From NCBI RefSeq assembly GCF_016623615.1, contig NZ_JAEHFX010000005.1:186001-250000 (forward strand): DNA of 64,000 nucleotides. The letters are read 5' to 3'. Below the pieces are notes generated by a model. It was not told where the DNA came from. It searched no databases and was given only the letters and a program-made list of their open reading frames with translations. This document shows positions 1-64,000 of this stretch, piece after piece. Origin of the DNA: Adhaeribacter terrigena (GTDB taxonomy: Bacteria > Bacteroidota > Bacteroidia > Cytophagales > Hymenobacteraceae). The position numbers and the translations under genes are program-made. The first letter of the stretch is position 1; each line of letters begins with the position of its first letter.

Positions 1-1455
1 GCTGCCGTGAATGCCATCGTTATCCCACACCTGCACAAAGTATTCTAACTGGTCGCCGGGCTGCAGATTCAGATTCGTAATGTCCCACTTATGGAAATAG
101 GTCTGGCTCACCTGCTGCGGATCGAAATGAATGGCTTTGGCTTTATAAGCCGAATTGCTTTGAGCATTGCGCGGATTGGTGATGCGGTAATTCAGATTCA
201 GGCGGGTTAAGCCATAATCGTCGGAAATGCTGCCGCCCACTACTAAAAATTGATAAAGCGTAGTATCGTTGAAATTCTCTAAAGAAATATCTGGTACGCG
301 ATCCGGAATAGTAGTTAACTGGTAGCTGATCTCATCTTTATTCTTGCCGTATTGATTCTGCAACTGAACCTGGTACGCCTGGCTTTGCATAATCTTCTTT
401 GTAACCTGAAACTGGTCATCGTCTTCTTCGGCCATTACAACCTGATTCGGATTCTGGAAAGCCAAAGTCAACTTCTCGGTTTCATCGGCATCGAAATTCC
501 ACGTTAATAAACTCCCTTCCGGAACAGTTAAGTTACCAGAATTCTCTACTGTTTCGGCAGCTTTCTTGAGATAGGTCGGATAGTTGATAACTACTTTAAA
601 ATCTTTCAGGTTTGGCCGTGCCAGCAATTCCAGCTCATATTCATCAGAGAAAAAACCAGAGCCAGCCAGCTGGAAATCCACAGGCTTTTGCAGGTTACGG
701 AAGTCGAAAACGTACTCATCGGCACTTACCTTTTTCAACAGCTGTTCCCGGCCATTATACACAATCGAAACTTGGTTCGGCAGCGTTTTTCCCTTCACGT
801 TTACTTTTAGCTGGAAGTCTTCGTTCTTATACGCTTTCAGTTCCTGGTTTTCAATTACGAATTCAAACGGAGCTGGCGGCGCGTAGAATTGCTTGAAATT
901 CACGATGCGTTCGGTGCCCTGCACAAAAATGCTAGGGTAGATCAATAAAATGCCCAGCACCACTGCCATTGGCACCAGTACATATTTCAGCAACGGCCGG
1001 TTTTCGCTCAGCTTTACGCTTTCCTTGAATTCTACACCTCTAAACTGTGAAGCCTTCTGGTTTAAGCTCGCCGCAATCAGATCGTTGGTTAAGCTTAAAT
1101 TCCGCAGCTGAATGGTATTTAAAAGCTTGTCACGGATCTCCGGGTAAAAGCCTCCTACTTTGCGCGCCGCTTCTTCATCTGATAATACTTTCTTCAGGTT
1201 CGTTAGAGCCAACGTTGGTACCCAAAGCCAGCGCCAGGCTGAATAAATCGCTATGCCAATGAAGCTGAAAAGTAAAAACGCCCGGACGAAATTCGGGAAG
1301 TAGAAATAATATTCGAGCAGGTTATACAGTAGGAAAAATGTAGCCAGCAAGCCCACCGAAAAAATCGCACCCTTTATCAACAGATTCAGGTAGAATTTTT
1401 TCTTAAAGGCCTGCAGCTGAAACAACAAATTGTTCAGGCTTTCTTCAGGTTGCAT
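1..1455 (-). CDS. DUF4175-type large membrane protein (5' part, runs off the window)
   Basis: An open minus-strand frame runs from an ATG at 1455 to the left edge without a stop, giving the first 485 residues. Three hydrophobic segments (about residues 26-47, 57-82 and 155-175) surround a soluble loop containing the motif DKLLNTIQL, followed by a long beta-rich region. This arrangement and the loop motifs match Bacteroidota DUF4175 proteins, which usually exceed 1000 residues; that assignment is from memory of the family. The function of the family is not established. It is anchored in the inner membrane with the bulk probably periplasmic. The missing C-terminus lies outside the window. Confidence 0.8.
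   Translation of the reverse strand, partial: MQPEESLNNLLFQLQAFKKKFYLNLLIKGAIFSVGLLATFFLLYNLLEYYFYFPNFVRAFLLFSFIGIAIYSAWRWLWVPTLALTNLKKVLSDEEAARKVGGFYPEIRDKLLNTIQLRNLSLTNDLIAASLNQKASQFRGVEFKESVKLSENRPLLKYVLVPMAVVLGILLIYPSIFVQGTERIVNFKQFYAPPAPFEFVIENQELKAYKNEDFQLKVNVKGKTLPNQVSIVYNGREQLLKKVSADEYVFDFRNLQKPVDFQLAGSGFFSDEYELELLARPNLKDFKVVINYPTYLKKAAETVENSGNLTVPEGSLLTWNFDADETEKLTLAFQNPNQVVMAEEDDDQFQVTKKIMQSQAYQVQLQNQYGKNKDEISYQLTTIPDRVPDISLENFNDTTLYQFLVVGGSISDDYGLTRLNLNYRITNPRNAQSNSAYKAKAIHFDPQQVSQTYFHKWDITNLNLQPGDQLEYFVQVWDNDGIHGS
1245..1273 (+). repeat. 29-bp repeat-like sequence inside coding DNA
   Basis: It begins AAATCGCTATG and ends GAAAAGT at exactly the family spacing, but lies in the second membrane segment of the DUF4175 gene. 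It could be chance in hydrophobic coding sequence. Confidence 0.3.
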
Positions 1456-1563
1456 AACTTTATAAATTCAGAAGATTTTAAAACTAATTTTAAACTGATA
1501 ATCAGCATTTTGCTACTTTCAGAAATCGGTTAACTGGCGCGATTTCCCACATTAATTAAAACG

Positions 1564-1592
1564 ACTTTTCAGCCCTGAAAGTATACCGTTTT
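1564..1592 (-). repeat. 29-bp interspersed repeat
   Basis: The minus strand reads AAAACGGTA, a central TTTC, then CTGAAAAGT. It sits between the DUF4175 gene start and the exonuclease gene end, 17 bp past that stop codon. Confidence 0.75.
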
Positions 1593-1608
1593 CCACAGCT
1601 TAGAGTTC

Positions 1609-2373
1609 TTAGTGTTCCAGCTCCAGCATAACCGGACAATGATCCGAATGCTTGGCTTCCGGTAAAATAGCGGCGCGTTTCAGTTTATCTTTCAGATTAT
1701 CGGTTGCCAGCAGATAATCGATTCGCCAGCCTAAATTCTTGCCTCTTGCGCCGGCGCGGTAACTCCACCACGTGTAATTGTGCGGTTCCTGGTTAAAGTG
1801 CCGGAAAGTATCGGTAAAGCCAGTTGCCAGGAATTTCGAAAACCAATCGCGTTCTTCCGGCAAAAAGCCCGAGCTGTTCGCATTCGATTTCGGGTTATGG
1901 ATATCGATCGGCTGGTGGCAAATATTGTAATCGCCGCAAATAACCAGGCCCGGTAATTCGGTTTTAAGTTTGTTAGCGTAGTGGTGGAAATCGGCCAGCC
2001 ATTTCATTTTAAAGCCCTGGCGTTCATCGCCGCTCGAGCCGGACGGCATATATACGTTCAGAACGGAGAAGCCGTCGAAATCGATACGCAGCACGCGGCC
2101 TTCGTTGTCATAAACTTCCATCCCGCACCCAACTTCTACTTTCTTAGGCTGAACTTTCGATAAGATTGCCACGCCGCTGTAGCCTTTTTTAACTGCCGGA
2201 TGCCAATGCACTTCGTAACCCAGGTTGTGGAAAATAGCTTTATCGATCTTGTCGTCGCAGCATTTAATTTCCTGCAGGCAAACTACATCGGCATTGGTGG
2301 CTTGCAGCCATTCTAAAAAACCTTTGCTCAACGCGGAGCGAATTCCGTTTACGTTATAACTGATAATCTTCAT
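1609..2373 (-). CDS. xth: exodeoxyribonuclease III (AP endonuclease family)
   Basis: The 254-residue protein has the full exonuclease/endonuclease/phosphatase fold signatures: NVNGIR at residues 7-12, LQEIK with the metal-binding Glu at 35, GDYN with Asp148 and Asn150, and the catalytic SDHCPV near residue 243. Length and motif order are those of the ExoIII/ExoA branch, which removes nucleotides from 3' ends and cuts DNA at abasic sites in base-excision repair. The start overlaps the end of the upstream gene by 20 bp, so the two are probably co-transcribed. A 29-bp repeat follows the stop at 1564-1592. Confidence 0.95.
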   Translation of the reverse strand: MKIISYNVNGIRSALSKGFLEWLQATNADVVCLQEIKCCDDKIDKAIFHNLGYEVHWHPAVKKGYSGVAILSKVQPKKVEVGCGMEVYDNEGRVLRIDFDGFSVLNVYMPSGSSGDERQGFKMKWLADFHHYANKLKTELPGLVICGDYNICHQPIDIHNPKSNANSSGFLPEERDWFSKFLATGFTDTFRHFNQEPHNYTWWSYRAGARGKNLGWRIDYLLATDNLKDKLKRAAILPEAKHSDHCPVMLELEH

Positions 2374-2725
2374 TTAACTGATCAAAATATTCTACAATGT
2401 GCCATTTGAGCATCCGCTCCTGCGCTTTTAAATGTCCCGGCGGAATTGGCTTCACCGATTTGTAATGCGGCCAGCCATCTTCGTCTACGCGCTCTAATTC
2501 ATAAAAACCCGACAAACTGAAAACCTTGCAGGTTGCAATGTGCATCAGGTCCTGTTTTTGTTCTTTGGTGAATTCGGTGATCCCCTGCCCTAACTCCTGA
2601 ATGCCGATCAGAAAAAGGATCGCGTTCAGGTCCGGACGTTTACCGAATTTCTGTTGCAGATCGAGCCGCAGGTCCTGCCAGCGCACATCCAGATCTACAT
2701 CCGATTTTGTTTCGAAAAAGTCCAT
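2354..2725 (-). CDS. conserved small protein of unknown function
   Basis: A 123-residue soluble acidic protein with no signal peptide or membrane segment. It has a recognisable block ILFLIGIQELGQG near residues 36-48, and its C-terminal half is rich in aromatic residues. I recall similar uncharacterised proteins in Bacteroidota but no function. It overlaps the start of the exonuclease III gene by 20 bp, suggesting translational coupling and possibly a link to DNA repair; that link is positional inference only. Confidence 0.7.
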   Translation of the reverse strand: MDFFETKSDVDLDVRWQDLRLDLQQKFGKRPDLNAILFLIGIQELGQGITEFTKEQKQDLMHIATCKVFSLSGFYELERVDEDGWPHYKSVKPIPPGHLKAQERMLKWHIVEYFDQLNEDYQL

Positions 2726-2809
2726 TCGTTTAAAATTTGAAAATTTGAAGTTGTGGAAATTTGAAAATGCTTTTGTTTATAAGCTTCCTGATTTCCACAA
2801 TTTGTTTTA

Positions 2810-2837
2810 ACTTTTCTGTCTGAAAACCATAGCGTTT
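2810..2837 (-). repeat. 29-bp interspersed repeat (28 bp)
   Basis: The minus strand reads AAACGCTATGG through to GAAAAGT. It lies in the gap between a lipoprotein gene end and the start of the 123-residue gene. Confidence 0.75.
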
Positions 2838-2892
2838 CTACTTATTTGAATTTCGAAAATGGTATGATTTCAACAGTATAAAGTCCGGTTAT

Positions 2893-3543
2893 TTATTTTA
2901 TTCTTTTGAAAGAATCTTTCTTACTATATCTTAGCTTTTCTACTGGCGGATATAGTCTTCCATAGTTGTAAGTCCAAATCTCATTTGTGAAGTATTGATA
3001 AAATTCAGGTTTATCCTTCATTTTGAATTCATATTGAGAAAAAGATTTATCTAACGAATGCCTAATTGTATAAAAGCCAATCCAAGGAATTATTAAGCTG
3101 TCAGCATTTACCCTTGGTAATTTAGCTTCGCCTTTACTGTTTGTATTTGCCCAAGCTATTACTGTTGTATCGCTTTTTAAAACGCAAGAAGCATATGGAA
3201 GTGGTAAATTATATTGATCAGTTACTTTAATCAATAAGGAATCATCAGTTTGAGCAAAGCCTTCTAGAACCTCATATTTTTCGGATTCTTTTAAAGGTTG
3301 AAGCTCACTATTAAATATAATTTGATTCTTCTCTATTTTCCAACTTCCGTTTGTTTCACCGCCTGCTAATCCAGTCACCCAAGTGTATTCAAACGTCTTG
3401 TCGTTTTTTAGCTCAATCGTTTCACCACCTACATCCATAAGTTTCCAACTGTATTTACCAATTAGTTTCTCAGACTTCAAGGTTTTGCTTGAAGAACAGG
3501 AAGCAAGAAATAAAGCAAAAATTAAGGTTACAGAATGTCTCAA
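2893..3543 (-). CDS. predicted lipoprotein of unknown function
   Basis: The 216-residue protein starts with a short signal peptide and a lipobox (LASC, Cys at about residue 16), so it should be lipid-anchored. The mature part begins with a lipocalin-like pattern (LIGKYSWKL, then a Gly-rich strand region) like small Bacteroidota lipoproteins that report copies of a substrate-binding barrel. The second half looks like a carboxypeptidase-regulatory-type beta sandwich (LPYASCVLKSDTTVIAWANTNSKGEA). Base composition is more AT-rich than its neighbours. Function is unknown. Confidence 0.75.
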   Translation of the reverse strand: MRHSVTLIFALFLASCSSSKTLKSEKLIGKYSWKLMDVGGETIELKNDKTFEYTWVTGLAGGETNGSWKIEKNQIIFNSELQPLKESEKYEVLEGFAQTDDSLLIKVTDQYNLPLPYASCVLKSDTTVIAWANTNSKGEAKLPRVNADSLIIPWIGFYTIRHSLDKSFSQYEFKMKDKPEFYQYFTNEIWTYNYGRLYPPVEKLRYSKKDSFKRIK

Positions 3544-3598
3544 GTGGTGATTTTATATTAGCTGAAACAGTAATATCGCAGCATTAAATACAATGCTT

Positions 3599-3940
3599 TT
3601 AAACTGTTTTTAATTCCTCCCAATACTCCACAGCTCTCCGGAAGTGTGGGATTACAATGGAGCCGCCAATAAGGTTGGCAATGGCAAAAACTTCGTAAAT
3701 TTCTTCGTCGGATAAACCGCACTCAAAGCATTTGCCCAAATGGTATTTTATGCAATCGTCGCAGCGCAAAACCATCGAGCAGGCCAAGCCCAGCATCTCT
3801 TTGGTTTTAACATCGATGGCGCCTTCCGCGTAAGCATTGGTATCGAGGTTGAAAAAGCGTTTAATAACTTTATTGTCGGCTTGCATGATTTTTTCATTCA
3901 TTTTCTGCCGGTAATCGTTAAATTCCTGTACCTGACTCAT
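3599..3940 (-). CDS. carboxymuconolactone decarboxylase / AhpD-like family protein
   Basis: The 113-residue protein matches the all-helical CMD/AhpD family in length and in its core motif: RCDDCIKYH near residues 78-86 gives the CxxC-xxxH pattern of AhpD-type disulfide reductases. In such proteins the Cys pair and His act in peroxide or alkylhydroperoxide reduction. Whether this one has that activity or only the fold is not shown by sequence. It is a single gene, diverging from comF downstream. Confidence 0.85.
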   Translation of the reverse strand: MSQVQEFNDYRQKMNEKIMQADNKVIKRFFNLDTNAYAEGAIDVKTKEMLGLACSMVLRCDDCIKYHLGKCFECGLSDEEIYEVFAIANLIGGSIVIPHFRRAVEYWEELKTV

Positions 3941-4044
3941 AATTTTGGTGAGATTAAATGTAAAAGCGAAAGGAATTTCGCTAACTAATAAAGATACGTT
4001 AAAAAAATATGTTTCTGAAAAAGAAGCCTCTAAAGTAGCATTTT

Positions 4045-4734
4045 ATGAAAGCGTGGTCGGATCTTTTGGCGCTGGTTTACCCCGAATTTTGCTACGCATG
4101 TAGCGAAACGCTGGCGCACGGCGAAAAGATGGTGTGCACTACCTGCCGCGTTAAACTTCCTTATACCAATTATCATTTGCTTCCTTCTTCGGATAACCCG
4201 CTTTCTAACCGGTTTTATGGCCGGATCGAAATTGAGAATGCCTTGTCTTACTTAACGTTTGTACGAGCCGGCCGGGTTCAGAATCTGCTCCATAATCTGA
4301 AATACCGCAACGTGCCCGAAATTGGCGAATTGCTCGGAAAATGGTATGGTTCGGAGCTTCAAAAGTCAGGTTATCAGGAAAGGTTTGATCTTATCCTGCC
4401 GGTACCTTTATACCACCGGAAACTTAAAAAGAGAGGCTATAATCAATCGGATAGATTTGCGAAAGGCCTGAGTGAAACCCTGGAAATTCCCTGGAGCGAT
4501 AAGGTGATCAAGCGAAATATAGAGAGTACTACTCAAACGAAGAAGAGCCGCTTCGCCCGCTGGAAAAACGTAGATAAAGTTTTTAGTGTTTCGAAACCGG
4601 AAGAGATACAACAGAAACGTATTTTGCTTGTTGACGATGTGCTCACTACCGGAGCTACTTTAGAGGCCTGCGGGCAGGAACTCCTGCAAAATGGTTGTAA
4701 AAGCCTGTCGGTGGCCACTATTGCGGCAGCTTAA
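4045..4734 (+). CDS. comF: ComF family phosphoribosyltransferase-like protein
   Basis: The 229-residue protein has an N-terminal pair of Cys pairs (CYAC and CTTC, residues about 17-37) that looks like a zinc ribbon, and a C-terminal type I PRTase fold with the PRPP-binding loop LLVDDVLTTGATLEAC near residues 193-208. This is the ComF architecture. In naturally competent bacteria ComF helps take up single-stranded DNA; in other lineages the role is unclear. The TAA stop is shared with the first bases of a 29-bp repeat at 4734. Confidence 0.9.
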   Translation: MKAWSDLLALVYPEFCYACSETLAHGEKMVCTTCRVKLPYTNYHLLPSSDNPLSNRFYGRIEIENALSYLTFVRAGRVQNLLHNLKYRNVPEIGELLGKWYGSELQKSGYQERFDLILPVPLYHRKLKKRGYNQSDRFAKGLSETLEIPWSDKVIKRNIESTTQTKKSRFARWKNVDKVFSVSKPEEIQQKRILLVDDVLTTGATLEACGQELLQNGCKSLSVATIAAA

Positions 4735-4762
4735 AAACGGTAGGGTTTAAAGCTGGAAAAGT
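4734..4762 (+). repeat. 29-bp interspersed repeat at the comF stop codon
   Basis: It reads AAAACGGTAGGG through to GGAAAAGT and overlaps the last base of the comF TAA stop. Confidence 0.85.
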
Positions 4763-4816
4763 CAGCAAGAATTTTTCCGGACGGTTCCTGCTTTCTGATC
4801 AGAAATTATAACGCAT

Positions 4817-4847
4817 AAAAAAAGCCTGACCAATTGGCCAGGCTTTT
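4817..4847. terminator. bidirectional intrinsic terminator between comF and gldJ
   Basis: A-run, an AGCCTG/CAGGCT stem extended around an AATT loop, then TTTT. It is placed between convergent genes. Confidence 0.85.
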
Positions 4848-4867
4848 CTATTTATGAATGCTTTTTA

Positions 4868-6052
4868 TTATTTGTTAGAACCAGCGTTGATCATCGCGCA
4901 ACGGAAACCGATGGTTGCAGTTGCTGAATCCTGGGCCATGAAACGACGCGTGCCCGGAGATAACCAGTAAGCTACATCTTTCCAGGAACCGCCTTTGTAA
5001 ACGCGAACCTTATCATCTACCAGTGACTGGAAACCAGCTTTGTCGTAGTTTTTGGATTCATCTAAGTAACCATTACGACGGAAAGGGTTCAGGTCTTCCA
5101 TATCCTGGAATGAGTTCGGGCGGTATAAATCCTGTACCCACTCGTTTACGTTACCAGCCATGTTGTACAGACCGTAATCGTTTGGAGGGTAGTTGTAGAT
5201 ATATTCTGTGATCATCGCACCATCGTTCAGGGAACCGGCAATACCGGCATAGTCACCACGGCCGCGTTTGAAGTTAGCCAGGAACTGACCCATGTTTTTG
5301 CCGTACGGGTTACGAACCTGGTGGCCATCCCAAGGATAGATACGTTTGTTCGCCTGGTTTTCGTCGTCAGTATATTGCGTACCGATCATGGCAATAGCAG
5401 CATATTCCCACTCTGCTTCTGTTGGGAGACGGTAGTTTGGAAGTACCACGCCAGATTCCAATGGAATACGGCCGGTTCCTTCCGGAACTTCAACCCCAGC
5501 TTCTTTAGCCAGGTTCTGGTTCACTTTGGCAGTTCTCCAGGTGCAATAGTCGTTTGCCTGTTCCCAGCTAACGCCTACAACCGGGAAGAAACGGAAACCA
5601 GGGTAACGCAGGTAATGATCTACGTAAGGGTCGTTAAAGGATAACTGACGGGCCCAAACGGTAGTATCGGGTAAAGAAGAACGGTAAAATTCTTCTGAAG
5701 AGTCTTTCTTAATGAAGTAAAGATATTCTAACCAGTGAATGTTGGCAACTTCTGCCTCATCCATGTAGAAAGATGCAATGGTTACGGTTCTTTCAATGTT
5801 GTCGCGGGTCATGCCCATGTCTTCTTCCATGGAACCCAGCGTGGTACGGCCACCTTCAATGAATACCAGACCCGGGCCTTCAGGCTGACCGGCATAATCT
5901 GCTACCTGGAAGCCTTCATCCTCGTTATACGCAATACCGGTTGCGGTACTGGCATCACCCGGATTGGTGCTGGTCGGATTGCCGCCTTTGTTGCAGGAAG
6001 ACAACAGCACTACGCCGGTCGCTGCGATGGTTAGATACTTGAAAAGATTCAT
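4868..6052 (-). CDS. gldJ: gliding motility lipoprotein GldJ-like (formylglycine-generating-enzyme fold)
   Basis: The chosen ATG at 6052 gives a 394-residue protein with a clean lipoprotein signal (lipobox LLSSC); a longer frame to 6133 would bury the signal. The rest is a SUMF1/FGE-type domain: FIEGGRTTLG, ASFYMDEAEVANIHWLEYL, the WRTAKVN and LPTEAEWEYAA motifs, NVNEWVQDLY and a final RRFMAQDSATATIGFRCA. GldJ and GldK share this architecture; the VANIHWLEYL-type segment fits GldJ better. In Bacteroidota GldJ stabilises the type IX secretion and gliding machinery at the outer membrane. It lies 65 bp downstream of a porP/sprF-type gene on the same strand. Confidence 0.85.
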   Translation of the reverse strand: MNLFKYLTIAATGVVLLSSCNKGGNPTSTNPGDASTATGIAYNEDEGFQVADYAGQPEGPGLVFIEGGRTTLGSMEEDMGMTRDNIERTVTIASFYMDEAEVANIHWLEYLYFIKKDSSEEFYRSSLPDTTVWARQLSFNDPYVDHYLRYPGFRFFPVVGVSWEQANDYCTWRTAKVNQNLAKEAGVEVPEGTGRIPLESGVVLPNYRLPTEAEWEYAAIAMIGTQYTDDENQANKRIYPWDGHQVRNPYGKNMGQFLANFKRGRGDYAGIAGSLNDGAMITEYIYNYPPNDYGLYNMAGNVNEWVQDLYRPNSFQDMEDLNPFRRNGYLDESKNYDKAGFQSLVDDKVRVYKGGSWKDVAYWLSPGTRRFMAQDSATATIGFRCAMINAGSNK

Positions 6053-6117
6053 AAAATTAAAGGTACCTGATAATAAAAAGTTTTCTAACAGAATATAATT
6101 TGCAATTATACAAAAAA

Positions 6118-7134
6118 TCAAAACGCCGGACAAGCAATTTGCAGGTATTTTTTATTTGCTGCCCGTGCCCGGAAAATTTTGGTCAGATCGTTCTGCTCAA
6201 AGGCCAGCGAAATTTCGTGCGTGCCGCCTGCATTTGCGCTTAAACCGCTCAATCCGAGGTCATAACTGTAGGCAAACTTAAATTGGTTCAACTGCAGGCC
6301 GGTAATAAAAACTGCACTTTGCTCATATTGTCCGCCAAGCTCCAGGCCCCGGTATAAAATTCCAACGGTTACGGGCGTGTACAAAGTATAAAAGCCCAGA
6401 TCTATTTTGCTGAAAGGTTCCTGGCGGGTGTAAGTAACGGTGGGCGTAAAACTTAACTCGTAAAATTTATTCTGTGAAACCCGCGTGCTGGCATAGAATT
6501 TATACCCCGTATTTACGGTAACCTTTAAGGGCAAACGCGATTCCTGGGTAAAGCCCAAGTCGGGTTGGTTCAGGTGCTGCGTGCCGATGCTGAGCCAGAG
6601 CTGATCGTTATATAAAATGCCGCCGGCGCCCACGCTCAGGTATTTTACCGGATCATAAAAAATAGTGCTTTCCTGGGAAGTTTCATTTTGCAAACCATCA
6701 TCAGAAAGCTGGTCGCCGAAGGTTAAGGAACCGAAAGCTACTTTCCGGGAACCGTACGTGGCCTGCATGCCCGCGCTTACCGCAAAATTTTTCGAGATTC
6801 GGGTATGGTAACCATAAATACCGCTGAGTTCAAAGGTTGTAAAGGCCGAACTGCCGGCTTTGTCGTGCATGAGTAAAAGGCCGCCCGAACTTTTGCTTTC
6901 GCCAAACCGCATTTCGCCGGAAAGGTGATTGGTAATATAAGCGCCCGGTAAAGTAGACCATTGGCTACGGTAGGCAGCCGTAATATTGGTTTCGCCGGTA
7001 AGGCCCACAAAAGCGGGGTTCAGGCGCAGTTTGGTAGCGTATTGCTGCGAAAAATGCGCATCCTGGGCGGAAGCCGCACTGCCCGTTAAAAGCAGCATTC
7101 CCAGAAATATTTTCACCTTCCGCCACACGCGCAT
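6118..7134 (-). CDS. PorP/SprF family type IX secretion outer-membrane protein
   Basis: The 338-residue protein has a signal peptide ending SAASA and then the family hallmark QDAHFSQQYATKLRLNPAFVG, followed by alternating strands typical of an outer-membrane barrel (AAYRSQW, GGLLLMHDKAG). PorP/SprF proteins help place type IX-secreted proteins on the cell surface and are usually paired with a surface partner. Here the next gene on the same strand is gldJ, 65 bp away, so co-expression is likely. Bacteroidota genomes carry several paralogues, so no exact gene name is given. Confidence 0.9.
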   Translation of the reverse strand: MRVWRKVKIFLGMLLLTGSAASAQDAHFSQQYATKLRLNPAFVGLTGETNITAAYRSQWSTLPGAYITNHLSGEMRFGESKSSGGLLLMHDKAGSSAFTTFELSGIYGYHTRISKNFAVSAGMQATYGSRKVAFGSLTFGDQLSDDGLQNETSQESTIFYDPVKYLSVGAGGILYNDQLWLSIGTQHLNQPDLGFTQESRLPLKVTVNTGYKFYASTRVSQNKFYELSFTPTVTYTRQEPFSKIDLGFYTLYTPVTVGILYRGLELGGQYEQSAVFITGLQLNQFKFAYSYDLGLSGLSANAGGTHEISLAFEQNDLTKIFRARAANKKYLQIACPAF

Positions 7135-7149
7135 ACTAAAACCCTTTAA

Positions 7150-7178
7150 AAAACGGTATATAAATTGAATAGAAAACT
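7150..7178 (+). repeat. 29-bp interspersed repeat (degenerate centre)
   Basis: It begins AAAACGGTAT and ends GAAAACT at the family spacing, just upstream of the porP/sprF start. Confidence 0.5.
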
Positions 7179-7366
7179 AAAAGCCACCAAAATTTTCAAA
7201 AGCGAAAGCCCGGGAAACGGTATCAAAACGAAGCTAAAAAGTGGTTTCGTATTTAAAATCCGAAACAAAAACGTTTTTTTTCGTAAGGCTTCCGGATAAA
7301 TTGTTGTGCTAAAATTTTAGCTAATTTCACACTTTCGCAAAGTATAAGCAAACGCTATCTAAAAAG

Positions 7367-10342
7367 ATGAAAAAAGTATTTATTGGTTTTGCCATTTTCC
7401 TGGTAATCTTACTGGCCGCAGCCGCCCTGGTTCCGGTTTTGTTTAAAGATAAGATCAAGGAAGTAGTAGACAGGGAAATTGCCAAAAACGTAGAAGCCAA
7501 AGTAATTTATAATGCCGATGATATTGGCGTAAGCATTTTCAGCACCTTCCCGAATTTAGGATTGAACATCGATAACCTAGCGGTAGTAGGCGTAGATTCG
7601 TTTCAGCGCGACACGCTGGCTTACCTGCCCCAGTTCCGCATGGGCCTGGATCTGATGAGCGTAATTTCCGGCGATCAGCTGAAGATCAAATCCATAAAAC
7701 TTACCCAGCCCAACATTAAGCTCAAAGTGCTGAAAAGCGGCAAAGCCAACTGGGATATTTACAAAGCCGTTCCCACCGAAGGCGAACCCGATACGGTGCA
7801 GTCTGACTTCAGCATGGCCATGGAAAAATGGGAAGTGGAAAACGGCAAGCTGGTTTATGAAGACTTAAGCATACCGTTCTCGGTACAATTGCTTAAAATG
7901 AACCACACCGGCTCCGGCGATTTCGAGAAAAGCGTGTTTGACATGGTTTCTAAAACTACTTCCGAAGGCTTTACCATGACCTACGACGGCGTGAATTATA
8001 TTACCAACAAAAAGCTGGATGCCGATGTAACGCTGGCCATGGACCTGGATAAATCGCTTTACACCTTCAAAGACAATAAATTCAAGATCAACGATTTCGC
8101 CATGGATTTTGCCGGCACGATCCTGATGCCGAAAGAAGATATTGACCTGGACCTGACGTTTAAAGCCCTCGATACCGATTTTAAAACCATTCTTTCTTTG
8201 GTGCCGGGCATGTACACTGAGCAATTTAAAGACGTGAAAACCGAAGGCAAGCTTGCCTTTAACGGGTACGTAAAAGGCCGCTTCAACGAAACCTCTATGC
8301 CGGGCTTTGGCACTGATCTGAAAGTGACCAACGCCATGTTCAAATACCCTGATCTGCCGCAGGCTGCTACCAACATTAACGTAGACATGTCTGTGGATAA
8401 TAAAGATGGCATCATCAACAACACCAACGTGGAAGTGCGTAAGTTTCACTTAGATCTGGGTAAAAATCCGGTAGATGCCAAAGCCGTTATCAACGGCCTG
8501 GACCCGATGAAAGTAGACGGAAACCTGAAAGCCAGCATCGACCTGAATGAAATTACCAAAGTGTTTCCGGTAGAAGGCATGACGTTGCGCGGTTTGCTGA
8601 AAGTAGATGCCAACGCCAAAGGAACCTATTCGGCCAAACAAATGCCGGTAATGACGGCCAACCTGAACCTGGCTAACGGCTACGTAAAATCAAAAGACTT
8701 CCCCGCGCCTATCGAAAATCTGAGCGCGCTGGTAAATGTGCTGAACGCCACCGGTAATACCGACGATACCGAGATCAAGATCGAGAACTTTAAAATGCTG
8801 CTGGAAGGTGAACCGCTCGCCGGCCGCGTGTACGTGAAAGGTATCGATAAGCCGATCTTCGACGCCGATGTAAAAGGCACCATCGATCTGACGAAGATGA
8901 CCAAGATCTTCCCGCTGGAAGGTATGACGTTAACCGGCCGCATTAAAGCCGATATTAAAACCAAAGGCAAGATGGCCGATATTGAAGCCGGTAAATACGC
9001 CAACATTACTTCGAGCGGCTCTATGAATGTGGATAAACTTACGTTTGTAAGCACCGATCTTCCTCAGGGCATGAAAGTTACCACTGCCAATGCTTCTTTC
9101 AACAACGAAAAGATCAACGTGCAGAATATGAGCGGTTTTGTGGGAAAAAGCGATGTGCAGATGAACGGCGTGATCTCGAATTATATGGGTTATATGTTCG
9201 CCGAAAACCAACCCCTGCGCGGCACCATGAACGTTTCATCCAACCGCTTTAACGTGAACGAATGGATGGTAGACGAATATTCCGGCCAGCCGGTAGCGCA
9301 GCAAACACCAACGGAAGCTACGGGAGTGGTGGAAGTGCCAGGCAACATCGATTTTGTGCTGAACGCCACGGTGAAAGAAGTACTTTATGATAACCTGAAC
9401 CTGCAGAACATGAAAGGCGCCGTAATTATTAAAGACAAAACCGCGAAACTGCAGAACCTGGCTTTCAACACGCTTGGCGGTTCGTTTGTAACGAACGGTT
9501 CTTACAACACGCAGAGCCTTTCGCAGCCGAAATTCACCTTCGATCTGGATATTAAGAACCTCGAATTCAAAGAAGCTTTCAACGCCTTTGAGACCATTCA
9601 GAAACTGGCGCCGATCTCTAAATTTCTGGAAGGTAAATTCTCTACCAATTTTGCTTTTGCTGGTGAACTGGGCCAGGATATGATGCCGGTGATGGGAACC
9701 ATGAGCGGGAAAGGCGTTATTGAGGTGGTGCGTGCCGTAGTAAAGAACATAAAAGTGCTGAACAAGATTGGCGAAACCACCAATTTTAAAGAGGTACAGA
9801 ACTTCATTATCGAAAACAAAGACATTGCCGCCGAGATCCTGAACGGTAACCTGGTGGTAAAACCTTTCGATGTGAAGGTTGGTGATATAAACATGCTCGT
9901 GGGCGGTACCAATAACCTAAGCGGTGGCATCGACTACGGCGTAGCCCTGGATGTGCCAACCGGGAAAGTAGGCAGTGCCCTGAATAATAAACTTTCTTCT
10001 TTTGCCGGCATGAAAGATTACAAAGGCGCTGAACGCGTAACCTTAAACCTGAAAGTTGGCGGCACCATGGACGATCCGAAAGTAGCGTTGGCCGGTGGCA
10101 GCGCCAAGGCCCAAGCCAAAGACATGGTAAAAGATGTGGTGGCTTCGCGCCTGAATACGGAGAAAGAAAAACTGAACGTAAAACGCCAGGCTGCCCAGGA
10201 TAGTTTGCAACGCGAATTAGACCGCCGCAAAAAAGAAGCGGAAGATAAAGCCCGCCAGGAAATGGAGAAAAAACGCCAGGAAGCGGAAGATAAACTTAAA
10301 AAAGAGGCGGAAAATAAATTAAAGGGAATCTTTAAACGCTAG
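7367..10342 (+). CDS. AsmA-like envelope protein
   Basis: The 991-residue protein has one N-terminal membrane anchor (residues 3-27) followed by the AsmA-type opening (VEAKVIYNADDIGVSIFSTFPNLGLNIDNLAV) and a very long run of repeated beta strands. The last 70 residues are a charged Lys/Glu/Arg coiled coil. AsmA-like proteins form elongated periplasmic hydrophobic grooves linked to lipid transport between membranes; this role is known for family members, not shown here. It stands alone on the plus strand. Its last codons, AAA CGC TAG, are part of a 29-bp repeat. Confidence 0.85.
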   Translation: MKKVFIGFAIFLVILLAAAALVPVLFKDKIKEVVDREIAKNVEAKVIYNADDIGVSIFSTFPNLGLNIDNLAVVGVDSFQRDTLAYLPQFRMGLDLMSVISGDQLKIKSIKLTQPNIKLKVLKSGKANWDIYKAVPTEGEPDTVQSDFSMAMEKWEVENGKLVYEDLSIPFSVQLLKMNHTGSGDFEKSVFDMVSKTTSEGFTMTYDGVNYITNKKLDADVTLAMDLDKSLYTFKDNKFKINDFAMDFAGTILMPKEDIDLDLTFKALDTDFKTILSLVPGMYTEQFKDVKTEGKLAFNGYVKGRFNETSMPGFGTDLKVTNAMFKYPDLPQAATNINVDMSVDNKDGIINNTNVEVRKFHLDLGKNPVDAKAVINGLDPMKVDGNLKASIDLNEITKVFPVEGMTLRGLLKVDANAKGTYSAKQMPVMTANLNLANGYVKSKDFPAPIENLSALVNVLNATGNTDDTEIKIENFKMLLEGEPLAGRVYVKGIDKPIFDADVKGTIDLTKMTKIFPLEGMTLTGRIKADIKTKGKMADIEAGKYANITSSGSMNVDKLTFVSTDLPQGMKVTTANASFNNEKINVQNMSGFVGKSDVQMNGVISNYMGYMFAENQPLRGTMNVSSNRFNVNEWMVDEYSGQPVAQQTPTEATGVVEVPGNIDFVLNATVKEVLYDNLNLQNMKGAVIIKDKTAKLQNLAFNTLGGSFVTNGSYNTQSLSQPKFTFDLDIKNLEFKEAFNAFETIQKLAPISKFLEGKFSTNFAFAGELGQDMMPVMGTMSGKGVIEVVRAVVKNIKVLNKIGETTNFKEVQNFIIENKDIAAEILNGNLVVKPFDVKVGDINMLVGGTNNLSGGIDYGVALDVPTGKVGSALNNKLSSFAGMKDYKGAERVTLNLKVGGTMDDPKVALAGGSAKAQAKDMVKDVVASRLNTEKEKLNVKRQAAQDSLQRELDRRKKEAEDKARQEMEKKRQEAEDKLKKEAENKLKGIFKR

Positions 10343-10361
10343 GTTTTCCACAGTAAAAACG
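10333..10361 (+). repeat. 29-bp interspersed repeat forming a stop codon
   Basis: AAACGCTAGG carries the Lys-Arg-TAG end of the AsmA-like gene. The right end is degenerate and overlaps the next copy. Confidence 0.6.
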
Positions 10362-10384
10362 CTAGCCTTTCAGCCTTAAAAAGT
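10356..10384 (+). repeat. 29-bp interspersed repeat, second tandem copy
   Basis: AAAACGCTAG through to AAAAAGT, immediately followed by a terminator hairpin. Confidence 0.85.
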
Positions 10385-10417
10385 AAAAACCCCGGAAACT
10401 ATTCCGGGGTTTTTTTA
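10385..10417 (+). terminator. intrinsic terminator of the AsmA-like gene
   Basis: AAAAACCCCGGAA / TTCCGGGG stem followed by T7. Confidence 0.9.
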
Positions 10418-10442
10418 TTGTTTTTCCACAAGGTAGTATAAA

Positions 10443-10471
10443 AAAACGCTATGGTTTCAACCTCAAAAAGT
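10443..10471 (+). repeat. 29-bp interspersed repeat
   Basis: AAAACGCTATGG through to AAAAAGT, in the long gap after the AsmA-like gene. Confidence 0.85.
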
Positions 10472-10551
10472 GTGCTTTCAGATTGTACTACATAACAGGC
10501 TTGGTTTCGGATTTAGCAGCGCAGCGCTACCGGAAGCGTTTGCCAAGCTTT

Positions 10552-10580
10552 AAAACGCTATGCTTTTAAGCTTAAAAACT
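10552..10580 (+). repeat. 29-bp interspersed repeat with a perfect central dyad
   Basis: AAAACGCTAT, then GCTTTTAAGC, then TTAAAAACT. The centre is a perfect palindrome. Confidence 0.85.
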
Positions 10581-10812
10581 GGAATATTCAATTAATGCTA
10601 TTGTAATCAGTGTGTTATGTTTTGGTGGTTTTAAATGCCAGCGCTAAAAATATTTTTCGCACCAAATCTTTATGGCACAATTTCGGCCGAATTTTTGTTT
10701 AGTTCCATTTCAGAAATTGCTGGTACCGAAATAGGACGGTTTTATAACCTTTTTCTGATTTTACGTATAGCGGTTACTTCCCGAAATTTATTTCACCCAA
10801 ACAAACTGAAAA
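10581..10812. other. gap upstream of the DUF4382 gene
   Basis: AT-rich leader. No convincing second gene; an open frame from 10635 overlaps the real signal peptide in another frame. It probably holds the promoter, but no clear TAnnTTTG box stands out. Confidence 0.4.
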
Positions 10813-11625
10813 ATGAAAAGAACAAAATTTATGTTGCCGGCCATGCTGCTGGGTTTAGCGTTAGGCTTTAGCGCCTGCGACAAAGAAGATGACGACAAAG
10901 CCACCGGAACTTCCCGCATGGAAGTACGTCTGACCGATGCGCCGGGCGATTACGAAAAAGTTTTGATCGATATTCGTTCCGTAGAAATTCACACCGATGC
11001 CAATGCCAGCAATACCTCCGGCGGTTGGACCACTTTAAGCAACATAAATCCGGGTGTTTATAATCTGCTCGATTTTTCGAACGGCAAAGACACACTTTTA
11101 GCGGCTTCTAACCTGCCTGCCGGCCGTATTTCGCAGATCCGTTTGGTTTTAGGCCCTGATAATTCACTGGTGCTGAAAGATAGTTCTATCCACGCTTTAA
11201 AAACGCCAAGCGGCCAGACTTCCGGCCTGAAAGTAAAGATCGATGCTGACCTGGTTCCGGACGTAACGTATGTAGTACTGCTGGACTTTGATGCTTCTAA
11301 ATCTATTGTGGCCAAAGGCAACGGCGGCTTTAACCTGAAACCGGTTATCCGTACCATTACCCAGGCAGTAGCGGGTGGCATTCGCGGTAACGTAACGCCG
11401 GTTATGGCAAACAACGAAATTCACGTAATTGAAACGGTACCAGGCTCAAATGGCCGGATCGATACGGTAGGCGGTTTTACCGATGCTAATGGTAACTACC
11501 TGGTAAAAGGCCTGAATGGTGGCATTTACAATGTGGATTTCTACGCACCAAACAAGAAGAAAACCGTTGACGGTGTGATCGTTACGAATCAGGCCATTAC
11601 TACTGTAAATGTAGATATGAACTAG
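10813..11625 (+). CDS. DUF4382 domain lipoprotein
   Basis: The 270-residue protein has a lipoprotein signal (lipobox FSAC, Cys near residue 22) and a DUF4382-type domain (MEVRLTDAPGDYEKVLIDIRSVEIH, residues about 36-60, ending near FNLKPVIRTI). A carboxypeptidase-regulatory-like sandwich follows (GGIRGNVTP ... DANGNYLVKGLNGGIYNVDFYAP, residues about 190-265). These are surface or periplasmic beta-rich proteins of unknown function. It is a single gene with its own terminator downstream. Confidence 0.85.
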   Translation: MKRTKFMLPAMLLGLALGFSACDKEDDDKATGTSRMEVRLTDAPGDYEKVLIDIRSVEIHTDANASNTSGGWTTLSNINPGVYNLLDFSNGKDTLLAASNLPAGRISQIRLVLGPDNSLVLKDSSIHALKTPSGQTSGLKVKIDADLVPDVTYVVLLDFDASKSIVAKGNGGFNLKPVIRTITQAVAGGIRGNVTPVMANNEIHVIETVPGSNGRIDTVGGFTDANGNYLVKGLNGGIYNVDFYAPNKKKTVDGVIVTNQAITTVNVDMN

Positions 11626-11654
11626 AGAACGCTATCGTTTTCCACAAAAAAAGT
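11626..11654 (+). repeat. 29-bp interspersed repeat after the DUF4382 gene
   Basis: AGAACGCTATCG through TTTCCACA to AAAAAGT, beginning directly after the stop codon and merging into the terminator hairpin. Confidence 0.7.
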
Positions 11655-11688
11655 GCCGCCCCGAATCAATTTCTGGGCGGCACTTTTT
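11646..11688 (+). terminator. intrinsic terminator
   Basis: AAAAAAAGTGCCGCCC / GGGCGGCACTTTTT stem around a 16-nt loop. Confidence 0.9.
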
Positions 11689-11732
11689 ATTTACTTTTAG
11701 TCGAAGAATCGAATATCGAAGAATCAGAAATT

Positions 11733-12206
11733 CTAAACCGGTTGGCCGGTTTTAATGCGCACGTAGGTAATGTAATCGGTATTGATCGGTTCGAAACCAT
11801 TTTGGCGCAAATTGGTTGCCACCTGGGCGCGGTGATACGTGCAATGGTTGAAAACGTGGGTAAAAATATCGCAAACGCGGTTGGTATATTCCAGGCCCTG
11901 CGAGTTGGTGTACTTTATTTCGCGGTTGAATTCTTCAATGTCGGCATTTTTCAACAAATCGTAAAGCTTATTGGATGTATCTTCGTGCAACTGGCGTAAT
12001 TGCTCCAGACTATGCTCCTGCCACACTTTCACCGGGGAAACGGTATCGGTCATGCGCGCGATCCAGATGGCCTGGGCGTTTAGCAGGTGGCTGAATAATT
12101 TTAAAGCCTGGGCCGGAGCTTCACCGGGAAGCTGGTTCAGGTGATTCAGTAAACGGTCGTTCGCCCAAATATTGTATTCGGCGTATTTTTGTAAGGTACT
12201 CCACAT
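11733..12206 (-). CDS. DinB family protein
   Basis: The 157-residue helical protein fits the DinB/YfiT four-helix family in length and pattern: a first helix with NIWANDRLLNHLNQL, a SHLLNAQAIWIARM segment, and HVFNHCTYHRAQV near residues 118-130. The spaced His residues (the SHLL His and HxxxH) are the usual metal ligands. Members include DNA-damage-induced proteins and thiol-dependent transferases, so no activity can be assigned. It ends 5 bp before the next minus-strand lipoprotein gene start is reached upstream, suggesting one transcript with the two genes behind it. Confidence 0.85.
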   Translation of the reverse strand: MWSTLQKYAEYNIWANDRLLNHLNQLPGEAPAQALKLFSHLLNAQAIWIARMTDTVSPVKVWQEHSLEQLRQLHEDTSNKLYDLLKNADIEEFNREIKYTNSQGLEYTNRVCDIFTHVFNHCTYHRAQVATNLRQNGFEPINTDYITYVRIKTGQPV

Positions 12207-12211
12207 AATTT

Positions 12212-12616
12212 CTACTTTCTAAGGTCTTCCCAGATCAGTTTTTCATTTGTTCGGGCATTAAAAAAGTCCGGGCATTTCATATCGCCTTTGCCCGAAAAGC
12301 CGCCATCCGGCTGGCATAACTGCTGCCCTTTTACGGAATAAACTTCGCTGGGTATATCGCAGCAGCGGCCAGTAATGAAATAAACTGTCTGGTTCTGGTA
12401 ACGGTAGCTATAAATGCTAACCGGCGGGTTGGCAGGTTTTTCATTTTCGAACCCCAAAATTTTTTCTTTCAGCCATGCCGGAACTTCAGGCTCCGCAGTT
12501 TTTGCCTCGGGAACCCTACCGTTTTGGCTGGCTGCATTTGGTTTCTGGCAACCCATGAAAAACGCTATAGAAAACAGCAGCAAAAGTGCCCGGGATTTTT
12601 GGTATGCAAGCATCAT
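12212..12616 (-). CDS. small lipoprotein, DUF6970-like
   Basis: Start placed at the ATG ATG pair at 12613-12616 because it gives a lipoprotein signal (lipobox FMGC); the longer frame to 12712 would overlap the upstream gene and spoil it. The mature part of about 110 residues carries VPAWLKEKI, YRYQNQTVYFITGRCCDIPSEVYS, and PDGGFSGKGDMKCPDFF ending NEKLIWEDLRK. This pattern resembles a short Bacteroidota domain I recall as DUF6970; function unknown. The CC and isolated Cys suggest a disulfide-bonded secreted domain. Confidence 0.7.
   Translation of the reverse strand: MMLAYQKSRALLLLFSIAFFMGCQKPNAASQNGRVPEAKTAEPEVPAWLKEKILGFENEKPANPPVSIYSYRYQNQTVYFITGRCCDIPSEVYSVKGQQLCQPDGGFSGKGDMKCPDFFNARTNEKLIWEDLRK
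12559..12587 (+). repeat. 29-bp repeat-like sequence in a signal-peptide coding region
   Basis: AAAACGCTATAG through to AAAAGT at exact family spacing, but inside the signal peptide of the minus-strand lipoprotein gene. Confidence 0.45.
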
Positions 12617-12662
12617 AGTTAACTGCAAAAGTAGAAAAGCATTCAGAGTTTCCGAAACGGTT

Positions 12663-13064
12663 TTACAGATATTTTTGTAGCAGCTCGTGGTAACCCGGCA
12701 GCTTTTCCACATATGGCCAGAAGATCAGTAAACCAATTGTTAGCGCGGTAAGGGCCGCAATCAGTACTGCGCCGGCCGCCAGATCTTTCACTTTCCCAGC
12801 CAGTTCGTTGTATTCCGGCGATACCAGATCCGTTAGTTTTTCCACAGCCGTATTAAAGATCTCCGCCAGCCAGACCAGGCCAATTGCCAGCGTTATCCAG
12901 GTCCATTCTGAGTTTTTTATGTCGAAAAACCAACCCAGGAAAATTGCTTCAATAGCGCCTAACAAGTGCAGCTTCATGTTGGGCTCGTACCAGAAAGCCG
13001 CTCCTATCCCTTTAAAAGCGTAACCAAAACTATTGAGTCTTTTTTTTATGTATTTGCGCGGCAT
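12663..13064 (-). CDS. dgkA: diacylglycerol kinase family protein (DgkA type)
   Basis: The 133-residue integral membrane protein has the small-kinase pattern: an amphipathic N-terminus (SFGYAFKGIGAAFWYEPNMKLHL) and the signature EIFNTAVEKLTDLVSPEYNELAGKVKDLAAGAVL (about residues 68-100), with three hydrophobic helices. Proteins of this type phosphorylate diacylglycerol or undecaprenol; which substrate applies here cannot be read from sequence. It is first of three minus-strand genes, with a 46-bp gap to the lipoprotein start. Confidence 0.92.
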   Translation of the reverse strand: MPRKYIKKRLNSFGYAFKGIGAAFWYEPNMKLHLLGAIEAIFLGWFFDIKNSEWTWITLAIGLVWLAEIFNTAVEKLTDLVSPEYNELAGKVKDLAAGAVLIAALTALTIGLLIFWPYVEKLPGYHELLQKYL

Positions 13065-13273
13065 TTCCGGATTCGTTTTTAATTGAGATGCTTCAAATGT
13101 AAAAGAATAGTTGAACGCTATATTACGGCTTTTGAATTTTCCCGGCCAGAATTCCCCTTAAAATCCGCTAAATTGCCTGCGCAGCAAGCATAAACCCTAC
13201 GATTGGTTTAAGAGCGAAAGCCTCCAGACCTTTTTCTGCAATAAATACAAACGCTGAACTTTAAAAACCCGCT

Positions 13274-14074
13274 TTGAAGCCGCTATTCATACTTTTGATG
13301 GCCTTTTCGGTACCGTTTTCCACAGGCGCGGAACCAAAGCTGCCTGTTGGATATTATGATGTAGCTGCCCGAAAAATTCCTGAAATGCATATTACCCGCA
13401 ACGTTTATTTTATTAGTGGCCTGGCCGCCGATGAGCGCCTTTTCGAAAACCTGGCTTTGCCCACAACATATAAGATCCATCACGTAAAATGGATCGATCC
13501 GCTTAAACACGAAGACCTCGAAAGTTATTGCCATCGGTTAGCTGCCCAGATCGATACCACGGCGCCATTCGTGCTCGTTGGCATGTCGTTTGGCGGAATG
13601 GTAGCCGTGGAGTTAAACAAATTCCTGAAGCCGCAGCAAACCATTCTTATTTCCAGCATTGCCACCCGCAACGGACTTTCGGGATTTCTGAAAACGGTAG
13701 ATCTGCTGCATCTGCATAAACTGGTTCCTGGCTTTATTTACAAGAATTTCTACCCGGCCGCGCACTGGTTTTTCAATGCCCACACCAAAGCCCAGAAAAA
13801 ACTGGTAAAATCTTTCATGGAAAAAGCTTCGCGTACGTTATTGGTTTGGTCTATAGATCAGGTAGTTGGCTGGCGGAACGAATTTATTCCGAAAAATATT
13901 TTTATTATAAACGGCTCCGCCGACCGCGTTTTTCCACATAAAAGAACGAACGCTAACGTGTTGATAAAGGATGGCGGTCACATGATGGTTCATAGCAAAG
14001 CCGCTGAGATCAGCCCTGTTTTAGCCACACAATTGGCAAAAGTAAAATGGCAGGAAGCCCCGGTTACGAACTGA
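13274..14074 (+). CDS. alpha/beta hydrolase
   Basis: The core from about residue 40 is an alpha/beta hydrolase: YFISGLAADERLFENL, nucleophile elbow GMSFGG (Ser near residue 106), acid near NGSADRVFP and His in DGGHMMV. Length is typical of small esterase-like enzymes. The start is uncertain. The ATG at 13274 gives a signal-like N-terminus, but that stretch contains a 29-bp repeat (13291-13319), which is otherwise nearly always non-coding. An ATG at 13385 (MHITRNVYFISG) matches how relatives usually begin. Substrate unknown. Confidence 0.8.
   Translation: MKPLFILLMAFSVPFSTGAEPKLPVGYYDVAARKIPEMHITRNVYFISGLAADERLFENLALPTTYKIHHVKWIDPLKHEDLESYCHRLAAQIDTTAPFVLVGMSFGGMVAVELNKFLKPQQTILISSIATRNGLSGFLKTVDLLHLHKLVPGFIYKNFYPAAHWFFNAHTKAQKKLVKSFMEKASRTLLVWSIDQVVGWRNEFIPKNIFIINGSADRVFPHKRTNANVLIKDGGHMMVHSKAAEISPVLATQLAKVKWQEAPVTN
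13291..13319 (-). repeat. 29-bp interspersed repeat at the hydrolase 5' end
   Basis: The minus strand reads AAAACGGTA through to AAAAGT at exact spacing. It argues for the downstream start at 13385, or is a coding-embedded copy. Confidence 0.55.
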
Positions 14075-14085
14075 TTTCCGGGTGA

Positions 14086-14114
14086 AAAACGGTAGGCAAA
14101 AGCCGGTAAAAAGT
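14086..14114 (+). repeat. 29-bp interspersed repeat
   Basis: AAAACGGTAGGC through to AAAAAGT, between convergent genes. Confidence 0.85.
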
Positions 14115-14128
14115 AGCAGCAATTAAAA

Positions 14129-14815
14129 TTAAACTTTTTTCAGATCAGCACTAATCGCCGAATAAACTTCGAAATTAGCTTTCCCAGGTTCCTGTATCCC
14201 GATGCCGGTGCATTTGCCGGTCCGGTCTATCTCGAAAGCGATGCCGGCTTTTTTATCGTGGTAAATGGTGATCTTCTCCTTTGTCTGGTCTGTAGTATAA
14301 ACAGCAGCTTTTTTCATTTCCGGAAAATGCGCCTGAATGGTTTTCAGGTCTGACCCAACCCCGATCCGGTTTTCCAACTTATATTCCGGCGAAGTAACGC
14401 GGATCTGTTTGGCCTGGCTGCTTTCCTCGGCGCTGCCCATGTTCCGGGCAAAGAAAATATTGGTCTGGTAATGTTCCCGCCTGGGTTCCGAAAGTTTAGG
14501 TTCCGAAAGCCAGGTGGCCAGCATTTTGCCCATGGCCGCATCAGTGGCAGCTGGTTGGCCCAGCAGTTTATAAACCACTTCTGCCTGTTCGTTCAGTTTA
14601 ATCAAGCCAATGCTTTTACCAGGAACAATCGTTTGGTTTTGCCCGACGGGTTCTCTATTTGTTTCATCCGAATCAGTTTCTGTTGCGCTATTTCCGGTTC
14701 CTTTCAGAATAGCGTTTTGCGAACCATTACTTTCTGTACCGGAAGTTTCCGATTGGTCAGTTGTACAGGCGCTGAGCCAACCAAAACAAATAAAAAGCAG
14801 GCAAATTTTCCGCAT
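14129..14815 (-). CDS. predicted lipoprotein of unknown function
   Basis: A 228-residue protein from the ATG at 14815 (a GTG one codon earlier is possible). It has a lipobox LSAC, a low-complexity linker rich in Ser, Thr, Asn and Glu (residues about 20-60), then a folded domain with SIGLIKLNEQAEVVYKLLG and NRIGVGSDLKTIQAHFP. That pairing of short motifs recalls lipoproteins that monitor a ligand near the membrane, but I recognise no family. Upstream to 14955 is a short AT-rich divergent promoter region. Confidence 0.7.
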   Translation of the reverse strand: MRKICLLFICFGWLSACTTDQSETSGTESNGSQNAILKGTGNSATETDSDETNREPVGQNQTIVPGKSIGLIKLNEQAEVVYKLLGQPAATDAAMGKMLATWLSEPKLSEPRREHYQTNIFFARNMGSAEESSQAKQIRVTSPEYKLENRIGVGSDLKTIQAHFPEMKKAAVYTTDQTKEKITIYHDKKAGIAFEIDRTGKCTGIGIQEPGKANFEVYSAISADLKKV

Positions 14816-14955
14816 CACGATCTCTAATGGTATTACCTGTTTTACTGCTTTCGCGAAGTTTTAGTTCTTAGTGAACACGGAGCATTAAGTTTTATATTTG
14901 TTAAAAACATGTTATTTAATGGTGTATATTTACTTTACAAACTTGATATAAACGT

Positions 14956-15762
14956 ATGAGAATTCTTAATCTGTTAGTAGCAGTTTCTTTTCTGTCGCTG
15001 GTGGCCTGTAAAAAAGATAAAGAAACTGAACCGAAAAACGATTGCCGGATAAGCAAAACGATGCGCGAAACCGGTGAAGTAGATGCTGAGTTTATTTACA
15101 ATTCAAAGAACCAGCTCGTTACAGCATATTATCCTTCTGGTGGTAGTGCAGATAAACCAGGCAGTACCTTAACCTTGACTTACGACGCCAACGGGAAATT
15201 AACGGATGGAAGGCAGACTTATAATGACCCAATTATTGGCTCTTCGCGCTTTACTTTTAACAGCGCTGGTTTTGTAACTCAGATTAAAGGCGAAGACCCT
15301 GATGCTTATTCATTATCTACTTTTGAATACAATGCGAATATGCAGCTTTCTAAAAGTGAATTGTTTTCAAAAATGAGTGCCTCTAGCCCCTTAAAACATA
15401 TTGCTTCTTTTAGCTATGAATACCGGAATAATAACATTGAAAAAGTTAATACCGCGGTTTATGTAAGAGGTACCTCCCAGACCGATACCGTTCATTCAAT
15501 CACTGTTTATGAGTACAATTCTTCTGAAAATCCTTATTATGAATTCAGGTTTTTTAATCCTTCAGAAAATAATTCGTCTGCTAATAACCCGGTAAAGGCC
15601 ACTTTTACCAGCAGAAATCCTGATGGGACAGTAATAGATGATAATCACCTTGTTTTTTCTTATGAGTATAATGATCAGCAGTTGACAACCCAGGTAACGC
15701 GAACTTTTACTAATGGTGCATCTGCTCCTTCAACTACTAAATTTGAATACTCTTGTAAATAA
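14956..15762 (+). CDS. predicted lipoprotein with YD-like repeats
   Basis: The 268-residue protein has a lipobox LVAC (Cys near residue 19) and then repeated strand pairs of the form FxYNxxNQL, LTYDANGKL, FTFNSAGFVTQI, FEYNANMQLSKSE and FSYEYRNNNIEKV. These look like the short repeats of Bacteroidota RHS/YD-type or DUF4595-like surface lipoproteins. Function unknown. It is AT-richer than its neighbours and ends in its own terminator. Confidence 0.75.
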   Translation: MRILNLLVAVSFLSLVACKKDKETEPKNDCRISKTMRETGEVDAEFIYNSKNQLVTAYYPSGGSADKPGSTLTLTYDANGKLTDGRQTYNDPIIGSSRFTFNSAGFVTQIKGEDPDAYSLSTFEYNANMQLSKSELFSKMSASSPLKHIASFSYEYRNNNIEKVNTAVYVRGTSQTDTVHSITVYEYNSSENPYYEFRFFNPSENNSSANNPVKATFTSRNPDGTVIDDNHLVFSYEYNDQQLTTQVTRTFTNGASAPSTTKFEYSCK

Positions 15763-15793
15763 GTACCAGTAATTGGTTCATAGTCAAGCAAAC

Positions 15794-15829
15794 AAAAAAA
15801 GCAGCTCCGGAATCCGAAGCTGCTTTTTT
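15794..15829. terminator. bidirectional intrinsic terminator
   Basis: AAAAAAAGCAGCT / AGCTGCTTTTTT stem between convergent genes (lipoprotein and fumC). Confidence 0.9.
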
Positions 15830-15852
15830 GTTTATATCCTGATACTTGTGTC

Positions 15853-17247
15853 CTACTTCAAAGAACCGATCATGTCTTCGGGACGAACCCATTCGGTAAA
15901 CTGCTCATCGGTTAACAGACCAAGATCCAGCGCCGCCTGACGTAACGTAGAGCCTTCTTTATGCGCTTTCTTCGCAATTTTCGCGGCATTGTCATAACCT
16001 ACGTGCGGGTTCAAAGCCGTAACCAGCATCAAAGAGTTTTCCAACTGACGTTTGATCACTTCGTGGTTCGGCTCAATACCAACGGCGCAATGCTTATCAA
16101 AGCTGTCGCAGGCATCGCCTAATAATCTTGCGCTCATTAGTAAGTTGAAGATCATAACCGGCTTGAACACGTTCAGCTCGAAATGGCCGTTCATACCTCC
16201 TACGGAGATCGCCACGTCATTACCCATAACCTGGGCGCAAACCATCGTCATGGCCTCGGCCTGTGTTGGGTTAACTTTGCCCGGCATAATAGAAGAACCC
16301 GGCTCGTTTTCCGGAATAATAATTTCGCCAATACCAGAACGCGGACCGGAAGCCAGCAAACGGATATCGTTGGCAATTTTCATTAAGCTAACGGCCAGTT
16401 GTTTCAAAGAACCATGCGTTTCTACGATCGCATCGTGCGCGGCTAAGCTTTCGAATTTGTTTTCGGCAGTGCGCATTGGTAACCCAGAGAATTCCGCAAT
16501 TTTCTTGGCAACCAATACATCGTAACCTTTCGGCGTATTCAGCCCGGTTCCTACCGCCGAGCCACCAAGAGCAAGTTCGCTTAAATGATCCAGCGTGTTT
16601 TTAATGGCCTTCATGGCGTGATCCAACTGGCTTACATAACCGGAAAGTTCCTGGCCCAAGGTAAGCGGCGTGGCATCCATCAAGTGCGTGCGGCCGATCT
16701 TTACCACGTTCATGTATTCCTGGCTTTTGGCGTGCAGCGTGTCGCGCAGCTTTTTCACCATCGGCAAGGTAGTTTCCGTTACAGCTTTGTAAGCGGCAAT
16801 GTGCATCGCCGTCGGGAACGTATCGTTGGAAGATTGTGATTTGTTTACATCGTCGTTCGGGTGAATTTTCTTCTTTTCATCCATTAAATCGCCGCCCAGT
16901 AAAACGTGCGCGCGGTTTGCTACCACTTCGTTCACGTTCATGTTGCTTTGCGTGCCCGAACCGGTTTGCCACACTACCAACGGGAATTCATCGTCTAAGC
17001 TGCCGGTTAAAATCTCGTCGCAAACTTTACCGATTATTTCTGCTTTTTCCTGTGGCAACACGCCTAATTCCGCATTGGCAAACGCGGCAGCTTTCTTTAA
17101 AATGGCGAACGCCGAAATAACTTCTTTGGGCATCAGTTGGCCGCCGATGGTGAAATTGTCTTTAGAACGTTGGGTCTGGGCGCCCCAGTAACGATGCGCT
17201 GGAACCTCAACCGGCCCCATGGTGTCTTTTTCGATCCGGATACTCAT
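15853..17247 (-). CDS. fumC: fumarate hydratase class II
   Basis: The ATG at 17247 ([11 protein letters not shown]) gives 464 residues, the normal length; an in-frame extension to 17346 only adds intergenic repeat-rich sequence. Superfamily motifs are intact: [49 protein letters not shown] and the signature [13 protein letters not shown]. It interconverts fumarate and malate in the TCA cycle in the cytoplasm. Motif details favour fumarase over aspartase or argininosuccinate lyase. It is a monocistronic gene with a terminator at 15794-15829. Confidence 0.95.
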
Positions 17248-17311
17248 ATAAATTTGAAAATTTGGAAATGAGAAAATTTGAAAATGAATGTTCAGGCGAA
17301 ATTCCGGCCGT

Positions 17312-17340
17312 AAAACGGTAGGCTTTTCGGGCGTAAAACT
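17312..17340 (+). repeat. 29-bp interspersed repeat
   Basis: AAAACGGTAGGC through to GTAAAACT, upstream of fumC. Confidence 0.85.
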
Positions 17341-17369
17341 AAACAATTATTTAGAAAGCCGCTTAAAAA

Positions 17370-17405
17370 GCAAAAGCTTTGCACCGGAGAGTACAAAGCT
17401 TTTGC
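17370..17405. terminator. hairpin / likely terminator after the barrel gene
   Basis: GCAAAAGCTTTG / CAAAGCTTTTGC perfect 12-bp inverted repeat, 45 bp past the minus-strand gene end. Confidence 0.75.
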
Positions 17406-17422
17406 AGAATTTTCCACGTGGA

Positions 17423-17451
17423 AAAATGCTATGGTTTTGGGCTGAAAAACT
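17423..17451 (+). repeat. 29-bp interspersed repeat at a stop codon
   Basis: AAAATGCTATGG through CTGAAAAACT; its last base belongs to the TGA stop of the minus-strand barrel gene. Confidence 0.8.
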
Positions 17452-18326
17452 CAGAAGTTGTATTTAATGCCTGTCTGCAGGCCTATGCTGCTAATAGGAA
17501 ACCTTTGTCTGAATTCGGTTCTGGGTTCTGAAGGAGATTGCTGAGTAGGGAAGTTAAAAGTAGGATCATCTTCGTACTTTATTTCTTTTTGCGAAGTATT
17601 GAGGGTAGGTAGCTGGTTAACTCCATTGCGGGTTGATTTTGTTAGCATACCTTTTTCTGGGGCAAAGTTTATGTTATTGAAAGTGCCTTCAGTAAATATT
17701 GAGATTTTATCATTCAGCTTGAAATTTAAGCCAATTGCTGCCTGGAGGCCCAAGTGAGCACCACCAGAGTATTTAAATTTATTTTCTTCGGATTCGCCTT
17801 TAGAATTGGAAAACGATTGGGTGTGTTTTATGATTCCATTGGCTATAACTAAACCGATGCGCGTGTAGGGGTTAAGTTTTGGCAAATCAGTAGCAATAAC
17901 CAGCGATGGTTGTACTAAAACTATCTGGCTTTGATAGGTATTTGTTAGGGAATATGAATAAGGTAAAACACTGGGATTATCACTGGTATAATTAACTTCC
18001 GATTTATATGTAGTCTTTTCGCCTGCCAGATAATTTATACCAAGTTCAAAACCAACATTGTTATTAAACATATACCCCAACGACCCTCCAAAAATGCCGC
18101 CTTGGCCAAGTTTTAAATTTACTCGTTCATATTTCTGGGAATTAGCAGGGTTAGCGACATCAGAATAATGCGTATTTTCAGTTGACTTAAATATAATACC
18201 TGAGTTTAAACCAAAATTGTACCCACCGCCCAGTTTTGCATAAAAACTTTGGGCCGGTGCCTCTACCGACAGACAAATCATAAGGCCGAAGGCTGCTGCA
18301 GCCTTTAATGTTTTTGATAAGATCAT
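17451..18326 (-). CDS. outer-membrane beta-barrel protein, paralogue 3 of a tandem trio
   Basis: A 291-residue protein with a signal peptide (cleavage after APAQ), then alternating strands with YAKLGGGYNFGL, GQGGIFGGSLGYMFNNNVGFELGINYLAG and a terminal aromatic (IGLQTGIKYNF) typical of barrels inserted by the BAM complex. Eight or so strands are likely. It shares the opening, the GYMFN..G.ELG block and the final strand with the next two genes, so the three arose by tandem duplication. Specific function unknown. Confidence 0.8.
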   Translation of the reverse strand: MILSKTLKAAAAFGLMICLSVEAPAQSFYAKLGGGYNFGLNSGIIFKSTENTHYSDVANPANSQKYERVNLKLGQGGIFGGSLGYMFNNNVGFELGINYLAGEKTTYKSEVNYTSDNPSVLPYSYSLTNTYQSQIVLVQPSLVIATDLPKLNPYTRIGLVIANGIIKHTQSFSNSKGESEENKFKYSGGAHLGLQAAIGLNFKLNDKISIFTEGTFNNINFAPEKGMLTKSTRNGVNQLPTLNTSQKEIKYEDDPTFNFPTQQSPSEPRTEFRQRFPISSIGLQTGIKYNF

Positions 18327-18438
18327 ATTTATTGAAGCTAATAAGGGTATGCCATAAATATGATAACAATATGCGCGATTTGCAAACCTGCTTCAGATAA
18401 TCCTTCAACTTTATAGCAATTCCTACAGTGCATTAAAT

Positions 18439-18475
18439 AAAAAAAGCTTTGCTCCTTTTCAGAAGCAAAGCTTTT
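18439..18475. terminator. terminator hairpin
   Basis: AAAAGCTTTGCT / AGCAAAGCTTTT stem, 30 bp past the end of the middle barrel gene. Confidence 0.85.
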
Positions 18476-18476
18476 A

Positions 18477-18505
18477 GAAACGCTAAGGTTTTAACCCGAA
18501 AAACT
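18477..18505 (+). repeat. 29-bp interspersed repeat at a stop codon
   Basis: GAAACGCTAAGG through CCGAAAAACT, overlapping the minus-strand stop at 18504-18506. Confidence 0.85.
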
Positions 18506-19292
18506 AAAAGTTGTATTTCACGCCCAGGTTTATGCCTACGCTGCTAAAAGGCACGTTTTCTTTCAGACGTTCTCTTGGCATTGCTTCGCCTTTGTTGCTA
18601 TCTACATAACTGTCTACGTAAACCGTTTCACGGTCGCGAACGGTAAGATAATGCATCGCATCGGTGCCGTTATAGCGGTAAGCAACTACTTCAGAGCGTT
18701 CGGGCGCATAGCTCAGGTTGCTCATGCTCAGTTCAGAAAAGAACGCCAGCTGATCGGACAGGCCAAATTCAACCCCCAAAGCACCTTGCAGACCTAAGCC
18801 CCAGCCGCCATTTTGTTCAATCTCCATCTCGGCTACCCCGTTTTGCGTGTATTCCAGTTCGTGCACCAGTTTGCCTTTAGCAGCCACCAGGCCAAATTTC
18901 GCGTAAGGGTTCAGGCCTTCTTTACCAGCCGAGATCACGATAGAAGGCTGAATTAAAAGCATCCGGGAATAATAAGTATCGTCTTCCACCCGGTTGCCAT
19001 ATACATTTTTGGATTCATTTTTTGCCCCGGCCAGGTAGCCAAAGCCCAGTTCAGCGCCAATATTAGGGTTGAACATATAGCCCAACGCTAAATTGCCCAC
19101 CACACCTTTTCCGTAATTTAACTTGATACGCTCGATCTGACTGCCCGTAGTCTGCGTTACGGTGGCGGAGCCCATTCCAAACTGGTAGCCTGCGCCTAAT
19201 TTCGCATAAGCGCCCTGCGCCTGGGCCGCTACCGATAATCCTAAAGAAAGTGTTGCAGCCAGGGCTACCTTTTTAATGTTACCTAATTTCAT
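18504..19292 (-). CDS. outer-membrane beta-barrel protein, paralogue 2 of a tandem trio
   Basis: A 262-residue protein with signal peptide ending AAQAQ and the sequence YAKLGAGYQFGMGSATV, NYGKGVVGNLALGYMFNPNIGAELGFGYLAGAKN and a C-terminal strand VGINLGVKYNF. Paralogous along its length to the flanking barrels, with loops the most divergent parts. It is likely in the outer membrane; ligand unknown. Separated from its neighbours by a terminator and a 29-bp repeat each, so each copy is probably its own transcript. Confidence 0.8.
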   Translation of the reverse strand: MKLGNIKKVALAATLSLGLSVAAQAQGAYAKLGAGYQFGMGSATVTQTTGSQIERIKLNYGKGVVGNLALGYMFNPNIGAELGFGYLAGAKNESKNVYGNRVEDDTYYSRMLLIQPSIVISAGKEGLNPYAKFGLVAAKGKLVHELEYTQNGVAEMEIEQNGGWGLGLQGALGVEFGLSDQLAFFSELSMSNLSYAPERSEVVAYRYNGTDAMHYLTVRDRETVYVDSYVDSNKGEAMPRERLKENVPFSSVGINLGVKYNF

Positions 19293-19390
19293 AAATGTTT
19301 AAAGATTTTAACTGAAGTAAGAAGCATACGCAAAATCTGTAAAAAGTTGCGGCGCCGCTTTTTCCACGTTATCAAAAACTAGGCCTGAAA

Positions 19391-19419
19391 AAAACGGTAG
19401 GGTTTAAACCTGAAAAACT
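19391..19419 (+). repeat. 29-bp interspersed repeat at a stop codon
   Basis: AAAACGGTAGGG, central TTTAAACC, CTGAAAAACT; it overlaps the minus-strand stop at 19418. Confidence 0.9.
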
Positions 19420-20254
19420 AAAAGTTCACTTTCATGCCGAAGCCAAGGCCCACAGTGCTCATGGGTAAATGAATACGGTGCGCTTCGGTAATTTTAGTGG
19501 GCTCGCCTTTGGCGTTATAATCCTGGAAAAACTCATCGCTGAACGATACTTCCCTTTCATATTTATACATCATATCGGCGCCGTTTTCCTTTGCTCCGGT
19601 TATCATCCATTTCTCAGGCGCATAGCTCAGGTTGTGCATCGTAAATTCCATAAAAAAATCGATGTTCTCGTTTGCCTGCAGGGTAAGGCCGGCTGCGCTC
19701 TGGAAACCAAAACCATATCCGCCGCTATATTCCGCCGAGATCTCCCGCGAAAGATCGTAAAGCGCATCATACTGTTTTTCGTAGATCGTGCCGAAGGCCA
19801 GTAACATACCGAGTTTGGCATAAGGCTTCAATTTGCCGCTACCTGTGGTAAGCACCACCGCGGGTTGCAGCAGCGTCATCCGCGAATACGTCTCGTAGTT
19901 ATTGGTTTCGGTAATGTAATATTCCGGATAATAATAACGGCTTTCAGTGGTTAATTTTCTGCCTTTTAAATAACCCAGGCCCATTTCTACTCCTATATTC
20001 CCGTTAAACATATACCCAAGCGCGACATTATAAACTGCGCCTTTCCCATAATTTATGCCTACGCGCTCGTTTCTGGTGGTTGACCCGCCGCTATTAATAT
20101 TGCCCGAACCAGCATTTGCCGGGTTAGAGTCAAGCCCTAAATGATAAGAACCGCTGAGCTTTATATACTTGTTTTGGGCCTCCGAAGAAATTGCAGCAAA
20201 AGAAAAAAAGAAGGTGGTAACGCAGGCCAGTTTTAAAAACGAAAAGTTACGCAT
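19418..20254 (-). CDS. outer-membrane beta-barrel protein, paralogue 1 of a tandem trio
   Basis: Start set at the ATG at 20254 because it gives a signal peptide (MRNFSFLKLACVTTFFF.., cut after SEAQ); the frame to 20314 adds a non-signal extension. The 278-residue product has YIKLSGSYHLGLDS, NYGKGAVYNVALGYMFNGNIGVEMGLGYLKG and the final strand VGLGFGMKVNF. Same fold and block order as the two genes downstream. Function unknown; likely an outer-membrane barrel of the OmpW/OmpA-like size class. Confidence 0.8.
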   Translation of the reverse strand: MRNFSFLKLACVTTFFFSFAAISSEAQNKYIKLSGSYHLGLDSNPANAGSGNINSGGSTTRNERVGINYGKGAVYNVALGYMFNGNIGVEMGLGYLKGRKLTTESRYYYPEYYITETNNYETYSRMTLLQPAVVLTTGSGKLKPYAKLGMLLAFGTIYEKQYDALYDLSREISAEYSGGYGFGFQSAAGLTLQANENIDFFMEFTMHNLSYAPEKWMITGAKENGADMMYKYEREVSFSDEFFQDYNAKGEPTKITEAHRIHLPMSTVGLGFGMKVNF

Positions 20255-20348
20255 ATAAGGTTTTGGGGGAAATTTTGAAGCCGCAAAGATGTTAACAGAA
20301 AACGTGACCTGCAATTTTGCTTCTTGTTATTTTTATTAATAGCTTTTA

Positions 20349-20378
20349 AAAACGCTAGGTTTTCCGGCCTAAAAAACT
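20349..20378 (+). repeat. 29-bp interspersed repeat (30 bp), first of a pair
   Basis: AAAACGCTAGG, then TTTTCCGG, then CCTAAAAAACT; arms TAGG/CCTA pair. Confidence 0.85.
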
Positions 20379-20381
20379 ACT

Positions 20382-20410
20382 GAAACGCTATGCCTTTGAC
20401 CGGAAAAAGC
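20382..20410 (+). repeat. 29-bp interspersed repeat, second of a pair
   Basis: GAAACGCTATGC through CCGGAAAAAGC, 3 bp after the first copy. Confidence 0.75.
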
Positions 20411-20423
20411 CAGGCAAGGACAT

Positions 20424-20456
20424 AAAAAAACGGCTGCCAGGTTGTGGCAGCCGTTT
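20424..20456 (-). terminator. intrinsic terminator
   Basis: CGGCTGCCA / TGGCAGCCG stem with a T-run on the minus strand, 25 bp past the lipoprotein gene. Confidence 0.85.
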
Positions 20457-20480
20457 GGTTAATATGGGCAGTTGTTTTAT

Positions 20481-21008
20481 CTACAGCGTTCCCAGAATAA
20501 GCAGGATCAGACCGATCACGATCAAAATCACACCAATGTAACCGATGATCGGCACGATGATACCGAGTAAGAGGAAGATCAGACCCAATACGATCAGCAG
20601 TTTTACGGTAGCATCAATTTTTACGTCTTTGCCGTCTTTAATATCTTTTTTCAGTTGCTTCAGATCAGCTTTGGCTAATTTGAGCGCCTGTTTAGCCGCT
20701 TTTTTATCGGTAACCGTATTTTCTGTAGAAGTTTGTTTCGTAGATTTTGCCGCAGAAGTTTGCGCTAAAGCCGCCGCTGCCTGGGTATGGGCCGGGGCTA
20801 AATTGGCCGGCTCATCGCCGATGCTGGCAACCGCAGTTGGCTCTGCAGCCGGAGTATTTTCAGCAATAGCTACTGCCGTGGTTTTTTTCTCAGTACCGTG
20901 GTAACCGCCCGAATTTGGCGCAAACGTGTACATCTGGCTGGAGCAGGAACCTAAAAATGCCATGCTAAGCGTAGCCAAAGCCATTTTCAATCTAGTAAAT
21001 TTTCTCAT
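20481..21008 (-). CDS. lipoprotein with two C-terminal membrane segments
   Basis: The ATG at 21008 gives 175 residues with a lipobox LGSC (Cys near residue 22). An Ala/Thr-rich linker and a Lys-rich stretch (KQALKLAKADLKQLKKDIKDGK) lead into about 40 very hydrophobic residues that form two membrane segments (LIVLGLIFLLLGIIVPIIGYIGVILIVIG, with a central Pro-Ile-Ile-Gly-Tyr turn). This resembles small Bacteroidota proteins with a short YqaE/Pmp3-like hairpin. Function unknown. It has its own terminator. Confidence 0.75.
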   Translation of the reverse strand: MRKFTRLKMALATLSMAFLGSCSSQMYTFAPNSGGYHGTEKKTTAVAIAENTPAAEPTAVASIGDEPANLAPAHTQAAAALAQTSAAKSTKQTSTENTVTDKKAAKQALKLAKADLKQLKKDIKDGKDVKIDATVKLLIVLGLIFLLLGIIVPIIGYIGVILIVIGLILLILGTL

Positions 21009-21122
21009 AATAGAATTAAAAATAAAAAAGTATCGATGCAAAGATAGCAATTCCCTATACTGACTAGCGCCTTTTCGGTTACTTTTCGGTAAAATAAATA
21101 CCTCAAAAATAGATTAAGCTTT

Positions 21123-22226
21123 TTAGTTGCCAAAAACCGGAATACGGGTGCGGTTTATTTTCGCCACCTTTTTCACTTTCCGGGTCTCATATTTAGGCTC
21201 GGCCTGAAACGCTACTATTTTTACCGCCACATCCAGCCCGGTTACGGTATTGTGGTTTTCCACGCCTAGGTAAAGTGAGCCATCCTGCGTTTTAGGAGTT
21301 TGCGAAGCGGCAATTTTTCCGTAGGCGTTTATAATGGCATCGCCCTGGGCAAAACTGAACGGTTTGCGTTCCCCGTCTTTTTCGAAGGCAGCCGCAGCCT
21401 GCTTGTTCATGAACAGAAAGTCAATATAACCGCTCGATTTTACCTGCGGCAGTTCCGGCAATAAACCCATACCGAAAGCTACTACCGGGTTCATGCCCGA
21501 AGCAATGGCAGCCCCGCCTTTGGCCAGCGTTTTGGTAAGCGCTTCCATTTCTTTTACGCTCTCCTGCCCCACGCCCAGCCAGTAAACCCAATGCGCGGTA
21601 TTGGCCGGAAGTTTAAACGGAACGGTAACGCGGCTCGGTTTGCCAATGCTGGCCTGCGAGAATACCCGGAACGTTTTATCTACTAGGATCTGCGGCTGAA
21701 AATCGGTTTTAACCAGCACTTTTTCGTTTGCAAAAGTAAACACGGTATCTTCCTGGGTTTTCCAGGTTACGTTGGCATTAAAACGCGCTGTGGCCGCCGA
21801 AGCCGGGATCCGTTTAATGGTCATCTTGCAGGTGCTAGACGCTTCGCCGGTACTCCGGATAATAAACTCGTAAACGGCCCTGGTTGGGATATGGAATTCC
21901 TGTTTTTTGATTTTGGAAATATTGCGTCCCGCATAAAGCACCGAACCCGAAGCAAATTCTTTGATATCTACTTCGTATTTGCCCTTTCCTTCTTCCATTT
22001 TCAGCTCCACCACCATTTTGTCTCCTTCCTGAAAGCCATAAAAGTAATTCGGCCAGTTGTAGCTTTTCCCGGCATTGTTTTTCTCCCAGTCGGTAGCCGC
22101 GCGCGTGCCCGGTACTGTAAAGGTAAGATCGGCTACAGTAATGGCATCTGGCCCGGCAAAACCTAAAACCGGCAACTGCCAGGCAATGAAAAGTAAGACC
22201 AACGGAAAAGTAAAACGTGCTTTCAA
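21123..22226 (-). CDS. secreted protein of unknown function
   Basis: A 367-residue protein with a signal peptide (cut after VLGFA). The first half is beta-rich with VPGTRAATDWEKNNAGKSY and FYGFQEGDKMVVELKMEEGKG, like extracellular sandwich domains. The middle contains TLAKGGAAIASGMNPVVAFGMGLLPEL, a Gly/Ala-rich possibly membrane-active or loop segment, and the end has GSLYLGVENHNTVTGLDVAVKIVAF. I do not recognise a named family. A 29-bp repeat overlaps its start codon. Confidence 0.7.
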   Translation of the reverse strand: MKARFTFPLVLLFIAWQLPVLGFAGPDAITVADLTFTVPGTRAATDWEKNNAGKSYNWPNYFYGFQEGDKMVVELKMEEGKGKYEVDIKEFASGSVLYAGRNISKIKKQEFHIPTRAVYEFIIRSTGEASSTCKMTIKRIPASAATARFNANVTWKTQEDTVFTFANEKVLVKTDFQPQILVDKTFRVFSQASIGKPSRVTVPFKLPANTAHWVYWLGVGQESVKEMEALTKTLAKGGAAIASGMNPVVAFGMGLLPELPQVKSSGYIDFLFMNKQAAAAFEKDGERKPFSFAQGDAIINAYGKIAASQTPKTQDGSLYLGVENHNTVTGLDVAVKIVAFQAEPKYETRKVKKVAKINRTRIPVFGN

Positions 22227-22253
22227 AACGGTATGTGAATTTGCTGAAAAAGT
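22225..22253 (+). repeat. 29-bp interspersed repeat over a start codon
   Basis: AAAACGGTATG through GCTGAAAAAGT; it covers the first base of the minus-strand ATG at 22226. Confidence 0.8.
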
Positions 22254-22384
22254 ATAAACGCAGAATAAACGAATTAAGCTGCAAATATATCAGGGAATAC
22301 CGCAGGTTACAGCACGAATTTCTGTTTAAGCTCTTTACCGGCCGAATCGAAGTTTATTCCCGGCTTTTTTGCTTTTTTTCGACT

Positions 22385-22413
22385 GAAATGGTATCGTATT
22401 TTGCTTTAAAACT
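22385..22413 (+). repeat. 29-bp interspersed repeat (degenerate)
   Basis: GAAATGGTATCG through TTTAAAACT at family spacing, in the gap before the glycine-zipper gene end. Confidence 0.5.
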
Positions 22414-22465
22414 ACCGGGTCTATTCCCTTATGAATGCTGAAGCAGGACAAAGCAGGTTTAACGC

Positions 22466-22505
22466 AAAAAAAAATTCCTGCAGCTTTTTTCAGCCGCAGG
22501 AATTT
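22466..22505 (-). terminator. intrinsic terminator of the glycine-zipper gene
   Basis: AAATTCCTGC / GCAGGAATTT stem with a T-run on the minus strand, 20 bp past the stop. Confidence 0.85.
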
Positions 22506-22526
22506 GATCACTGTTTAACTTCAGTT

Positions 22527-22838
22527 TTAGTCTTTCTTCTTTTTATCTGAATATTGCTCGTAGCGTTCCGGGTCTTTCTTCTTGTCTTTCTTTTTACCTA
22601 CGGCGGCCCCACCCACGGTACCGGCCGCGCCGCCAATAACCGCGCCTTTTTTGCCGCCAATAATCGCGCCGCCAACCGCTCCGGCTCCACCGCCAATAAT
22701 CGCGCCTTTGCCTTTTTTACTCATGCCTTTTTTCTCATTTTTCGGGTTATCGTCGTCTTTGCCCTGCGCCTGTAACGAACCGGTATTCAGAAATAAAACG
22801 GTAAGCACCAGCGAAAGGCATATTCTTAAGTTTTTCAT
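22527..22838 (-). CDS. secreted glycine-zipper protein
   Basis: The 103-residue protein has a signal peptide (cut after LQAQ), a Lys-rich linker and a Gly-zipper block of about 45 residues made of GAIIGGGAGAVGGAIIGG-type repeats, then a Lys/Asp tail. This is the YMGG/17-kDa-antigen-like glycine-zipper type found in outer-membrane-associated small proteins. Such segments can pack as membrane hairpins. No enzymatic role is expected. A single gene. Confidence 0.8.
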   Translation of the reverse strand: MKNLRICLSLVLTVLFLNTGSLQAQGKDDDNPKNEKKGMSKKGKGAIIGGGAGAVGGAIIGGKKGAVIGGAAGTVGGAAVGKKKDKKKDPERYEQYSDKKKKD

Positions 22839-22931
22839 AGCTCAGGTATTTAACTGATTAATAATAGTTTACTCAGCTATTAAACGTTTGGAAACACCTG
22901 CTGGTTTAGTTCGTGATTTCACGATAGCCGG

Positions 22932-22960
22932 AAAATGCTATGGTTTGGAGTAGAAAAAGT
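22932..22960 (+). repeat. 29-bp interspersed repeat
   Basis: AAAATGCTATGG through TAGAAAAAGT, in the gap upstream of the glycine-zipper gene. Confidence 0.8.
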
Positions 22961-23168
22961 GGCTTGGTAAAATTATTTACTAAAAGGCTATTATATCTCT
23001 AGAGTCAAGCCAGTCCATTATTTTTGATTGAACAATTTACGTTAAAACCAAGCCGGTTAAACATTCTTAAAAATAGCTATTCTTGAGAAACAGCCGTAGA
23101 TAACTGCAACATTAAACAATGTTTGTTTTTTCCTGTTACCTAAATTTAACCCTATCTTCTCCTTTATT

Positions 23169-23486
23169 ATGGCTATACACGAAACAAACGATGCCAGATT
23201 GCCTGATTTTGTCTGCAATAATCAGCGGGTAATTGTAAAATTTACCGGCAAAGAATGTGCAAAATGTGAAGAACTTGCCCCGGCTTATCTAGACCTTTCT
23301 GAACAGGAAGATTACAGTGGTATCAGATTTTTAAAACTGGACGCCGAAGATAACCCGATTGCAAGTAAAGAGGTAAGCCAGCACGGTACTCCTTTTATTG
23401 CCGCTTATCGTAACGGTGATTTAATAGGCCAGCAATTGGCTGCTTCTAAGGCTGACATGATAAAAATGCTTAATAGCCTGCTTTAA
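23169..23486 (+). CDS. thioredoxin-like protein, first of a tandem pair
   Basis: The 105-residue cytoplasmic protein has a thioredoxin fold pattern: IVKFTGKECAKCEELAPAYLDL with the active pair Cys-Ala-Lys-Cys (residues about 36-39), a strand FLKLDAEDNPIASKEV, and the cis-Pro segment HGTPFIAAYRNGD. The usual Trp before the first Cys is replaced by Glu. It is probably a thiol reductase or redox adaptor. The next gene, 62 bp downstream, is a close paralogue. Confidence 0.85.
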   Translation: MAIHETNDARLPDFVCNNQRVIVKFTGKECAKCEELAPAYLDLSEQEDYSGIRFLKLDAEDNPIASKEVSQHGTPFIAAYRNGDLIGQQLAASKADMIKMLNSLL

Positions 23487-23548
23487 AGTAAGATAGTTGC
23501 CTTTTAAAGGTTATAGTAATTTAAAGTTTTAACGTATTTCTTAGTTTT

Positions 23549-23902
23549 ATGGCTGTAAGAAAAGCAACAGACGCTGAACTGCGCATCCTTATTCACGCAA
23601 ATGAAAAGGTTGTGGTAAAGTTCACAAAAAAAGACTGTGTTATTTGCGAGCGCATGGGGGTAACTTATAGCAGGCTTTCTGAAGAAAAGGAATTTAAAGA
23701 CATTACTTTTCTACTTATGGATGCTATAGAAAACCCGGTTTCAGCGAAAGAAGTACATTTAACCGGAACCCCTTTCTTTGCCATCTATCAGAAAGGTTTT
23801 TTAACCAAGTGCAAACTAATCTCCGTTGAAGATGAATTAATTGACTTTTTGCACGAACTGCTTTCCAATAGTCATAATTTTAAAACCTCTTACCCAGTTT
23901 AA
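23549..23902 (+). CDS. thioredoxin-like protein, second of a tandem pair
   Basis: A 117-residue paralogue of the preceding gene: VVVKFTKKDCVICERMGVTYSRL with Cys-Val-Ile-Cys, then FLLMDAIENPVSAKEV and LTGTPFFAIYQKGFL. The Cys-Val-Ile-Cys active site is unusual for thioredoxins and should shift its redox potential; that is inference. No membrane or signal segment. Duplication followed by active-site divergence suggests separate partners. Confidence 0.85.
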   Translation: MAVRKATDAELRILIHANEKVVVKFTKKDCVICERMGVTYSRLSEEKEFKDITFLLMDAIENPVSAKEVHLTGTPFFAIYQKGFLTKCKLISVEDELIDFLHELLSNSHNFKTSYPV

Positions 23903-24746
23903 AATCAATCTTTTTCGTGCAGATCTTTACTGGTTTATCCTTTTACCAGAGTAAAAATCCAAAAGGTTGAGTATAAAGTAGTCGTTTATATTTTCTTTTT
24001 TACCCCCCAGATCATACAAAGTTCTTTTTTTATTATCACTGCCGTTTTAACTTTTTTCACCCGGCTAAAAACAATTCAGTTTTTAAATTTAGAGGTTAAA
24101 GAAATTTAGGAATAAACAACCTGGTGCCTTTTAAGCAGGTTATTCCTTGCATTTTTTTCAATTCCATAAGCTTACGGGCTTACTTTTCATCAGTCAACGT
24201 TGCGGCTTTGAGCATTTTTAATTTCTTAGCTTTTTTCCTGATGCATAGCTACCATATTTTCCTTGCTATTTGCCTGTTTTCAAAGTATTCCGGATAGATT
24301 AGTGCCTGAAAGAAATTAAGGTGCAGGTACCTGGTGCGCCAGACCCGGTTTCATTATATTGATGGTATGTGTATACATATTAAGAGAAAAAAAGGAAACG
24401 CGATCAAAGCACCAGTCATTAAAATTTTCTTTTTAAAATCAACGCCTTATACCTTAAGTGTCGTTAGCATACTTTCTGGGTTTAAATAAACTGGTTTTAA
24501 TAACTATGAAACCGCATTGATTACCAATAAAAGTTAAAGCCCCTGTTTGTTATTGACAAACAGGGGCTTTGAAAATTAATATACCTAAGAATTAAAAATC
24601 GGACTTTCTCCACGCTGCTTTAGCAGATGTAGGCTATCTATAATTTTAAACTATCAGAAATCAGATTTAAAGGTTTTAATTTTAAAGTAGTTTTCAATTA
24701 ATAACTTATCAGAATAATAAATTGTTAATTACTTTAATAAGAAGAC
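23903..24746. other. 844-bp gene-poor AT-rich stretch
   Basis: No open frame with coding character on either strand. The only clear structure is the perfect 15-bp hairpin at 24536-24570. It may carry a small RNA or long untranslated regions. Confidence 0.5.
24536..24570. terminator. strong hairpin, possible terminator of an untranslated RNA
   Basis: Perfect 15-bp arms (AAAGCCCCTG... / ...CAGGGGCTTT) around a 5-nt loop. T-runs on either side are short. It lies 177 bp past the minus-strand gene end and 630 bp past the plus-strand one. Confidence 0.6.
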
Positions 24747-24974
24747 CTAGTACTTGAATATGATATTTGTGCCGTTCCGGATCCACTTTTCATAAAAGGC
24801 ATTGTCCTGGAATTCCCCGGAAACCAACACAGAATCACTTTCTGTTTCAGGAGTACGGGTGTTCATAAAGCCAGCAAGATGGTTTTGATTATTAGGTACC
24901 CAATCCTGCCCTTTTTTAAGTGCAATGCATAAGTACTCATTGGTTTTAGTATCAACTAAATATTTTCTGTTCAT
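24747..24974 (-). CDS. small protein of unknown function
   Basis: Start set at the ATG at 24974 (MNRKYLVDTKTNEYLCIALKK); the longer frame runs back through the cold-shock gene's terminator. The 75-residue product is soluble, with YLVDTKTNEYL, a Trp-Val-Pro turn and a C-terminal FYEKWIRNGTNIIFKY. I recognise no family. It lies downstream of the cold-shock gene on the same strand but behind a terminator. Confidence 0.6.
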   Translation of the reverse strand: MNRKYLVDTKTNEYLCIALKKGQDWVPNNQNHLAGFMNTRTPETESDSVLVSGEFQDNAFYEKWIRNGTNIIFKY

Positions 24975-25038
24975 TTTTGGAGAGGTAAATTTGACAATTA
25001 TGAATGTGCTGATAAAGCCCCGATGGCTGTGGCAGCAT

Positions 25039-25067
25039 AAAAAAAGCCTTACCGGCGGTAAGGCTTT
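25039..25067 (-). terminator. intrinsic terminator of the cold-shock gene
   Basis: On the minus strand AAGCCTTACC / GGTAAGGCTT followed by T7, 22 bp past the stop. Confidence 0.9.
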
Positions 25068-25088
25068 CTTCAATAGTTATATTTTAAA

Positions 25089-25280
25089 CTAAGCGCGTTT
25101 TACGTTCACTGCGTTTAGTCCTTTTCTTCCTTCTTGCAGGTCAAAGCTTACCAAGTCATTTTCTCTGATCTCATCTACAAGGCCAGATACATGTACAAAG
25201 TATTCCTGATCTGAATTTTGCTCTTTAATAAAACCGAATCCTTTCAGGTCATTAAAGAATTTTACTGTTCCGTTATTCAT
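25089..25280 (-). CDS. cold-shock domain protein
   Basis: The 63-residue protein is a bare cold-shock domain: NNGTVKFFNDLKGFGFIKEQ holds the RNP1-type KGFGFI and EYFVHVSGL the RNP2-type motif. Such proteins bind single-stranded RNA or DNA and act as RNA chaperones in the cytoplasm. Residues at the usual aromatic binding face are conserved. The long AT-rich upstream region (25281-25500) fits a cold-regulated leader, but no specific element is visible. Confidence 0.93.
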   Translation of the reverse strand: MNNGTVKFFNDLKGFGFIKEQNSDQEYFVHVSGLVDEIRENDLVSFDLQEGRKGLNAVNVKRA

Positions 25281-25500
25281 ATGGGGTTTCTTATTATATA
25301 CCTATTACAAAGCTGCAGGTATATACGTTCATAATTTTATACAATATACAATAAATATTTTACAATTGGTATAATTCCCAACTAAAAAGGTTGAGCATTA
25401 TCCTGATTATTAAAATTTTGATTGGTATCTTTTGTATTGGTTTAAAGGCCGAGCTGGTTGCCTTTTCTTTTCAAAGGATAACGCCTGTGCGGAATAAAAT

Positions 25501-25535
25501 AAAAAAAGGCCTTCATCTTGCGATAAAGGCCTTTT
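25501..25535 (-). terminator. intrinsic terminator downstream of the tRNA genes
   Basis: On the minus strand AAGGCCTT / AAGGCCTT stem with an 11-nt loop, then T7, directly after tRNA-Glu. Confidence 0.85.
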
Positions 25536-25536
25536 G

Positions 25537-25608
25537 TAGTCCATAGGGGAATCGAACCCCTGTTACCAGAATGAAAATCTGGTGTCCTAACCCCTAGACG
25601 AATGGACC
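25537..25608 (-). tRNA. tRNA-Glu (anticodon UUC)
   Basis: A 72-nt cloverleaf. Acceptor GGTCCAT pairs with ATGGACT (first pair G-U), discriminator A, anticodon stem CCAGA/TCTGG with loop TTTTCAT giving anticodon TTC, and T-arm AGGGG TTCGATT CCCCT. CCA is not encoded. It is co-oriented with tRNA-fMet 76 bp upstream and followed by a terminator, so the two are probably one transcript. Confidence 0.97.
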
Positions 25609-25684
25609 ATCAAAACGTTCAAAACCAAAACGTTTGTAGGGAAAATAAAGCCCTACCACTTTCGAAGTAAGGCTTTACTCTAGG

Positions 25685-25757
<73 letters not shown>

Positions 25758-25828
25758 CTGTTTGGTGATGCAAAAGTAGATAAAGATTTTGACTTTGCAA
25801 ATATCTTACGAAATATTTTTCCAAAAAG

Positions 25829-27769
25829 TTAAAATTTACTTGCCAGGCCAAAGTGCACCCGCGAATTGCTCAGGCTCAGATTAGGCTGTAATTCCGATTT
25901 TCCAACTGAATAAATAAACTGAAAAACCCCCGCCGGGGTGCCGAAACTCACGCCGGCGCCAAATCCCAGCGGCAGATCATCGTTATACGAACCGGGTAGT
26001 TTCTGTTCATAATATGCCTGGTCGTAAAATAAAAGCAGGTAAGAATCTTCGGCGGTAAAAAAACGGTATTCCAGCGTGCCTAAAAAGTAAGTGGAAGCAT
26101 AAAACTCAAAATCGTTGAAGCCACGCAGCAGATTCAAGCCACCCAGCCGGAACATATCGTTGCGGAAGATCTGGTCGTTTTGCACCGTTTCGCTGCGCAG
26201 GCGGGCGAGTAAAACGCCGTTCTTGCCAATAGGAGAATAATTTTCGAGCCGCAAACTACCGGTAAACTGCGTGCTCCGGAGTTTGAGGCTGTCGTAAATG
26301 CTTTGCGGTTCAATGGCGGCGTTGCGCGAAATTACTTTGTTGCCCAGCGCCACTTGTCCCGTGGCCAGGAACCCTTTTCTGGGAAAATAAAAATCGTCGA
26401 GGTTATTCCACAGATAAGCGCCGCCTAAAGCCGTGTATTTCACGTCAGCAAATTCCGGAATGGCCGTCAGGTTTTTCAGGTTTTCGGTGGAAAGCAAACG
26501 CGAATTCCGGGTTTCGCCGAAGAACGTGATCTTACCGTAGCGCGTGGTATAATACGAAAACTGCAGCCGCGGCTTGATGTTGATAAACGTAGTATCCTGC
26601 TTATAGAGGTTGAAATTAAACCCCATTTCCAGCGGCGAACCCAGAATGTTCGGCTGCAAATAATTGGCATCCAGGATCTGCGAATTGCGGTCTACTTTGC
26701 GCGCCTGCAAGCCCAGCTGAATGCCCGTGCCCTTAATATTGCGGATGTTGATATTGCCTTCCCAGATTAGAAGCGGTTTCTGGTTAGCTGCCCCTTCGTC
26801 GGGCGGCAAAACGCCTATCAGCGCATCGATCTGGTTGGCATTGCGGTCTTCGATAAAGTAATACAAACGCGCTTTATTTTCGGCAAAACGTACCTGCGGC
26901 CTTCTCGAAACGTTTAAATATGGTAACTGGCGCAGCAACTGGTAGGAGCTTTCCACTTTCCGGTGTTCGTAAGGCTGGCCCGGCCGGATCTGCAGATAGC
27001 GGCTCAGAAATTTCGCTTTTGTCTTGGTGCGGCCTTCCACCATTATAGAATCGAAGGTGATCAGCGGGCCGCGGTCTACTTTGGCAACCGCCTGGATCTG
27101 CCCGTTGTAAAGCCGAATAGAATCGAGTTTTACCGAAGCGAACGGATAACCGCTGTCTTCGGCATATTCCACCACGCGCTCCTGCAGTTTTACAAAATCG
27201 TCGGGCTTGAACGGCCGGTTGCGATAAAATCTTTCTTTAAAGCCCGATTTCTGCAACAAACCTTCGCTGATATTGCCGTTGGTTAAAGCCACCCATTTAA
27301 ACGGCTGTCCCACGAACATATCCACAAAAAGGGTATCGTTTTTCAGGAAAAAAGTATCGGCCGAAGCGGTTAAATAAGCATCTTTCTGAAGCGCTAAAAT
27401 CAAACCCCGAATTTCCTGCAAAGCGCTTAAAGAATCGGGGGCATCGCGTCTGAATTTATATTTTTTCAGCACCATCCGGTCGGCTTCCGAAGCGCGCAGT
27501 TTCAACGGAATTTTCTTGGCCGGCACGTTGGGCGGTTTAGGCTGCGCCGGCGGCAGGCCGGAAGGTTGGGTAGGCAGACTGGCGGGATTCTGCGCCTGCG
27601 CGGCCGGCAAAATGAGTGCAAAAACCAGAAACGCCGCAATTACTTTGTACCTTTGTGCGGTTTGGTTGCTGGTTGCTGGTTGCTGGTTGTTCGGGAAATT
27701 GGAAAATGCAGTTTTCAGCTTCCGGAAAGAAGTTTGGCGTAAGAAGAGAAACGAAAAAAAAGCCTGCAT
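25829..27769 (-). CDS. BamA/TamA-type outer-membrane protein with POTRA region
   Basis: The ATG at 27769 gives 646 residues; the start is uncertain because the next Met is too far in. Residues about 45-62 form a signal-like hydrophobic run ending AQAQ, preceded by an odd Gln/Asn/Pro/Thr stretch encoded by three TTGCTGG-type repeats. POTRA-like sequence (SADTFFLKNDTLFVDMFVGQPFKWVAL, ITFDSIMVEGRTKTKAKFLSRYLQIRPGQPY) leads to a 16-strand-type barrel with RGFNDFEFYAS and a terminal strand SRVHFGLASKF. Likely assembles or exports outer-membrane proteins; relatives include TamA and TPS transporters. Confidence 0.85.
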   Translation of the reverse strand: MQAFFSFLFLRQTSFRKLKTAFSNFPNNQQPATSNQTAQRYKVIAAFLVFALILPAAQAQNPASLPTQPSGLPPAQPKPPNVPAKKIPLKLRASEADRMVLKKYKFRRDAPDSLSALQEIRGLILALQKDAYLTASADTFFLKNDTLFVDMFVGQPFKWVALTNGNISEGLLQKSGFKERFYRNRPFKPDDFVKLQERVVEYAEDSGYPFASVKLDSIRLYNGQIQAVAKVDRGPLITFDSIMVEGRTKTKAKFLSRYLQIRPGQPYEHRKVESSYQLLRQLPYLNVSRRPQVRFAENKARLYYFIEDRNANQIDALIGVLPPDEGAANQKPLLIWEGNINIRNIKGTGIQLGLQARKVDRNSQILDANYLQPNILGSPLEMGFNFNLYKQDTTFINIKPRLQFSYYTTRYGKITFFGETRNSRLLSTENLKNLTAIPEFADVKYTALGGAYLWNNLDDFYFPRKGFLATGQVALGNKVISRNAAIEPQSIYDSLKLRSTQFTGSLRLENYSPIGKNGVLLARLRSETVQNDQIFRNDMFRLGGLNLLRGFNDFEFYASTYFLGTLEYRFFTAEDSYLLLFYDQAYYEQKLPGSYNDDLPLGFGAGVSFGTPAGVFQFIYSVGKSELQPNLSLSNSRVHFGLASKF

Positions 27770-27857
27770 TTTAAAACCAATGGAACCAATAAGCAATTAA
27801 ACGATAAAAACCTTAGTTTTCGTTTTCCGGGAACCGTTTTTTGAAAAACTGCTCACA

Positions 27858-27886
27858 AAAACGCTATGGTTTTGGTCTGAAAAAGT
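27858..27886 (+). repeat. 29-bp interspersed repeat, first of a pair
   Basis: AAAACGCTATGG through CTGAAAAAGT. Confidence 0.9.
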
Positions 27887-27890
27887 CAAG

Positions 27891-27919
27891 AAAACGGTAT
27901 GGTTTTCAGCCAAAAAACG
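27891..27919 (+). repeat. 29-bp interspersed repeat, second of a pair
   Basis: AAAACGGTATGG through AGCCAAAAAACG; the right end is degenerate. Confidence 0.8.
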
Positions 27920-27952
27920 CAGAAATAAATTTCAACATTCCCTGATTTTTAC

Positions 27953-28020
27953 ATTCACTCATTCACTCATTCTCTCATTCAATCATTCTCACATTAGCAC
28001 ATTAAAAAATTAGCACATTA
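27953..28020 (+). repeat. CATTC-rich pyrimidine tract before hemW
   Basis: Ten or so imperfect units of the form CATTC(A/T)CT, followed by two TTAGCACATTA units. It ends 4 bp before the hemW ATG. A similar tract precedes the gene at 30007. Confidence 0.7.
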
Positions 28021-28023
28021 AAC

Positions 28024-29160
28024 ATGGCCGGTATCTATTTTCACATTCCGTTTTGCAAGCAAGCCTGCCACTACTGCGATTTTCATTTCAGCACCAATAC
28101 CACCGCACTGCCGCAAATGGTTTCGGCTATTTGTAAAGAACTGGAACTGCGCAAAGGTTACTTAGCCGGCGAAGCGATCAAAACCATTTACTTCGGCGGA
28201 GGCACGCCTTCCCTCCTGCCCGCCACGAGTTTACAAGCCATTTTCGATACCGTTTTCCAGCATTATAACGTAATTCCCGGCGCCGAAATAACCCTTGAAG
28301 CCAACCCCGACGACCTGACTTCTGCCAAGATCCAGGAACTGAAACAGCTTTCCATCAACCGCCTGAGCATCGGTACACAATCGTTTCACGGGCCGCATTT
28401 AAGCTTAATGAACCGCGCACACAATTCCCGGGAAGCCCTGCAAAGCATCCGCGAAGCGCAAAAAGCCGGTTTCAACAACATCTCCATCGATCTGATCTAC
28501 GGCATTCCCGCGCCTGAACACACGCTCTGGCGACAGGACCTGGAACAACTTTTCGCGCTCAATGTGCAGCATATTTCCTGTTACGCTTTAACCATAGAAC
28601 CGCAAACCGTACTCGGCAACTGGACCAGAAAAGGTAAATTCAAACCCGCCGAAGACGAATTTACCGCCCAGCAATTCGAGATCTTGCTCAAAGAAATGAA
28701 AAAGCACGGCTACATCCAGTACGAAATTTCCAACTTCTGCCAGCCCGGTTTCGAATCGAAGCACAACAGCAGTTACTGGCAGGGCGTGAAATACCTCGGC
28801 ATCGGGCCCAGCGCGCATTCGTTCAACGGAAATTCGCGGCAGTTCAACGTAGCGCATAATTTCCAGTACATGGCCGCTTTAGAAAAAAATGAACTGCCTT
28901 TCACGCTCGAAAAACTTTCCCTGGAAGACCAGGCCAACGAATACGTACTCACCACGCTACGCACCATCTGGGGCACCGATTTGGGTTATCTGAAAAATCA
29001 GTTCGGGCTCGATCTGCTGGTTTCGCAACAGGCCTATTTAGCCGAATTACAGCAAAAGAACTTAGCCGAAATTGTTGATAATAAACTCAAGCTCACCGAC
29101 ACCGGAAAATTACTAGCCGACCAGATCGCGCTCGATCTGTTTGTGTTACCGAAGGATTAG
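28024..29160 (+). CDS. hemW: HemW-like radical SAM protein
   Basis: The 378-residue protein opens with YFHIPFCKQACHYCDFHF, the CxxxCxxC cluster motif of radical SAM enzymes (Cys residues about 11, 15 and 18), then IYFGGGTPSLLP and the HemN/HemW motifs EANPDDLT and SIGTQSFH. The length and the lack of the extra N-terminal part of true coproporphyrinogen oxidase favour HemW, a heme-binding chaperone, over HemN. The ATG is 4 bp after a CATTC-rich tract. The next gene follows after 32 bp. Confidence 0.93.
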   Translation: MAGIYFHIPFCKQACHYCDFHFSTNTTALPQMVSAICKELELRKGYLAGEAIKTIYFGGGTPSLLPATSLQAIFDTVFQHYNVIPGAEITLEANPDDLTSAKIQELKQLSINRLSIGTQSFHGPHLSLMNRAHNSREALQSIREAQKAGFNNISIDLIYGIPAPEHTLWRQDLEQLFALNVQHISCYALTIEPQTVLGNWTRKGKFKPAEDEFTAQQFEILLKEMKKHGYIQYEISNFCQPGFESKHNSSYWQGVKYLGIGPSAHSFNGNSRQFNVAHNFQYMAALEKNELPFTLEKLSLEDQANEYVLTTLRTIWGTDLGYLKNQFGLDLLVSQQAYLAELQQKNLAEIVDNKLKLTDTGKLLADQIALDLFVLPKD

Positions 29161-29192
29161 CTTATATTTAGAGGCTGAAAAACGCTGAACGT

Positions 29193-29945
29193 ATGAATTT
29201 TTTCCGGAGCCTGTTTATTTTTTGCCTCTTTGGTTCTTTAACTGGTTGCAGTATTTTGCTGGACGGAATAAATGCTGCCGGCGAAAAATGGTTTGCCGAC
29301 GATTACGTTTTTACCAGCGCCGATGGCACCACCAACCGCTACTGGAATCTGGCCAAAGACAGAAAGGCTAAGCTAAAAGCAGATAGTATTCACCTCCAAA
29401 AGTTCGATGTAAGTGCAATTTTGTTGCACGACACTACAGCCCGGAACCGGAAGCACATGGAGCTTACGGTTAACGATTTAAAGCAGATCGCTGCTCAAAA
29501 TCAGATTACCCTTTTTGTGAGTTGGTATCCGGCGTGCGGGCCAAGCATGCAGTCCAATATTAATCCGACAATAAAAATGCTGAGCCAGCTCAAGAAAGAC
29601 GGAATAGTATTTAATGGAAAGCAGGTGGGCTTGGTTATGGGAAGTATTTCTTATGATTTCTATTACATTGATCAATATTTCAATAAATTGAGATTCCCGT
29701 ACCAAAGCTATATCATTCCCTCACCGGTTTACCCTGAGAAAATTTCGATTAAGAAAATTTTCTTTAACCGCGAGCTTTGCCCCGAATGCTACGCCACCGA
29801 GAAAGACGATATCGAAAAATATTTTTTATTTGCCATCGATAAAGATGGAAAGGTGATCGATAAAGTAGGTTCCCGTTACGACGGTACCTCCATAACGCCC
29901 GATCTGGAGAAATTCGCCCAAAGAATAAAGGCTTCCATTCTTTAA
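29193..29945 (+). CDS. thioredoxin-fold lipoprotein of unknown function
   Basis: A 250-residue protein with a lipobox LTGC (Cys near residue 19). The mature part contains ITLFVSWYPACGPSMQSN, reminiscent of a thioredoxin-fold active site (WYPACGP) with a single Cys, and later NRELCPECYATEKDD (a CxxC pair) before a strand FLFAIDKDGKVIDKVGSRYDGTS. It looks like a membrane-anchored redox or metal-handling protein; no named family. Co-directional with hemW and the cyclase gene. Confidence 0.75.
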   Translation: MNFFRSLFIFCLFGSLTGCSILLDGINAAGEKWFADDYVFTSADGTTNRYWNLAKDRKAKLKADSIHLQKFDVSAILLHDTTARNRKHMELTVNDLKQIAAQNQITLFVSWYPACGPSMQSNINPTIKMLSQLKKDGIVFNGKQVGLVMGSISYDFYYIDQYFNKLRFPYQSYIIPSPVYPEKISIKKIFFNRELCPECYATEKDDIEKYFLFAIDKDGKVIDKVGSRYDGTSITPDLEKFAQRIKASIL

Positions 29946-29955
29946 AAAACTTCCC

Positions 29956-30000
29956 CATCTTCACATTCTATCACTCTCTCATTCAATCATTCTCTCATTA
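29956..30000 (+). repeat. CATTC-rich pyrimidine tract before the cyclase gene
   Basis: Units such as TCACATTCTATCACTC and TCATTCAATCATTCTCTCATT, ending 6 bp before the start. Same style as the tract before hemW. Confidence 0.65.
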
Positions 30001-30006
30001 AGAAAA

Positions 30007-30765
30007 ATGCAGGCCACCATCACGCACCACGGAAAACCATACCAGTTCTCGCCGGAAAACCCCTTAGATATTTCGCTGCCGTTAAAACCCGGGCCCGAAA
30101 ATGTAAATTGTTTCTGGGCCGAGCCGGTAGCTTTCGATACCATTAGAATGGGTAGTTTTGTAGGCAGCGTGGCCGAAGGTGGCTGTACCAATTACCAGCG
30201 CGTGCACCTTACGCCGCACGGCAACGGCACCCACACCGAATGTTTCGGCCATATTTCCCCCGACCCGGAAGCTACGCTCTATAACTGCCTGAAACGCTTC
30301 TTATTCATGGCCCAGCTGCTTTCGGTTACCCCGCAAAAGCAGCCCAACGGCGACCTGGTTGTGATGCTGGAAGACGTAAAACCATATTTCAGCCCAGAAA
30401 ACCCGGAAGCTTTCATTATCCGGACGTTGCCAAATACTGACACCAAGAGAACCACGCAATATTCCGGCACCAACCCCACGTATTTAGAACCGGCTTTGGC
30501 GCAATTCCTGGTTGAGAACGGCATAGAACACTTGCTTGTAGACCTGCCCAGCGTAGACCGCGAAGAAGACAACGGCGAGCTTTTGGCGCACCATGCGTTC
30601 TGGCAATACCCGCATAATACCCGCAGAAATGCCACCATCACCGAACTTATTTTTGTGCCCGACTCCGTAAAAGACGGCCTGTATTTGCTGAACCTGCAGG
30701 TGACAAGTTTAACCTTGGATGCAAGCCCCGGCAAACCCGTTTTATATACCCTGAGTGCCGTTTAG
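30007..30765 (+). CDS. cyclase-family (kynurenine formamidase-like) metal-dependent hydrolase
   Basis: The 252-residue protein has the family metal motif HGNGTHTECFGHI near residues 77-89 and a second conserved block LAHHAFWQYPHNTRRNATITEL. This matches the cyclase/kynurenine formamidase fold, whose members cleave amide or ester bonds with a bound metal. Substrate cannot be assigned; a single gene in no tryptophan pathway context. A CATTC-rich tract ends 6 bp before its start. Confidence 0.85.
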   Translation: MQATITHHGKPYQFSPENPLDISLPLKPGPENVNCFWAEPVAFDTIRMGSFVGSVAEGGCTNYQRVHLTPHGNGTHTECFGHISPDPEATLYNCLKRFLFMAQLLSVTPQKQPNGDLVVMLEDVKPYFSPENPEAFIIRTLPNTDTKRTTQYSGTNPTYLEPALAQFLVENGIEHLLVDLPSVDREEDNGELLAHHAFWQYPHNTRRNATITELIFVPDSVKDGLYLLNLQVTSLTLDASPGKPVLYTLSAV

Positions 30766-30837
30766 AGCTTTTAAATTAGCTAGATTTTGATCTGAACAAT
30801 TGTCCTGCAAATCCTTTGATCCTGAAAATTCCGATCT

Positions 30838-30866
30838 AAAACGCTATACTTTTCAACCTGAAAACT
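30838..30866 (+). repeat. 29-bp interspersed repeat
   Basis: AAAACGCTATAC through CTGAAAACT, after the cyclase gene. Confidence 0.85.
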
Positions 30867-30919
30867 GCCCTTATTTCCTAGCGTAACATCCTGTAAATAA
30901 AGCGGTTTTGAAAATAAAT

Positions 30920-30950
30920 TTTGTTTTCGTTTAAATGCCGCTTACCTTTG
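30920..30950 (+). promoter_or_regulatory. Bacteroidota-type promoter of the attenuator leader
   Basis: TTTG at 30920-30923 and TACCTTTG (matches TAnnTTTG) at 30943-30950, 19 bp apart. Transcription should start about 7 bp later, virtually at the ATG of the first leader ORF, so that ORF would be leaderless or nearly so. Confidence 0.8.
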
Positions 30951-30957
30951 TAACATT

Positions 30958-31041
30958 ATGATCAACTATTCGCAAAATATGTTCTGTGTGATTTGCATGA
31001 AGCGCCACTACCTGGCTGCCGAAGGGAACCTTATTGCGTAA
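30958..31041 (+). CDS. leader peptide A (27 aa) of a putative cysteine attenuator
   Basis: ATG 30958 to TAA 31039-31041. The peptide includes FCVICMKRHY: two Cys codons three residues apart, followed by His and Tyr. Its later codons GCC GAA GGG contain CCGAAGGG (31019-31026), the exact complement of CCCTTCGG in the terminator that follows. This is the layout of a ribosome-mediated attenuator leader in which stalling at the Cys codons would leave CCGAAGGG free to pair with the terminator arm. No translation evidence beyond this. Confidence 0.65.
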   Translation: MINYSQNMFCVICMKRHYLAAEGNLIA

Positions 31042-31103
31042 CGAAAAAGAATTAATTCGATAAGCATACAGAAGCCCTTCGGTGAACCCGGGGGGCTTTT
31101 TTT
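31019..31103 (+). promoter_or_regulatory. attenuator A: antiterminator arm plus terminator
   Basis: Terminator stem AGCCCTTCGG (31073-31082) with CCGGGGGGCT (31088-31097), 5-nt loop, then T7. The antiterminator arm CCGAAGGG (31019-31026) is perfectly complementary to 31075-31082, so two mutually exclusive folds exist. Confidence 0.8.
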
Positions 31104-31126
31104 ATTTCTTATTAATAAACCTTAGA

Positions 31127-31234
31127 ATGAAGATTTACTCAAATATTGTCCGTTTCCGCTTTATCTGCAAGCAAATGCATTGCATGAAAAAGTGCTGTAT
31201 CCCGGCTCGAAGCCTTACCCTGGCATATTTGTAA
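31127..31234 (+). CDS. leader peptide B (35 aa) of a putative cysteine attenuator
   Basis: ATG 31127 to TAA 31232-31234. The peptide holds CKQMHCMKKCC, four Cys codons in eleven residues, then IPARS. The codons for PARS carry GGCTCGAAG (31204-31212), the exact complement of CTTCGAGCC in the terminator that follows. Both leaders share a CMK(R/K) core and related nucleotide sequence around TTGCATGAA, pointing to duplication. I see no separate TAnnTTTG promoter between A and B, so B is probably read only when A is bypassed. Confidence 0.65.
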   Translation: MKIYSNIVRFRFICKQMHCMKKCCIPARSLTLAYL

Positions 31235-31293
31235 ATAATGCATACAAATTAAAACCAACCAAGCCCTTCGAGCCACCGCCGGAGGGCTTTTTT
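31204..31293 (+). promoter_or_regulatory. attenuator B: antiterminator arm plus terminator
   Basis: Terminator stem AAGCCCTTCG (31261-31270) with CGGAGGGCTT (31280-31289), then T6. The antiterminator arm GGCTCGAAG (31204-31212) is complementary to 31266-31274 over 9 bp. The pairing sequence differs from attenuator A on both sides, so the pairing has been kept by compensating changes. Confidence 0.8.
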
Positions 31294-31336
31294 ATTTTTT
31301 TCAACTAAATTTTTTAACCATTAACCATTTACCCGT

Positions 31337-31813
31337 ATGAACACTGCAAACCTCACCAATCAAACCTATCCGCAAGCATTAGTTTCTGTAAATTCCGTTA
31401 ATTCTGTACCCAAACACGTTGAGTGTAAACAGCATATTATGGTACCCGAAGTTGCTAAAACACGCCTTTTCCGCCTGCAGCAGGCCCCGGAAAAACCACC
31501 TATACTCGATCAGGTAATACAACTGCTCCGAAGTCATGGGTTTTCTGAACGTGATTTCCGGATAGGAATTACCGGTTTCGGGGACGTGAAAACGCACTTA
31601 GCTGAAATTGGCCTGGTAAGCACTACACCCGGTTTTTACAACCTGCACGTTGGCGGCAACCGCAAGGGCGATCAGCTCAATAAAATTTACAGCATCAACG
31701 TTCCGGAAAATACAATCCTGGACGAACTGAGCGAATTATTGTCGTTTTTTAAAATTGCCCGCCAGACGGGAGAAAGATTCGGTGAGTTTGTAAGCCGGAA
31801 GCAATTAGTTTAA
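31337..31813 (+). CDS. sulfite-reductase C-terminal-like domain, lacking Fe-S cysteines
   Basis: From about residue 45 the 158-residue protein aligns by eye with the last domain of assimilatory sulfite reductase hemoprotein (CysI): RIGITGFGDVKTHLAEIGLV, TPGFYNLHVGGNRKGDQLNKIY, ILDELSELL and GERFGEFVSR. Known CysI carries TGCPNGC at the first motif; here it reads TGFGDVK, so the cluster cysteines are absent, and the N-terminal three quarters of the enzyme are missing. It cannot be a catalytic sulfite reductase; a regulatory, binding or scaffold role, or a relic, are options. It follows two putative cysteine attenuators and is 13 bp from the next gene. Confidence 0.8.
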   Translation: MNTANLTNQTYPQALVSVNSVNSVPKHVECKQHIMVPEVAKTRLFRLQQAPEKPPILDQVIQLLRSHGFSERDFRIGITGFGDVKTHLAEIGLVSTTPGFYNLHVGGNRKGDQLNKIYSINVPENTILDELSELLSFFKIARQTGERFGEFVSRKQLV

Positions 31814-31826
31814 CCAAAGAAAGATC

Positions 31827-32174
31827 ATGAAAATAGCCATAGATGAATTGTTGGAAGCCATGGATAATGCCGCTGCCAAAACCCTGGGCCGCCAGCAACT
31901 AAACCTGAAATATGCAGGCCTCAACCTGAAAGAATCGCAGGATAAATCGGTTCTGAAGCTTTCCGGCAACACCCTAATTATTGAGCCGCAGATCCTGGAA
32001 GCCGGAGAAGCCAACGTTGCCATGAAGATCACGATCCGGCAGCGCAGCTTTTCGGGAGAAGTTTCGGGGGTTTTAACCGCGCAGCTCAATTTTATCCGGA
32101 TGCCCATCAGCAACTTCTTCCCGGAAGAAATAGCCGAAAACATTGCCGTGTTCACCACGCTTTCGCTGAATTAA
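31827..32174 (+). CDS. small protein of unknown function, second gene of the attenuated operon
   Basis: A 115-residue soluble protein with a helical start (AIDELLEAMDNAAAKTLG) and then mostly beta strands (NLKYAGLNLKESQDKSVLKLSGNTLIIEP, VAMKITIRQRSFSGEVSGVLTAQLNFIRM). No family recognised, no Cys residues, no signal. It starts 13 bp after the sulfite-reductase-like gene and shares its terminator, so the two should be co-regulated by the upstream attenuators. Confidence 0.7.
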   Translation: MKIAIDELLEAMDNAAAKTLGRQQLNLKYAGLNLKESQDKSVLKLSGNTLIIEPQILEAGEANVAMKITIRQRSFSGEVSGVLTAQLNFIRMPISNFFPEEIAENIAVFTTLSLN

Positions 32175-32195
32175 AACCTGCTGACGCATACAAAC

Positions 32196-32224
32196 AAAAA
32201 GGAGAGCTTACAGGCTCTCCTTTT
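32196..32224 (+). terminator. intrinsic terminator of the attenuated operon
   Basis: AAAAAGGAGAGC / GCTCTCCTTTT stem. It is preceded by GCATACAAA, a string that also precedes both attenuator terminators. Confidence 0.85.
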
Positions 32225-32306
32225 CTATCTATCCTGCCACTTACGGCAGAAACGAATATCTGTTAAATTTTTATTAAATGGCTATACATTCTTAAACGGC
32301 CGTTTT

Positions 32307-32335
32307 ACTTTTCAGGTTGCAAAGCATAGCGTTTT
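32307..32335 (-). repeat. 29-bp interspersed repeat
   Basis: The minus strand reads AAAACGCTATGC through CTGAAAAGT. Confidence 0.85.
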
Positions 32336-32350
32336 AGATCAGGATTTTTG

Positions 32351-32397
32351 TCTGAACACAATTTTTAAGATTCAGGGATGAACAGGATCGGATTTTT
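32351..32397 (+). repeat. TCTGAACACGAT-family intergenic repeat
   Basis: TCTGAACACAATTTTTAAG, then a GGGATGAACAGGAT block. Related copies lie at 35059-35100 and 45871-45930. Confidence 0.65.
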
Positions 32398-32399
32398 GT

Positions 32400-32425
32400 A
32401 AGGGCACCTTTGTGGGTGCCCTTTT
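32400..32425 (+). terminator. terminator-like hairpin
   Basis: AAGGGCACC / GGGTGCCC stem followed by T5. No gene directly upstream; it adjoins the TCTGAACACGAT repeat. Confidence 0.6.
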
Positions 32426-32456
32426 TCATTATATTTCAAATAAGCAGATTTGCCAC

Positions 32457-32689
32457 CTTTCGCCAGCGCTGCGTCCCTGAAAATCACGCTATCCGGAAAA
32501 CTAAAATAAAAGAAAGCTCGCTACGGAGGAAACCGACACCAGTTTCTGTTCCAAAGACTTTAGAGGAATACGGTGCCGCAGGCAGGCCGCCTGAGGCCAG
32601 TTTGCCTCCACGGCTTTGGAATAGAAACGAAGCTACCCGGCTTGAGGGAGAAGGTTTAATTAATAATTAAGAACTAAAGCAAGCTATGA
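32457..32689 (-). repeat. 235-bp dispersed element, copy 1
   Basis: The reverse complement matches 45573-45807 at both ends and at several internal blocks: ATAGCTTGCTTT, CCCTCAAGCCGGG, GCTTCGTTTCT, CAGAAACTGGTGTC, CCGTAGC and GCGCTGGCGA. The middle is divergent. A frame through it (32410-32670) is not a convincing gene. Confidence 0.75.
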
Positions 32690-32703
32690 AAAAAATGCCT
32701 AAA

Positions 32704-32740
32704 AGTCCTCCCCTGATTTAGGGGAGGATTTAGGTGGGGT
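32704..32740. repeat. imperfect palindrome
   Basis: CCTCCCCTGATTTAGGGGAGG, with a 9-bp-class dyad, followed by TTTAGGTGGGG; it abuts a 29-bp repeat. Confidence 0.55.
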
Positions 32741-32768
32741 CAAACGGTATCCTTTTAAGGCAAAAAGT
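32741..32768 (+). repeat. 29-bp interspersed repeat (28 bp)
   Basis: CAAACGGTATCC through GGCAAAAAGT. Confidence 0.75.
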
Positions 32769-32848
32769 CAATAGCAAGCCAACTACTAAGCTAATGAGGT
32801 TTGGCTCCGCCGAACCTGCGGTTTCTCCTCTCGTCGGGATGACGAAGA

Positions 32849-32877
32849 AAAACGGTATGCATTATAGTTAAAAAACT
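32849..32877 (+). repeat. 29-bp interspersed repeat
   Basis: AAAACGGTATGC through TTAAAAAACT, in the gap before the L27 terminator. Confidence 0.75.
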
Positions 32878-32947
32878 ACTATCCGCCAACGAGGTCCTCT
32901 CGTTCAGAATAACCAAAAAAATATAAAATCAAACAGCCTGTAAAATG

Positions 32948-32974
32948 AAAAAGCCCTGCATTTCTACAGGGCTT
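32948..32974 (-). terminator. intrinsic terminator of the L21-L27 operon
   Basis: On the minus strand AAAGCCCTG / CAGGGCTTT followed by T5, 61 bp past rpmA. Confidence 0.85.
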
Positions 32975-33034
32975 TCTCTCGGTAATTTAACCAGCTCGAA
33001 AACCGGTTTAAATTACTTACATTATCTTATACGG

Positions 33035-33307
33035 TTAAGCTTGCGCTTCGGTTTCAAATGGAATTACCGAAACGATAGAACGGTCTTTACGACCTTTCTT
33101 AAATTCAACCACACCATCAACCATTGCAAATAATGTATGGTCTTTGCCCATGCCTACGTTCAGGCCCGGGTGGTGCGCAGTACCGCGCTGACGAACGATG
33201 ATGTTACCAGCAATTAACTGCTGACCACCGTAGATTTTAACGCCCAGGCGTTTGGAATGCGACTCACGGCCGTTGTTCGAACTACCAGCTCCTTTTTTGT
33301 GTGCCAT
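33035..33307 (-). CDS. rpmA: 50S ribosomal protein L27
   Basis: The 90-residue protein begins [24 protein letters not shown], the canonical L27 N-terminus that reaches the peptidyl-transferase centre; there is no N-terminal cleavable extension as in Firmicutes. Later motifs [10 protein letters not shown] and [16 protein letters not shown] are conserved. Second gene of the L21-L27 operon, 76 bp behind rplU. Confidence 0.97.
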
Positions 33308-33383
33308 TTTCTTTTACAATTTATTCTAACCGGTAAGGTCAGAAAGGTTTTTAAATTTTTTTAACTGAAAGATCTCCGGAAAA

Positions 33384-33689
33384 TTAACCGATCTTCTCGA
33401 TCATCACCTTGGTGTAATCCTGGCGGTGACCATTTTTCTTCTTGTAACCTTTACGGCGCTTTTTCTTGAAAACGATAATTTTATCGCCTTTCACGTGCCC
33501 TAAAATTTTGCCAGTCACTTTCAGATTCAGGAATGGTGCACCGATGCTCAGTTTACCATCATTGTCAGTAAGTAATACATTGGCGAACTCAACGGCGTCC
33601 CCTTCTTTGCCGGAAAGCTTGTTAGTGTAGATGAACTTGCCGTTCTCTACTTTGGTCTGGCGACCTGCGATTTCTACAATTGCGTACAT
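33384..33689 (-). CDS. rplU: 50S ribosomal protein L21
   Basis: The 101-residue protein has the L21 start MYAIVEIAGRQTKVENGKFI and the basic C-terminal motif KKRRKGYKKKNGHRQDYTKVMI that contacts 23S rRNA. First gene of the standard rplU-rpmA operon, with a good promoter 30 bp upstream. Confidence 0.97.
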   Translation of the reverse strand: MYAIVEIAGRQTKVENGKFIYTNKLSGKEGDAVEFANVLLTDNDGKLSIGAPFLNLKVTGKILGHVKGDKIIVFKKKRRKGYKKKNGHRQDYTKVMIEKIG

Positions 33690-33718
33690 CAGCTTCTATG
33701 TAAATTTGTTTAAGACTG

Positions 33719-33750
33719 CAAAAGTACTCACTTGCAGGTAAATAACCAAA
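33719..33750 (-). promoter_or_regulatory. promoter of rplU-rpmA
   Basis: On the minus strand TTTG (33747-33750) and TACTTTTG (33719-33726), 20 bp apart, the Bacteroidota housekeeping pattern, 30 bp before the rplU start. Confidence 0.8.
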
Positions 33751-34079
33751 CCCAGTCAGACATATTTTCTTTCAGGCTTTCTATATGCATCAATCTATAT
33801 ATTGATATGTTCTCCCGCTATCCACAAATTAGTATTTTTTGCCTGTGTATAGAACTTTAAGCAGCTGAAAATTAAGCTTCTGAAAGCTGTGGAGAAATAC
33901 CGTTTTTTGTGGATAAATTTCAAGCCCTATCTTCCGGAAACCTGCCTATATTTGAACTCCTTTTTCAGCAAGGCTTTAGTAGCTTTGTTAAGTGGAAAGA
34001 ACCGCAAAACCCGAACCCCGGTCTTGGTTTTGTTGTTTTAAATATGTGTAAGTTGTTGAAAATTAATTAATTATCTGCT
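33751..34079. other. divergent gap between rplU and nrdB
   Basis: No gene. It contains ATACCGTTTTTTGTGG at about 33898, a possible decayed 29-bp repeat, and an AT-rich nrdB leader; a weak TTTG / TAAGTTG pair near 34029-34057 could be its promoter. Confidence 0.4.
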
Positions 34080-35039
34080 ATGGAACCCATTCTGAGAGAA
34101 AACCCGAACCGCTTTGTTTTGCTGCCGATTCAGTACGACAACGTGTGGAAGATGTATAAACAAGCCCAGGCCAGCTTTTGGACGGCGGAAGAGATAGACC
34201 TTTCTTCGGATACCAAAGATTGGGAAAATATGAACGATGGCGAGCGTCATTTTATCTCGCACGTGCTGGCCTTCTTTGCCGCTTCCGATGGTATTGTGAA
34301 CGAGAACCTGGCCATCAATTTCATGCAGGAAGTGCAGATCCCGGAAGCGCGTTGTTTCTATGGTTTCCAGATCATGATGGAGAATATTCACTCCGAAACC
34401 TATTCGCTCCTGATCGATACCTACATCAAAGACCCGAAAGAAAAAGATTATTTATTCAACGCGCTGGAAACGGTGCCTTGCGTGAAGAAAAAAGGCGAGT
34501 GGGCCCTTAAATGGATCAACTCCGAAAACTTTACCGAGCGTTTAATTGCGTTTGCGGCCGTAGAAGGCATTTTCTTCTCGGGTTCGTTCTGCTCTATTTT
34601 CTGGCTGAAGAAACGTGGTTTAATGCCGGGTCTCACTTTCTCTAACGAACTTATTTCCCGCGACGAAGGCCTGCACTGCGATTTCGCCTGCCTGCTGTAC
34701 TCCATGCTGGAAAACAAGCTGCCGGAAAGCCGTCTGCACGAGATCATTAAAGACGCGGTAACCATTGAACAGGAATTCGTAACTGATGCGCTGCCGGTTT
34801 CTTTAATTGGTATGAACGCCGCTTTAATGAACCAGTACATCGAGTTCGTAGCCGACCGTCTGTTGGTTTCTTTGGGTGCCTCCAAGATCTACAACGCCAC
34901 CAATCCGTTCGATTTCATGGAAATGATCTCGTTGCAAGGCAAAACCAACTTCTTCGAAAAACGCGTGGGCGAATACCAGAAAGCCGGCGTGATGAGCGAA
35001 CGCGGCGACAACCTGTTCTCTTTGGACGAAGATTTTTAA
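34080..35039 (+). CDS. nrdB: ribonucleoside-diphosphate reductase beta subunit (class I)
   Basis: The 319-residue protein keeps the di-iron ligands and radical site: an Asp/Glu-rich helix around [12 protein letters not shown], then ENIHSETY with Glu101, His104 and the radical Tyr108 in the usual E-xx-H-xxx-Y spacing. The C-terminus NLFSLDEDF is the tail that docks on the alpha subunit. It makes the tyrosyl radical for reducing ribonucleotides. The alpha subunit gene is downstream but separated by four small genes. Confidence 0.95.
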
Positions 35040-35058
35040 GGTTCGGAAGTTTTTTAAG

Positions 35059-35100
35059 TCTGAACACGATTTAAGGATTTTTAAGATTGCCAGGATTTTT
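35059..35100 (+). repeat. TCTGAACACGAT-family intergenic repeat
   Basis: TCTGAACACGATTTAAGG followed by TTTTTAAGATTGCCAGGAT. A block AGGGACAGGTTGCGACCTGT follows at about 35114, a small palindromic motif. Confidence 0.6.
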
Positions 35101-35150
35101 GAATGCGATCGTAGGGACAGGTTGCGACCTGTGCGCAGGCACATTGCGAC

Positions 35151-35179
35151 AAAGCGCCAGGCTTTTAACCCGAAAAACT
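35151..35179 (+). repeat. 29-bp interspersed repeat (degenerate start)
   Basis: AAAGCGCCAGGC, central TTTTAACC, CGAAAAACT. Confidence 0.6.
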
Positions 35180-35205
35180 GCCTCTTAACCGCTTAAAATA
35201 AAACG

Positions 35206-35385
35206 ATGAATAAAGCCAAAGTAATAGCCACGCTCATCAGCCTTCCGGAAGAATTCAAAACCGAAGAACTGATCGAGAAACTTTTATTCCTGGAACAAGT
35301 GGAGAAAGGCGTGCAGGAAGTAAAGGAAGGCAAAACCGTTCCTTTTGCAGAAGTAAAACAACAGTTCAATTTCTCTTTAAACTAA
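35206..35385 (+). CDS. orphan antitoxin-like small protein
   Basis: A 59-residue frame (MNKAKVIATLISLPEEFKTEE ... ending FNFSLN). The block VEKGVQEVKEGKTVPFAEVKQQF resembles the C-terminal part of RelB/YefM-type antitoxins, in which a helix grips the toxin. No toxin gene follows; the stop is 1 bp before the ATG of the first of three secreted paralogues. It may be a stranded antitoxin or regulate its own operon. Assignment is by pattern only. Confidence 0.6.
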   Translation: MNKAKVIATLISLPEEFKTEELIEKLLFLEQVEKGVQEVKEGKTVPFAEVKQQFNFSLN

Positions 35386-35386
35386 G

Positions 35387-35719
35387 ATGAAAACACTGAA
35401 GAAATTTGCCTTGCTTGGTTTGGTAGCGCCGCTGCTTTTCTCGCTGCTGTCTTTTACTAATGCTGTTGCTGGAGAGGGAAGTTTGGTAGCAATTAAAGTT
35501 TATGAAAAAAGTGGTAAGGATAGAATTGCCATTTATGCAGATGAAGAGGTTACTGAAATTAAGCTTGAAAATGGATCTGACAATGTTTCTAGAGATAAAA
35601 ATCTAGCAACTATTTCAAAGACTATAGAACAGTACTTAAAAGAAGGCTATAAAATTCAAGCAACTAGTAGTGCTGATTTTAACGGGCATATAGCTACCAC
35701 CTACATCCTAACCAAATGA
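35387..35719 (+). CDS. small secreted protein, tandem paralogue 1
   Basis: The 110-residue product has a signal peptide (APLLFSLLSFTNAVAGEG) followed by VAIKVYEKSGKDRIAIYADEEVTEIKLENG, a helical middle with LATISKTIEQYLKEGYKIQ, and the end TTYILTK. No family recognised; about 85 residues after cleavage. It overlaps the next gene by 4 bp (ATGA), so the three are translationally coupled. AT-rich compared with nrdA and nrdB around it. Confidence 0.75.
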   Translation: MKTLKKFALLGLVAPLLFSLLSFTNAVAGEGSLVAIKVYEKSGKDRIAIYADEEVTEIKLENGSDNVSRDKNLATISKTIEQYLKEGYKIQATSSADFNGHIATTYILTK

Positions 35720-36042
35720 AACTACTGAAAAAATCGATACTCCTGAGCTTGGTAGCACCGCTGCTTTTCTCACTGCTGTCTTTTACAAATGCAGTTGGCG
35801 GAGGAGAAGTAGTAACTATAAGAGTTTATGAAGAAGGAGCAACGGGCAGTATTATTATTTATTCCAATGGGACTACTTCTAAAACCAAACTTGATACTAG
35901 TTCCAGAGATAAAGTTGTGACAACTATTTCGCAAACTCTTGAGCAATATTTAAAAGCAGGGTTTAAAGTTGAAACTTCTAATTCAGCTCATACAGGAAGC
36001 ACTAATACAGGTATTATGACCACCTACATCCTAACCAAATGA
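35716..36042 (+). CDS. small secreted protein, tandem paralogue 2
   Basis: A 108-residue copy with nearly the same signal peptide and the same last residues (TTYILTK) as its neighbours, but a more divergent centre (VTIRVYEEGATGSIIIYSNGTTSKTKLD). The conserved helix reads VTTISQTLEQYLKAGFKVE. Start and stop overlap both neighbours by 4 bp. Confidence 0.75.
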   Translation: MKLLKKSILLSLVAPLLFSLLSFTNAVGGGEVVTIRVYEEGATGSIIIYSNGTTSKTKLDTSSRDKVVTTISQTLEQYLKAGFKVETSNSAHTGSTNTGIMTTYILTK

Positions 36043-36389
36043 AACTACTGAAGAAATCTATACTCCTGAGCCTGGGAGCGCCGCTGCTTTTCTCACTGCT
36101 ATCTTTTACAAATGCAATAGCTGGAGAAGGGAAAGTAGTAACAATTAGAGTTTATGAAACCTGTAAACTATGTGGTAGCTGGTCACCTAAAATTCAGGTA
36201 GTAGAAGATGGAAACTCCAGAATTATCGCACTTGAAAAATTTGAGCCTAAACAGCCTGAGCTGAGTAAAAATCTGGAAACGATAAATACTGTTTTAGAAG
36301 AATATATTAAGAAAGATTACAAGATTTCAGCTTTTACAAGTGAAGCGGCTGCAACATTTATGATAACCACCTACATCCTAACCAAATAA
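36039..36389 (+). CDS. small secreted protein, tandem paralogue 3
   Basis: A 116-residue copy. It differs by an inserted Cys pair (YETCKLCGSWSPKIQ, CxxC) absent from the other two, and keeps VNxxLEEYIKKDYKIS-type helix and the TTYILTK end. The CxxC suggests metal or disulfide chemistry in this copy only. It is followed by a nrdA leader without a clear terminator. Confidence 0.75.
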   Translation: MKLLKKSILLSLGAPLLFSLLSFTNAIAGEGKVVTIRVYETCKLCGSWSPKIQVVEDGNSRIIALEKFEPKQPELSKNLETINTVLEEYIKKDYKISAFTSEAAATFMITTYILTK

Positions 36390-36443
36390 ACCACCACTTT
36401 CCACCCTCAAATCACTACCGTTTCCACAAAAATAATTGCACCA

Positions 36444-36472
36444 AAAACGATAGGGTTTTAAAGCAAAAAAGT
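36444..36472 (+). repeat. 29-bp interspersed repeat
   Basis: AAAACGATAGGG through GCAAAAAAGT, between the paralogue cluster and nrdA. Confidence 0.75.
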
Positions 36473-36587
36473 AAAATCTCCGTAAAAGCTTTTAGCTATA
36501 TAGCAAATTGCTTTTTAACCACCAAAAACGAAATAATTGTAGAAACAGGCCTTTCCAGCCTGCGAAAACCAATAAAAAAGGAAAAAT

Positions 36588-38981
36588 ATGTTAGTAGTAA
36601 AAAGAGACGGCAGACGCGAGTCGGTTAAGTTTGATAAAGTAACGGCGCGGGTAGAAAAACTCTGCTACGGCCTGAATATGACCTATGTGTCACCGATCGA
36701 GGTGGCCAAAAAGGTAATTGATGGTATTTACGACGGCGTTACTACCGTGGAGCTGGATAACCTGGCTGCCGAAACCGCTGCCTCGCTTACCACCAAGCAC
36801 CCCGATTACGCCATTTTAGCAGCGCGGATCGCGGTTTCTAATTTGCACAAGGTTACGAGCAAATCGTTCTTCAACACCATGAAGCAACTATACACCTACG
36901 TAGACCCGAAGACCGGCGAAAATGCTGCGCTGCTTTCCCGCGAAGTGTTCGAAGTAATAAAGAAACACGCTGCCGTGCTGGATTCTTCTATCCTTTACGA
37001 CCGCGATTATTCCTACGATTATTTCGGTTACAAAACCTTAGAGCGTTCTTACTTACTGCGTTTGAACGGCAAGATCGTAGAGCGTCCGCAGCACATGCTT
37101 ATGCGCGTAGCCGTGGGTATTCACAAAGACGATATCGATTCGGCCATTGAGACTTACAACCTGATGTCGGAGCGTTGGTTTACGCACGCTACGCCAACGT
37201 TATTCAACGCCGGAACTCCCAAGCCGCAGCTTTCTTCCTGCTTCCTGTTAACCATGAAAGAAGACAGCATTGCCGGTATTTACGACACGCTGAAAAACTG
37301 CGCCATGATCTCGCAAAGTGCGGGCGGTATCGGTTTATCGGCCAGCTCTATCCGGGCAACGGGTTCTTATATTAAAGGCACGAATGGCACGTCCAACGGC
37401 CTGGTACCCATGCTGAAAGTGTTCAACGACACCGCCCGCTACGTAGACCAGGGCGGTGGCAAGCGTAAAGGTGCTTTCGCGGTTTATTTAGAGCCGTGGC
37501 ACGCCGATGTGTTCGAATTCCTGGATCTGCGCAAGAACCACGGCAAGGAAGAAATGCGCGCCCGCGATTTGTTTTACGCCCTTTGGATCCCGGATCTTTT
37601 CATGAAGCGCGTGGAAGCCAACGGCGACTGGACGCTGATGTGCCCGCACGAATGCCCGGGCCTGGAAACCTCGCACAGCAAAGATTTCGAGCGTTTGTAT
37701 GAAAAATACGAGCGGGAAGGCCGCGGCCGGAAAACCATTAAAGCGCAGGAACTTTGGTTTGCTATTCTGGAAAGCCAGACCGAAACCGGTACGCCGTACA
37801 TGCTGTTTAAAGACCACGCCAACGCGAAATCGAACCAGCAGAACTTAGGTACCATCAAGTCGTCGAACCTGTGCACCGAAATTATCGAGTACACGGCACC
37901 GGACGAAATTGCGGTTTGTAACCTGGCTTCTTTGGCCTTGCCACGCTACGTGGTGGAAGATGCAAACGGTAAAAAACATTTCGACCACAAGAAACTGTAC
38001 GACGTAACCTACCACGCTACCAAAAACCTGAACAAGGTAATTGATATTAATTATTACCCGGTAGAAGAAGCGAAAAACTCGAACATGCGCCATAGACCAA
38101 TTGGTTTGGGTGTGCAGGGTTTAGCGGATACGTTCATTCATTTGCGCATGCCTTTTGAAAGCGAAGAAGCGGCGCAACTGAACAAAGATATTTTCGAGAC
38201 CATTTACTTCGCGGCCATGACGGCTTCGAAAGACCTGGCCAAGAAAGATGGTCCGTACCAGACGTTTGAAGGTTCGCCAATTTCGCGCGGTATCTTCCAG
38301 TTCGATATGTGGGGCGTGAAACCGGAAAGCGGCCGCTGGGACTGGGAAGCGTTGCGGAACGAAGTAATGGAGCACGGTGTGCGCAACTCTTTATTAGTAG
38401 CGCCAATGCCAACTGCTTCTACGGCGCAGATCCTGGGCAACAACGAAAGCTTCGAGCCTTATACTTCTAATATTTACGTGCGCCGCGTACTGAGCGGGGA
38501 ATTCATGGTGGTGAACAAACACCTGCTGAAAGACCTGATCAAGCTGAACATCTGGAACGACAATATGAAGAACCAGATCATTGCAGCGAACGGCTCGATC
38601 CAGAACATCCCGAACATTCCGCAGAACATTAAAGATCTGTACAAAACGGTATGGGAGATCAAGCAAAAAACCATTATCGATCTGAGTGCTGACCGTGGGG
38701 CGTACATCTGCCAGAGCCAGAGCTTAAACCTGCACGTACAGAACCCGAACTTCGGCAAGCTGACCTCCATGCACTTCCACGCCTGGAAACGCGGCCTGAA
38801 AACCGGTATGTATTACCTGCGCACCAAAGCCGCCGTAGATGCTATCAAGTTTACGGTAGAAAAACAAGCCGCCGAAACCCTGACGCCGATGATCAACGCC
38901 AAAGTTGAAGCCAGCCAAGGGTATTCCGATATGCAATGCAGTTTGGATGATCCGGATAGCTGTGAGGCTTGTGGTAGCTAA
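36588..38981 (+). CDS. nrdA: ribonucleoside-diphosphate reductase alpha subunit (class I)
   Basis: The 797-residue protein starts with an ATP-cone ([28 protein letters not shown], about residues 3-90) for allosteric control of activity. The catalytic barrel shows [29 protein letters not shown] and the C-terminal redox pair in CEACGS. It reduces ribonucleotides using the NrdB radical. The nrdB gene is 1.5 kb upstream with four small genes between. It ends in a strong terminator. Confidence 0.96.
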
Positions 38982-38994
38982 TTTACATTAAAGG

Positions 38995-39026
38995 AAAAAA
39001 GGAGGCTTAGTTGCCTCCTTTTTTTT
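38995..39026 (+). terminator. intrinsic terminator of nrdA
   Basis: AAAAAAGGAGGC / GCCTCCTTTTTTTT stem. Confidence 0.93.
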
Positions 39027-39115
39027 ACAAAATAACCATTTATTTAATGTTGAATATAACTGCTTAAAAACGGCAGAAAGGAGATTTATTGTCCAAATTT
39101 TAGAGATCTGAAACT

Positions 39116-41014
39116 ATGAAATTAATAAAAGCTATCATCTCAAATTTTAGAGGAATTGGAGAACCAAGAGAAATTCATTTTGATGATTATAATGTAATTG
39201 TTGGGAAAAATGATGCAGGCAAATCAACTATTCTTAAAGCTCTAGATTTATTCTTAAATGATTCTGAAGCTAGTAAAGACATAATAAATATTCATGCTGA
39301 TTCTACCTTAGTAGATATAGAATTGATATTTGATCCGAGATTAAAGAAAATTCTGATTGATGATTCTGTCGAAACCACTTTTGAAGAAGAAGAATTGGTA
39401 AATGAAGAAGGATTTCTACATATTAAGAAGGTTTGGAATACTCAACTCTCCAAAGTTTCAGCAGAAACCTATTTAAAACGGAAGAAATATTTAACAAATG
39501 ATTTTGTCTTATCTTCTGAAAAAGATTTAATGGCAATCTGCAAGAAATTTGATATTGAAACATCGAAAGGCAATGGAGAAGCATTTAATAATGTTGAAAA
39601 AAGGACTAAAATAAGAGAACATTTAGTTACCCTTGAGCCAAAAGAAAGTTATGTGTACGAATATGAAAAGCTTCCTACATCGGGCACGAGTAGATTAAAG
39701 CTTATAGGGGATACAATAAAAAAAATCTTACCAAGGTTTGAATACTTTAAAGCAGATGCATCTCTTTCAGAATCAGATACTGCCATTCAAAATTATTTTA
39801 AGAAGCTTTCTGAAAATAAGATTAAGGAATTGGATACTGATGCAATTGAAAGTTCTATAAGAGATTCAATTGGTAGTGTGTTGAACCAGATCTCAAGCAA
39901 GATTAACCAAGTACTTTCTGAAGATGAAAAAGTAGAACCTGAAATTAAATTTGACTGGTCAAAGTTAATTACAACAAATTTCAAAAGCGCCAATCAAGAT
40001 AAAAGTATTCCGCTAAAATTTCGTGGTGATGGTTTTAGAAGAATTACAATGATGGCTTATTTTGAATATTTAGCTGAAGAATCTCGAAATGAACATCAGA
40101 ATATAATTTTTGGATTTGAAGAACCTGAAAGCTTTCTTCATCCTTCTGCTCAAGAAGGTCTATTTGAGAAGCTTAAATCAATAAGTGAAAATGGCTATCA
40201 GGTATTTTTAACGACACATTCTCCTACCATAGTTTCATTTTCAGATAGGGACAAAATAATTCATATTCGAAAAGAAGATGGCCAATATTTTGTTTACCAA
40301 TCCATTTCTGATTTTACAGAAATAGTAAATGATTTAGGAATAAATCTTAAAAATCAGTTAATCTCAGAGTTTGATAAAGCCCAATTATTACTTTTGGTTG
40401 AAGGACCTGATGATGTAAGGGCAATGAATTACACTTCAGAAATCTATAGCCAAAATAACTTAGTAACAGAAACCTTTGCTGCCTTGAAGGTAATTTTAAT
40501 TCCAGCCGGCGGTTGTGATAGTATTAAGCACTGGGTTACTTTCAGTTTACTGCAACAATTTAATAAGCCATATCATATTATTTTAGATTCTGACAAGAAC
40601 TGTGAGGATGAAGTATCTCCAAACCTGACGAAACTTTTGAAATTAAACTTCGAAGAAAATATAGATTTTACCATTTGGAAAAAGAGGAGCATTGAAAATT
40701 ACATCAATATAAGAACCTTAAAAAGAAAGATTACCGAATTAGAAATCGAATTTGATTCTTGGACAAACGTAAAGAGTTTATGCAAAACTCATCCAAAGAC
40801 AATAAAGCTTGGAGGTAGTGAAATTGCAAGAACTCACTTTACAAGCCAGAACTTTGAAGAACTAAGAGAATCTTTTGAATACGAAGGTGGTGATGAGTTT
40901 CTTGATATTTATAATCAGATAAAAGCAAAACTTATGTCTAATTCCGAGCCATCAATTTTAAGTAATGTTTCTGAAATTACTTTGATGAATCCTGGAGCGC
41001 AAGAAGAACAATAG
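39116..41014 (+). CDS. OLD-family ATP-dependent nuclease (AAA ATPase plus TOPRIM)
   Basis: The 632-residue protein has an ABC-type ATPase with Walker A GKNDAGKST (residues 30-38), Walker B region FGFEEPESFLHP near 332 and the switch His in TTHSPT. A TOPRIM nuclease domain follows (LLVEGPDD near 428, PAGGCDSIKHW, and DSD near 490). This is the OLD class 1 layout; a lone gene without a UvrD-like partner argues against a Gabija pair. Family members act on DNA in phage defence or repair. The gene is clearly AT-richer than nrdA, suggesting acquisition. Confidence 0.85.
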   Translation: MKLIKAIISNFRGIGEPREIHFDDYNVIVGKNDAGKSTILKALDLFLNDSEASKDIINIHADSTLVDIELIFDPRLKKILIDDSVETTFEEEELVNEEGFLHIKKVWNTQLSKVSAETYLKRKKYLTNDFVLSSEKDLMAICKKFDIETSKGNGEAFNNVEKRTKIREHLVTLEPKESYVYEYEKLPTSGTSRLKLIGDTIKKILPRFEYFKADASLSESDTAIQNYFKKLSENKIKELDTDAIESSIRDSIGSVLNQISSKINQVLSEDEKVEPEIKFDWSKLITTNFKSANQDKSIPLKFRGDGFRRITMMAYFEYLAEESRNEHQNIIFGFEEPESFLHPSAQEGLFEKLKSISENGYQVFLTTHSPTIVSFSDRDKIIHIRKEDGQYFVYQSISDFTEIVNDLGINLKNQLISEFDKAQLLLLVEGPDDVRAMNYTSEIYSQNNLVTETFAALKVILIPAGGCDSIKHWVTFSLLQQFNKPYHIILDSDKNCEDEVSPNLTKLLKLNFEENIDFTIWKKRSIENYINIRTLKRKITELEIEFDSWTNVKSLCKTHPKTIKLGGSEIARTHFTSQNFEELRESFEYEGGDEFLDIYNQIKAKLMSNSEPSILSNVSEITLMNPGAQEEQ

Positions 41015-41024
41015 ACTTAGTAGT

Positions 41025-41056
41025 AAAAAGCCCGATGCCTAGGCACTGGGCTTTTT
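41025..41056. terminator. intrinsic terminator fused to a 29-bp repeat
   Basis: AAAAAGCCC / GGGCTTTTT stem; its last T-run merges into the repeat at 41057. Confidence 0.88.
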
Positions 41057-41085
41057 ACTTTTTCGAGCCAAAACCATAGCGTTTT
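41057..41085 (-). repeat. 29-bp interspersed repeat after a terminator
   Basis: The minus strand reads AAAACGCTATGG through CGAAAAAGT. Confidence 0.9.
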
Positions 41086-41166
41086 CCTTCGCACAAAAGC
41101 CCAATTATTTTTCGTTAACTTTATTACTGGAAAGGCAGTAAATTTAAAAGCACCTTTTCTTTCGTT

Positions 41167-41403
41167 ATGCCAGCCCAAAGCCTAAAAGATATTCTGATCC
41201 AACGCATCCAGTCCATAAACGACGAAGCTTTCCTCAACGCCCTTAAAGTTATGACCGATGCCAAAATTGAACACGACCATTACCAGTTAAGCCAATTCGA
41301 ACAGGAGAAAATATCAAAAGCCCGGCAGCAACACACCAACGGTGAAACTTCCAGCCACGATGAAGTAAAAGGCGAAATAGACTCATGGTTAAAAAGCGCA
41401 TAG
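41167..41403 (+). CDS. antitoxin of a type II toxin-antitoxin pair
   Basis: The 78-residue protein has a helical N-terminus (LKDILIQRIQSINDEAFLNAL) and an acidic C-terminus that ends HDEVKGEIDSWLKSA, the usual toxin-binding tail. Its last codons overlap the toxin start by 19 bp, the standard coupling. No DNA-binding domain is obvious, so autorepression is uncertain. Confidence 0.85.
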   Translation: MPAQSLKDILIQRIQSINDEAFLNALKVMTDAKIEHDHYQLSQFEQEKISKARQQHTNGETSSHDEVKGEIDSWLKSA

Positions 41404-41690
41404 TCTGGGCAAAAGAAGCAAAAGCAGATTTCAAAGCCACGCTTCAATTCTACACCAAGAGAAATGGCAGCCCTGATTACAGCCGCAAACTGGCCGATGA
41501 GATCCTGACTTTAATAGAAAAGCTTCCAGCCAATAATTTCTTAGGCCGTGAAACGTCAGATCCGCATGTAAGGCTTTTGGTAAAAGGCATGTTCTCCATT
41601 TTCTACGAAGTGAAAGATGCTGAAATTGTGATCCTGATGGTTTGGGATGGTAGAAGAAATCCGGATGAATTAGCAGATTATATCAAATAA
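41385..41690 (+). CDS. RelE/ParE family toxin
   Basis: The 101-residue protein has the family pattern: RIVWAKEAKADFKATLQFYTKRNGS, an EILTLIEKLPANNFLGRET helix, then VRLLVKGMFSIFYEVKDAEIVILMVWDGRRNPDEL with the typical strand-turn-strand. The R..LVK.MFSIFYEV and WDGRRNP motifs are characteristic. RelE types cut mRNA in the ribosome and ParE types poison gyrase; which applies cannot be told. Coupled to the antitoxin in front. Confidence 0.88.
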   Translation: MVKKRIVWAKEAKADFKATLQFYTKRNGSPDYSRKLADEILTLIEKLPANNFLGRETSDPHVRLLVKGMFSIFYEVKDAEIVILMVWDGRRNPDELADYIK

Positions 41691-41694
41691 AAGT

Positions 41695-41724
41695 AAAAAG
41701 CCCGGCGCACCTACACCGGGCTTT
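41695..41724 (+). terminator. intrinsic terminator of the toxin-antitoxin pair
   Basis: AAAAAGCCCGG / CCGGGCTTT stem leading straight into a 29-bp repeat. Confidence 0.85.
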
Positions 41725-41725
41725 C

Positions 41726-41754
41726 ACTTTTTAAGGTCTAAACCATAGCGTTTT
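41726..41754 (-). repeat. 29-bp interspersed repeat after a terminator
   Basis: The minus strand reads AAAACGCTATGGT, loop, ACCTTAAAAAGT; central GGT/ACC dyad. Confidence 0.9.
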
Positions 41755-41897
41755 TCCTGCTGAACTTCAGGTCATTTTTCTTCTTTGGCTATAAGCTGAA
41801 ACCAGTTCACCAAATAAAACCCTGAACAAAATACCCATCACTTGAAGCTGCGTATGCGTACTACTTAAAAAGTATCAGGCGTTACCACTTTATTCTT

Positions 41898-42302
41898 ATG
41901 CAGCGCGATTTTCAGAATGGTTTAAAGCAAACTATTGTTCATTTAGAATACTGCGAAGCTGAAAGGTATATTTATGCCGCGTTTACCGATTTTCAATCGT
42001 TGCCGGTATTAAAGGAGGCCTGCGAGGCAGCACTCAGAATTATCCGGGAAAAAGGCTGTACCAAAATTTTAAGCGATAACTCCGGAATGCTTGGCGGCAA
42101 AGATTTCGGTTATGATTATATATTGACCGAATTTGCTCCAAAGGCTATTTCTTACGGCTTAAAGTATTTTGCTTATGTAACGCCGCCAGCAATTGGTAAT
42201 CCGCAAACGGTAAAGAAACTGGAAGTTACCTTTCCGCCCGAACTGGAGTTTATGCTTTTCGATACGGCAGAAGAAGCCCGAAAATGGTTGCTGAGCCGTT
42301 AA
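41898..42302 (+). CDS. STAS-like small protein of unknown function
   Basis: A 134-residue soluble protein alternating strands and helices: VHLEYCEAERYIYAAFTDFQS, helix LPVLKEACEAALRIIREKG, strand CTKILSDNSGMLGG, helix, then LKYFAYVTPPAIGNP and a last helix DTAEEARKWLLSR. This is the SpoIIAA/STAS-like pattern seen in many Bacteroidota proteins with no phosphate-accepting Ser identified. Regulatory role possible but unproven. Confidence 0.7.
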   Translation: MQRDFQNGLKQTIVHLEYCEAERYIYAAFTDFQSLPVLKEACEAALRIIREKGCTKILSDNSGMLGGKDFGYDYILTEFAPKAISYGLKYFAYVTPPAIGNPQTVKKLEVTFPPELEFMLFDTAEEARKWLLSR

Positions 42303-42325
42303 ACTTTTCTGACCTGCTGAATCCG

Positions 42326-42354
42326 AAAAGCTCCTGCTAGCGCATGGGGCTTTT
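42326..42354 (+). terminator. intrinsic terminator fused to a 29-bp repeat
   Basis: AAAAGCTCC / GGGGCTTTT stem with G-U pairs. Confidence 0.75.
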
Positions 42355-42383
42355 ACTTTTTCAGGCCTAAACCATAGCGTTTT
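42355..42383 (-). repeat. 29-bp interspersed repeat after a terminator
   Basis: The minus strand reads AAAACGCTATGG, TTTAGG, CCTGAAAAAGT; a near-consensus copy. Confidence 0.92.
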
Positions 42384-42554
42384 CGATCACCATAAATTAA
42401 CCCTGATTGTAAAAACTAAAAAGTAATGTCTGATTTTCAGAGTATCCTGCTTAAATTGAACAAAAACTATTTATGCCGGTTGCGTTATTGGTGGCTGGGT
42501 TTTCGTATGCTATAAAGGTTTGAAAGCTTGGGTAGCTTTGAAAAGATATTTAAA

Positions 42555-43862
42555 ATGAAGTGCTTCTTTTTTATTCTTTTTTTTGCCTGGTGCAACGTTC
42601 TGGCAGCCCAGGGGCAATGGCTCAGGCAGGCGCTTCCGGTTCCTGCCGGCACGTATTTTGGCTCCAGCACTCCCAATAATATAGCGGCTGTAAATGAGAA
42701 CGTGGTTTGGGTAAATGCCGGGAAACATATCTACCGGACCACCGATGGCGGCAACACCTGGGCTAACGTAACCCCGGCGATCAACGATCCGCAATTTTTG
42801 CTTACGCAGATCAATTCTATTCACGCAACCAGCCCCAATACTGCTTATTTTCTGGCCGAATTTTACCGCACACACTCTTACGTAAACCGCATCTACAAAA
42901 CCACCGATGGCGGGCTTACCTGGGTTCATCAGGTGCAGGTATATCCGGATCAGATCACGTATGGGGTCAGCCGGGCTTGTCTCATTCATTTTTTCGATCC
43001 CGATCATGGCGTAACCGTGGCCGACCGGGCAAACGCTACCGGCTATTTCGAGATCTATACCACCAGCAACGGCGGTTCAACCTGGACTTTGGTTCCTGCC
43101 GGCAACTTGCCAGCGCCGGATATGTTGCTCGATTATGCTGGAATTGGCCATAAGTTTGCGGCGGCGGGCAATGCCATCTGGGTGTGCGTAAAAGGTAACC
43201 GCATTTTAAGATCCACTGATAAAGGAGTAACCTGGACTATCAGCCACACGGGTTTGCCGGCAAATGTACCTATCACGGCCATTGCTTTTGAAGATCTGCA
43301 AAATGGTTTGGTTAGTGCCGGCCCGGTATTAAAACGTACTTCTGATGGCGGCAAAACCTGGCAGACCGTTGCCTATACCGGTTTTTTTGCCGGCTCTGAG
43401 CTGGAAGCAATACCGGGCAATAATGGCGTGTATATCAGTGCCGGCAAATCCGGTTCTTCGTTTTCCATGGATCACGGCCTTAGCTGGACAAGCGTAGAAA
43501 ATACCCTTAAGCACCACGATATTGAATTTGTAAACAACGGCGCCGGTTTCAGCCTGGCCGATAGCATCGTTTATAAATTCAGCAGCAATGCGATAGAAAC
43601 TGCAAATGCAAAGACGAAACCGGTGATTGATTTCCTGATTTCGCCTAACCCTGGCAGTGGCAATATTACCATCTCGGGAAATTCGCTGGAGCCTTTTACT
43701 GTGGAGGTTTATAATATGGCCGGGAAACAGGTGCTTCAAACAAAGGATGCTGCGTTTATTCCAGCCAGAATAGACCTTAGCGGGCAACGGAAAGGTATAT
43801 ATTATTTCAGGATCCTGAGTAATGGGCACCAAGCTTTAACGAGGAAACTGGTATTGCAATAA
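42555..43862 (+). CDS. T9SS-exported protein with BNR/YCF48-like repeats
   Basis: The ATG at 42555 gives 435 residues with a signal peptide (cut after LAAQ). Repeated blocks IYRTTDGGNTW, IYKTTDGGLTWV, IYTTSNGGSTW, LRSTDKGVTW, LKRTSDGGKTW and SFSMDHGLSW form a beta propeller of the BNR/YCF48 type. The last 75 residues (FLISPNPGSGNITISG ... VEVYNMAGKQVLQ ... KGIYYFRILSNG ... LVLQ) are a type A T9SS sorting domain. So it is secreted and surface-attached or released; ligand unknown. Confidence 0.9.
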   Translation: MKCFFFILFFAWCNVLAAQGQWLRQALPVPAGTYFGSSTPNNIAAVNENVVWVNAGKHIYRTTDGGNTWANVTPAINDPQFLLTQINSIHATSPNTAYFLAEFYRTHSYVNRIYKTTDGGLTWVHQVQVYPDQITYGVSRACLIHFFDPDHGVTVADRANATGYFEIYTTSNGGSTWTLVPAGNLPAPDMLLDYAGIGHKFAAAGNAIWVCVKGNRILRSTDKGVTWTISHTGLPANVPITAIAFEDLQNGLVSAGPVLKRTSDGGKTWQTVAYTGFFAGSELEAIPGNNGVYISAGKSGSSFSMDHGLSWTSVENTLKHHDIEFVNNGAGFSLADSIVYKFSSNAIETANAKTKPVIDFLISPNPGSGNITISGNSLEPFTVEVYNMAGKQVLQTKDAAFIPARIDLSGQRKGIYYFRILSNGHQALTRKLVLQ

Positions 43863-43880
43863 GTTGCTTTAAATGGAAAA

Positions 43881-43916
43881 GTCAAAAGCCCGATGCTGCT
43901 GCACCGGGCTTTTGAC
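43881..43916. terminator. intrinsic terminator fused to a 29-bp repeat
   Basis: GTCAAAAGCCCG / CGGGCTTTTGAC long arms between convergent genes. Confidence 0.9.
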
Positions 43917-43943
43917 TTTTTCGGGCTAAAACCCTACCGTTTT
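43915..43943 (-). repeat. 29-bp interspersed repeat after a terminator
   Basis: The minus strand reads AAAACGGTAGGG, TTTTAG, CCCGAAAAAGT; central GGG/CCC dyad. It lies 8 bp past the minus-strand stop. Confidence 0.92.
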
Positions 43944-43950
43944 TAAAGAT

Positions 43951-44850
43951 TTACAAACCGGCAATATTTACTCGCAGGATGTTGCCTTTGGTTTTCTTGC
44001 CTTCGTTGGAAATGAACAGTTCTCCGGTGGGGCTGAAAGCGATGCCTTCGGCTTTGTAGAATTCGGATTTGCTGATCGGGTAGCGGTTTTTGATGTTGCC
44101 TTTGGCATCCAGCACCACGATCTGGCAGTTTTTGGCGTCGGTTACGTAGATGTTGCCGGTGAGCGGGTGCACCTGCACTTCGGAAGGCATCATGGTTTCT
44201 TCGTCGTTCCGGATATCGGCGAAAACGTTATGGCCGAAATCGATCTTGTAAATGGGGGCGGGGTTCAGCTTTTTGGTCTCCAGATCGAAGCTGTAAATGC
44301 CTTTGTAAGCGGTGCTGTTGCTGTCGTGGTCTTTTACGGCCAGCAGCAGGCGGTTATTTTTAGCATCGTAACCCAAACCTTCAATGTTGTTGTTTTCGGT
44401 GAAATCGGTTTTGTGCTCACTTACCTTGGGCTTCGTGCTTTCGAAATCGGCTACTTCAAACAAATGCCCGTCGGAACGCACCACGTAAGCGGTTTTGCCT
44501 ACCAGCGTAATGCCTTCGTAATCGCCGGGGCCGGCAAAATCTACTTCGCGCTCTATTTTAGAAGTGGCGGTGTTGTAGATAAAAATGGTGCCCCGTTCGT
44601 CCTGCACGCAGGCAAAACGATTCGGGCTGAGGTAAGCAATGCCGGAAACTTCGCGTAAAACGTCGGGCACTTCCCATTTAGAAATTACTTTTACGTCGCG
44701 GGAAGCTGTTTCTTTGGCGGCTTTACTTTTTTTGCCTTTATCTGTAGCGTTTTCCCAAAGGGCTTCCGGTTGCAGTTTTTCGGAAGCTTCGCTTACCAGA
44801 AAAAACGCCGATAATCCTAATCCTACAATGCCTGCTGCTATCTTTTTCAT
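43951..44850 (-). CDS. SdiA-regulated-domain beta-propeller protein
   Basis: The 299-residue exported protein has an N-terminal signal or anchor and then a propeller of the SdiA-regulated (PF06977) kind: WEVPDVLREVSGIAYLSPNRFACVQDERGTIFIYN, GDYEGITLVGKTAYVVRSDGHLFEV, NIEGLGYDAKNNRLLLAVKD, PSEVQVHPLTGNIYVTDAKN and KAEGIAFSPTGELFISNEGK. Periplasmic; ligand or activity unknown. Downstream of a PepSY-like gene on the same strand. Confidence 0.88.
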   Translation of the reverse strand: MKKIAAGIVGLGLSAFFLVSEASEKLQPEALWENATDKGKKSKAAKETASRDVKVISKWEVPDVLREVSGIAYLSPNRFACVQDERGTIFIYNTATSKIEREVDFAGPGDYEGITLVGKTAYVVRSDGHLFEVADFESTKPKVSEHKTDFTENNNIEGLGYDAKNNRLLLAVKDHDSNSTAYKGIYSFDLETKKLNPAPIYKIDFGHNVFADIRNDEETMMPSEVQVHPLTGNIYVTDAKNCQIVVLDAKGNIKNRYPISKSEFYKAEGIAFSPTGELFISNEGKKTKGNILRVNIAGL

Positions 44851-44935
44851 CTTTGTATTTCTTTATTTGGAAGCCAGCCGGAAAATGTATTCCGGAGCCT
44901 GAATTTTATTTACGTGCCTTTTCAAAAACCAAGCC

Positions 44936-45373
44936 TTAAAACGGCAGGGTCGTTTCTTTGCCGTCGGCGCTGAAAACCAGTTCTTTGCTTAAAACGAACC
45001 AGCGCGACAATTCTACTTCATAATACGTCTGCCCGTTGTATTCGATCTTTTCGGCTTCGTCGAGCTCATAACCGTTATAGTTTTGTTTAAGGGCATTGGC
45101 AATGGCGGCCGGAACTTCGGTATTTTCAATTTCCAGTTTCTGCATCAGCACTTTGCCGGAAGCGTCTAATACCACCGAGCGTTCGGCAGTGCCTTGTTCA
45201 AATTCTACTTCGTACTTGTCGTTCAGTTTTTCCCATTCGGGCTTCTGGGCATCGGTGAACTGGCTTTTAAAGCTGTTCATCACCACCGAGGGTACTTCGG
45301 TTTCTTTGATATCCTGTGCAGTAGCAAACAGGGAAGAAGTGCCTAAAAACAACGCTAAGGTTAGTGCTTTCAT
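44936..45373 (-). CDS. PepSY-like (DUF2874-type) secreted protein
   Basis: Start at the ATG at 45373 (MKALTLALFLGTSSLFATAQ) gives 145 residues with a signal peptide; the longer frame lacks one. Two similar halves follow (EVPSVVMNSFKSQFTDAQKPEWEKLNDKYEVEFEQGTAERSVVLDASGKVL, then EVPAAIANALKQNYNGYELDEAEKIEYNGQTYYEVEL), the PepSY-like pattern of periplasmic proteins. These often lie beside two-component systems, as here with the kinase gene 850 bp upstream. Confidence 0.88.
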   Translation of the reverse strand: MKALTLALFLGTSSLFATAQDIKETEVPSVVMNSFKSQFTDAQKPEWEKLNDKYEVEFEQGTAERSVVLDASGKVLMQKLEIENTEVPAAIANALKQNYNGYELDEAEKIEYNGQTYYEVELSRWFVLSKELVFSADGKETTLPF

Positions 45374-45542
45374 GATGGTATGTTTTGGTTTATCGTTAAT
45401 TTCTGATTCAAAGGTCGGGAGGGATTTGGGAAGGAATTGGGAAGAATTGGGATTTTTAAGATTTTTTTTGTTAGCTCCACTTTTCTTTGTCATTTCGACG
45501 AGAGGAGGGGTGTATTTAAGCGAATACAAAAGTTTGTTATTG
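45374..45542. other. leader of the PepSY-like gene
   Basis: No gene; probable promoter region with GTCATTTCGACGAGAGGAGG at about 45490, a string that recurs (inverted, modified) near 32830. Confidence 0.4.
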
Positions 45543-45571
45543 AGTTTTTATACTTGAAAGGATAGCGTTTT
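45543..45571 (-). repeat. 29-bp interspersed repeat
   Basis: The minus strand reads AAAACGCTATCC through TATAAAAACT; adjacent to the 235-bp element. Confidence 0.75.
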
Positions 45572-45572
45572 T

Positions 45573-45807
45573 ATAGCTTGCTTTCGTTTTTAATTCTTAA
45601 TTCTTAATTAAACTTTCCCCCTCAAGCCGGGCGGCTTCGTTTCTGCGTTCGCGGCTGCAACCCTTCCTGCCCTTGCGGGCTGCCTGTGGCACCGGAAGTC
45701 TTGGAGGCCGCTCTCACAGAAACTGGTGTCATTCTCCTTCGTAGCTGGCTTCTTTTTAGTCTACTTTTCTTCAGTCCTTGATTTCAGGTTACGCTGCGCT
45801 GGCGATT
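45573..45807 (+). repeat. 235-bp dispersed element, copy 2
   Basis: Inverted relative to copy 1 at 32457-32689; shared blocks include ATAGCTTGCTTT at the left end and GCGCTGGCGA at the right. No open frame is shared by both copies. Confidence 0.75.
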
Positions 45808-45870
45808 GGCGTGATGGAAGAAAATCTGAGAAGGACACCCACAAGAGGCGCCCTACAGATAAATTCTATC

Positions 45871-45930
45871 TGTTGATTCAGACAAAAAATCCTGTGCATC
45901 CCACAAATCTTTAAAATCGTGTTCAGATTT
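45871..45930 (-). repeat. TCTGAACACGAT-family intergenic repeat
   Basis: On the minus strand TCTGAACACGATTTTAAAG, TGGGATGCACAGGAT and TTTTTTGTCTGAAT. Confidence 0.65.
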
Positions 45931-45934
45931 CATT

Positions 45935-45956
45935 TCCGTCTGCTTCAGCTGACGGA
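45935..45956. repeat. short inverted repeat
   Basis: TCCGTC and GACGGA arms around CTGCTTCAGCT; no gene adjacent. Confidence 0.5.
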
Positions 45957-45992
45957 TTCAGAGTTACCCGCCTTTTCCAGGAGGGCAGGGGG

Positions 45993-46177
45993 CAATGCCG
46001 TCAACATAAGAGAATCCATAGAAAATTATTGGGTCATTCTGAGCCTGTCGAAGAAACTTACGCGGAATTACAAGGGAATTCGAGCGAAGCAATGAATTCC
46101 TTGCAGGTTCGATACGCGTTAGTTTCCTCAGCTTCCCTCAGGATGACCCAATAAATTCTTAAGTTGACGGCATTGAG
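45993..46177. repeat. 185-bp hairpin-like (MITE-like) element
   Basis: Ends are inverted copies: left GCAATGCCGTCAAC and ATTGGGTCATTCTGAG, right CTCAGGATGACCCAAT and TTGACGGCATTGA. The left arm continues with the string CTGTCGAAGAA. No coding sequence. Likely a small non-autonomous repeat of a kind common in this phylum. Confidence 0.65.
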
Positions 46178-46226
46178 GGCTGGGTGGTTGAATCTCGTTG
46201 CCAGGTAAAACCATCAACTCAGTTAT

Positions 46227-47498
46227 TCAGGTAAGATAAACCGTAAACCGGTGCTTCCCATCCTGAAAACTGTATTCGATCCGGAAACCATACAGATCAG
46301 TAATGGCTTTTACGATGGCAAGTCCTAAGCCGGTGCTGCCGGAATTTTGCTCGCCTTTGTAGAACCGGTTAAAGATCTGCTGTGGGTCTAAAGCGTTTCC
46401 GGAGCCAGTATTCTGCACGGTTAAGCTTTCTGGTTTTACCTGCACCTTTACTGTGCCGCCAGAAATGTTATGCGAAATGGCATTTTTGAGCAGGTTTGTA
46501 ATTAGAATATTTGCGAGGTCGGGGTTCACCTGGGCTTGCAGATTTCCTTGTTCTTCCAGGTGGAGGGTTACTTCGCGGTGTTCGGCCAGGTCAGTAAGGT
46601 CTTCGAGCTGCTTTTTAATCAGGTCGTTGAAATTTGTGGCGGCAACTTCCGGAAACTGGCGGTTCTCGATCCTGGAAAGCTGCGACAGCGATTTATTCAG
46701 GCGGGTGGAACGTTCGAGGTTATTGATGATGGAAGCTAAAATTTCCAGTTGGGCTTCGCTTAAATTGTTGTTTTCTACCAGCAGTTCGAGCTTGTTCAGG
46801 CTGATGGCTAAAGGCGTTTGGAGTTCGTGGCTGGCGTTTTCGATGAATTGTTTCTGGCTGTTGAAGGCGGCGATGTTGCTTTTGATGAGCTTTTGCACGG
46901 TTTCGTTCAGGAGCTTGAATTCTTCGATGTTGGTTTTGGTGGTTTTAAGCGGTTGCTGATCTTCGAGCCGGAATTTCTGCAAACGCTCCAGCAGGCGGTA
47001 AAACGGTTTCCAGATCTTGCGCAGCAGGAAGTTGTTCAGGAGTAAAATGCTGGCTACGAGGCCTAAGTACAACCAAACTAGGGAATAAAGCAGGTCTGCG
47101 ATCAGGTCGTCTTCTTCTACCATGGAGGTGATGAGTTGCAGCTCGTAGTAGCGGCCGTTGGGGTGATGGAACGCGGTGCGTAGTAACCTTACCGGCTCGT
47201 AATCTTCCTCGTTTTCCATGTACATGAGCGTGTCCTGGTAGGTATCGGTGTAGGTTTGCGCTTTAGGAAAGGGAATTTCTTTGATGGTAAAGTAGCCGGC
47301 TTCGAATTCGGGCTGGTTTAATATGGTGGTATCGGCAGAAGCTTTCCGTATCACTAGGATTTTCTGGTTTTCCAGGCCGTCGTCCATGCTGTCGTAAATT
47401 TCGTCGAGCATGGAAAAATAGAACAAGCCGGCCCAGATGGAAATGATGAGCAGCAGAATGCCCGCAAAGTACGCCGAGGTGTAGTTGAGCAGTTTCAT
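46227..47498 (-). CDS. two-component sensor histidine kinase
   Basis: The 423-residue protein has two membrane helices (about residues 8-30 and 142-165) around a periplasmic sensor of about 110 residues, then a linker, the phosphoacceptor box ASHELQTPL, the N box NLLKNAISHN, and the G2 box TGLGLAIVKA. It phosphorylates the response regulator encoded 9 bp upstream. The kinase layout is of the CusS/RprX-like group; signal unknown, though the nearby PepSY-like gene is a plausible target. Confidence 0.93.
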   Translation of the reverse strand: MKLLNYTSAYFAGILLLIISIWAGLFYFSMLDEIYDSMDDGLENQKILVIRKASADTTILNQPEFEAGYFTIKEIPFPKAQTYTDTYQDTLMYMENEEDYEPVRLLRTAFHHPNGRYYELQLITSMVEEDDLIADLLYSLVWLYLGLVASILLLNNFLLRKIWKPFYRLLERLQKFRLEDQQPLKTTKTNIEEFKLLNETVQKLIKSNIAAFNSQKQFIENASHELQTPLAISLNKLELLVENNNLSEAQLEILASIINNLERSTRLNKSLSQLSRIENRQFPEVAATNFNDLIKKQLEDLTDLAEHREVTLHLEEQGNLQAQVNPDLANILITNLLKNAISHNISGGTVKVQVKPESLTVQNTGSGNALDPQQIFNRFYKGEQNSGSTGLGLAIVKAITDLYGFRIEYSFQDGKHRFTVYLT

Positions 47499-47507
47499 TG
47501 CAGTAAT

Positions 47508-48185
47508 TTATTCGGCCAGCAGTTTATACCCGATGCCGTAAATGGCCTGGATCTCGATTTCGGCCTGGCTGTCTTTTAGTTTTTTGCGCAGGTTTTTGAT
47601 CTGGGAATAAATAAATTCAAAGTTGTCGGCCTCGTCGATCTGGTCGCCCCACACGTGTTCAGCCAACGCGGTTTTGCTTACCAGCCGGCTTTTATTCGTA
47701 ACCAGGTAAAGCAATACGTCGAATTCCTTCCGGTTCAAAGGCAGTTCTTTTCCGTTCACTTTTACCGCGTGGCTTTCCGGATCGATGGTTACGTTATTGA
47801 GAATTACTTCGTGGCTGCCTTCAAATTTCTTCCGCCTGAGCACCGATTTTACCCGCGCGTGCAGCTCGGCCATATGAAACGGTTTTGGCAAGTAATCGTC
47901 GGCGCCTAAATTTAAGCCGGCTACTTTATCGTCTATCGAATTTTTGGCGGAAACGATGATCACGCCGTCAGTTTTCTGCAGTTTCTTGAGTTCGCTTAGA
48001 ATGTCCAGGCCGTTGCCGCCGGGAAGTGAAATATCTAATAAAATGCAGTCGTATTCGTAAATTCCGATCTTATCCAGCGCATCGTTGAAATTGGTGGCGG
48101 TTTCTATCCGGTATTTTTCTTTTTCTAAAGAAGTAACCATGTTTTGCAGCATGTCCGGTTCGTCTTCTATGATCAGGATCTTCAT
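47508..48185 (-). CDS. OmpR-type response regulator
   Basis: The 225-residue protein has a receiver with acidic pair EDEPD, phospho-acceptor Asp in LLDISLPGGNG (near residue 51), Ser in IIVSAKNS and Lys in LPKPF. A winged-helix domain follows (LNRKEFDVLLYLVTNKSRLVSKTALAEHVWGDQ ... IYSQIKNLRKKL ... IQAIYGIGYKL). First gene of the pair with the kinase, on the same strand. Confidence 0.95.
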   Translation of the reverse strand: MKILIIEDEPDMLQNMVTSLEKEKYRIETATNFNDALDKIGIYEYDCILLDISLPGGNGLDILSELKKLQKTDGVIIVSAKNSIDDKVAGLNLGADDYLPKPFHMAELHARVKSVLRRKKFEGSHEVILNNVTIDPESHAVKVNGKELPLNRKEFDVLLYLVTNKSRLVSKTALAEHVWGDQIDEADNFEFIYSQIKNLRKKLKDSQAEIEIQAIYGIGYKLLAE

Positions 48186-48307
48186 TTCGGGTTCGGGAGT
48201 TCAGTTTGGGTAAAGTAAACGCAGAAATCGGGAAAGATGTGGGAATTTTTGGAAAAAGACGCAAGTATCAGGACATAAGTATCAAGATGAAAGAATGAAA
48301 AAGCTAT

Positions 48308-48336
48308 AAAACGGTAGGCTTTGGGCCTGAAAAAGT
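48308..48336 (+). repeat. 29-bp interspersed repeat
   Basis: AAAACGGTAGGC, TTTGG, GCCTGAAAAAGT; AGGC/GCCT dyad. Confidence 0.92.
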
Positions 48337-48420
48337 CTGTACCGGAAGTTTTGATAGGAGTCTTTCTGAGTTTTCGGGTTGAAGCCTTCAGCTTTTGTAT
48401 TGATAATTTATCTTTAAACC

Positions 48421-48912
48421 ATGAATAAAATCCCTTTCTTTTTACTTGTCATTTTTACTGCTAGCTGTTCCCAAACAGGAAAAGAGCAGAAAGTCGTAAC
48501 CAAGCAAGAAAAAGTAATGCCAGAAAAGTTAGCTGATGGGCTATATTTTATGGATGCAGCTAAAGGCATTAAAGTCGAGCAATTTAAGGTATTCGATCAG
48601 GATAAATATTTTGTAGAGAAAGAGCCAATTTTAACCGCAAATGAGTTTATTATAAATTTTCGCTATGATTCCTTAATCTACGCTGACACATTTGCTTTAG
48701 CTAAACTTGAACTGTCTGAAAAAGCTTTACAAAAGTGGAGAAGCAAGACGAATGGAATCTCTGATAAAAATGTAGCTTTAATTGCTGATAACAAGGTTTT
48801 ATCCTGGATTGATCTCCGCAATAAAACCTATCCCAATTTTCAATTCTGCTATTGCGATTATAATAAAGATGAATTGGAGGAAATAGAAAAGAAGGTAAAA
48901 GCATTGCACTAA
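48421..48912 (+). CDS. predicted lipoprotein of unknown function
   Basis: A 163-residue protein with lipobox TASC (Cys near residue 16). The mature part has LADGLYFMDAAKGIKVEQ, EPILTANEFIINFRYDSL, a helix LSEKALQKWRSKTNGISDKNVALIADNKVLSWIDLRN and the end DYNKDELEEIEKKVKALH. It faintly recalls the first periplasmic domain of SecD-type proteins, but not enough to call. AT-rich; single gene with its own terminator. Confidence 0.7.
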   Translation: MNKIPFFLLVIFTASCSQTGKEQKVVTKQEKVMPEKLADGLYFMDAAKGIKVEQFKVFDQDKYFVEKEPILTANEFIINFRYDSLIYADTFALAKLELSEKALQKWRSKTNGISDKNVALIADNKVLSWIDLRNKTYPNFQFCYCDYNKDELEEIEKKVKALH

Positions 48913-48943
48913 AAAAAGCCCGGCGCGTTTGCACCGGGCTTTT
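48911..48943. terminator. intrinsic terminator fused to a 29-bp repeat
   Basis: AAAAAGCCCGG / CCGGGCTTTT stem between convergent genes. Confidence 0.88.
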
Positions 48944-48972
48944 ACTTTTTCAGGTCTAAACCCTACCGTTTT
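48944..48972 (-). repeat. 29-bp interspersed repeat after a terminator
   Basis: The minus strand reads AAAACGGTAGGGT, loop, ACCTGAAAAAGT. Confidence 0.92.
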
Positions 48973-48985
48973 AACCCTTTTCAGC

Positions 48986-49867
48986 TTACCCGATCTTCAC
49001 CGAAGTCATGGTTAAGGAACCGGCCACGGCTTTATCGTTGAAGAAGGAAACGGGATCTTTGCTGCCTTTTAAACCGAGTGTGTAAAGCAGCGGCAGGTAA
49101 TGGTCGGGCGTTGGGATGGCTAACAGCGCTTCTTTGCCTAACGTTTTATAATTGATAAGCGGTTTGTGATCGCCGTTGGCAATGAGCTCTTTGAATTTTG
49201 CGTTCAGGGTGATTGCCCAATCGTAGCCGTATTCGGGTTCGTTCATTTTATCCCAGGCTACCATGCCCAGATTATGTACCATATTCCCGCTGCCGATGAT
49301 CAGGACGCCTTTTTTGCGGAGGTCGTAAAGTTCTTTGGCCAGGTCGTAATGGTACTGCGGATCTTTGTAATAATCGATGCTCAGCTGTAGAACCGGGATA
49401 TCGGCTTTCGGGTACATGTGGCGCACTACCGTCCAGGTGCCGTGGTCGAGGCCCCAGTCGTGGTCTTCTACAACGTTGGTAGATTTAATGATCGAAGCGG
49501 TTTCTTTGGCTAAGGCCGCATCGCCGGGCGCTTTGTATTGCACGTTAAACAATTCCTGCGGGAAGCCGCCGAAGTCGTGGATGGTTTTGGGGAAATCCAT
49601 GGCCGTGATGCGGGTGCCGCGGCTGAGCCAGTGCGCGGAAACAACTAAAACGGCTTTGGGCGTAGGAATTTCTTTGGCCATCTGTTTCCAACGCTGATTG
49701 AATGGATTGTCTTCGATGCCGTTCATGGGCGAGCCGTGACCGATGAATAGCACGGGCATCAGGTTGCCATCGTCTTTAAGCTCGCCGGTAAATTTATTGA
49801 ATGCTGAAAAGCCGGTTATTCCCACGGTTCCTAAAAGTAAGGTTTTAATAAAATGTTTCCGATCCAT
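48986..49867 (-). CDS. ygiD: DODA/YgiD-type extradiol ring-cleavage dioxygenase
   Basis: The ATG at 49867 (MDRKHFIKTLLLGTVGITGFSAF) gives 293 residues with a signal-like or Tat-like start. The enzyme part matches the DODA/YgiD family: MPVLFIGHGSPMN, a SAHWLSRGT block, GFPQELFNVQY, DHDWGLDHGTW, ISIIGSGNMVHNLG-like VLIIGSGNMVHNLG and TPDHYLPLLYTLG, with the conserved metal His residues. Family members cleave catechols, including DOPA. The exported N-terminus is unusual for the family, which is normally cytoplasmic. Confidence 0.88.
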   Translation of the reverse strand: MDRKHFIKTLLLGTVGITGFSAFNKFTGELKDDGNLMPVLFIGHGSPMNGIEDNPFNQRWKQMAKEIPTPKAVLVVSAHWLSRGTRITAMDFPKTIHDFGGFPQELFNVQYKAPGDAALAKETASIIKSTNVVEDHDWGLDHGTWTVVRHMYPKADIPVLQLSIDYYKDPQYHYDLAKELYDLRKKGVLIIGSGNMVHNLGMVAWDKMNEPEYGYDWAITLNAKFKELIANGDHKPLINYKTLGKEALLAIPTPDHYLPLLYTLGLKGSKDPVSFFNDKAVAGSLTMTSVKIG

Positions 49868-49932
49868 GATTCTTGTTCGGGTTAATGGTTTTGCTCTTGC
49901 AATTTGTGATAATGCCAACAGTTGCGATTTTT

Positions 49933-50024
49933 GTCTCCCTTTGGAGGGGTTGGGGGAGGATTTTACTTTATCTGATTATTATCAGCAATGCATGATGTTC
50001 TCCCCAACCCCCTCCAAAGGGGGA
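49933..50024. repeat. 92-bp inverted-repeat element
   Basis: Arms of about 25 bp (CCCTTTGGAGGGGTTGGGGGA and its complement) around 40 AT-rich bases. It lies between two minus-strand genes; it could act as a transcript-processing or terminator structure. No gene inside. Confidence 0.75.
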
Positions 50025-50045
50025 CTTTTCTTCGCTGCGCTTAAA

Positions 50046-50699
50046 TTAATAAGCTACCGTAAAGCGCTCGCGGATGTGCTGCGGGTTTTCCAGTTCGTCT
50101 ACAAGGGCTACGGCGGTATCTTCTACCGAGGCTACGCTGTGGCCATTCTCATCGAATACCGGATTTTCCAGGCCTTTGCGGTAAGTACCTTTGCGAACGC
50201 CGGCGGTACCTTGGTGCATTTCCAGGGCCGGGCTCAGGAACGTCCAGTCCAGGTCGGTTTCTTTTTTAATTTCGTTTAAATAATCGCGGGCTGCGGTGGC
50301 GCCGGGCTTTATTTGTTCGGGGAATTCGGGAGTATCAACAATCTGAACACCTTCGGCGGTATATAAACTTCCTCCGCCGCCTACTACGATAAGCCGTTTC
50401 ACGCCCGACTTTTTTACGCCTTGCTGAATGGCTTTGGAACCGCTCAGGAAATCTTCGTACAGGTTCGGGTTAGTCCAGCCGGCGTTGAATGAACTGATCA
50501 CGGCGTCGTGGCTTTTCACTTTTTCGGCCAGTTCGGTTTCGTTTACCACGTTGGCTTGTACAACCTGCAGGTTTTCGTGCTGCTTTTTAATATTGGCGTT
50601 ATCGCGGGTGAGCGCCGTTACCTGGTGGCCGCGTTCGAGTAATTCGTTTAAAATGGCCGTGCCTACAAAGCCGGACGCTCCAATTAATGCTACTTTCAT
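50046..50699 (-). CDS. NAD(P)-binding oxidoreductase, Rossmann fold
   Basis: The 217-residue protein begins MKVALIGASGFVGTAILNELLERGHQVTALTRD, an NAD(P)-binding Gly motif (GxxGxxG), and resembles the atypical SDR group that includes NAD(P)H-flavin and NmrA-like proteins. Later SFNAGW and PALEMHQG support this. Product or substrate unknown. A copy of the Rrf2-type operator (50733-50753) sits just upstream, so it is probably controlled by the Rrf2 gene 70 bp upstream. Confidence 0.88.
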   Translation of the reverse strand: MKVALIGASGFVGTAILNELLERGHQVTALTRDNANIKKQHENLQVVQANVVNETELAEKVKSHDAVISSFNAGWTNPNLYEDFLSGSKAIQQGVKKSGVKRLIVVGGGGSLYTAEGVQIVDTPEFPEQIKPGATAARDYLNEIKKETDLDWTFLSPALEMHQGTAGVRKGTYRKGLENPVFDENGHSVASVEDTAVALVDELENPQHIRERFTVAY

Positions 50700-50732
50700 G
50701 TTTTTTAAGGGTTTCGTGTTTTATATTTATTT

Positions 50733-50753
50733 CTGTAATAAGGATAGTTACAG
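50733..50753 (-). promoter_or_regulatory. putative Rrf2 operator, copy 2
   Basis: CTGTAAT, 7-bp spacer, GTTACAG; one mismatch from the perfect dyad at 51180-51200. Located 34 bp upstream of the NAD(P)-binding gene start. Confidence 0.65.
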
Positions 50754-50769
50754 TTATGGATAAAAAATT

Positions 50770-51177
50770 TTAGCTGAACTGCAGGGCAAATTGCGCCAGC
50801 GTTTTTTTGCCCAGTTTCTGGATCATAGCTTGTTCAGCTTCGGTAAAGAGGTCTTCCAGGTGCGCGTTTATTTGTTTCCCGATCGGGCAAGCCGGATTCG
50901 GATCGTTGCTGCGGCCTAAAAGCGAATGCTGACGCACGGCCAGGTAAATATCCGAAAGTAGAATTTCGGTGGCCGGTTTGGCCAAGGTGCTGCCGCCGCC
51001 TTTGCCTTCTTTGCTTTCTACCAGGCCGCAGTTGCGCAGGTTGCTGAGTTCTTTGCGCACCACGGCGGCGTTCACGTTAATGCTGCCCGCAATGTATTCG
51101 GATGGCAACAGTTCTTCCGGCTGCAAATGAAGCAGGGTTAAAATGTGCAAAGCCGTGGCAAACCGGACGTTATTCAT
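50770..51177 (-). CDS. Rrf2 family transcriptional regulator
   Basis: The 135-residue protein has the Rrf2 winged helix: ATALHILTLLHLQPEELLPSEYIAGSINVNAAVVRKELSNLRNCGLVESKEGKGGGSTLAKPATEILLSDIYLAVR. In the C-terminal part a Cys occurs in NPACPIGKQI (near residue 97) but the three-Cys Fe-S set of IscR is absent, so it is more like YwnA/CymR-type regulators than IscR. A perfect 7-7-7 dyad upstream suggests autoregulation. Confidence 0.92.
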   Translation of the reverse strand: MNNVRFATALHILTLLHLQPEELLPSEYIAGSINVNAAVVRKELSNLRNCGLVESKEGKGGGSTLAKPATEILLSDIYLAVRQHSLLGRSNDPNPACPIGKQINAHLEDLFTEAEQAMIQKLGKKTLAQFALQFS

Positions 51178-51179
51178 AA

Positions 51180-51200
51180 CTGTAATTGTTTTTATTACAG
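51180..51200 (-). promoter_or_regulatory. putative Rrf2 operator, copy 1
   Basis: CTGTAAT, 7-bp spacer, ATTACAG: a perfect dyad 2 bp upstream of the rrf2 start. Recurs before the oxidoreductase gene. Confidence 0.72.
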
Positions 51201-51272
51201 TACAAAGTAACGGATCGGGAAGTTCAAAAGCAAATCTGTTTTCAAAAGAAAATTTTCAGGAAGTTTATTCGC

Positions 51273-51301
51273 ACTTTTTCAGGACAAAACCATAGCGTTT
51301 T
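51273..51301 (-). repeat. 29-bp interspersed repeat
   Basis: The minus strand reads AAAACGCTATGG through CTGAAAAAGT, in the divergent gap before the MDR oxidoreductase. Confidence 0.9.
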
Positions 51302-51437
51302 AGCAGCTACAAGCAACGTGATTAGAATAAGAAGGCTTGAACAAATCAGGAATTCCGGAGTTTAAGCATTTAGAATTGGCCTGGCGTAACGTGGGTAATT
51401 TTTCTGAAAACATAGTTAAGCAATCTAAAAATCAAAA

Positions 51438-52436
51438 ATGGAAGCAACGCAGATCGTATTGGCCAGCCGGCCGAAGGGCACGCCCACGAAGGATAATTTC
51501 CGGTTTGAAAATATTGCCCTGCCCGCTTTAAAGGAAGGCGAAGTTTTGCTGGAGCCGGTTTACGCTTCAGTAGATCCCTACATGCGCGGCCGGATGAGCG
51601 ACGCCAAATCGTATGTGCCGCCGTTTCAGGTAAATGCCCCGATGGAAGGCGGAGCGGTTGCCAAAGTCTTGGAGAGTAAAAGCGAGCTGCTTCGCGCCGG
51701 CGACATGGTTTTAGGCGCGCTTCCCTGGGCTACCAAAAGCATTGCGAGCGCCGAAAAACTGCAGAAAATAGATGCTTCGCTGGCGCCGTCCAGTTATTAT
51801 TTGGGAATTCTGGGTATGCCGGGCTTAACGGCTTATTTCGGGTTGCTGGATATTGGCAAACCCAAAGCCGGTGAAACGGTGGTGGTTTCCGGGGCAGCCG
51901 GAGCGGTAGGTTTGGTGGTAGGGCAGCTGGCTAAGATCCAGGGTTGCCGGGTGGTAGGTTTGGCGGGTTCCGAAGAAAAAGTGGCCTTGCTGAAAGCGGA
52001 ATTCGGCTATGACGAGGTGATAAACTACAAAACGACCAAAGATCTGGATACGGCCCTGAAAGCGGCCTGTCCCAGCGGCGTAGACGTTTATTTCGATAAC
52101 GTGGGCGGGGAAATTACCGATGCCGTGATCCGGAACATCAATTTTCACGCCCGCATTGTTTTGTGCGGCCAGATCGCGCTTTACAACGAAACCGCGCCAT
52201 CTTCCGGCCCCCGTTTCCTGCCCATGATCTTAACCCGCAGCGCTTTAATTCAGGGTTTTATAGTGAGTAATTACAGCGAGCGGTTTCCGGAAGGCATTCA
52301 GCAATTAGTAAAGTGGGTAAAAGAAGGCAAACTGCATTACCAGGAAACCATTCTGGAAGGCTTCGATAGACTGCCGGAAGCATTCCTGGGTCTTTTTTCG
52401 GGCGAAAATAAAGGGAAAATGCTGGTGAAGATCTGA
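51438..52436 (+). CDS. zinc-less medium-chain NADP-dependent oxidoreductase
   Basis: The 332-residue protein matches the CurA/YfmJ-like leukotriene-reductase branch of MDR enzymes: YASVDPYMRGRMSDAKSYVPPF, LGMPGLTAYFGLLDIG, the Rossmann VVSGAAGAVGLVVGQLAKIQGCRVVGLAGS, DVYFDNVGGEI and the end ENKGKMLVKI. Such enzymes reduce alkenal double bonds with NADPH and lack the catalytic zinc. Divergent from the rrf2 gene but without its operator in the adjacent gap. Confidence 0.93.
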   Translation: MEATQIVLASRPKGTPTKDNFRFENIALPALKEGEVLLEPVYASVDPYMRGRMSDAKSYVPPFQVNAPMEGGAVAKVLESKSELLRAGDMVLGALPWATKSIASAEKLQKIDASLAPSSYYLGILGMPGLTAYFGLLDIGKPKAGETVVVSGAAGAVGLVVGQLAKIQGCRVVGLAGSEEKVALLKAEFGYDEVINYKTTKDLDTALKAACPSGVDVYFDNVGGEITDAVIRNINFHARIVLCGQIALYNETAPSSGPRFLPMILTRSALIQGFIVSNYSERFPEGIQQLVKWVKEGKLHYQETILEGFDRLPEAFLGLFSGENKGKMLVKI

Positions 52437-52470
52437 TAAGCCTGGTTCCTGTTCTTATTGCCAAAATGCG

Positions 52471-52499
52471 ACTTTTTCGGTTCAAAATCATACCGTTCA
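52471..52499 (-). repeat. 29-bp interspersed repeat (degenerate end)
   Basis: The plus strand reads ACTTTTTCGG through ATCATACCGTTCA; 35 bp past the oxidoreductase stop. Confidence 0.75.
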
Positions 52500-52575
52500 G
52501 ATTAACCAAACCTTTTAAAAAAGGGAGCAGGTCATTGCTGGCATGACCGTAAACGCATATGTTAATCCTCAATAG

Positions 52576-52612
52576 AAAAAAGCCCGCTCCGGGAATTCCG
52601 GGGCGGGCTTTT
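52576..52612. terminator. intrinsic terminator fused to a 29-bp repeat
   Basis: AAAAGCCCGC and GCGGGCTTTT arms with an inner CCGG/CCGG stem; convergent genes. Confidence 0.9.
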
Positions 52613-52641
52613 ACTTTCTCGGGCTAAAACCATACCGTTTT
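52613..52641 (-). repeat. 29-bp interspersed repeat after a terminator
   Basis: The minus strand reads AAAACGGTATGG through CGAGAAAGT, ending 2 bp past the thioredoxin-like stop. Confidence 0.85.
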
Positions 52642-52642
52642 T

Positions 52643-53113
52643 TTATGGCAGCAATTGCAGCAGGTCGGCTTCTATGCTCTGGCGCACAGTTTCTACTACG
52701 CGGCCTTTTTCTTCGCCGTTTTGCAGGATTATGAAAGTAGGCACGTTATTCACGCCGTATTGTTTTTCCAGTTTTTCCGGCGAATTCTTCTGTTCATCTA
52801 CCAGATAGAGTTGAATGTTCTTGCGGGGAACACCGGCTTCATCCATGGTTTTAAAGAATTTCGGGAGCAGGTTATGCGTGTCGGAGCACCACATGCCGCC
52901 AAAAACCAGGAACGTAGCATTGGCTGATAAGGCTTTTTTTAGTCCGGCAACCGAGGCGGCATCAGGTTTGTAGCTTTCATACGTTGGGTTGAACCAGGTG
53001 CAGGTAGTTTCTAAGGTTAAGAGTTTGGCATCGGTGGTACCTAAAAGCGGGGTGGTTTGGGCCATGGTGGCAAAAGTTATAATCGTGAAAAGAAGGGCAA
53101 GCAAATGTTTCAT
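52643..53113 (-). CDS. secreted thioredoxin-like protein with a one-Cys active site
   Basis: The ATG at 53113 gives 156 residues with a signal peptide (MKHLLALLFTIITFATMAQT). The mature fold shows FGGMWCSDTHNLLPKFFKTMDEAG, where the usual CxxC is CSDT, so only one Cys remains; QLYLVDEQKNSPEKLEKQYGVNNVPTFIILQNGEEKGR carries the cis-Pro. It may be a thiol carrier or binding protein rather than a reductase. Confidence 0.85.
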   Translation of the reverse strand: MKHLLALLFTIITFATMAQTTPLLGTTDAKLLTLETTCTWFNPTYESYKPDAASVAGLKKALSANATFLVFGGMWCSDTHNLLPKFFKTMDEAGVPRKNIQLYLVDEQKNSPEKLEKQYGVNNVPTFIILQNGEEKGRVVETVRQSIEADLLQLLP

Positions 53114-53320
53114 GGCGTAAAGATACGGGTTTGCACCATAACGGTTCAATCCGCCATAAATTGGCTCAGAAATCCCGACATTTTGGCTTTAAAGGTTGAT
53201 TTCGACAGTTATTTTTACTGCCTTTCTGTCTGGAATGCTGCATGAAGGGAATTTTAGCTGCATGCAGTACGTTTGGTATATAGTTTGTAATACACAGACA
53301 AAAAGAAAGGAAATTAAGCC

Positions 53321-53701
53321 ATGAAGCTTTTTAAAGATAAGAAATTTTTACAAACCATTGCCCGCCAGATCGACATTTGGAATACGCTTGGAGGAGGTGT
53401 AGTGCGAACTGAGGTAGAGATAGAAAAACGCAAAAAAGGCGCTATTATTCACGTTTCGGCACCATCGGTAAATCCGGAAGCCTTCCAGATACAGTTGAAC
53501 CAGAACAAGCTTATCGTTTTCGCCATCCTGCCAGGTAACGAAAATAACGAGCTGCAGATCCCGCTTTTCTACCAGGAATTTATTATGCCGCAGCACGTAG
53601 CCCTGGACCGGATTAAAGCAGTTTATGAGGGTGGCGAATTGCAGGTGCGGCTACCATATCTGGAAAACCATATCCGCCAGATAGATATTGAATTTGAGTA
53701 A
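53321..53701 (+). CDS. Hsp20-like protein (divergent)
   Basis: A 126-residue protein with an alpha-crystallin-like core: VEKRKKGAIIHVSAPSVNPEAFQIQLNQNKLIVFAIL followed by FIMPQHVALDRIKAVYEGGELQVRLPY. It lacks the usual conserved A-x-x-x-n-GvL motif wording, reading YEGGELQV instead, so it is a divergent small heat-shock relative. A canonical Hsp20 gene lies 305 bp downstream. Confidence 0.8.
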   Translation: MKLFKDKKFLQTIARQIDIWNTLGGGVVRTEVEIEKRKKGAIIHVSAPSVNPEAFQIQLNQNKLIVFAILPGNENNELQIPLFYQEFIMPQHVALDRIKAVYEGGELQVRLPYLENHIRQIDIEFE

Positions 53702-53721
53702 TTTTTTATTGTTTAAAGTGG

Positions 53722-53757
53722 AAAAAGAGGCGCCGTTTTACAGCGCCTCTTTTTTTT
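53722..53757 (+). terminator. intrinsic terminator
   Basis: AAAAAGAGGCGC / GCGCCTCTTTTTTTT stem. Confidence 0.93.
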
Positions 53758-54006
53758 ATGCAGGTATAGAGAAGGGGATTTTTATTTTAATTTCCGGATT
53801 TGGGTTTCCGGGATTTGGGGCTGGTTAAAGGGTGTAAACTACTTCACTAAAAATTTGGTGCGCTTCACAACTTATTGCCGGGTAAAGCTTTACAAGGCGG
53901 TTTTGGTCTGAAACCTTAAGCTTTGTTGCGGGTATAAAATTTATTCCGGGCAGAAGTTCCGGCGTGTAATTTTTAGTTCATTATACCCAAAAAGGAGAAT
54001 ATAATT

Positions 54007-54534
54007 ATGGCAATTCAAAAATTCCAAAACCCTTTAGCCGATGAAATGACCCCGTCGAGCTTTAGCACTATGCTGGACCGTTTCTTCAACGATTCTTTAA
54101 ATTCGCGTAAGGCTATGGCCAATTTTACGCCCCACGTAGATACCTCCGAAACCGATAACAGTTACGAGATTGAGGTTTCGTTGCCGGGGCTGAAAAAAGA
54201 AGAGATCGAGATCGATTTTCAGGATGGCCGCCTGACCATTTCCGGCGAACGGAAATTTTCGGATGAAAAGCGCACGAAGAAATACCACATGCTCGAAAGC
54301 CAGTATGGTTCCTTTTCCCGGTCTTTTTACCTGCCGGATTCCATAAATTCCGAAGCCATAGATGCAGAGTTTGAAGACGGCGTACTGCGGATCACTGTAC
54401 CAAAAGAAACCCGCAAAATTTCCCGGCAGCAGATCAAGATCAAAGGGGCCTCCGATAAAAAGAATGTTGGAAATACCGGTAAAAATGAAAGTGCCGGTAA
54501 AAGCAATTCCGGCGACGGCAAACAAAAACGGTAG
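54007..54534 (+). CDS. Hsp20/alpha-crystallin small heat-shock protein
   Basis: The 175-residue protein has the full alpha-crystallin domain: PHVDTSETDNSYEIEVSLPGLKKEEIEIDFQDGRLTISGERK and the C-terminal motif FEDGVLRITVPK. The start is preceded by AAAGGAG at 53991-53997, an unusual Shine-Dalgarno-like site for this phylum. The Lys/Asn/Gly/Ser-rich tail ends Lys-Arg-TAG inside a 29-bp repeat. It should act as an ATP-independent holdase for unfolded proteins. Confidence 0.95.
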   Translation: MAIQKFQNPLADEMTPSSFSTMLDRFFNDSLNSRKAMANFTPHVDTSETDNSYEIEVSLPGLKKEEIEIDFQDGRLTISGERKFSDEKRTKKYHMLESQYGSFSRSFYLPDSINSEAIDAEFEDGVLRITVPKETRKISRQQIKIKGASDKKNVGNTGKNESAGKSNSGDGKQKR

Positions 54535-54553
54535 GCTTTACAAGCTGAAAACC
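54525..54553 (+). repeat. 29-bp interspersed repeat forming a stop codon
   Basis: AAAACGGTAGGC through GCTGAAAACC; AAACGGTAG supplies the Hsp20 Lys-Arg-TAG. Confidence 0.85.
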
Positions 54554-54560
54554 AGATAAA

Positions 54561-54589
54561 ACAAAAAGCGCTGCAAAAGCGCTTTTTGT
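54561..54589 (+). terminator. intrinsic terminator of hsp20
   Basis: ACAAAAAGCGC / GCGCTTTTTGT stem around a 7-nt loop. Confidence 0.85.
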
Positions 54590-54694
54590 TTTATGCTTTA
54601 ACCGCAAAGGCCGTAAAAGTATTTTGCTAAAATGCAGGTATTCCGGGTTTTCGGTTATACTTTTATACCTGAAAATCATACCCTTTTTAAAATT

Positions 54695-55000
54695 ATGGAA
54701 CAACCCGCCAGTTCCAGGAAATGCCCCAGCTGCGGCCAATGGTCGGCATGGCACCAGCACCCCGACGACAAATGCGAATATTGCGGTAACGTGCTCGATC
54801 CGCAAGGGCTAAAAGCCCGCCAGGCGCGCGAAGAAGACGAATTCCGGCAAAAAGACCAGTTCAATATCAGCCTGATCGAAATCTATTCGTATGATTCGGG
54901 GTTTACCCGTTTCTGGAAACGCATTGTACAGGCTTTTCAGATCTCGCTGATGGCCATTATTTCGTTTATAATATGGGTGGTTACAATTTTAGCCGGTTGA
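54695..55000 (+). CDS. small zinc-ribbon membrane protein
   Basis: The ATG at 54695 gives 101 residues. CPSCGQWSAWHQHPDDKCEYCGN (residues about 10-32) makes a CxxC-x-CxxC zinc ribbon, and the C-terminus has a membrane helix ISLMAIISFIIWVVTILAG. It overlaps the next gene by 28 bp. Probably membrane-associated with a cytosolic zinc finger; function unknown. Confidence 0.75.
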   Translation: MEQPASSRKCPSCGQWSAWHQHPDDKCEYCGNVLDPQGLKARQAREEDEFRQKDQFNISLIEIYSYDSGFTRFWKRIVQAFQISLMAIISFIIWVVTILAG

Positions 55001-55380
55001 ATGTTGCCGTTTTCCGGAACCCGCTTTTGCAGAGCTTCAGTTTTTTATACGTTTTGCATACCGTTTTGCGGAAGCTAATCGAAATTGAGAACGCCTTTCT
55101 GAATAATTACCTGAACGACCTGCTTTGTTTGCCCTTGGTTTTAGGCACTGCCGTTTTCCTGCAGCGCAACCTGGTGCTCCGGCAGCCTGACTATGCGCTT
55201 ACGGGTTGGCAGATCGGGTGGGTGGTAATTTACTTTTCGGTAATGTTTGAAGCGGTCATTCCCTTGCTTGTGAGCCGCTATACCGCCGATTTTTTTGACG
55301 TAATATGCTACGCTGCCGGAGGCTGGCTTTTCTGGGTTTTTGGAAACGCAAAAGGTAGCGAATTGGTACGAAGCGCCTGA
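54973..55380 (+). CDS. small integral membrane protein
   Basis: A 135-residue protein with four hydrophobic segments (LLCLPLVLGTAVFL, IGWVVIYFSVMFEAVIPLLV and DVICYAAGGWLFWVF among them) and no recognised family. It starts inside the zinc-ribbon gene, 28 bp before that stop; a start a few codons later is possible. The overlap points to a coupled pair. Confidence 0.65.
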   Translation: MGGYNFSRLNVAVFRNPLLQSFSFLYVLHTVLRKLIEIENAFLNNYLNDLLCLPLVLGTAVFLQRNLVLRQPDYALTGWQIGWVVIYFSVMFEAVIPLLVSRYTADFFDVICYAAGGWLFWVFGNAKGSELVRSA

Positions 55381-55388
55381 AAAAGCTT

Positions 55389-55655
55389 TTAATCTTTCAG
55401 AAAACGGGCTTTAATAATGGTCGAAAGGTAATCGTACACTTCGGTAACTTCTTTATCGAACATAAAAACATTGTAGGCGTCGGCGGTGGTTTTCATTACC
55501 CGGCAGCCGTTCTCGATCATCAGGAAGATCACTTCGCGGATACGCAGCGGATGACCGGCCACATTCAGCATGCAAATGGAGTCGCTGCTTTCTACCTGCA
55601 GAAACATGTGCTGAATATCGTTCTCGTTATAAATATATTCTGAAGTTGCTGACAT
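55389..55655 (-). CDS. small conserved protein of unknown function
   Basis: An 88-residue soluble protein: SEYIYNENDIQHMFLQVESSDSICMLNVAG, HPLRIREVIFLMIENGCRVMKTT and a C-terminal helix. No motif recognised. Convergent with the membrane-protein gene, 8 bp apart. Confidence 0.6.
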   Translation of the reverse strand: MSATSEYIYNENDIQHMFLQVESSDSICMLNVAGHPLRIREVIFLMIENGCRVMKTTADAYNVFMFDKEVTEVYDYLSTIIKARFLKD

Positions 55656-55750
55656 GCGGGATAAATTTACTGCTAACAGAACGGCATTTTTACCGGGATC
55701 ATACAGAAGCTTTTAAAGGGAATTTAGAAGCCGTAATTCATAAACTTAAA

Positions 55751-55981
55751 TTAATTACGCGTATTCATAATATGAAAGGCTTGCGCCCGCGTAATTTCTT
55801 TGGTCAATAATATTTCTTCCCGGCACTGGGCGTCGCGGCAGAGCTGTAGCTGAAACGTATTCCGGGGATCGTAAAAGATTTGAGCGGTCAGATCTTCATA
55901 GGTTATTTTAAAGATCCGCTTTGCTCTTTTACGTATCCGGGAAAGCCGGTAAGATATATTTTTATTCATTTCCATATTCAT
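55751..55981 (-). CDS. small basic protein of unknown function
   Basis: The 76-residue protein opens MNMEMNKNISYRLSRIRKRAKRIFKITY; an ATG two codons later is possible. The rest is FYDPRNTFQLQLCRDAQCREEILLTKEI and AQAFHIMNTRN. Basic, possibly nucleic-acid binding; no family recognised. Confidence 0.6.
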   Translation of the reverse strand: MNMEMNKNISYRLSRIRKRAKRIFKITYEDLTAQIFYDPRNTFQLQLCRDAQCREEILLTKEITRAQAFHIMNTRN

Positions 55982-56128
55982 TGCACATATTCGCTTTCAG
56001 GGATATACGGCTTTAACGGTTATATGCTACATATAAGTTTCTATTTCAAATTAAATCAAATAAGTTACTTTAAATATTGCAATTTTGCGCCCGTTTCAGA
56101 AAATAAATTAACGAAGAAACGGCAAAAT

Positions 56129-56157
56129 AAAAAGCCGCTCCCATTAGGGGCGGCTTT
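56129..56157 (-). terminator. intrinsic terminator
   Basis: AAAGCCGCTCC / GGGGCGGCTTT stem with T-run on the minus strand, 30 bp past the stop. Confidence 0.85.
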
Positions 56158-56186
56158 CCGGAATTCATTTTTCCAAAACGGCAAAG

Positions 56187-56453
56187 TTATTTGTGTTGGT
56201 AAAAGATATGCTGCACCGGCGTTTTAACTCCCTGTGGCAAAGGCCCCCGGTCAGGCCGCAAAACTTCATCCTGATCGGAAATAATAAACCAGGACCGGAT
56301 AGCTTTTTTGGCCGGCTGAGTGGTATTTTTTAAGCTGGGCTGCGCACTGCCGGCCGTGAATTTTTGCTTGGGCATTTGCTGTTCGGTAGGGCGGTTGGCC
56401 ATTACCAGGGCAGTTTGCAGCAGCGCCGCGAGAAGAAATAAAAGCTTTTTCAT
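56187..56453 (-). CDS. short secreted protein of unknown function
   Basis: The ATG at 56453 gives 88 residues with a signal peptide (MKKLLFLLAALLQTALVMA). The remainder is basic and Pro/Gln-rich (NRPTEQQMPKQKFTAGSAQP) then RSWFIISDQDEVLRPDRG. No family recognised. Confidence 0.6.
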   Translation of the reverse strand: MKKLLFLLAALLQTALVMANRPTEQQMPKQKFTAGSAQPSLKNTTQPAKKAIRSWFIISDQDEVLRPDRGPLPQGVKTPVQHIFYQHK

Positions 56454-56601
56454 AGTTGTGATCATTAAAGTGTTAAAAAAACGGGTTCCTTTTTTTATCC
56501 GGAACGATTACTTAGAAGATGCAAAGCCGGGGCCTTGGGTTGCCTGAGGTTAGAATATTATTTCTTGGTTTTTTTATAAATAATATTTTTTAAGTTTTTT
56601 C

Positions 56602-56630
56602 GGGTTTTCCTGCCCAAACACATAGCGTTT
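56602..56630 (-). repeat. 29-bp interspersed repeat (degenerate left end)
   Basis: The plus strand reads TTTTCCTGCCCAAAC, ACATAGCGTTTT. Confidence 0.65.
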
Positions 56631-56982
56631 TTCAGATAAATGAACCAAGCCGGAAACGGATTAACTTCTTAAATCTGGTTGAATTTCAATTCCGTTTTAG
56701 CTGATTAATGATGTTCAAGCGGCATGCCAATAAAATAAAAATGCTTTGAATGGCTTATTAGGTGTATTTTGATGGGTTTTGGAATTTTTACTGTACCGAA
56801 AACAGGCAAAGTATGTGCTATTTCAGTACACCTGGAAAAGTCCCGATGTCGGAAATACAAACAACTGTATAGAGGCAAACCCCGGATAGGCAAGCAACCG
56901 GGTGCCAGGAGCCTCAGATCTTGCCATGATATAGATAAAGTTATATATGCAGATCTATAAGGGTTAAGATGCCGGAAATGAG

Positions 56983-57010
56983 AAAGGCCATCCTAAAAAG
57001 AACGGCCTTT
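56983..57010. terminator. hairpin past the SH3-domain gene
   Basis: AAAGGCC / GGCCTTT arms around 14 nt; T-runs weak on both strands. Confidence 0.6.
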
Positions 57011-57048
57011 ACTTTCACCCACTACTAACTGTTCACTGCAGGGATGTC

Positions 57049-57333
57049 TTATTGTTTGGCAGCCGTAGCAGTAACTGGTTGTTTCTTTATTTTTGGTAAA
57101 TGTGTGTTATGGATGTAGCCGCTTTCTGAGCCGGCCGTTACAATAGACCAGTTCGCATCAAATTTGCGCACCAGCATTACGTCTTCCGTGCTATTCAGCA
57201 CTTTCACCACTTCGCCTTTGGGATTCGGCTGACGATAAAGATTTACATTGTCTGATTTTAATTTTACCGGCTCCTGGGCAAAGGCAAAAGCGGCTTGTAA
57301 TGATAAGGCGAAGGCAACAACTAACTTTTTCAT
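57049..57333 (-). CDS. secreted bacterial SH3-domain protein
   Basis: The 94-residue protein has a signal peptide (cut after AFAQ) and one SH3 domain: VNLYRQPNPKGEVVKVLNSTEDVMLVRKFDANWSIVTAGSESGYIHNTHL, with the usual GYIH-type motif. Such domains bind peptidoglycan or peptides; ligand unknown. Confidence 0.85.
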   Translation of the reverse strand: MKKLVVAFALSLQAAFAFAQEPVKLKSDNVNLYRQPNPKGEVVKVLNSTEDVMLVRKFDANWSIVTAGSESGYIHNTHLPKIKKQPVTATAAKQ

Positions 57334-57738
57334 AATCTAATGGCTTTAAAAATTTTTATAATATTTATGTTTCGTTTTCTGTAATTGGCAGCTGAACCGG
57401 TTCCTGCTTAAAAGATGCCGGCAGTCTGGTTCAGGTTGCCCGGGGTGTAAATTTTTTCAGTAATATTTTCTTTCCGCAGTATTATGGTTTGAAAATTGCG
57501 GGGCCTTCCCGGTTTTGTCAGGTTCTTAACCCGGTTATTGTTCAGGGCCCTGACACCAGAAATTCAACCATTGTGCCAGTAGCTAAAAACTGCTTAAACG
57601 CGCTAAAAAAGCGGTTTTTTTATTTTCAGCGTCCTGTGGTTGTACTGTTTGCGAACAAAAGCGTGTCCGGAAACAAACATTGCCTGACAAGGAATCTTCC
57701 GGAGCCGGCACCAAAAAGAATTGATATTTTTAAGAATT
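57334..57738. other. 405-bp divergent gap
   Basis: No supported gene; the frame from 57489 overlaps the next gene in another frame. It contains CGCT/AGCG with T7 at about 57600-57622, a weak terminator-like hairpin. Confidence 0.4.
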
Positions 57739-58242
57739 ATGCTTTTACAACGAACATTATTTGCGGCCTTATTTTTTCTGTTCATAGGTTCTGGCGTTTC
57801 GGCGCAGACTGCCAAGCCTAACATTTATAATCCGCAGGCCAACGCCGCTGCCGAAATGCAACAAGCCATAAAAACTGCCAAAGCCCAGAATAAACACGTG
57901 CTGCTGCAAATTGGCGGAAACTGGTGCTCCTGGTGCATTAAATTTCACAACTTTACCACCACCGATGCACAGCTCGACTCGGCGTTGCGGGCAAATTACG
58001 TGGTGCTGAAAGTAAACCACAGCAAAGAAAACCAGAACCTGGAGGTGTTGCAGAAGCTGGATTATCCACAGCGGTTCGGGTTTCCGGTTTTTGTAGTGTT
58101 AGATGGCGAAGGCAAACGTTTGCATACCCAGAATTCGGCTTACCTGGAAGAAGACAAAGGCTACAGCAAAAAAAAGGTGCTGGAGTTTCTGGGCCATTGG
58201 TCTAAACCAGCGCTGGAGCCCGAACGCTATAAAAAACGCTAG
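57739..58242 (+). CDS. secreted thioredoxin-family protein (WCSWC)
   Basis: The ATG at 57739 gives 167 residues with a signal peptide (cut after VSAQ). The active site is GGNWCSWCIKFHNF, a CxxC pair preceded by the normal Trp; the cis-Pro region reads RFGFPVFVVLDGEGKRLH. Similar to DUF255-type periplasmic thioredoxins. Its end AAA CGC TAG lies in a 29-bp repeat. RlpA follows. Confidence 0.88.
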   Translation: MLLQRTLFAALFFLFIGSGVSAQTAKPNIYNPQANAAAEMQQAIKTAKAQNKHVLLQIGGNWCSWCIKFHNFTTTDAQLDSALRANYVVLKVNHSKENQNLEVLQKLDYPQRFGFPVFVVLDGEGKRLHTQNSAYLEEDKGYSKKKVLEFLGHWSKPALEPERYKKR

Positions 58243-58261
58243 GGTTTATGCCTTCAAAAGT
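58233..58261 (+). repeat. 29-bp interspersed repeat forming a stop codon
   Basis: AAAACGCTAGGG through TCAAAAGT; supplies the Lys-Arg-TAG of the thioredoxin gene. Confidence 0.85.
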
Positions 58262-58298
58262 CCTTTACTTTCACGCTAAGCCCGAAATAAACAACCTT

Positions 58299-58679
58299 AT
58301 GCATTTTATCAGATCTTTTTTTTACGCCGCTGCATGCTTTTTAATGTTCCTGCTGGCTGGCTGCGCAAGCACCTATACCGAAACCGGCAAAGCGTCTTTT
58401 TACAGCAGCAAACTGGAGGGCCGGAAAATGGCCAACGGCGATAAGTACCGGCCGGGCAAGCTGACTGCAGCGCACAAAACCCTGCCCTTTGGCACCCGCT
58501 TAAAAGTTACCAACCTCGACACTAAGAAATCGGTGAAAGTGAAAGTAACCGACCGTGGTCCGTTTTCTCCGGGCCGGGTGGTAGACCTTTCTTATAAAGC
58601 GGCCGATAAAGTTGATATGATAAAAGCCGGCGTGGCGCCGGTGAAAATTAAAGTGATCGGGAAGAAGAAAGAATCCTGA
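58299..58679 (+). CDS. rlpA: RlpA-like lipoprotein (septal ring)
   Basis: The ATG at 58299 gives 126 residues with lipobox LAGC. The double-psi barrel matches RlpA: GKASFYSSKLEGRKMANGDKYRPGKLTAAHKTLPFGTRLKVTNLDTKKSVKVKVTDRGPF and VVDLSYKAADKVDMIKAGVAPVKIKV. RlpA cleaves denuded peptidoglycan glycans in some species; the key DRGPF and AAHKTLPFG motifs are intact. There is no SPOR domain. Confidence 0.93.
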   Translation: MHFIRSFFYAAACFLMFLLAGCASTYTETGKASFYSSKLEGRKMANGDKYRPGKLTAAHKTLPFGTRLKVTNLDTKKSVKVKVTDRGPFSPGRVVDLSYKAADKVDMIKAGVAPVKIKVIGKKKES

Positions 58680-58851
58680 TCTGACAACGCTGCGGCTGCC
58701 CGGCCAGGTTTTCCCGGAGTTGTTTTTTTTCAGCAGGTTAACGCTTGCCTGAAATTATCATAAAAATTAAAAAATAAATACGGCGGGCAACTGCCGGAGG
58801 CGAATCGGTGTCTTGTTATTTAAGGAAGTTATTTTAATCAGAGGTTGGAGT

Positions 58852-59217
58852 ATGAAGACGTTATTTACGCTTGTTTTTTTAGGAGTGGCCCTTAGCGGAG
58901 CCGCCCAAACCAGTATTTCAGAATCTGAACTGGCCCACAATGCTACCACCATCAGCCGGGTAATGGCAAAAAAGCTGCAGTTGAACGAGCAGGAATATAT
59001 TCAGATAAAAAGCCTGACCTTAGAAAAACTGCGGACCGTGAATGAGATCATAGAAAACTATGCTTACAACCCCACCTTGCGCAGCCTGAAACTGGAAGAA
59101 GCGGAAAATGCTTACCAGCGGCAGATCCGCCACGCTTTAAGCGCCAGGCAGGTAGAACAATACCTGGCCCGGCACGAAGAAGCTGAATCGGTTTTAACCA
59201 GTATGCCCCTGGAGTAA
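58852..59217 (+). CDS. small secreted helical protein
   Basis: The ATG at 58852 gives 121 residues with a signal peptide (cut after GAAQ) then a mostly helical region: SELAHNATTISRVMAKKLQLNEQEYIQIKSLTLEKLRTVNEIIENY, resembling Spy/CpxP-like or DUF4168-type periplasmic chaperones only in being a helical hairpin. No family confirmed. Confidence 0.65.
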   Translation: MKTLFTLVFLGVALSGAAQTSISESELAHNATTISRVMAKKLQLNEQEYIQIKSLTLEKLRTVNEIIENYAYNPTLRSLKLEEAENAYQRQIRHALSARQVEQYLARHEEAESVLTSMPLE

Positions 59218-59260
59218 AGCAAAAAGAGTAACGCAGCAATTGTAATTGCTGGAAACATAA

Positions 59261-59286
59261 ACCAGCCCGAAAGGGCTGGTTTTTTT
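59261..59286 (+). terminator. intrinsic terminator
   Basis: ACCAGCCC / GGGCTGGT stem with GAAA loop, then T7. Confidence 0.93.
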
Positions 59287-59302
59287 ATGAGCGGTTTCCA
59301 GA

Positions 59303-59331
59303 AAAACGCTAGGGTTCAGGCCCTAAAAAGT
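59303..59331 (+). repeat. 29-bp interspersed repeat with a perfect central stem
   Basis: AAAACGC, TAGGG, TTCAGG, CCCTA, AAAAGT. Confidence 0.92.
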
Positions 59332-59408
59332 GTCTTTGTTTACAGTTGCAGGCAACGGTTGCGGCCAAACCTGCGAAATATATATGTTAATCTGGAAATT
59401 TTTATTTA

Positions 59409-59437
59409 AAAACGCTATCTTTAGTTGTTACAAAACT
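59409..59437 (+). repeat. 29-bp interspersed repeat in a gene leader
   Basis: AAAACGCTATC through ACAAAACT, ending 9 bp before the start of the giant gliding-type protein; supports that start. Confidence 0.65.
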
Positions 59438-59446
59438 GCCTCCTTT

Positions 59447-62400
59447 ATGTATCAAACACTTACACGCTTAAGCTTGCTGGTCTTTGCGCTGGCTGCGTTC
59501 ATTAATCCGGCAGCCCTTGCCGGCAATCTTCCTTCCGGCGATTTCGGCGAAACCAAAAGCCTGGAATTCATTCAGAACCGCAACCAGTGGAATAGCGCCA
59601 TAAAATACCGGGCAGCTCTGCGGGGCGGCGACCTGCTGTTGCTGCAAAACCAGTGGGTTTATAGTTTTTACGATGGAGCCGAATTAGGCAATCACAGCCA
59701 CGGCGGCCCTAAAAAAGAAAAAGTAGGCCACACCAGCGAATATATCCGCGCACATGCCTATACGGTTTCTTTTCTGGGCGGCAACGCTAACCCTGAGCTG
59801 ACTACCGAACGACCTACGCCCGGCTACCGCAATTATTTTATTGGCAACGATATTTCGCATTGGGCTTCCGAAGTAAAGGCGTTTGAAGAAGTGCAGTACC
59901 AGGAAATTTATAAAGGCATCACCGCCAAAATCTACGAACACGAGCAAAAGCTGAAATACGATTTTGTGCTGGAAGCCGGTGCCGACCCGAAACAGATCCG
60001 GATGCAGTACGACGGCCCGGAACACATGCAGCTGGTAAACGGCGACTTGGTTATTAAAACTTCCGTGAACACCGTAACCGAGCAAAAGCCCTATGCTTAC
60101 CAAATCGTAGACGGCAAGCAAAAAGAAGTACCCTGCAAATTTCAGCTGAAAGATAATGTTGTAACCTTCGTTTTCCCGAAAGGCTACCGCAAAAAAATAC
60201 CGCTGGTTATTGACCCGACCCTGGTTTATTCTTCTTACAGCGCTTCTACGAGCGATAACTGGGGCTTTACGGCTACCTACGATAATGCCGGCAATATTTA
60301 TTCCGGTGGCGTGGTATTTCACGTACAGCCATTCGGGGGAGGCCCGAGCCCAGGAAACTTCCCGGTAACTACAGGTGCTTATCAGGTCTTGAAGTCTGGG
60401 ATGTCTGATATCGGCCTCATGAAATTTAACCCGAACGCATCCGGAGCGGCCAGCCGTGTTTGGGCTACTTATTTAGGTGGTAATGGCATTGAAGCGCCGC
60501 ATAGTCTGGTCACGAATAGCTTAAGTGAGCTTCTGATCCTGGGTACTACCAGTTCCAATAACTTTCCAACCCCCAATGGCTTCGATACCAGTTATAACGG
60601 GGGCACTTTAATCGATCCGCTGGATAATGGCCTTGCTGAGTACCTGCTATACCAGACCGGTTCAGATATTTTCGTTTCGAAGCTGAATGCTAACGGAACG
60701 GCAATGGTTGGTTCTACTTACCTGGGCGGGAGTGGCAACGACGGCTTATTGACCATCACTTCGCCGCTGGTAAAAAATTACGGCGACCAGTTTCGCGGCG
60801 ACATTACGGTAGATGCTTTCGACAACGTTTATATTGCTTCCTCTACTAATTCATTAAACTTCCCTTTGCAAAATGCCTTTCAGGGGATGCAAAATGGCTT
60901 TAACGATGCGGTAGTATGTAAACTTTCGCCCGGCCTGAATAATTTGCTCTGGAGCTCTTACCTGGGTGGCTCTGGCATTGACGCTGCCTATTCTATTCAG
61001 ATAGACACTCAAAATAACGTATACGTTTGCGGCGGAACTACAAGTACCAATCTTTCGCAAACGGCCGGAGCCTGGAAAACCACCAATGGTATGGGCATTC
61101 TTCCGGTAGATGGCTTTGTGAGTAAAATTACGGTGACCAACAACGTGCCTGCTTTATTCCGTACATCTTATATAGGCACTACGGTTGGGCAATCGGGATC
61201 CTTATCCGGTTACGACCAGGCTTATTTCTTACAGCTCGATGCTGCTAATAATGTGTACCTGCTGGGCCAATCGGCCGGAAATTATCCGGTAGTACCGCCA
61301 ACGCCCGCCCCGGCTACATTTTTCTCTACAACTGTCGGGCATCAGTTCATTCAGAAATTATCTGCCGACCTCACGACATCTCTTTTCTCTACCCGTTTCG
61401 GCTCCCCGAACGGACAATTCAATATTTCGCCAACTGCTTTTCTGGTAGATAATTGCGAACGTATTTTTATTTGTGGCTGGGGAGGTGGAACCAATAATTT
61501 AAGTTTAAATTATGTTGGAGGCACCACTGTAGGGTTACCGGTAACCCCGAATGCGATGAAAATGACTACCGATGGAAATGATATTTACCTGGCGCAGTTC
61601 TCGCAGAATCTTGCTCAGCTGGAATACGCTACATTTTTCGGAGGAAATCAAGCCGGTACAAGCGGCGAACACGTAGATGGCGGAACCTGTCGTTTCGATA
61701 AACGCGGCATTGTTTACCATTCTCTTTGTGCCGGTTGTGGTGGGAATAGCAATTTCCCGGCAACGCCAAATGCCTGGTCTACAACCAATGGCAGCACCAA
61801 CTGCAACAATGCCGCGTTTAAATTCGATTTTGCAGTAACCAGTGCCATTGCTGGCGGTACGCAGAAAATCTGTGCCAATGCCGGGCCAACGCAAATCACG
61901 GGCGCCAGCCCGGCAGGTGGCGTCTGGACCGGGACTGGCGTTACGCAGGCGGGCGTGTTTACGCCTTCGCAGGCTTTGATCGGAACGCACTTGCTCACCT
62001 ACACCACTACTGTGGGGGCCTGCGTAAGTTTTGCTACTAAAACTGTAACAGTGGTGCCCGAAACGCCAGCCGTGATCGATCCGATAGATTCAGTTTATTG
62101 TATTTATTCGCCCGATATAACCCTGAATGGCAACCCAACTGGTGGAAGCTGGAGCGGTACCGGCGTGAAGAACGGAAACCAGTGGTCGGCTGCTACGGCC
62201 GGGCCGGGAAATCACATTATAACCTATTCTTTTACCGACACGGTAGGCTGCATTTCTACCGCTACCAAAAATGTACGGGTAGCGCTGCCGGTTACCCCAA
62301 ATGCAGGGCCTGACGAAGGTATTTGCGCCATTTCCGATCCGTTCCAGTTAACCGGGGCCACGCCGGCGGGCGGAGTATGGAGCGGTAACGGCGTTTCGGC

Positions 62401-63019
62401 AAACGGAATTTTTACGCCAAGCCCTAACCTGATCGGTACGCAAACCCTTACCTATACCATTACTTTGGGTACTTGTAAATACATCGCTACCAAAAAGATA
62501 CAGGTAGACCCGGTTCCGGATGTTTTTGCGAAACTGGATTTCGGGAATTGCGGTACCGACACTGCTGCCACAGGTTTTGCCCCGCTAAAAATAAACTTCC
62601 AGAATAATACGCCGATCGGCAAAAGTTATACCTGGGATTTCGGCGACGGCACCAAGTCTACTGAACCAAACCCGGAACATATTTATACCCAGCCGGGCAC
62701 TTATGTAGTGAAACTCACCACTGATTTTGGCCGGGGCTGCGTGCGCGAATCTACGGTAAACACGGTAACAGTAATAAAAGAAAAGATCCCGAATATTATT
62801 ACCCCGAACGGCGATAAACTGAACGATAACTTTGTACCCCAGGTGAGTTGTAACCCAACCAGCCTTACCATTTACAGCCGCTGGGGTCACGTGATCTATA
62901 AAAACGAAAATTACAACGGCGAATTCAACGCCGATAAGATCAGCAGTGGCACGTACTATTACCACATCCTGGATACGCAGGGCCGCAACTGGAAAGGCTG
63001 GCTCGAAATCCTGAAATAA
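59447..63019 (+). CDS. giant secreted protein with SBBP propeller, PKD and gliding-type C-terminal domain
   Basis: The ATG at 59447 gives 1190 residues with a good signal peptide; an in-frame extension to 59330 runs through a repeat and is rejected. The N-terminal part (FIQNRNQWNSAIKYRAAL...) looks like DUF7948. SBBP-type seven-bladed repeats follow (VWATYLGGNGIE, GSTYLGGSGNDG, WSSYLGGSGIDA, YATFFGGNQAG). A pair of Ig-like repeats (AGPTQITGASPAGGVWTGTGV, EGICAISDPFQLTGATPAGGVWSGNGV) leads to a PKD domain (YTWDFGDGTKSTEPNPEHIYTQPGTYVVKL) and a CHU-type end (IPNIITPNGDKLNDNFVP ... SGTYYYHILDTQGRNWKGWLEILK), the type B T9SS sorting signal. Likely displayed on the surface. Confidence 0.93.
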   Translation: MYQTLTRLSLLVFALAAFINPAALAGNLPSGDFGETKSLEFIQNRNQWNSAIKYRAALRGGDLLLLQNQWVYSFYDGAELGNHSHGGPKKEKVGHTSEYIRAHAYTVSFLGGNANPELTTERPTPGYRNYFIGNDISHWASEVKAFEEVQYQEIYKGITAKIYEHEQKLKYDFVLEAGADPKQIRMQYDGPEHMQLVNGDLVIKTSVNTVTEQKPYAYQIVDGKQKEVPCKFQLKDNVVTFVFPKGYRKKIPLVIDPTLVYSSYSASTSDNWGFTATYDNAGNIYSGGVVFHVQPFGGGPSPGNFPVTTGAYQVLKSGMSDIGLMKFNPNASGAASRVWATYLGGNGIEAPHSLVTNSLSELLILGTTSSNNFPTPNGFDTSYNGGTLIDPLDNGLAEYLLYQTGSDIFVSKLNANGTAMVGSTYLGGSGNDGLLTITSPLVKNYGDQFRGDITVDAFDNVYIASSTNSLNFPLQNAFQGMQNGFNDAVVCKLSPGLNNLLWSSYLGGSGIDAAYSIQIDTQNNVYVCGGTTSTNLSQTAGAWKTTNGMGILPVDGFVSKITVTNNVPALFRTSYIGTTVGQSGSLSGYDQAYFLQLDAANNVYLLGQSAGNYPVVPPTPAPATFFSTTVGHQFIQKLSADLTTSLFSTRFGSPNGQFNISPTAFLVDNCERIFICGWGGGTNNLSLNYVGGTTVGLPVTPNAMKMTTDGNDIYLAQFSQNLAQLEYATFFGGNQAGTSGEHVDGGTCRFDKRGIVYHSLCAGCGGNSNFPATPNAWSTTNGSTNCNNAAFKFDFAVTSAIAGGTQKICANAGPTQITGASPAGGVWTGTGVTQAGVFTPSQALIGTHLLTYTTTVGACVSFATKTVTVVPETPAVIDPIDSVYCIYSPDITLNGNPTGGSWSGTGVKNGNQWSAATAGPGNHIITYSFTDTVGCISTATKNVRVALPVTPNAGPDEGICAISDPFQLTGATPAGGVWSGNGVSANGIFTPSPNLIGTQTLTYTITLGTCKYIATKKIQVDPVPDVFAKLDFGNCGTDTAATGFAPLKINFQNNTPIGKSYTWDFGDGTKSTEPNPEHIYTQPGTYVVKLTTDFGRGCVRESTVNTVTVIKEKIPNIITPNGDKLNDNFVPQVSCNPTSLTIYSRWGHVIYKNENYNGEFNADKISSGTYYYHILDTQGRNWKGWLEILK

Positions 63020-63024
63020 ACGTT

Positions 63025-63053
63025 AAAACGCTATGCTTTTCAGCGCTAAAACT
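63025..63053 (+). repeat. 29-bp interspersed repeat
   Basis: AAAACGCTATGCT, TTTC, AGCGCTAAAACT, starting 5 bp past the stop codon. Confidence 0.88.
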
Positions 63054-63100
63054 ATAAAACCGAAATGTTGATCACGTATTAAAGACTCGATCTGAAAAAG

Positions 63101-63136
63101 AAAAACCTCCGGCAAAGCTTTGCCGGAGGGTTTTTT
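63101..63136 (+). terminator. intrinsic terminator of the giant protein gene
   Basis: AAAAACCTCCGGCA / TGCCGGAGGGTTTTTT stem. Confidence 0.93.
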
Positions 63137-63253
63137 ATGAAACAGCATTAGGCCAGGATATCTGCTTGCCTAAATTCAAATGCCGCCGTGAGCAAGGAAT
63201 TCATATTCTGGCTTATTGGCTGGTACGAGCTAAAAACTTACCCCAGCCAATAA

Positions 63254-63982
63254 TTACTTGCCGCCATTGGTCGTGGAAAGATCCGCTTCTATGCAGTTAA
63301 TGCGCGCGACGCTGGCAACCGGCGGAACCGCCTGACAGATAACGGCATTCTGGTAACGGTTGTCGCGTTGCATCAGTTCGTAGCCAATTATGTAACGCTG
63401 GCCATTCACGAGCTGTAAACCCTGCACATTGGTTTCCCAGGGCTGCAGCAAGGTGCCATCGTCCAGGCGCAGCCAGATATTAGCCCACACACCGGCGCCG
63501 CAAATTACGGTTTCGGCAGTGGCGTAGATGCTGCAGTTTTGCGGGCCTGGTTCGGCGCCGCAAAAAGGAAGTGCTTCGGCGCAGGTAATTTTTATGGCTT
63601 GTTCCGGCAATTCAGTAGCCACCAGGTAATTGCAGATAATAGCGTTTTGGGGATTCTGTTCTACCACCTCGTAGGCAATTTTCAGCTGCATGCCTTTTTT
63701 CAGTTCGGGCAGGTTTACCAGGCTGGAAGTTGGCATGAGTAGTTTGCCTTGCTCGGTGCGGAACCAGAAATTGCCTTCTGAACTCTGCCAGCAGCCATCT
63801 TCCTCTACCGTTACCAGGGTGTTGCAAACGCCTTTAGGTTCCGGGTCTTCGCCGCATCGGGTTATATCGCAACCTGAAAGGCCGAGCATGAGCAAAGCCA
63901 GGAAACCGTAAATTGTGTTTTTCGGGCGGAAGCTGCTTTGTAATTTTGCCGGGTTCCGGCGCAGCCATTCATAATTTTTCAT
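63254..63982 (-). CDS. predicted lipoprotein with two Cys-rich similar halves
   Basis: The 242-residue frame has a lipobox LSGC near residue 38, preceded by an unusually long N-terminus; an internal start could shorten it. The mature part is two related units, each with a GCW/GVW start, an xWFR/IWLR-type strand, LLxP, and a GMQLKIAYEV / GQRYIIGYEL block followed by NAIIC / NAVIC. Regular Cys residues suggest disulfide bonds. No named family. Placed beside the giant surface protein; the 5' end is 18 bp from the window edge. Confidence 0.75.
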   Translation of the reverse strand: MKNYEWLRRNPAKLQSSFRPKNTIYGFLALLMLGLSGCDITRCGEDPEPKGVCNTLVTVEEDGCWQSSEGNFWFRTEQGKLLMPTSSLVNLPELKKGMQLKIAYEVVEQNPQNAIICNYLVATELPEQAIKITCAEALPFCGAEPGPQNCSIYATAETVICGAGVWANIWLRLDDGTLLQPWETNVQGLQLVNGQRYIIGYELMQRDNRYQNAVICQAVPPVASVARINCIEADLSTTNGGK

Positions 63983-64000
63983 AGTAATTCGGTTTTAAGA

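Follow-up and report, generated by a model that had tools for sequence, protein, structure and literature searches.

Probable serial cysteine-codon attenuators before a sulfite reductase fragment in Adhaeribacter terrigena, with tandem counterparts before sulfur genes of other Bacteroidota

Results

A doubled leader precedes a sulfite reductase fragment

The window (the whole stretch of 64,000 nucleotides of Adhaeribacter terrigena DNA that was analysed) carries a leader between a cyclase gene and two small genes followed by L27. Its elements and the two genes are listed below with their counterparts in Adhaeribacter soli (A. soli).

30920–30950, plus strand: Bacteroidota-type promoter predicted from the sequence; TTTG at 30920–30923, 19 nt, then TACCTTTG at 30943–30950
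30958–31041, plus strand: leader ORF A, MINYSQNMFCVICMKRHYLAAEGNLIA; homologous ORF with the same end point in A. soli
30985–30996, plus strand: Cys codons of A; TGT at 30985–30987 (not conserved) and TGC at 30994–30996 (conserved in A. soli)
31019–31026, plus strand: putative antiterminator segment of A, CCGAAGGG; pairs with CCCTTCGG at 31075–31082
31071–31103, plus strand: intrinsic terminator A; hairpin 31071–31099 (−18.9 kcal/mol) and T-run, 5' arm core CCCTTCGG at 31075–31082
31127–31234, plus strand: leader ORF B, MKIYSNIVRFRFICKQMHCMKKCCIPARSLTLAYL; N-terminal half homologous in A. soli
31166–31198, plus strand: four Cys codons of B (31166–31168, 31181–31183, 31193–31195 and 31196–31198), the first two conserved in A. 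soli
31204–31212, plus strand: complementary segment of B, GGCTCGAAG; pairs with CTTCGAGCC at 31266–31274
31261–31294, plus strand: intrinsic terminator B; hairpin 31261–31290 (−18.3 kcal/mol) and T-run, 5' arm CTTCGAGCC at 31266–31274
31337–31813, plus strand: 158-aa gene, CysI C-terminal fragment; last ~105 residues match the C-terminal end of sulfite reductase hemoprotein
31827–32174, plus strand: 115-aa ORF of unknown function; shares 17% identity with an A. soli ORF of the same place and length

A promoter, two short ORFs, two terminators and two complementary segments had been proposed here in a preliminary description, and the sequence, the ORF list and the hairpin energies place all of them as proposed. 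ORF A is probably leaderless or nearly so, its ATG lying 7 nt 3' of the −7 box TACCTTTG; both the box and the 7-nt gap are conserved in A. soli. The ATG of ORF B sits within a longer GTG frame.

The 158-aa gene matched solved sulfite reductase hemoproteins of the E. coli type (phmmer, E ~3e-17) and covered only positions 435–541 of the 541 positions of TIGR02041 (E 4e-22). At the [4Fe-4S]/siroheme site, TGF--GDVK replaces the cysteine motif TGCPNGCGR, and the gene does not encode a full-length CysI with the four site cysteines; its product is predicted not to be a working sulfite reductase. No match to PF01077 (NIR_SIR) or PF01507 (PAPS_reduct) was found in the window genome, while the same searches were positive in 11 and 14, respectively, of 14 control genomes. 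Stand-alone CysI fragments turned up only in the window species and A. soli: none was found among 61 sampled of the 205 family genomes and 295 class genomes, where the other CysI matches were frames of more than 220 aa, and a contig scan with the fragment as query gave no match. Between the window and A. soli the fragments are 42% identical with intact frames and, because pS is saturated (0.78) with pN at 0.37, are under purifying selection. The 115-aa ORF (dN/dS 0.45 between the two species) seems to be nearly unconstrained. The CysI fragment and the 115-aa protein were modelled with AlphaFold at a mean pLDDT of about 49, too poor for a fold search; the low-confidence model of the latter consists of a helix plus beta-sheet. 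Of the sulfur-related operon that had been suggested downstream, only this C-terminal fragment and an almost unconstrained ORF are present. Farther downstream (35387–36389), the window contains three tandem paralogous, secreted-looking proteins of ~110 aa (MKxLKKxxLLxLxAPLLFSLLSFTNA...), where A. soli has one at the same place.

The leader architecture is conserved in A. soli

The syntenic locus of A. soli MA2 (G001) has the same gene order as the window (cyclase, leader A, leader B, CysI fragment, 115-aa ORF, L27) and retains the promoter together with the two ORFs, their terminators and the two complementary segments, with the neighbouring HemN and cyclase being 82% and 81% identical, respectively, between the two genomes (cyclase dS 1.6). 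ORF A differs by 12 non-synonymous changes (one of them a codon gap) versus 3 synonymous ones and has two Cys codons in the window and one in A. soli; the distance from the conserved Cys codon to the antiterminator segment (22 nt) and that from the end of CCGAAGGG to the stop codon (12 nt) are the same in both species. Peptide A thus diverges, whereas its control codon, the pairing segment and the terminator are retained, as would be expected of an attenuator. In leader B of A. soli the complementary segment has a different sequence, ATCGAAGGAGC, at the same offset from the ATG, and is likewise complementary to its terminator arm. The Cys codons that had been reported for A and B are all present, but only one of A and two of B are conserved; the ORFs, some of the Cys codons and the complementary arms do recur in A. 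soli, in line with the conservation expected of the proposed device.

The observations at this locus are also those by which a somewhat unlikely alternative can be judged, namely that the leader is a relic, the ancestral Cys attenuator of a complete cys operon whose regulated genes have decayed, so that it regulates nothing important and its parts merely persist. The lack of both Pfam domains in the genome, the loss of the ligand cysteines from the CysI fragment, the nearly unconstrained neighbour and the few Cys codons left are as such a relic would have them, whereas exact spacing, both terminators and both complementary segments have been kept in two species with large neutral divergence, and the CysI fragment itself is under purifying selection.

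A second alternative, which we consider very unlikely, is that the products are the terminated short RNAs or peptides themselves (small RNAs or small proteins) and that no switch exists. Starting from the good promoter, the two terminated transcripts would have lengths of roughly 150 and 340 nt, and nucleotide blocks such as TGCATGAAGCGCCAC are identical in the window and A. soli without synonymous change; however, the peptide sequences are not conserved, and a small RNA or peptide product gives no reason for unrelated leaders of sulfur genes to share a Cys run, its distance to a terminator and pairing with the own arm (see below).

A covariance model built from the four leader copies (A and B of the window and of A. 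soli) was searched in 205 family genomes, among which only the four source copies scored well above background; about 150 weaker matches were listed, and those inspected were bare terminators that yielded no further leader. An exact-arm pattern search of the family returned the two known loci and one unrelated match, and none of the other 79 loci in a cyclase-anchored search had the leader or the CysI fragment nearby. No Rfam family matched the window leader at the gathering threshold, and a permissive scan named none either. When 64 terminator-like sites were scanned with a simple, non-exhaustive script (which missed the A. soli copies), A and B ranked in the top three by length of the upstream complement. 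Matches to a poly-Cys codon pattern in the window genome (G000) and A. soli outnumbered those of a backwards control and lay mostly inside genes. A terminator with an 8-nt upstream complement (TGGGCTTT) at 41054 on the minus strand of the window may be a further attenuator.

Tandem Cys leaders stand before working sulfur genes in relatives

Short Cys-codon leaders were found before sulfur genes in a sister genus and, in tandem, also in three more distant families of the class; the comparison took in 12 tandem arrays and 28 elements. In the sister genus, which is probably Adhaeribacter in the strict sense, tandem leaders with a terminator each precede a PALP enzyme (cysM/cysK)–JAB protease–MoeB-like protein–cysH cluster (G003, G008, G013 and G028) or a sulfite reductase gene (PF01077, PF03460; G038), and a single leader precedes rhodanese and cysH in two further genomes (G018 and G023). 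Two poly-Cys leaders and two terminators lie before sulfite reductase (NIR_SIR) in family f31 (G569, G525 and G722) and in f39 (G533), one poly-Cys leader lies before sulfite reductase in f36 (G699), and in f74 two leaders precede cysHDN...cysI in G704 and one leader is present in G755. A hairpin of −11 to −23 kcal/mol followed by a T-run ended 25 of the 25 leaders examined with one procedure. Most of these relatives have 3–7 Cys codons per leader, compared with 2 in A and 4 in B of the window, which are scattered except for one adjacent pair in B. With one conserved Cys codon in A and two in B, the window pair appears to be a degenerate member of this group. The arrays, with working sulfite reductase or cys operons downstream, support the central claim of the preliminary description, two Cys-codon attenuators in series before sulfur genes.

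Cys-rich short ORFs were also seen in other contexts. In three genomes (G738, G785 and G623) they lack an obvious terminator. In Rufibacter, including R. hautae, MVYSSHIKRMRFCCCSSCCCCC or close variants stand about 80 nt before cysH at all five loci, none of which has an intrinsic terminator at the leader; these may represent another Cys-leader mechanism in the same family, possibly based on Rho or on translation coupling. At locus L047 (4780–5034) of a Hymenobacter-like genome, what by eye is a SAM-I-like riboswitch is followed upstream of cysH by a Cys leader, MNASSAAPQPSFLGFNSCCCCCMPMGRACC, which would place two sulfur sensors in series. At the same locus (8880–9152, genome G034), the sulfite reductase frame seems broken (a 90-aa C-terminal frame from ATG and a 225-aa open frame) with the operon otherwise present, through either decay or an assembly error. 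At four loci, short Cys-rich ORFs lie 74–144 nt before a large gene that by eye resembles TonB-type receptors, inside sulfur operons, and at three loci of another family Cys-rich short ORFs (e.g. MKKTTTFPSKTTVANAFKFAAACCCCQKFAACCCKC) without obvious terminator precede cysH or cobA-type genes.

Leaders are predicted to pair preferentially with their own terminator arms

For each element, the stretch that separates the Cys cluster from the terminator was paired with the 5' arm of the latter. The loci had been found by patterns requiring Cys runs and a terminator, with no pairing criterion in the selection; the duplex search takes the best segment, and shuffles were treated alike. Compared with shuffles of the same upstream segment, the duplex energy with the own arm had a p-value of ~0.008 for A and 0.001 for B of the window. 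Own pairing was better than shuffles (p <= 0.05) in 26 of the 28 elements, those within one genus being related. For the first 25 elements, own arms gave −16.8 kcal/mol versus −12.3 kcal/mol for permuted arms (permutation p = 5e-5), and with 12 representatives the values were −17.1 and −12.5 kcal/mol (p = 5e-5; Fisher p = 3e-17). The pairs involved are of different sequence (CCGAAGGG/CCCTTCGG, GGCTCGAAG/CTTCGAGCC, CGGAAAGGTTT/AAAGCCTTTCCG, GTACGGAAGGCTT/GAGCCTCTCCGTA(T) and GGAAGGGTTTT/AAAAGCCCTTCC), complementarity being retained by covariation, with changes on both sides. The alternative pairings that had been noted for A and B, different in sequence and still complementary, are thus borne out by the own-arm preference. 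These genomes are rich in short ORFs and in AAGCCC...GGGCTT terminators, and random short ORFs 5' of two ordinary terminators could have arms resembling nearby sequence; we give hardly any credence to such a coincidence in view of the shuffle p-values of A and B, the conservation in A. soli and the outcome of the own-arm test.

Leader A is predicted to switch, leader B not clearly

When the ribosome footprint was placed at the Cys codons of A, CCGAAGGG was paired with the 5' arm of terminator A (P about 0.87) and no terminator formed; placed at the stop codon, it gave the terminator (P 1.00). In these models, device A folds as the classical attenuation model demands. In A. soli, the upstream pairing of A had a probability of 0.88 versus 0.33 before the 3' arm is made, and the complete RNA favours the terminator, so that the antiterminator preference of this copy is predicted to be kinetic. 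For B, the two ribosome positions gave similar folding (0.71 and 0.70), because the stop codon lies beyond the complementary segment by 19 nt in the window and by about 39 nt in A. soli; device B does not clearly switch in the model. A terminating ribosome would cover the antiterminator segment in A of both species and in most relatives, but not in B of the window or A. soli. At equilibrium, device B and device A of A. soli prefer the terminator whatever the ribosome position. Across the 28 elements, upstream pairing of the 5' arm before synthesis of the 3' arm had a mean probability of 0.81 with the ribosome stalled and 0.46 with it at the stop codon, the change exceeding 0.2 in 18 of them. 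The classical attenuation logic that had been assumed for both units therefore holds for A in the folding models but shows no clear switch for B.

The segment of A also pairs with the arm of B at −17.1 kcal/mol, close to the −18.6 kcal/mol of B's own pairing, and cross-pairing is as strong as own pairing in the window genome, A. soli and the sister-genus arrays G003, G008 and G013; since the two pairings are of similar strength in these arrays, coupling between units A and B is possible. It would fit a reading in which device B answers to some other signal or to A's complementary segment, the terminators perhaps being coupled and not independent, and the folding of B without a stop-dependent switch agrees with it. 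In the distant tandem arrays (G569, G525, G722, G533 and G704), however, cross-pairing is weaker than own pairing, and we regard this arrangement of B as quite unlikely.

Discussion

The region is probably a transcriptional leader with two ribosome-mediated, Cys-tRNA-sensing Cys-codon attenuators in series, a degenerate descendant of a phylum-wide leader of sulfite reductase and cys operons. In the proposed mechanism, transcription would start at TTTG/TACCTTTG and ORF A would be translated at once. With charged tRNA-Cys plentiful, the ribosome would reach the stop codon of ORF A and cover CCGAAGGG, terminator A would form, and transcription would stop at about 31103. A ribosome stalled at the conserved Cys codon would leave CCGAAGGG free to pair with the 5' arm of terminator A, and upon this antitermination the polymerase would proceed into the second unit (ORF B and its terminator), at which the same decision would be repeated before 31337. 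We infer stalling, termination and read-through, as well as a device B that still works here. The operon behind the leader would have decayed to the CysI fragment, making the leader a degenerate descendant in this lineage.

Cysteine attenuation is known from few examples. Polycysteine leaderless short ORFs precede cys operons in mycobacteria (Canestrari et al. 2020, Mol Microbiol, cited in PMC13236596 and PMC9031893), where Cys leaders had been predicted by Seliverstov et al. 2005 without conserved terminator hairpins being reported (PMC1262725). They resemble the present leader in that Cys codons lie in a short ORF, leaderless or nearly so, upstream of cys genes and that cysteine is the signal, but are single leaders of Actinobacteria that have a consecutive Cys run near the ORF end and no conserved terminator hairpins, whereas here two units have intrinsic terminators with a complementary antiterminator. 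With its scattered Cys codons and intrinsic terminators, the window leader falls outside this class. The uORFC-8-2 motif before cysS in Rhodobacterales likewise consists of a Cys-codon uORF followed by an intrinsic terminator, with read-through proposed upon stalling at the Cys codons (PMC8632094); unlike the leader described here, it is a single unit with two tandem Cys codons near position 14–15, found in alphaproteobacteria before cysS only, and there is no Rfam or sequence match between the two. The gene downstream in the window is the CysI fragment and not cysS, which places the leader outside this motif as well. Two short ORFs act as two attenuators in the Salmonella mgtCBR leader (PMC3641672). 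That leader reads two different signals (ATP and proline) and has no serial intrinsic terminators, whereas the two units of the present leader seem to share one amino acid as their signal. The Bacteroid-trp RNA motif stands before trp genes. This cis-regulatory RNA candidate of Bacteroidota (RF01692; PMC2864571) is a different family, Rfam having given no match to the window or the scanned relatives. For amino-acid operons of Flavobacterium psychrophilum, of the same phylum, leader-peptide attenuation has been inferred in general terms from transcript maps, the main text naming no cysteine or tandem example (PMC9723704). Our search of the open-licence literature brought up neither cysteine attenuators nor serial attenuators sharing one signal for Bacteroidota; as far as could be found, attenuators in series that read a single amino acid are undescribed.

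The most economical account of the compared leaders is that Bacteroidota employ Cys-codon attenuators ahead of sulfite reductase and cys operons, and often place two of them in series. A further-reaching reading, offered tentatively and as somewhat short of an even prospect, is that the doubled Cys attenuator, acting as a steep two-step gate, would be a standard and undescribed control of sulfite reductase and cysteine synthesis in Bacteroidota that arose or was re-duplicated in several lineages; in this genus, it would have outlived its pathway and would now govern a CysI fragment that has lost catalytic activity and taken on a new role.

Should the tandem Cys leaders prove to be real switches, they would add to sulfur assimilation a regulatory layer that has been missing for Bacteroidota, a phylum that abounds in soil, water and gut. 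They would also allow a natural test of two identical attenuators in series versus one (lower leak, steeper response), and the window would be a case in which a regulatory leader outlasts the pathway that it served. Mutational tests are made straightforward by the many natural variants with co-changing arms.
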